12,624 bases of DNA from NCBI GenBank assembly GCA_903907475.1, contig CAIVOB010000167.1:1-12624 (forward strand), read 5' to 3'. Below, one piece after another: positions 1 through 12,624 of the stretch. The stretch is from Candidatus Omnitrophota bacterium. GTDB taxonomy: Bacteria; Omnitrophota; Gorgyraeia; Gygaellales; Profunditerraquicolaceae. Both the position numbers and the translations under genes were made by a program. A model generated the notes under the pieces. It was not told the DNA's origin. It ran no database searches and was given only the letters and a program-made list of their open reading frames with translations. How positions within the stretch are numbered: the first letter of the stretch is position 1; every line of letters begins with the position of its first letter.

Positions 1-155
1 TAAATGTCATCACTGAGAATGAAAAATCAGTTACTGATTTTAAATGCGGAAAGATAAATGCTTTAATGTTTCTTGTCGGACAAGTGATGAAAAAGAGCGC
101 TGGTAAGGCTAATCCTAAAATCGTCCAAGAATTAATTAAGAGGAAAATATCCTAA
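1..155 (+). CDS. gatB: Aspartyl/glutamyl-tRNA amidotransferase subunit B, C-terminal end (5' truncated by window)
   Basis: Only the last 50 codons are present, in the frame starting at position 3 and ending in TAA at 153-155. The peptide contains the GK-x-NALMFLVGQVMK segment followed by GKANPKIVQELI, which is the typical end of the GatB/YqeY tail domain. GatB is the subunit of the GatCAB complex that activates and amidates Glu-tRNA(Gln) or Asp-tRNA(Asn) in the cytoplasm; the YqeY-like tail contacts the tRNA. The stop codon overlaps the next start (TAATG), so translation is probably coupled to the downstream protease gene. The identification rests on a short but characteristic tail. Confidence 0.88.
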   Translation, partial: NVITENEKSVTDFKCGKINALMFLVGQVMKKSAGKANPKIVQELIKRKIS

Positions 156-1432
156 TGCGTAAAAATATCTTAATTAGTGGTTTAATTATTTTACTACTCT
201 TAACCGGGGCGGGCCTGGCGTTATCGGATAATAAAAGAAAAAATAGCGAAGAACTTTATCGCCAAGTAGAATTATTCTCGGATACATTAGCGATTGTGCA
301 AAAGGAATACGTTGATGAGAAAAACCCTAAAGAATTAATTTATGGTGCTTTAAAAGGAATGTTGGCCGCGCTTGATCCGCATAGTCAGTTTATGGATCCA
401 GAAGCTTATGAGGAATTAAAAGTTGACACGCAAGGAAAATTCGGAGGGTTGGGGATTGAGATTACCATTAAAGATGGTTTGCTTACGGTTATTACTCCGA
501 TTGAAGACACCCCGGCTTGGAAAGCGGGGATTAAAGCTCAAGATCGAATTGTAAAGATTGATGACGTTTTAACCCGAGAAATGTCTTTGGCGGATGCAGT
601 GAAAAAAATGCGCGGCGATCCCGGTCAAACAGTGCATTTGACGGTGCTCAGGGATACAGAAAAGAAACTTTTGGATTTTAATATTACGCGCGCGATGATT
701 AAAATTAAAGATATAAAAAATGTCGGTATCTTAGAAGATGGCGTGGGCTATATTAGGTTAACGGAGTTTCGCGAAAATACTTTCACGGAATTTAATAGCG
801 CCTTAAGTAAGCTTGCTCAACAAAAAATGGAGGCGTTAATTGTGGATTTACGCAATAACCCCGGCGGGCTTTTAGAGGTTGCGGTTAAAGTGACGGGAAA
901 ATTTGTCCCCTTTCATAAATTGATTGTTTATACTAAAGGAAACGGCAAAGATAAAAATTTGGAGTTTTTTTCGGATACCAGGAATCCGATTTTAGATTTA
1001 CCGCTCGTGATTCTTATTAATGCCGGGTCGGCTTCGGGAAGCGAAATTGTTGCCGGGGCGCTGCAGGATTATAAGCGGGCGATGATTATTGGAATTAAAT
1101 CTTTTGGTAAGGGGTCGGTGCAGACGATTATTCCTTTAAATGAAGGTTGTGCTTTACGTTTAACGACTAGCCATTATTTTACTCCTTCCGGGAAGATTAT
1201 TCATGGGCAGGGAGTTACTCCGGATATTGTGGTTGAGGAGCCGAAAGAAAGTTTAAGCTCAGACGATAAGGAGTCAAAACCGAAAGCGGCGAAAGAAATA
1301 TTTAAAGAAATCGAAAATCAGGCTAAAAACTTAAAGCTTTCTGCGGATAGTTTTGATTATAAAACTGACCCTCAAATTATGCGTGCGGTAGAAGCTTTAA
1401 AAGTAGTCAGGCTTTATAAGCAAAACAAATAA
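155..1432 (+). CDS. ctpA: C-terminal processing peptidase (S41A family, CtpA/Prc-like)
   Basis: A 425-residue serine protease that cleaves exported proteins near their C-termini. Residues 4-23 form a hydrophobic signal or anchor segment, so the enzyme should act outside the inner membrane. A helical region carrying YGALKGMLAALDPHS (about 63-77) is followed by a PDZ domain (about 95-170) and the S41 protease domain (about 190-365). The Ser-Lys dyad is visible: S294 in GSASGSEI and K319 in SFGKGSVQT, 25 residues apart as in characterised CtpA enzymes, with Q323 four residues beyond the lysine. The tail after residue 365 is charged and probably flexible. The ATG overlaps the gatB stop by one base, and AAGAGGA at 138-144 is a suitable ribosome site. 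The substrate cannot be told from the sequence. Confidence 0.93.
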   Translation: MRKNILISGLIILLLLTGAGLALSDNKRKNSEELYRQVELFSDTLAIVQKEYVDEKNPKELIYGALKGMLAALDPHSQFMDPEAYEELKVDTQGKFGGLGIEITIKDGLLTVITPIEDTPAWKAGIKAQDRIVKIDDVLTREMSLADAVKKMRGDPGQTVHLTVLRDTEKKLLDFNITRAMIKIKDIKNVGILEDGVGYIRLTEFRENTFTEFNSALSKLAQQKMEALIVDLRNNPGGLLEVAVKVTGKFVPFHKLIVYTKGNGKDKNLEFFSDTRNPILDLPLVILINAGSASGSEIVAGALQDYKRAMIIGIKSFGKGSVQTIIPLNEGCALRLTTSHYFTPSGKIIHGQGVTPDIVVEEPKESLSSDDKESKPKAAKEIFKEIENQAKNLKLSADSFDYKTDPQIMRAVEALKVVRLYKQNK

Positions 1433-1436
1433 TTTT

Positions 1437-2237
1437 ATGATGAAAAATAAATGGTTACTTTTGGGTGGAGTTTTTCTATTTTTATTATTTATTGCTCTCA
1501 TTTTGAGTCCGTTAGAGCGAAAAAAAACGCCTAAAATTAAACGTCCGGTAAAAGTAAAAATTACAAGTACAAATATAAGTGTTGGCAAAATCGCGATTGT
1601 GATTGATGATTGGGGGTACAGCTTAGCGAATCCTGAAATTCTCAAAGGATTGAATATTCCGCTTACTTGCGCGGTTTTACCGGGGTTAAAAAACTCCGCG
1701 GTGGTGGCAAAAAAATTGCAGCGTTTAGGATTAGAGGTGATACTGCATTTGCCGATGCAGCCGAAAGAAACAATGCGGCTGGAAAATAATACGATTTCTA
1801 TAACTGACACTCAACCGGTAATTGCTGAAATTATTACCCGCGCCTTGGATTCGGTTTATTTTGCGAAAGGTGTTTCTAACCATATGGGCTCAGCGGTGAC
1901 CGAAGATCTAAGGACAAGCAAGATCGTTTTAGAACAGATTAAAAAGCATAAACTTTATTTTTTAGATAGTTTTGTTACTCCGAAATCAGTTTGCGCTGGA
2001 ATTGCCAAAAGCTTAAACTTACGTTTTGCCCGGCGTGATATATTTTTAGATAATTTGAATGACGCCGAATATATTCATCGCCAGTTAATAAAATTAAAAA
2101 ACATCGCTAAAATTCAAGGGCAGGCTATTGGTATCGGCCATGACCGTAAAAACACGCTGCAAATTTTAAAAACTTTGTTGCCGCAATTAAAAGCGGAAGG
2201 TTATGAATTTGTTTTTGTTTCGGAGTTGGCGCGATGA
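1437..2237 (+). CDS. Divergent polysaccharide deacetylase family protein (YibQ-like)
   Basis: A 266-residue protein with an N-terminal membrane anchor (about residues 7-23), a basic linker and a NodB-like barrel of the divergent polysaccharide deacetylase family (Pfam DUF610 type). Visible family motifs are IDDWGY (D57, D58), HLPMQP (H104), the GVSNHMGS metal-site motif (N148, H149), LDS (D177) and GIGH (H235). By family the fold handles carbohydrate, but no activity has been clearly assigned to YibQ proteins, so periplasmic glycan modification is an inference. It follows ctpA after 4 nt and overlaps tsaD by 4 nt (ATGA). Two ATGs occur back to back (1437, 1440) with no clear Shine-Dalgarno sequence, so the exact start is uncertain by one codon. 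In many bacteria YibQ lies next to a CtpA-type protease, which fits here. Confidence 0.85.
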   Translation: MMKNKWLLLGGVFLFLLFIALILSPLERKKTPKIKRPVKVKITSTNISVGKIAIVIDDWGYSLANPEILKGLNIPLTCAVLPGLKNSAVVAKKLQRLGLEVILHLPMQPKETMRLENNTISITDTQPVIAEIITRALDSVYFAKGVSNHMGSAVTEDLRTSKIVLEQIKKHKLYFLDSFVTPKSVCAGIAKSLNLRFARRDIFLDNLNDAEYIHRQLIKLKNIAKIQGQAIGIGHDRKNTLQILKTLLPQLKAEGYEFVFVSELAR

Positions 2238-3217
2238 TTACTCTGGGAATTGAAACATCCTGCGATGAGACCGGAGTAGCTTTGGTTAAAGACGGAAAAA
2301 AAATTTTAGCCAATGTGGTGGCCACAAGTTTAGAATTACATCGTAAATTTGGAGGAGTAATTCCGGAAATTGCTTCGCGGATGCAGTTAGAAAGTATCGC
2401 CGCGGTGTTTTGGCAAGCTTTAAAACAAGCTAAAATTAAACCGCAGCAGTTGGATTTAATCGCGGTCACCATTGAGCCGGGATTGTTGGGTTCTTTATTA
2501 GTCGGGAGGTCTTTTGCTCAAGGTTTAGCGCTAAGTTTGCATAAACCGCTGATCGGAGTAAATCATGTGCAGAGCCATATTTATGCCAATATGCTTGAAG
2601 GACGAAAGATTAAGTTTCCGGGCGTGGCTTTAGTGGTTTCCGGCGGCCATACCAGTATTTTTTATCTTAAGGATTTTACCCAGATAAAAATTTTGGGCCA
2701 AACTCAAGATGATGCCTGCGGCGAAGCTTTTGATAAAGTGGGTAAAATTATGCATTTAGGTTATCCCGGAGGGCCGTTAATTGAAAAATTAGCGCGCCAG
2801 GGTAATAAAGAAAAAATTAGGTTCGCCTGTTCCGGGACAAATCACCCTTTGAATTTTTCATTTAGCGGTATAAAAACTGCGGTTTTATATTATTTAAAGG
2901 AGCACTCGGTAAATGCGCAGCTAAAACAGGATGTTGCCGCTTCTTTTCAGGAAAGCGCAATTAATGTTTTAATTAAAAAAGCGTTTTTAGCTTGTGAAAA
3001 GAAACATACTAAGACACTTTTAATCGGTGGAGGCGTGGTGGCTAATCGTGCTTTACGGGAGAAGTTTTTAGCTTGCGGAAAAAGAATGAAGATCAACTGT
3101 TTTTTTCCGCGCTTGGATTTATGTATGGATAACGCGGCGATGGTTGCCGGATTAGGTGGATATCTTTATAAACGCGGAATAAGAAACGACCCGGAGTTTA
3201 ATTTTGATTTTAGTTAA
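2234..3217 (+). CDS. tsaD: tRNA N6-adenosine threonylcarbamoyltransferase
   Basis: A 327-residue Kae1/TsaD ATPase-fold protein. It transfers threonylcarbamoyl from TC-AMP to A37 of ANN-decoding tRNAs, together with TsaB and TsaE, in the cytoplasm. Motifs in order are GIETSCDETG (5-14), PEIASR (44-49), GVNHVQSH with metal ligands H111 and H115, VVSGGHTS (134-141), DDACGEAFDKVGK (159-171), NFSFSGIKTA (207-216), GGGVVANRALR (265-275) and CMDN with metal ligand D299. The length is slightly short but complete. One deviation: the usual SR-x-H after the ASR motif is SRMQ here (Q51). The start overlaps the deacetylase stop by 4 nt (ATGA), and a CGGAG lies about 10 nt upstream. Function is very secure; the operon position may simply couple it to constitutive expression. 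Confidence 0.97.
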   Translation: MITLGIETSCDETGVALVKDGKKILANVVATSLELHRKFGGVIPEIASRMQLESIAAVFWQALKQAKIKPQQLDLIAVTIEPGLLGSLLVGRSFAQGLALSLHKPLIGVNHVQSHIYANMLEGRKIKFPGVALVVSGGHTSIFYLKDFTQIKILGQTQDDACGEAFDKVGKIMHLGYPGGPLIEKLARQGNKEKIRFACSGTNHPLNFSFSGIKTAVLYYLKEHSVNAQLKQDVAASFQESAINVLIKKAFLACEKKHTKTLLIGGGVVANRALREKFLACGKRMKINCFFPRLDLCMDNAAMVAGLGGYLYKRGIRNDPEFNFDFS

Positions 3218-3221
3218 AAAA

Positions 3222-3230
3222 AAGGAGGAG
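3222..3230 (+). promoter_or_regulatory. Strong Shine-Dalgarno site of the MgtC-family gene
   Basis: AAGGAGGAG lies 4 nt before the ATG at 3235, inside the 17-nt gap after tsaD. It is a near-perfect anti-16S match, unlike most genes in this run, which have weak or no visible site. It fixes the start of the MgtC-family gene and suggests independent, efficient initiation. Confidence 0.8.
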
Positions 3231-3234
3231 CGGC

Positions 3235-3681
3235 ATGCCTACTGATGCGCAGATGATTATGCGGCTGTTGTTAACTTTAGTTCTTAGTGGTTTAGTGGGT
3301 TTGGAACGGCAAGTACACCGTAGGGATGCCGGTTTACGGACGCATATTTTAGTGGCTTTAGGTTCCACTCTTATCATGTTGACATCTTTGTATGTTTTTG
3401 ATATATATAAAGATAAGGTGGCGTTGGATCCGGTACGGATTGCTGCGGGAGTGGTTACCGGGATCGGGTTTTTAGGGGCAGGAACAATTATTCGTGAGCC
3501 GGATGGAGTAAAAGGGCTCACTACTGCTGCGAGTTTATGGGTGGTTTCGGGAATTGGTTTGGCTGTAGGTTGTGGTTTTAATAAAGTGGCAATTTATACG
3601 ACAATTTTAGTTTTAATTGTTTTGCATTTCTTGCGTTTTGTAGAAGGATCACTTTGCAAGGAGGATAAACATGGCGTTTAA
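3235..3681 (+). CDS. MgtC/SapB family membrane protein
   Basis: A 148-residue, very hydrophobic protein with about four to five membrane segments. The family signature is clear: GLVGLERQ-x4-AGLRTHILVALGS (residues 20-44), then DPVRIAAGVVTGIGFLGAGTI (65-85) and KGLTTAASLWVVSGIGLAVG, ending in a last hydrophobic helix and a charged tail. E24, R25, R35 and D65 lie in the conserved core. Salmonella MgtC has an extra soluble C-terminal domain; this short form is only the membrane core, as in many YhiD/SapB proteins. MgtC in pathogens modulates F-type ATPase and supports growth at low magnesium, but the role of short environmental members is unknown and should not be assumed. It has a strong ribosome site, and its last 11 nt overlap the bactofilin gene. 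Confidence 0.9.
   Translation: MPTDAQMIMRLLLTLVLSGLVGLERQVHRRDAGLRTHILVALGSTLIMLTSLYVFDIYKDKVALDPVRIAAGVVTGIGFLGAGTIIREPDGVKGLTTAASLWVVSGIGLAVGCGFNKVAIYTTILVLIVLHFLRFVEGSLCKEDKHGV
3658..3665 (+). promoter_or_regulatory. Shine-Dalgarno site of the bactofilin gene, embedded in the MgtC-family coding end
   Basis: AAGGAGGA lies 5 nt before the ATG at 3671 and within the last codons of the preceding gene. The strong match supports ATG 3671 as the true start and the 11-nt gene overlap as real. Confidence 0.78.
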
Positions 3682-4174
3682 AAAGAAATTGGAAGAGAAG
3701 GTTTTGGATGTTGACGCGGCGATGCAGGGAACTTTAAGTTTTAAGGACGCGGTTAACTTAAGAATTAACGGAAAATTTGAAGGAAATTTGGATACTCGGG
3801 GCAATCTTACCATTGGGACCACAGCAGTGATTAACGCTGATATTATCGGAGATAATATCATTATCGGCGGACGCGTGAAAGGTAAAATTACGGCCCGAGA
3901 AAGATTGACGCTTTTACCTCAAGCGGTTGTGGAAGGCCATATCTATCCGGCCAAATTGAATATTATTGAAGGCGCGATTTTTGAAGGTCATTGCACGATG
4001 CTCCACGATTTTCTTAATTCGGAACAGTTAGCAAAATACTTAGAAGTGGAATTAAACTCTATTACGGAATGGGCAAATTCGGGAAAAGTACCGGGTAATA
4101 AAGAAGGTAATGATTGGAAATTTGAACGTAAAGCGATTGATAATTGGGTCGCGGCGGGTAAAATCGGTAAATAA
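3671..4174 (+). CDS. Bactofilin-family cytoskeletal protein with C-terminal excisionase-like helix-turn-helix
   Basis: A 167-residue protein. Residues about 14-110 form a bactofilin (polymer-forming cytoskeletal) beta-helix, visible as short repeats of the type LRINGKFEGNLDTRGNLTIGT, INADIIGDNIIIGGRVKGKI, LTLLPQAVVEGHIYPAKLNI and EGAIFEGHCTM. Bactofilins polymerise without nucleotide into membrane-associated filaments. Residues 114-167 form a second module, beginning FLNSEQLAKYLEV and ending FERKAIDNWVAAGKI, that looks like the MerR/excisionase (HTH_17) fold: N-terminal helix-turn-helix, short wing, final helix with the aromatic-lysine pattern. This resembles the domain opening the next gene, 2 nt downstream. 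A bactofilin plus DNA-binding-like module is unusual; it may bind DNA or act as a protein-interaction domain. Bactofilin core sure, tail domain probable. Confidence 0.85.
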   Translation: MAFKKKLEEKVLDVDAAMQGTLSFKDAVNLRINGKFEGNLDTRGNLTIGTTAVINADIIGDNIIIGGRVKGKITARERLTLLPQAVVEGHIYPAKLNIIEGAIFEGHCTMLHDFLNSEQLAKYLEVELNSITEWANSGKVPGNKEGNDWKFERKAIDNWVAAGKIGK

Positions 4175-4176
4175 AT

Positions 4177-4488
4177 ATGACGGAAGAAAAATTACTTACT
4201 GTTCGGGATGTGGCGGTTATTTTGGGAGTTTCGGAAAAAGATGTTTTAGACTTGGCGGAAAACTCCGCGCTTCCGGCCTATAAGGTGGGGGGAGTTTATT
4301 TAAGATTTAAAAAAGAGCAGGTGGAGCAGTATAAGAAAAATTCCGTGTATTTACAGTCGCCTAAAAACATGCCCCTTCAGGCGAGCCTCAAAGATCAAGT
4401 GCATGATTTTTTTTATTTCAATGATTTTTATATTTTTGTGGCAATTTTTATAATCCTTTTGGGAATTTTGGTTTTCCGGGGGTTATAA
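4177..4488 (+). CDS. Small helix-turn-helix protein with C-terminal membrane anchor
   Basis: A 103-residue protein. Residues 5-53 match the excisionase-like HTH_17 pattern: LLTVRDVAVILGVSEKDVLDL (helix-turn-helix), ALPAYKVGGVYLRF (wing) and KKEQVEQYKKN (closing helix). A 30-residue polar linker follows, then a single hydrophobic segment at about 84-100 ending in FRGL, which predicts a tail-anchored protein with the HTH domain in the cytoplasm. The upstream bactofilin ends in the same kind of domain, and the two genes are 2 nt apart, so the products probably work together at the membrane. Excisionase-type HTH domains normally bind DNA, but no phage or integrase gene is nearby. Function unknown; no clear Shine-Dalgarno site, so coupling to the bactofilin gene is likely. 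Confidence 0.8.
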   Translation: MTEEKLLTVRDVAVILGVSEKDVLDLAENSALPAYKVGGVYLRFKKEQVEQYKKNSVYLQSPKNMPLQASLKDQVHDFFYFNDFYIFVAIFIILLGILVFRGL

Positions 4489-4492
4489 CGCC

Positions 4493-5167
4493 ATGTCGGA
4501 TAAAAATGGTTTTTGCGATTTAGGTTTTGCCAAATTAGATAGCGATCGAAAGAGGCGCAAAGGTTTTGCGGAAGTAATTTATTGCCCGGGCAAAGACCGC
4601 CAGCATTTAAAAAAAATTGTTAAAAAGATTATCGCTTCCGGCGAAGATCTGTTGTTGACAAAATTAGATAGAACCACTTATTTATTCCTTAAAAAAAATT
4701 ATCCTGCTTTAAAATATAATCCTCTGGGAAAAATCGGTTTTATTTTAGCAAAATCTAAAACACTTTCTAAAGATATGGTTTTAGTAGTTTCTGCCGGCAC
4801 GAGTGATATTCCGGTTGCGGAAGAAGCGGTACAGACATTGCTGGTTATGGGTAATCGCGTGGAAAAACTCTATGATGTGGGAGTGGCCGGAGTGCACCGC
4901 TTAGTTAACAATTTAGAAAAATTAAAACAAGCGAGAGTTATTATTGTTGTTGCGGGAATGGAGGGGGCGCTAGCAAGTGTGGTGAGCGGTTTGGTAAAAA
5001 CTCCGATCGTTGCCGTTCCTACTAGCTGCGGATATGGTTCGAGTTTCCAAGGGTTGGCGGCGCTTTTATCAATGCTTAATGGCTGTTCGCCGGGAGTCAC
5101 GGTGGTTAATATTGATAATGGATTTGGTGCGGGTTATTTTGCGAGTTTAATTAATAAGAGGCAATAA
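4493..5167 (+). CDS. larB: LarB family protein (pyridinium-3,5-biscarboxylate mononucleotide synthase)
   Basis: A 224-residue protein of the LarB family, with an AIR-carboxylase (PurE)-like C-terminal domain. The N-terminal segment GFAKLDSDRKRRKGFAEVIYCPGK matches the family. The core has VVSAGTSDIPVAEEA, YDVGVAGVHRL, VVAGMEGALASVVSGL, VAVPTSCGYGSSFQG and MLNGCSPGVTVVNIDNGFGAG. C198 in LNGC corresponds to the LarB cysteine that forms the covalent adduct with NaAD (C221 in the Lactobacillus enzyme). LarB carboxylates and hydrolyses nicotinic acid adenine dinucleotide in the first step of the nickel-pincer nucleotide cofactor pathway. The extreme N-terminus is about 20 residues shorter than usual. 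It starts 4 nt after the HTH gene and overlaps acsC by one base (TAATG). larC and larE are not in the window, so whether the cofactor is made is open. Confidence 0.92.
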   Translation: MSDKNGFCDLGFAKLDSDRKRRKGFAEVIYCPGKDRQHLKKIVKKIIASGEDLLLTKLDRTTYLFLKKNYPALKYNPLGKIGFILAKSKTLSKDMVLVVSAGTSDIPVAEEAVQTLLVMGNRVEKLYDVGVAGVHRLVNNLEKLKQARVIIVVAGMEGALASVVSGLVKTPIVAVPTSCGYGSSFQGLAALLSMLNGCSPGVTVVNIDNGFGAGYFASLINKRQ

Positions 5168-6498
5168 TGGCATTTTCAGGTTTAGATATTTATAAATTAC
5201 TTCCCAAAACTAATTGCCGGGAGTGCGGCTTGGCAACTTGTCTGGCTTTTGCGATGCAGTTGGCTAAAAAAACTGTGGGCCTTGAAAAATGTCCTTTTGT
5301 TTCAGAGGAGTCTAAAAATATTTTAGAGGCGCAGGCTTTGCCGCCGATTAAGCAAATTACAATCGGCGTAGACGATAATCACTTTGATTTGGGCAATGAA
5401 ACCGTGCTTTTCAGGCACGAGGAAAAATTTCGGAATCAACCGGGAATCGGTTTTGTAATTGAAGATAGCTTAACGGATGCCCAAATTACGCAACGCTTAA
5501 ATAAGATTAATGATTTTAAATTTGAGCGGGTGGGTCAAGAGCTCAAAGTTAATTTAGTAGCTTTAAAATTTAGCCAAAATGAAAAACGCTACTTGGAAGT
5601 TGTAAAACTGGTTTTAAAGCAAACCCTGCTGCCGTTAGTATTAATTTGCCAAGAGGCGCAGGTTTTGCGCCAGGCTTTAGTATTAGCGCAAACGCGCGCT
5701 CCAGTAATTTTTGGCGCAAATCCGGAAAACTTAAATTTAATCGGCGCGCTTGCTAAAGAGTTTAACGCGCCTTTAGTCGTTAGTGCTGCGGATATCGTGG
5801 CTTTAACTAAGTTGACCGAAGAATTAAAAACTTTAGGCGTTAAAGATTTAATTTTAGATACCGGTGATAAGCCGGTCGCGGAAAAAATCTGGGATTTAAC
5901 GCAATTACGCAGGCAGGCGCTTAAGAAATCCAACCGCGCATTAGGTTATCCGTCTTTAGTCGTCGTAAAACAATCGGATCCGTATCAAGAGGCAATCGAG
6001 GCCACCGCTTATATCGCTAAATACGCCGGGATTATCCTGATTCAGGGCCTGGATTCTTGGGAGATTCTCTCAATTTTAACTTTAAGGCAGGATATTTATT
6101 CTGATCCACAAAAGCCCTTACAGATTGAGCCGAAAATTTATCCGGTAGGCTTAGTGACGGATAAATCTCCGGTTTTAATTACCACCAATTTTTCACTTAC
6201 CTATTACACGGTTTTAGCCGAAGTTGAAGCCAGTAAAGTGCCGGCTTATATTTTAAGTATTGATACGCAAGGGATGTCGGTTTTAACTGCTTGGGCAGCG
6301 GATAAATTCAGCGCCGAGTATATTACTAAGGCTGTTGCGGATGCTAAGGTTAAGGAGTTAGTTAAACATAATAATTTAATTATTCCCGGGTATGTAGCGA
6401 TGTTAAGCGGAGACTTAGAGGAGAGTTCAGGTTGCAATATAATTGTTGGGCCCAAAGAAGCTGCCGGGATTCCGTCATTTTTAAAAAATTTAAGTTAA
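5167..6498 (+). CDS. acsC: Corrinoid iron-sulfur protein (CFeSP) large subunit, acetyl-CoA synthase complex gamma subunit
   Basis: A 443-residue protein, close to the usual family length. The N-terminal 4Fe-4S domain has C17-x2-C20-x4-C25-x16-C42 (TNCRECGLATC ... EKCPF), the low-potential cluster that passes electrons to the corrinoid. A TIM-barrel region follows, then a C-terminal Rossmann-like corrinoid-binding domain with TTNFSLTYYTV, SIDTQGMSVLTAWAADKF and IPGYVAMLSGDLEE. With AcsD it forms the heterodimer that carries methyl-cobalt between the AcsE methyltransferase and acetyl-CoA synthase. AAGAGG at 5156-5161 is a reasonable ribosome site 5 nt from the ATG, and the ATG overlaps the larB stop by one base. 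The gene lies in the order larB-acsC-acsV-cooC-acsD-acsE with no internal promoter seen. Confidence 0.97.
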   Translation: MAFSGLDIYKLLPKTNCRECGLATCLAFAMQLAKKTVGLEKCPFVSEESKNILEAQALPPIKQITIGVDDNHFDLGNETVLFRHEEKFRNQPGIGFVIEDSLTDAQITQRLNKINDFKFERVGQELKVNLVALKFSQNEKRYLEVVKLVLKQTLLPLVLICQEAQVLRQALVLAQTRAPVIFGANPENLNLIGALAKEFNAPLVVSAADIVALTKLTEELKTLGVKDLILDTGDKPVAEKIWDLTQLRRQALKKSNRALGYPSLVVVKQSDPYQEAIEATAYIAKYAGIILIQGLDSWEILSILTLRQDIYSDPQKPLQIEPKIYPVGLVTDKSPVLITTNFSLTYYTVLAEVEASKVPAYILSIDTQGMSVLTAWAADKFSAEYITKAVADAKVKELVKHNNLIIPGYVAMLSGDLEESSGCNIIVGPKEAAGIPSFLKNLS

Positions 6499-6503
6499 AA
6501 AAT

Positions 6504-8435
6504 ATGCAAAAATTTAAAGTCACTTTTTTACCGGATAATATTACGATTCAAGCTGAACAGGATAAAACCATCCTGGCTGCGGCGATTTCAGTCGGGATTA
6601 ATCTTAACTCTAACTGCGGCGGGGATGGAGTCTGCGGAAGGTGTAAGGTGATTTTAAGGGATGGAAAAGTTAACAGTCAGCCCAGTGGAATTATTACTTT
6701 AGAAGAAAAGCAAAAAAATATTCACTTAGCCTGTCTTTCTACGATCCATAGCGATTTAGTGGTTGAGATTCCGGAAAGCTCTCGCTTAAATTTGGAGAGA
6801 TTAACTCCCGAAGAATTGGCACAGCGCTTAAACGGATTATATTCTAAGGCCGAAGACATCCAGCCGCTTAATCTTGATCCGGCTGCCGGAATTTTTACGC
6901 ATTCGCCGTTGGCAACTAAAATATTTTTAGAACTTAAACCGCCGACTTTGGATGATAATTTAAGTGATCTAGAGCGGCTTTACCGGGCTTTACGTATTTA
7001 CGGTGATTTTCCCGTAATTCAGACCGGATTATTTAATATCCGGCAGCTAGGGGAATTATTACGAGATTCTGATTGGAAGGTCACCGTGACATTGGGTAAG
7101 CGCAATGACACAATTGAAATTTTCTTAATTGAAACCGGGGACACTACTGCGAAAAATTTTGGACTGGCTTTTGATATTGGTACAACTACGATCTCCGGAC
7201 AGTTGATTGATTTAAAAACCAAGAAAATTTTAGGCTCTAAAGCTACTTATAATCAGCAGTCGGCTTTTGGAAGTGACGTGATTACGCGTATTGTTTATGC
7301 CGGTTCATCCGAAGGCCTAGAAAAATTGCATAATGCTGTCTGCGATACGATGAACCAGATTATCCGGGAGTTGGCGGAAGAATATAAAGTTGATTTAAAT
7401 GATGTTAATTGCCTGGTGTGCGCAGGTAATACCACGATGCTGCATTTGTTATTAAATTTGGACCCGGGAAGCATTCGTAAAGAACCATATGTGCCGACGG
7501 CAAATTTTTTCCCGGTCTTGCGGGCTTCCGAAGTCGGGATTAATATTAACCCCAGAGGGTTATTGGCAACCGTGCCCGGAGTTTCCAGTTATATCGGAGG
7601 AGATATTACCTCCGGTGTCCTATCAAGCGGAATTTTTCAGCAAGAAGCGCCTTGCATTTTAATTGATATCGGCACTAACGGTGAGATTGTTTTAGGTAAT
7701 CGTGATTTCCTGGTTGGTTGCGCGGCGTCTGCGGGCCCGGCGTTTGAAGGTAGTGGAGTAACCAGCGGTATGCGGGCAACCAGTGGGGCGATTCAAAAAT
7801 TTACGATTAATAAAAAAGATTTGAAGATTGAATATTTTACGATTAGTAATAAAAAACCACGTGGCATTTGCGGCTCCGGTTATATTGATTTGTTAAGTGC
7901 GATGCTTGAAACCGGAATAATTGATCGTAATGGTAAATTTAAAATTATTGATCCACGCATCCGCCAGACGGATAACGGTAAGGAATTCTTGCTTTGTTCA
8001 AAAAGCGAAACCGAAGGTGAAATTGAAATTGTGATTAACGAGGCGGATATCGACAATTTAAAACGGGCTAAAGGTGCGATTTATTCTGCCACGGCGATTC
8101 TTGCCCGGCATCTGGATTTAGAATTAAACTCAATTTCAAAATTTTTCATTGCCGGAGGGTTCGGAACTTATCTTGATATTGAAAAGGCGATAAAAATCGG
8201 ATTATTGCCGGATTTAGAGCGCTCCAAGTTTGTTTTTATCGGCAATAGCGCGTTAGCCGGAGCAAGACAGATTGTTTTATCTACAACCGCGATGATGATG
8301 GCCCAAGAATTAGCAAATCGCATTACTTATTTTGAATTATCAGTTGATCCGGGTTATATGGATGAATACGGCCAGGCCTTATTTTTTCCGCATACGGATT
8401 TAACTAAGTTTCCAACGGTAAAATTTTCTAAATGA
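6504..8435 (+). CDS. acsV: Reductive activator of CFeSP (RACo; ferredoxin plus ASKHA ATPase)
   Basis: A 643-residue protein. By family it uses ATP to reactivate CFeSP when its corrinoid drifts to Co(II). The N-terminal 2Fe-2S ferredoxin domain has C38-x5-C44-x2-C47 and C77 (NCGGDGVCGRC ... HLACLS). After a linker and middle domain (to about residue 215) comes the ASKHA-type ATPase (DUF4445) with FDIGTTTIS (D224), CAGNTTMLHLLL, IDIGTNGEI (D388), GICGSGYIDLL and IAGGFGTYLD (about 549-558). I place the start at ATG 6504 because the protein then begins KFKVTFLPDNI, as expected for this ferredoxin fold; an in-frame ATG at 6432 would add 24 unrelated residues overlapping acsC by 67 nt. No Shine-Dalgarno site is visible 5 nt after the acsC stop, so translational coupling is likely. 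acsV is the symbol used in acetogens. Confidence 0.94.
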   Translation: MQKFKVTFLPDNITIQAEQDKTILAAAISVGINLNSNCGGDGVCGRCKVILRDGKVNSQPSGIITLEEKQKNIHLACLSTIHSDLVVEIPESSRLNLERLTPEELAQRLNGLYSKAEDIQPLNLDPAAGIFTHSPLATKIFLELKPPTLDDNLSDLERLYRALRIYGDFPVIQTGLFNIRQLGELLRDSDWKVTVTLGKRNDTIEIFLIETGDTTAKNFGLAFDIGTTTISGQLIDLKTKKILGSKATYNQQSAFGSDVITRIVYAGSSEGLEKLHNAVCDTMNQIIRELAEEYKVDLNDVNCLVCAGNTTMLHLLLNLDPGSIRKEPYVPTANFFPVLRASEVGININPRGLLATVPGVSSYIGGDITSGVLSSGIFQQEAPCILIDIGTNGEIVLGNRDFLVGCAASAGPAFEGSGVTSGMRATSGAIQKFTINKKDLKIEYFTISNKKPRGICGSGYIDLLSAMLETGIIDRNGKFKIIDPRIRQTDNGKEFLLCSKSETEGEIEIVINEADIDNLKRAKGAIYSATAILARHLDLELNSISKFFIAGGFGTYLDIEKAIKIGLLPDLERSKFVFIGNSALAGARQIVLSTTAMMMAQELANRITYFELSVDPGYMDEYGQALFFPHTDLTKFPTVKFSK

Positions 8436-9184
8436 GCTATATTATCGCATTAGCCGGTAAAGGCGGAACAGGAAAGACGACGGTTGCCTCTCTAATTATT
8501 CGCAGTATTTGGGAGAAAAAGTTGGGCTCGATTTTGGCCATTGATGCTGATCCTAATAGTAACCTGGGTGAAGCATTGGGGATTGAGGTTAGGCAATCTG
8601 TGGGCACGATTTTAGATGAGATCGGTGCTCATCCCGATAAAATTCCGTCGGGAATGACTAAAGACCGTTTTATCCAGTTTAAAGTACAGGAAGCGGTTTA
8701 TGAAGGGCGAGGAGTAGATTTGTTAAATATGGGTAAACCCGAAGGCCCAGGATGTTATTGCTACGTGAATAATGTTTTGCGTGGGGCGATGACGGAATTA
8801 ATTAAAAATTATGATTTTATCATTATTGATAACGAAGCCGGCCTCGAGCATCTATCACGCCGCACTACGCGTGCTGCCGATGCTTTAATCGTGGTTTCCG
8901 ATGCTACTAGTGTTGGTTTAAAAAGCGCTGCTCGGATTAAGGAGTTGGCTAAAGAGTTGAAGTTTGATGTAAAAAGAAGTTATTTACTGGTAAATCGTTA
9001 TAATCCCAAGTTGGAGAAAGAAAAAATTAAAGAAACTGGTTTGGATTATTTGGGAAATTTACCGTTTGATACTGAAATTGAAACATTGAGCTTAAAAGGA
9101 AAATCAATTTTTGATTTAAAGCCCGAGGCGCAGATTTTAAAAGCTTTGAAATTATGGGGAGAAAAATTATGGATCCGCAGTTAG
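8432..9184 (+). CDS. cooC: CooC/AcsF-type nickel-insertion ATPase for CODH/ACS
   Basis: A 250-residue MinD/SIMIBI-class ATPase. It has the deviant Walker A GKGGTGKTT (residues 9-17, K10 and K15), the switch-like AIDADPNSNLGEALG (36-50) and DFIIIDNEAGLEHLSR. The CooC hallmark is the C-x-C pair C108-Y-C110 in GPGCYCYVNNVLR, which in Carboxydothermus CooC binds metal at the dimer interface. CooC/AcsF loads nickel into CODH or acetyl-CoA synthase, driven by ATP. Its presence implies those enzymes exist elsewhere in the genome. The start overlaps acsV by 4 nt (ATGA), and the end overlaps acsD by 16 nt. CooC and AcsF paralogues cannot be told apart by sequence inspection alone. Confidence 0.93.
   Translation: MSYIIALAGKGGTGKTTVASLIIRSIWEKKLGSILAIDADPNSNLGEALGIEVRQSVGTILDEIGAHPDKIPSGMTKDRFIQFKVQEAVYEGRGVDLLNMGKPEGPGCYCYVNNVLRGAMTELIKNYDFIIIDNEAGLEHLSRRTTRAADALIVVSDATSVGLKSAARIKELAKELKFDVKRSYLLVNRYNPKLEKEKIKETGLDYLGNLPFDTEIETLSLKGKSIFDLKPEAQILKALKLWGEKLWIRS
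9157..9162 (+). promoter_or_regulatory. Shine-Dalgarno site deciding the acsD start
   Basis: GGGGAG ends 6 nt before the ATG at 9169 and sits inside the end of the cooC coding sequence. An in-frame ATG at 9154 lies upstream of this site and would add only MGRKI, so 9169 is the better start. Confidence 0.6.
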
Positions 9185-10104
9185 TAGTAGATAAATGGCC
9201 AGGTACGATTTTTACAGTTGCCATCGGCGCTAAATCTAATGAAGGTGGTAGCCGCAATGAAGAAATTAAAATCGGCGGCCAGAACTGCCTGCCGTTAATG
9301 TTTAAAGAAGGCGTGATTGCGCATCCGCCGCAAATAGCTTTTGAGATTCTTGATATTCCCGGAGTAGATTTAAGCGAAGAGTTGGTGAAGGTCTATGGTG
9401 CAGCCTTAAAAGATCCTTTAAGCTGGGCGCAAAAATGCGTGCAGGAGTTTGGAGCCAAGCTTATCAGCGTTAAAATGCAAGGGAGTCATCCGGATTTTGG
9501 CAACCGCTCACCGCTGGAATCGGCAAAATTTATCGAGTTACTTTTAAAAAAAGTTAACGCGCCGTTAATTATTACCGGCAGCGGAGATGATGCCAATGAC
9601 AGCCTGGTCATCCCGGCTTGCTCCGAAGCTGCTAAGGGTGAGCGTTGTTTAATCGGTTCTGCGGTACAAGACAGCTATAAAACTTTAGTAGCAAGTGTTT
9701 TAGCAGACGGGCATAGTTTAATCGCGGAAAGCCCGATTGATATTAATATTGCCAAACAACTTAATATTTTAATTTCGGATATGGGTTTAGGTTTAGAGCG
9801 CATCGTGATTAATCCGACGATCGGCGCGCTTGGTTACGGCTTAGAGTATGCTTATTCGATTATGGAGCGGGCAAGGATTGCCGCCTTAGCCGGAGATAAA
9901 ACGCTGGCTTGTCCGTTTATTTGTTTTGTGGGACAAGAGGCCTGGAAAACAAAAGAGGCAAAAGTTAATCCTGAACAGGGGATTATTTGGGAAACCATTA
10001 CTGCCACAAGTTTGATCCAGGCAGGCGCTGACCTTTTGGTAATGCAGCATCCCCGAGCAGTGTCTAAGGTGAGTCAATTTATGGAGCAATTGTTTAAAAA
10101 GTAA
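9169..10104 (+). CDS. acsD: Corrinoid iron-sulfur protein (CFeSP) small subunit, acetyl-CoA synthase complex delta subunit
   Basis: A 311-residue TIM-barrel protein, with the family features IGGQNCLPLMF near the N-terminus, the GSHPD and ADGHSL turns, and SDMGLGLERIVINPTIGALGYGLEYAYSIMERARIAALAGDKTL in the C-terminal third (quoted in parts below 20 residues: INPTIGALGYGLEYAYS; ERARIAALAGD). It pairs with AcsC to form CFeSP, and the corrinoid lies at their interface. There is no iron-sulfur motif, as expected for this subunit. I chose ATG 9169, with GGGGAG upstream, over ATG 9154. It overlaps cooC by 16 nt and precedes acsE by 14 nt. The length is close to known AcsD proteins, and nothing is missing at either end. 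Confidence 0.94.
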   Translation: MDPQLVVDKWPGTIFTVAIGAKSNEGGSRNEEIKIGGQNCLPLMFKEGVIAHPPQIAFEILDIPGVDLSEELVKVYGAALKDPLSWAQKCVQEFGAKLISVKMQGSHPDFGNRSPLESAKFIELLLKKVNAPLIITGSGDDANDSLVIPACSEAAKGERCLIGSAVQDSYKTLVASVLADGHSLIAESPIDINIAKQLNILISDMGLGLERIVINPTIGALGYGLEYAYSIMERARIAALAGDKTLACPFICFVGQEAWKTKEAKVNPEQGIIWETITATSLIQAGADLLVMQHPRAVSKVSQFMEQLFKK

Positions 10105-10118
10105 AGGGAAATTAAAAA

Positions 10119-10907
10119 ATGTATGTGATTGGTGAGCTAATTAATGGGATGTATTCAAATATCGCGCTGGCTTTAAAAGAAAAAAATAAAGCCATCATCC
10201 AGAAATGTGCGCTCGACCAGATTGCCAGCGGCGCTGATGCTTTAGATATTAGCTGCGGGCCGGCATCCAAGCAACCGTTAGTCGATTTATCCTGGTTAAT
10301 TAATACGATTCAGGAAGTTACGGATAAGCCCTTGTGCCTTGATTCCGGAAAGCCTCAGGTGATTGCTGAAGGGTTAAAAGTTTGTAAGAATAAGACGATT
10401 ATTAATTCTACTACCGCGGATTTAGATAAGCTTGATGCGATTGTGCCGTTGGCTAAACAATATAACTCAAAATTAATTGGAATTACGATTAGCGTTAAGG
10501 GTATTCCGCAAAATAAAGACCAGCGCTTGGAACTGGCAGCAACAATTATTTCGCATTGTACAGAAAACGGCTTTCCGATCGAAGATTTATATTTGGATCC
10601 AATAGTATTGCCGGTAAACATTGCGCAAGCGCAGATGAAAGATATTTTGGCAACAATTCAGGACTTTAAATTACTGGCCGATCCGGGGCCAAAGACGGTT
10701 TTGGGTTTAAGTAATGTATCGCAAGGCACAAATTTACGCAGCCTAATAAATCGCACATTTTTAACAATGGCAGTTGCAAACGGCTTAGATTCTGCTATAC
10801 TTGACCCTACGGATAAAGAGTTAATGGACGCATTAATTACGGCAGAGCTGATTTTAAACAAGAATATCTACTGTGATTCGTATCTGGAAGCCTACCGTAA
10901 AAAATAA
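10119..10907 (+). CDS. acsE: Methyltetrahydrofolate:corrinoid iron-sulfur protein methyltransferase
   Basis: A 262-residue pterin-binding TIM barrel, the same length as Moorella AcsE. It transfers the N5 methyl of methyl-THF to cob(I)amide in AcsCD, joining the folate branch to the acetyl-CoA branch. All residues known to matter in Moorella fall at the same numbers: D75 in CLDS, N96 in IINST, D160 in YLDP and N199 in GLSNVSQ. The second-shell opening is IGELINGMY where Moorella has GERINGM, a conservative-site R-to-L change at residue 7. AGGGA at 10105-10109 gives a ribosome site 9 nt before the ATG. It is the last gene of the + strand run; the tRNA locus follows 111 nt later. No convincing terminator is seen after the stop. 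Confidence 0.97.
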   Translation: MYVIGELINGMYSNIALALKEKNKAIIQKCALDQIASGADALDISCGPASKQPLVDLSWLINTIQEVTDKPLCLDSGKPQVIAEGLKVCKNKTIINSTTADLDKLDAIVPLAKQYNSKLIGITISVKGIPQNKDQRLELAATIISHCTENGFPIEDLYLDPIVLPVNIAQAQMKDILATIQDFKLLADPGPKTVLGLSNVSQGTNLRSLINRTFLTMAVANGLDSAILDPTDKELMDALITAELILNKNIYCDSYLEAYRKK

Positions 10908-10932
10908 ATCTTTGAAACTGAAACAGATTTTT

Positions 10933-10981
10933 GGCGGAGTAGTTTGAGCCTGATACCTGCCTGCCGGCAGGGAGCATGCGG
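10933..10981 (+). pseudogene. Broken 5'-half copy of the tRNA-CAT gene, split in the D-loop by a 16-nt palindromic insertion
   Basis: Aligned to the intact tRNA downstream, this copy keeps GGCGGAGTAG, then AGCCTGATA, then GAGCATGCGG (positions 10933-10942, 10947-10955, 10972-10981). The D-stem segment is changed and one base longer (TTTG for CTC). Between AGCCTGATA and GAGC, contiguous in the real gene, sits CCTGCCTGCCGGCAGG (10956-10971). Homology stops after the anticodon-stem 5' strand, so there is no anticodon loop, T-arm or acceptor 3' strand. The identity starts four T residues upstream of the gene (TTTT at 10929), so the flank was duplicated too. It cannot fold as a tRNA. Confidence 0.8.
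10956..10971. repeat. 16-nt GC-rich palindromic insertion
   Basis: CCTGCCTGCCGGCAGG, containing the perfect 12-bp palindrome CCTGCCGGCAGG at 10960-10971. It interrupts an otherwise alignable tRNA-derived sequence with no other base lost, so it is an insertion by comparison with the intact copy. It looks like the left part of a longer palindrome whose right arm is cut short. It is much more GC-rich than its surroundings, which suggests a small repeat family, but only one copy is in this window. Confidence 0.7.
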
Positions 10982-11018
10982 TCCAAGTAAGTTGGTATTG
11001 ACAATTTAATTAAGTTTT

Positions 11019-11092
11019 GGCGGAGTAGCTCAGCCTGATAGAGCATGCGGCTCATACCCGCCTGGTCGGTGGTTTAAATCCACTCTCCGCCA
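11019..11092 (+). tRNA. tRNA with CAT anticodon (elongator Met, or Ile2 if lysidine-modified)
   Basis: A cloverleaf can be drawn by hand: acceptor GGCGGAG 11019-11025 with CTCCGCC 11085-11091 (seven Watson-Crick pairs), D-stem GCTC/GAGC, anticodon stem TGCGG/CCGCC with a mismatch only at 27-43, loop CTCATAC with anticodon CAT at 11053-11055, variable loop TGGTC, T-stem GGTGG/CCACT and discriminator A at 11092. CCA is not encoded. The G1-C72 pair and the lack of GGG/CCC in the anticodon stem argue against initiator tRNA. The D-loop reads AGCCTGATA (A at position 19) and the T-loop TTTAAAT (T at position 56), instead of the near-universal G19 and C56. Met versus Ile2 cannot be settled by eye. 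Confidence 0.88.
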
Positions 11093-11100
11093 TAAATTCG

Positions 11101-11152
11101 CCACTAATGTCAGAGAGGCAGTTCTGCGACGCGATAGTGGAGCAGGGCCACT
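11101..11152 (+). other. Inverted repeats just downstream of the tRNA
   Basis: CCACTA at 11101-11106 is the reverse complement of TAGTGG at 11135-11140, enclosing a smaller GCAG-TT-CTGC inverted repeat (11118-11127). AGTGG (11136-11140) could instead pair with CCACT at 11148-11152 around AGCAGGG. The segment is noncoding and could fold in two mutually exclusive ways. It lacks the T-run of a classical terminator. Function is unknown; it may be a decayed mobile repeat or part of the tRNA duplication. Confidence 0.45.
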
Positions 11153-11167
11153 CTCCGTTATAATTCG
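11148..11167 (+). repeat. Partial direct repeat of the tRNA 3' end and its flank
   Basis: CCACTCTCCG followed by TTATAATTCG resembles positions 11080-11100, where CCACTCTCCG is followed by CCATAAATTCG. The shared stretch therefore covers the end of the T-stem, most of the acceptor 3' strand and the bases after the gene, with one deletion and two substitutions. It is too short to be a gene. It ends 2 nt before the stop of the flippase gene. Confidence 0.65.
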
Positions 11168-11169
11168 TT

Positions 11170-12441
11170 TTATTTCTTAATTATCTTTTTCGCCAAATTA
11201 TTTATAATCACCGACGTCAGTATAAACACCCCCGACTCAATGATCACGGTAGAGATTGCCGCTCCAAGGTAGGAATACTTACTAATTAAGAGGAATACTA
11301 AAGGTAGGCCGATAATTGCTGCAGTAATATGAATGCGGGCATAGAGGTCTTGCTTGCCGCAGACGAGTAAAAACTGTACCCGGAAGTTATTCGCTCCCAC
11401 AAAAAGCACCCCTAACATTAAAGTTCTCAGAGTAATTAAAATCTGTGGATAACTTTGGCCACAGATTAAAGTGATTACCCAGGGCGCGATAAAATAAATT
11501 ATCGGCAAGCAGACAATAAAACCTAAAGTAATATTATCTTGGATGCGGTACATGATTGCCAGAGAGCGCTGTTTATTTTTGGCAAAAACTTTGCTGATGC
11601 GTGGATAAACTGCTTGCGAAAATGATTCCATAGGAAAGGTTTGAATAACGCTAGCTAATTTTTCCGCCAGAGCGTAATAACCGGTTAAAACATTATTGGT
11701 TAATAACCCCACGGCAAAGGTGCGCGTGGCAGTGTAGGCGTTAATGGAAACAATCGAGATAAAAATATCCCAACCGGTGCGGATCTCATCTTTTAAATGG
11801 ATATATTTTTGCACGATAAAGCGCAGTTTAAATTTCTTAAAGGCAATTGATAAGCCCCAAATTCCGCCGATAATAATAAAAAGCGAGTTAAAGAAAGGAA
11901 CGCGTAGGTAATCTTTAGGGCCGTTAATGAACAAAAAGATGCAGATAGCATAACTGGTATTACAAATTACGTTAACCACCGCGATATGGCTCATTTTTTC
12001 TTTGCCCTGGAAAAACCAGAGGGGAAACAGGCTTGAGCCGATCACTGAGCCAAAACTTAACGCGTAAACCGGCCAGTCTTGTCTGAACTTCGGAACAAAA
12101 TATAAAAGTGCGGTAAGGATTATTAAACTAAGCGTAGCGAAGATGATCTTAACGGTAATTACTGCCGAAAAGATATGGCTGATACGTTCTTCATGGTCTT
12201 TGGCTAATGAAATCTTGCGGGTGGCAGAGAGAGTAAAGCCATAATCCGTTAGAATGTTAAAATATTGGATTAAACTTTGGGCAAAAGCAATTAAGCCGAA
12301 CTTTTCCATGCCGATAATGCGGATCAAGTAAGGTAAAACCACAATCGGCAGGATGTAGCTAATGCTTTGCAGGGTGGTGAGGGAGAGAAAATTACCTAAA
12401 ACAATGTGCCTTTCTTCATGGGTGATAATTTTCTTATGCAT
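11170..12441 (-). CDS. Wzx/RfbX-type polysaccharide flippase (MOP superfamily)
   Basis: A 423-residue integral membrane protein with about twelve hydrophobic helices and short basic loops. The N-terminal region LGNFLSLTTLQSISYILP followed by LPYLIRIIGMEKFGLIAFAQ, then DYGFTLSATRKISLAK, is typical of the polysaccharide-synthesis flippases that move undecaprenyl-linked oligosaccharides across the inner membrane. Other typical parts are FPLWFFQGKEKM, TFPMESFSQAVYPRISK and VGANNFRVQFLLVCGKQDLY. Length is normal for the family. It converges on the acs operon and is the only - strand gene here, so a glycan cluster may lie beyond the right edge. No Shine-Dalgarno site precedes the ATG. The lipid-linked substrate cannot be deduced. 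Confidence 0.9.
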   Translation of the reverse strand: MHKKIITHEERHIVLGNFLSLTTLQSISYILPIVVLPYLIRIIGMEKFGLIAFAQSLIQYFNILTDYGFTLSATRKISLAKDHEERISHIFSAVITVKIIFATLSLIILTALLYFVPKFRQDWPVYALSFGSVIGSSLFPLWFFQGKEKMSHIAVVNVICNTSYAICIFLFINGPKDYLRVPFFNSLFIIIGGIWGLSIAFKKFKLRFIVQKYIHLKDEIRTGWDIFISIVSINAYTATRTFAVGLLTNNVLTGYYALAEKLASVIQTFPMESFSQAVYPRISKVFAKNKQRSLAIMYRIQDNITLGFIVCLPIIYFIAPWVITLICGQSYPQILITLRTLMLGVLFVGANNFRVQFLLVCGKQDLYARIHITAAIIGLPLVFLLISKYSYLGAAISTVIIESGVFILTSVIINNLAKKIIKK

Positions 12442-12447
12442 AATTTA

Positions 12448-12476
12448 AATTTACACTCTAACGATGGGGTTGTCAA
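12448..12476 (-). promoter_or_regulatory. Candidate promoter of the flippase gene, giving a near-leaderless transcript
   Basis: On the - strand, TTGACA (12476-12471, a perfect -35 match) is followed after 17 nt by TAAATT (12453-12448, 4 of 6 matches to TATAAT). Transcription starting about 7 nt downstream would begin at or next to the ATG at 12441. The AT-rich bases between contain no ribosome-binding site, which fits a leaderless mRNA. Confidence 0.45.
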
Positions 12477-12624
12477 TGTTAAATTTATTTTGAAATCAGC
12501 GGGTCCTGTCTTGATTCGGTTTTCGCGGGGACGCTTGTTGCGTCACAACTGAAAATTTTTACTCTCCGGGTCCTGCCACTGCGGCACCCTGTCGTGCTCG
12601 CTTATGGCTGCGCGCGACAGGGGA
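12477..12624. other. Noncoding edge region with hairpins and a short direct repeat
   Basis: No gene is seen from the flippase start to the window end. The sequence turns GC-rich towards the edge. GACGC-TTGTT-GCGTC (12530-12544) is a perfect 5-bp hairpin. CCCTGTCG (12587-12594) pairs with CGACAGGG (12615-12622). TGCC/GGCA with flanking GGG/CCC (12568-12589) forms another. GGGTCCTG occurs twice (12501-12508 and 12568-12575). ACTCTCCG at 12561-12568 also occurs at the tRNA 3' end and in its partial copy. This may be an intergenic repeat family or the start of a structured RNA cut by the window edge. Confidence 0.4.

Follow-up and report, generated by a model that had tools for sequence, protein, structure and literature searches.

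The window analyzed here, a stretch of DNA of 12,624 nucleotides, is one contig of an Omnitrophota genome (1.19 Mb in 196 contigs, 94% complete) whose near relatives carry the names Omnitrophota or Omnitrophica. It contains two adjacent genes, encoding proteins 1 and 2, which are preceded by genes for an S41 peptidase (CtpA-like), a PF04748 deacetylase, TsaD, and MgtC, and followed by a gene for a PF00731 protein and then by CO dehydrogenase/acetyl-CoA synthase pathway genes (5167–10907); genes of this pathway come after the pair in many relatives within the same order as well. The gene order gatA-gatB-ctpA-deacetylase-tsaD-mgtC-pair is mostly preserved across the class; the names gatA, gatB, and larB are our presumptive assignments from the sequences. 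The features of the pair are:

3658–3664, forward strand: likely Shine-Dalgarno sequence AAGGAGG of the bactofilin gene, read in the sequence
3671–4174, forward strand: bactofilin with a C-terminal winged helix-turn-helix (wHTH), 167 aa, from the ORF and Pfam search
4010–4156, forward strand: HTH_17 part of the bactofilin gene, from the profile match in the whole-genome search (family mean net charge −2.8)
4177–4488, forward strand: predicted tail-anchored wHTH protein, 103 aa (PF12728 at residues 6–54; AF2 model; phylum-wide conservation)
4279–4281, forward strand: codon of Tyr35, a wing residue (Tyr/Phe in 200 of 202 proteins with the partner and 5 of 13 without)
4405–4434, forward strand: conserved juxtamembrane motif DFFYFNDFYI, residues 77–86, from per-column conservation over 185 pairs
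4423–4476, forward strand: predicted C-terminal membrane helix, residues 83–100, from DSSP of the model and hydropathy of relatives

Protein 1 consists of a bactofilin domain (residues 11–108; 86.3 bits for PF04519 in the Pfam search, cut-off 27.9) with the predicted beta-helix fold, followed by an HTH_17 domain (residues 114–162), while protein 2 consists of an HTH_17 domain (residues 6–54), a linker of low confidence in the AF2 model, and a C-terminal hydrophobic helix. The two HTH_17 profile scores are 32.0 and 39.0 bits (cut-off 27), and both domains have the predicted MerR-like wHTH fold. The first-pass annotation had described the locus as a bactofilin-HTH gene paired with a membrane-anchored HTH gene, and this is confirmed by the Pfam matches, the AF2 model, and the fold matches, including the predicted HTH fold of the bactofilin tail, on which that description had been made to depend. 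When the host genome was searched with protein 1 no second bactofilin was found, the two other matches covering the HTH end only. In relatives, four second bactofilin-like copies (G005:C114, G016:C28, G041:C5, and G136:C74) match only to residue 118–141, two of them containing a stop codon, and at one locus (L248, 5415–5920) the bactofilin-HTH is broken into two overlapping ORFs.

The N-terminus of protein 1, MAFKKK, resembles a membrane-targeting sequence, being near the consensus MFSKKKK that appears in excerpts of PMC12448750. Among the 162 relatives (of 185) whose N-terminus could be placed by pattern, with starts called mechanically, 133 have a hydrophobic residue at positions 2–4. With such a start, the bactofilin may reach the membrane on its own, without protein 2. 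In protein 2, the DFxYFNDFYI motif beside the membrane helix (window 4405–4434 and relatives) is more conserved than most of the HTH.

The pair is conserved well beyond this genome. In 139 of the 144 loci that match the bactofilin profile, protein 2 is adjacent on the same strand; of the five exceptions, L073 has the two genes merged into a single ORF, L083 lies at the end of a contig, and L109–L111, from other phyla, lack the partner. Forty of the 144, mostly distant, were laid out gene by gene and all hold the pair, which is also adjacent in 80 of 80 further loci and in 20 of 20 of a later set (three of which repeat earlier loci); these loci were picked because one gene matched, and the collections overlap, 219 pair loci amounting to 185 distinct pairs. 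Outside the class the pair is intact in ten of ten loci (L322, L326–L329, L336, L339, L345, L349, and L351), and in eight of these the genes directly before it match none of the class cluster; L339 has the same upstream genes as the class, and the contig of L322 starts at that point. The single ORF at L073 (5001–5810, 271 aa) combines bactofilin-HTH and protein 2, with the match to protein 1 ending at residue 147, and is either a genuine fusion or an assembly error. In the phylum of L109 (Candidatus Auribacter), none of the matches listed for 44 genomes spans both the bactofilin part and the HTH end, and in four HTH-bearing ORFs that were read from this phylum the C-terminal part is long and presumably PTS EIIA-like.

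Co-occurrence was counted by hand from match tables of 285 genomes of the phylum, with E ≤1e-30 for protein 1 and E ≤1e-16 for protein 2 taken as strong. Both proteins have strong matches in 239 genomes (in one of which, G162, the bactofilin is divided over two ORFs), protein 2 alone in 16, and neither in 29; in the one remaining genome, G235, protein 1 is accompanied by a weak match to protein 2, inside which the contig breaks off. A strong match to protein 2 is hence present in 239 of the 240 genomes with a strong bactofilin-HTH match, and this contig-edge case is the only bactofilin-HTH without protein 2 found among the 285. Conservation of the pair outside its own genome had been set beforehand as another point on which the first-pass reading would stand or fall, and on this point it stands. 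Where the source names them, the proteins of the pair in these 239 of 285 genomes bear only automatic names (for example ‘excisionase family DNA binding protein’, ‘helix-turn-helix domain-containing protein’, or ‘polymer-forming cytoskeletal protein’), and among the papers listed in searches of open-licence PubMed Central none describes such a protein.

The dependence runs one way. In three of the 16 protein 2-only genomes (G071, G090, and G230), protein 2 lies at the edge of its contig; in the other 13, which are complete at the locus, a PF04519 search detected no bactofilin. Protein 2 directly follows mgtC in seven of these and tsaD in five, and the thirteenth (L241) is represented by its protein alone. 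By family they fall into f36 (four), f13 (six), f15 (two), and f48 (one), and because f36, f15, and f48 also hold members with a strong bactofilin match, the simpler reading is that bactofilin was lost, about four times. The first-pass annotation had envisaged a module linking cytoskeleton, envelope, and perhaps DNA: the filament–envelope link is supported by the predicted HTH fold of the bactofilin tail and by conservation of the pair far outside the genome, but the two partners are not equivalent, as protein 2 is kept in 13 genomes with no detected bactofilin. Since its HTH is retained in these genomes, protein 2 should have a further partner besides bactofilin, and since the juxtamembrane motif is also largely kept there, the role of that motif seems to be independent of the filament. 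A diverged protein 2-like ORF (E 4e-12) in a different gene context, in a genome where no bactofilin was found (G131, L250), was left out of the counts.

Six positions of protein 2 (16, 35, 43, 78, 84, and 85) are at least 95% identical over the 185 pairs, position 35 exceeding 95% in this set only. Five of them (16, 43, 78, 84, and 85) keep the majority residue in 11–13 of the 13 bactofilin-less proteins; position 35 is Tyr or Phe in 5 of the 13, His in seven, and Thr in one, the f48 genome G247. When 17 extra distinct proteins, most of them from f48, are added to bring the partnered set to 202, position 35 is Tyr in 184 (91%), Phe in 16, Val in one, and Leu in one (Tyr/Phe 99%). This residue lies in the wing and aligns with Ile40 of BldC, which is described in part of PMC5859096 as a contact within the BldC HTH–HTH interface. 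Position 35 thus appears to relax in most genomes where bactofilin was not found, which we regard as a lead rather than proof, because the position was picked post hoc, the lineages are few (about four losses), Tyr35 is retained without bactofilin in f36 (4/4) and in one of the two f15 genomes, and the comparison was made without the f15 genomes that have bactofilin.

Covariation was analyzed by mean-field DCA over the 185 pairs (Neff 134), in which the four highest inter-protein couplings are all HTH–HTH. In a run with the HTH and protein 2, the top ten scores lay above 95 within-clade shuffles, except for the first score, which roughly 1% of the shuffles attained. In a neighbor control (140 loci with all genes), the bactofilin HTH or protein 2 scored equally high against TsaD or MgtC, and covariation was for this reason rejected as evidence for HTH–HTH docking.

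To compare the charges of the HTHs, we used BldC numbering for 129 bactofilin HTHs (Neff 65; one row, the L073 ORF, contributes its protein 2 HTH instead), 140 protein 2 HTHs (Neff 104), and 32 other HTH_17 domains (Neff 12), this control being the best-scoring hits of related genomes and leaning to canonical members. The weighted mean net charge is −2.8 for bactofilin, +1.0 for protein 2, and +4.3 for the other HTH_17 domains, with +6 for the BldC fragment. Added up over ten DNA-face positions, the charge comes to +0.67 for bactofilin, −0.29 for protein 2, and +3.66 for the other HTH_17 domains. Neither HTH of the pair has the basic DNA-contact face typical of BldC, RacA, and Xis. Their recognition helices are mostly acidic (bactofilin: D/E at 24 in 94% and E/D at 30 in 86%; protein 2: E at 25 in 90% and E/D at 27 in 81%). 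The change of Arg30 to Glu was dropped as single-site proof against DNA binding, as D/E at position 30 is also found in half of the weighted control. The missing basic face argues against general DNA binding by both HTHs, without proving its absence, and it weakens the proposal of the first-pass annotation that DNA is tethered to bactofilin filaments. The same annotation had the two proteins share a domain, which holds at the level of the HTH_17 family and no further: the mean identity between the HTHs of proteins 1 and 2 is 22%, below their mean identities to other HTH_17 domains of related genomes (31% and 27%). A paralogous duplication is for this reason unsupported, and a small tree was weakly supported; the two HTHs are probably not each other's nearest relatives and look like separate recruits.

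We consider a chromosome tether of the RacA or RocS kind, in which DNA bound by at least one of the HTHs is anchored to the membrane and the filament, to be quite unlikely. The top Foldseek match of protein 2 is RacA bound to DNA (5i44; E 0.004, with no match reaching 0.001), the top VIA match is BldC bound to DNA, and protein 2 retains Lys21 (72%), Lys36 (74%), and Arg43 (100%, all weighted). RocS of Streptococcus pneumoniae also combines an N-terminal MerR-type wHTH with a C-terminal membrane element, although it differs, as far as the excerpted text of PMC11500499 goes, in having a coiled coil, an amphipathic helix, and DNA binding; and a bactofilin of Myxococcus binds PadC, the recruiter of ParA, through a C-terminal extension (BacP-PadC-ParA; PMC5703909, in part), but that extension is disordered and the PadC adaptor ParB-like, unlike the wHTH pair here. 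Against such a tether stand the acidic recognition helices of both HTHs and the BldC variants H46E and R30A, which in the portion of PMC5859096 consulted essentially abolish DNA binding; BldC, Xis, and RacA share the fold and bind DNA, but the corresponding faces here are near neutral or acidic. Protein docking, direct or via a third partner, is likelier than a DNA tether, and the alternative raised in the first-pass annotation, that the HTHs bind each other or a shared partner, is the better of its readings. Among the fold matches is also the solved complex of a J-domain (3ucs) with CbpM, which we take to be a MerR-like domain that binds a protein; it superposes loosely, at an rmsd of 13.8 over 88 residues.

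Docking could also be indirect, with both HTHs binding a common third cytoplasmic partner that protein 2 brings to the membrane and through which the filament joins. The persistence of protein 2 with its HTH where bactofilin was not found, the appearance of the HTHs as separate recruits, and an HTH–HTH covariation no higher than that with neighboring genes all fit this arrangement; nevertheless we think it unlikely, as the charge patterns of the two HTHs differ at aligned positions, which is odd for one target, and no constant third gene lies beside the pair across the laid-out loci, though adjacency is not required. That the two are independent housekeeping genes, joined by conserved gene order and sharing no function, seems very unlikely: most of the class does keep the whole cluster gatB-ctpA-deacetylase-tsaD-mgtC-pair in order and protein 2 outlives the loss of bactofilin, but the pair stays together in all ten outside-class loci, eight with different upstream genes, and bactofilin-HTH was not found without protein 2, the contig edge aside.

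We tentatively favor an Omnitrophota-wide two-gene module in which protein 2 is a tail-anchored adaptor and the HTH of the bactofilin attaches the filament to it, a reading that we hold to be possible rather than probable. It draws directly on the predicted folds, the adjacency, the one-way dependence, the lack of a basic DNA face, and the relaxation at residue 35; polymerization, topology, the docking itself, and any part in growing or shaping the envelope are inferred. The C-terminal helix and YFNDFY motif of protein 2 would seat it within some component of the inner membrane or against one, with its wHTH pointing into the cytoplasm. Protein 1 would polymerize like other bactofilins, displaying a wHTH on each subunit, and the wHTHs would serve as protein-docking modules, the bactofilin HTH docking, directly or within one complex, on that side of the protein 2 HTH which bears the wing. 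Filaments would thereby be collected at the membrane sites of protein 2. The stricter version, a cytoskeletal system specific to the phylum where a DNA-binding domain has twice turned into a protein-docking module, once on each subunit of the bactofilin filament and once on a tail-anchored receptor, and HTH-to-HTH contact joins filament and membrane, is conceivable but doubtful.

Compared with known bactofilins (PF04519; 6rib of T. thermophilus and BacA of C. crescentus, 2n3d), a wHTH is added here after the bactofilin domain. RodZ, a membrane-anchored protein whose HTH binds MreB, follows the same logic of a membrane-anchored HTH on a cytoskeletal polymer with a different HTH family. BacA-PbpC of Caulobacter likewise combines a filament with a membrane protein that has a cytoplasmic part, but PbpC, a cell wall synthase, makes its contact, according to extracts of PMC12448750, via its N-terminal cytoplasmic region, whereas protein 2 is small, a wHTH protein whose chain all but ends with the membrane helix. 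If the docking model is true, it shows a DNA-binding fold becoming a cytoskeletal connector, in a two-protein system small enough to be rebuilt in E. coli.

The Pfam matches of protein 2 up to E 1 list HTH_17 and not HTH_25, of which a match is present elsewhere in the host genome. Protein 2 as a substitute for RodZ is unsupported: of 35 chosen genomes, all 35 have MreB matches and 30 have an HTH_25 match, including all 13 in which no bactofilin was found. Five f23 genomes (G121, G239, G261, G302, and G322) show no strong match to either protein and no HTH_25, with MreB matches present (partial in some); G316 is a sixth such genome, except for a weak HTH_25 match. Many of the related genomes also encode a stand-alone HTH_17 protein that is small and basic (L004 and similar ORFs).
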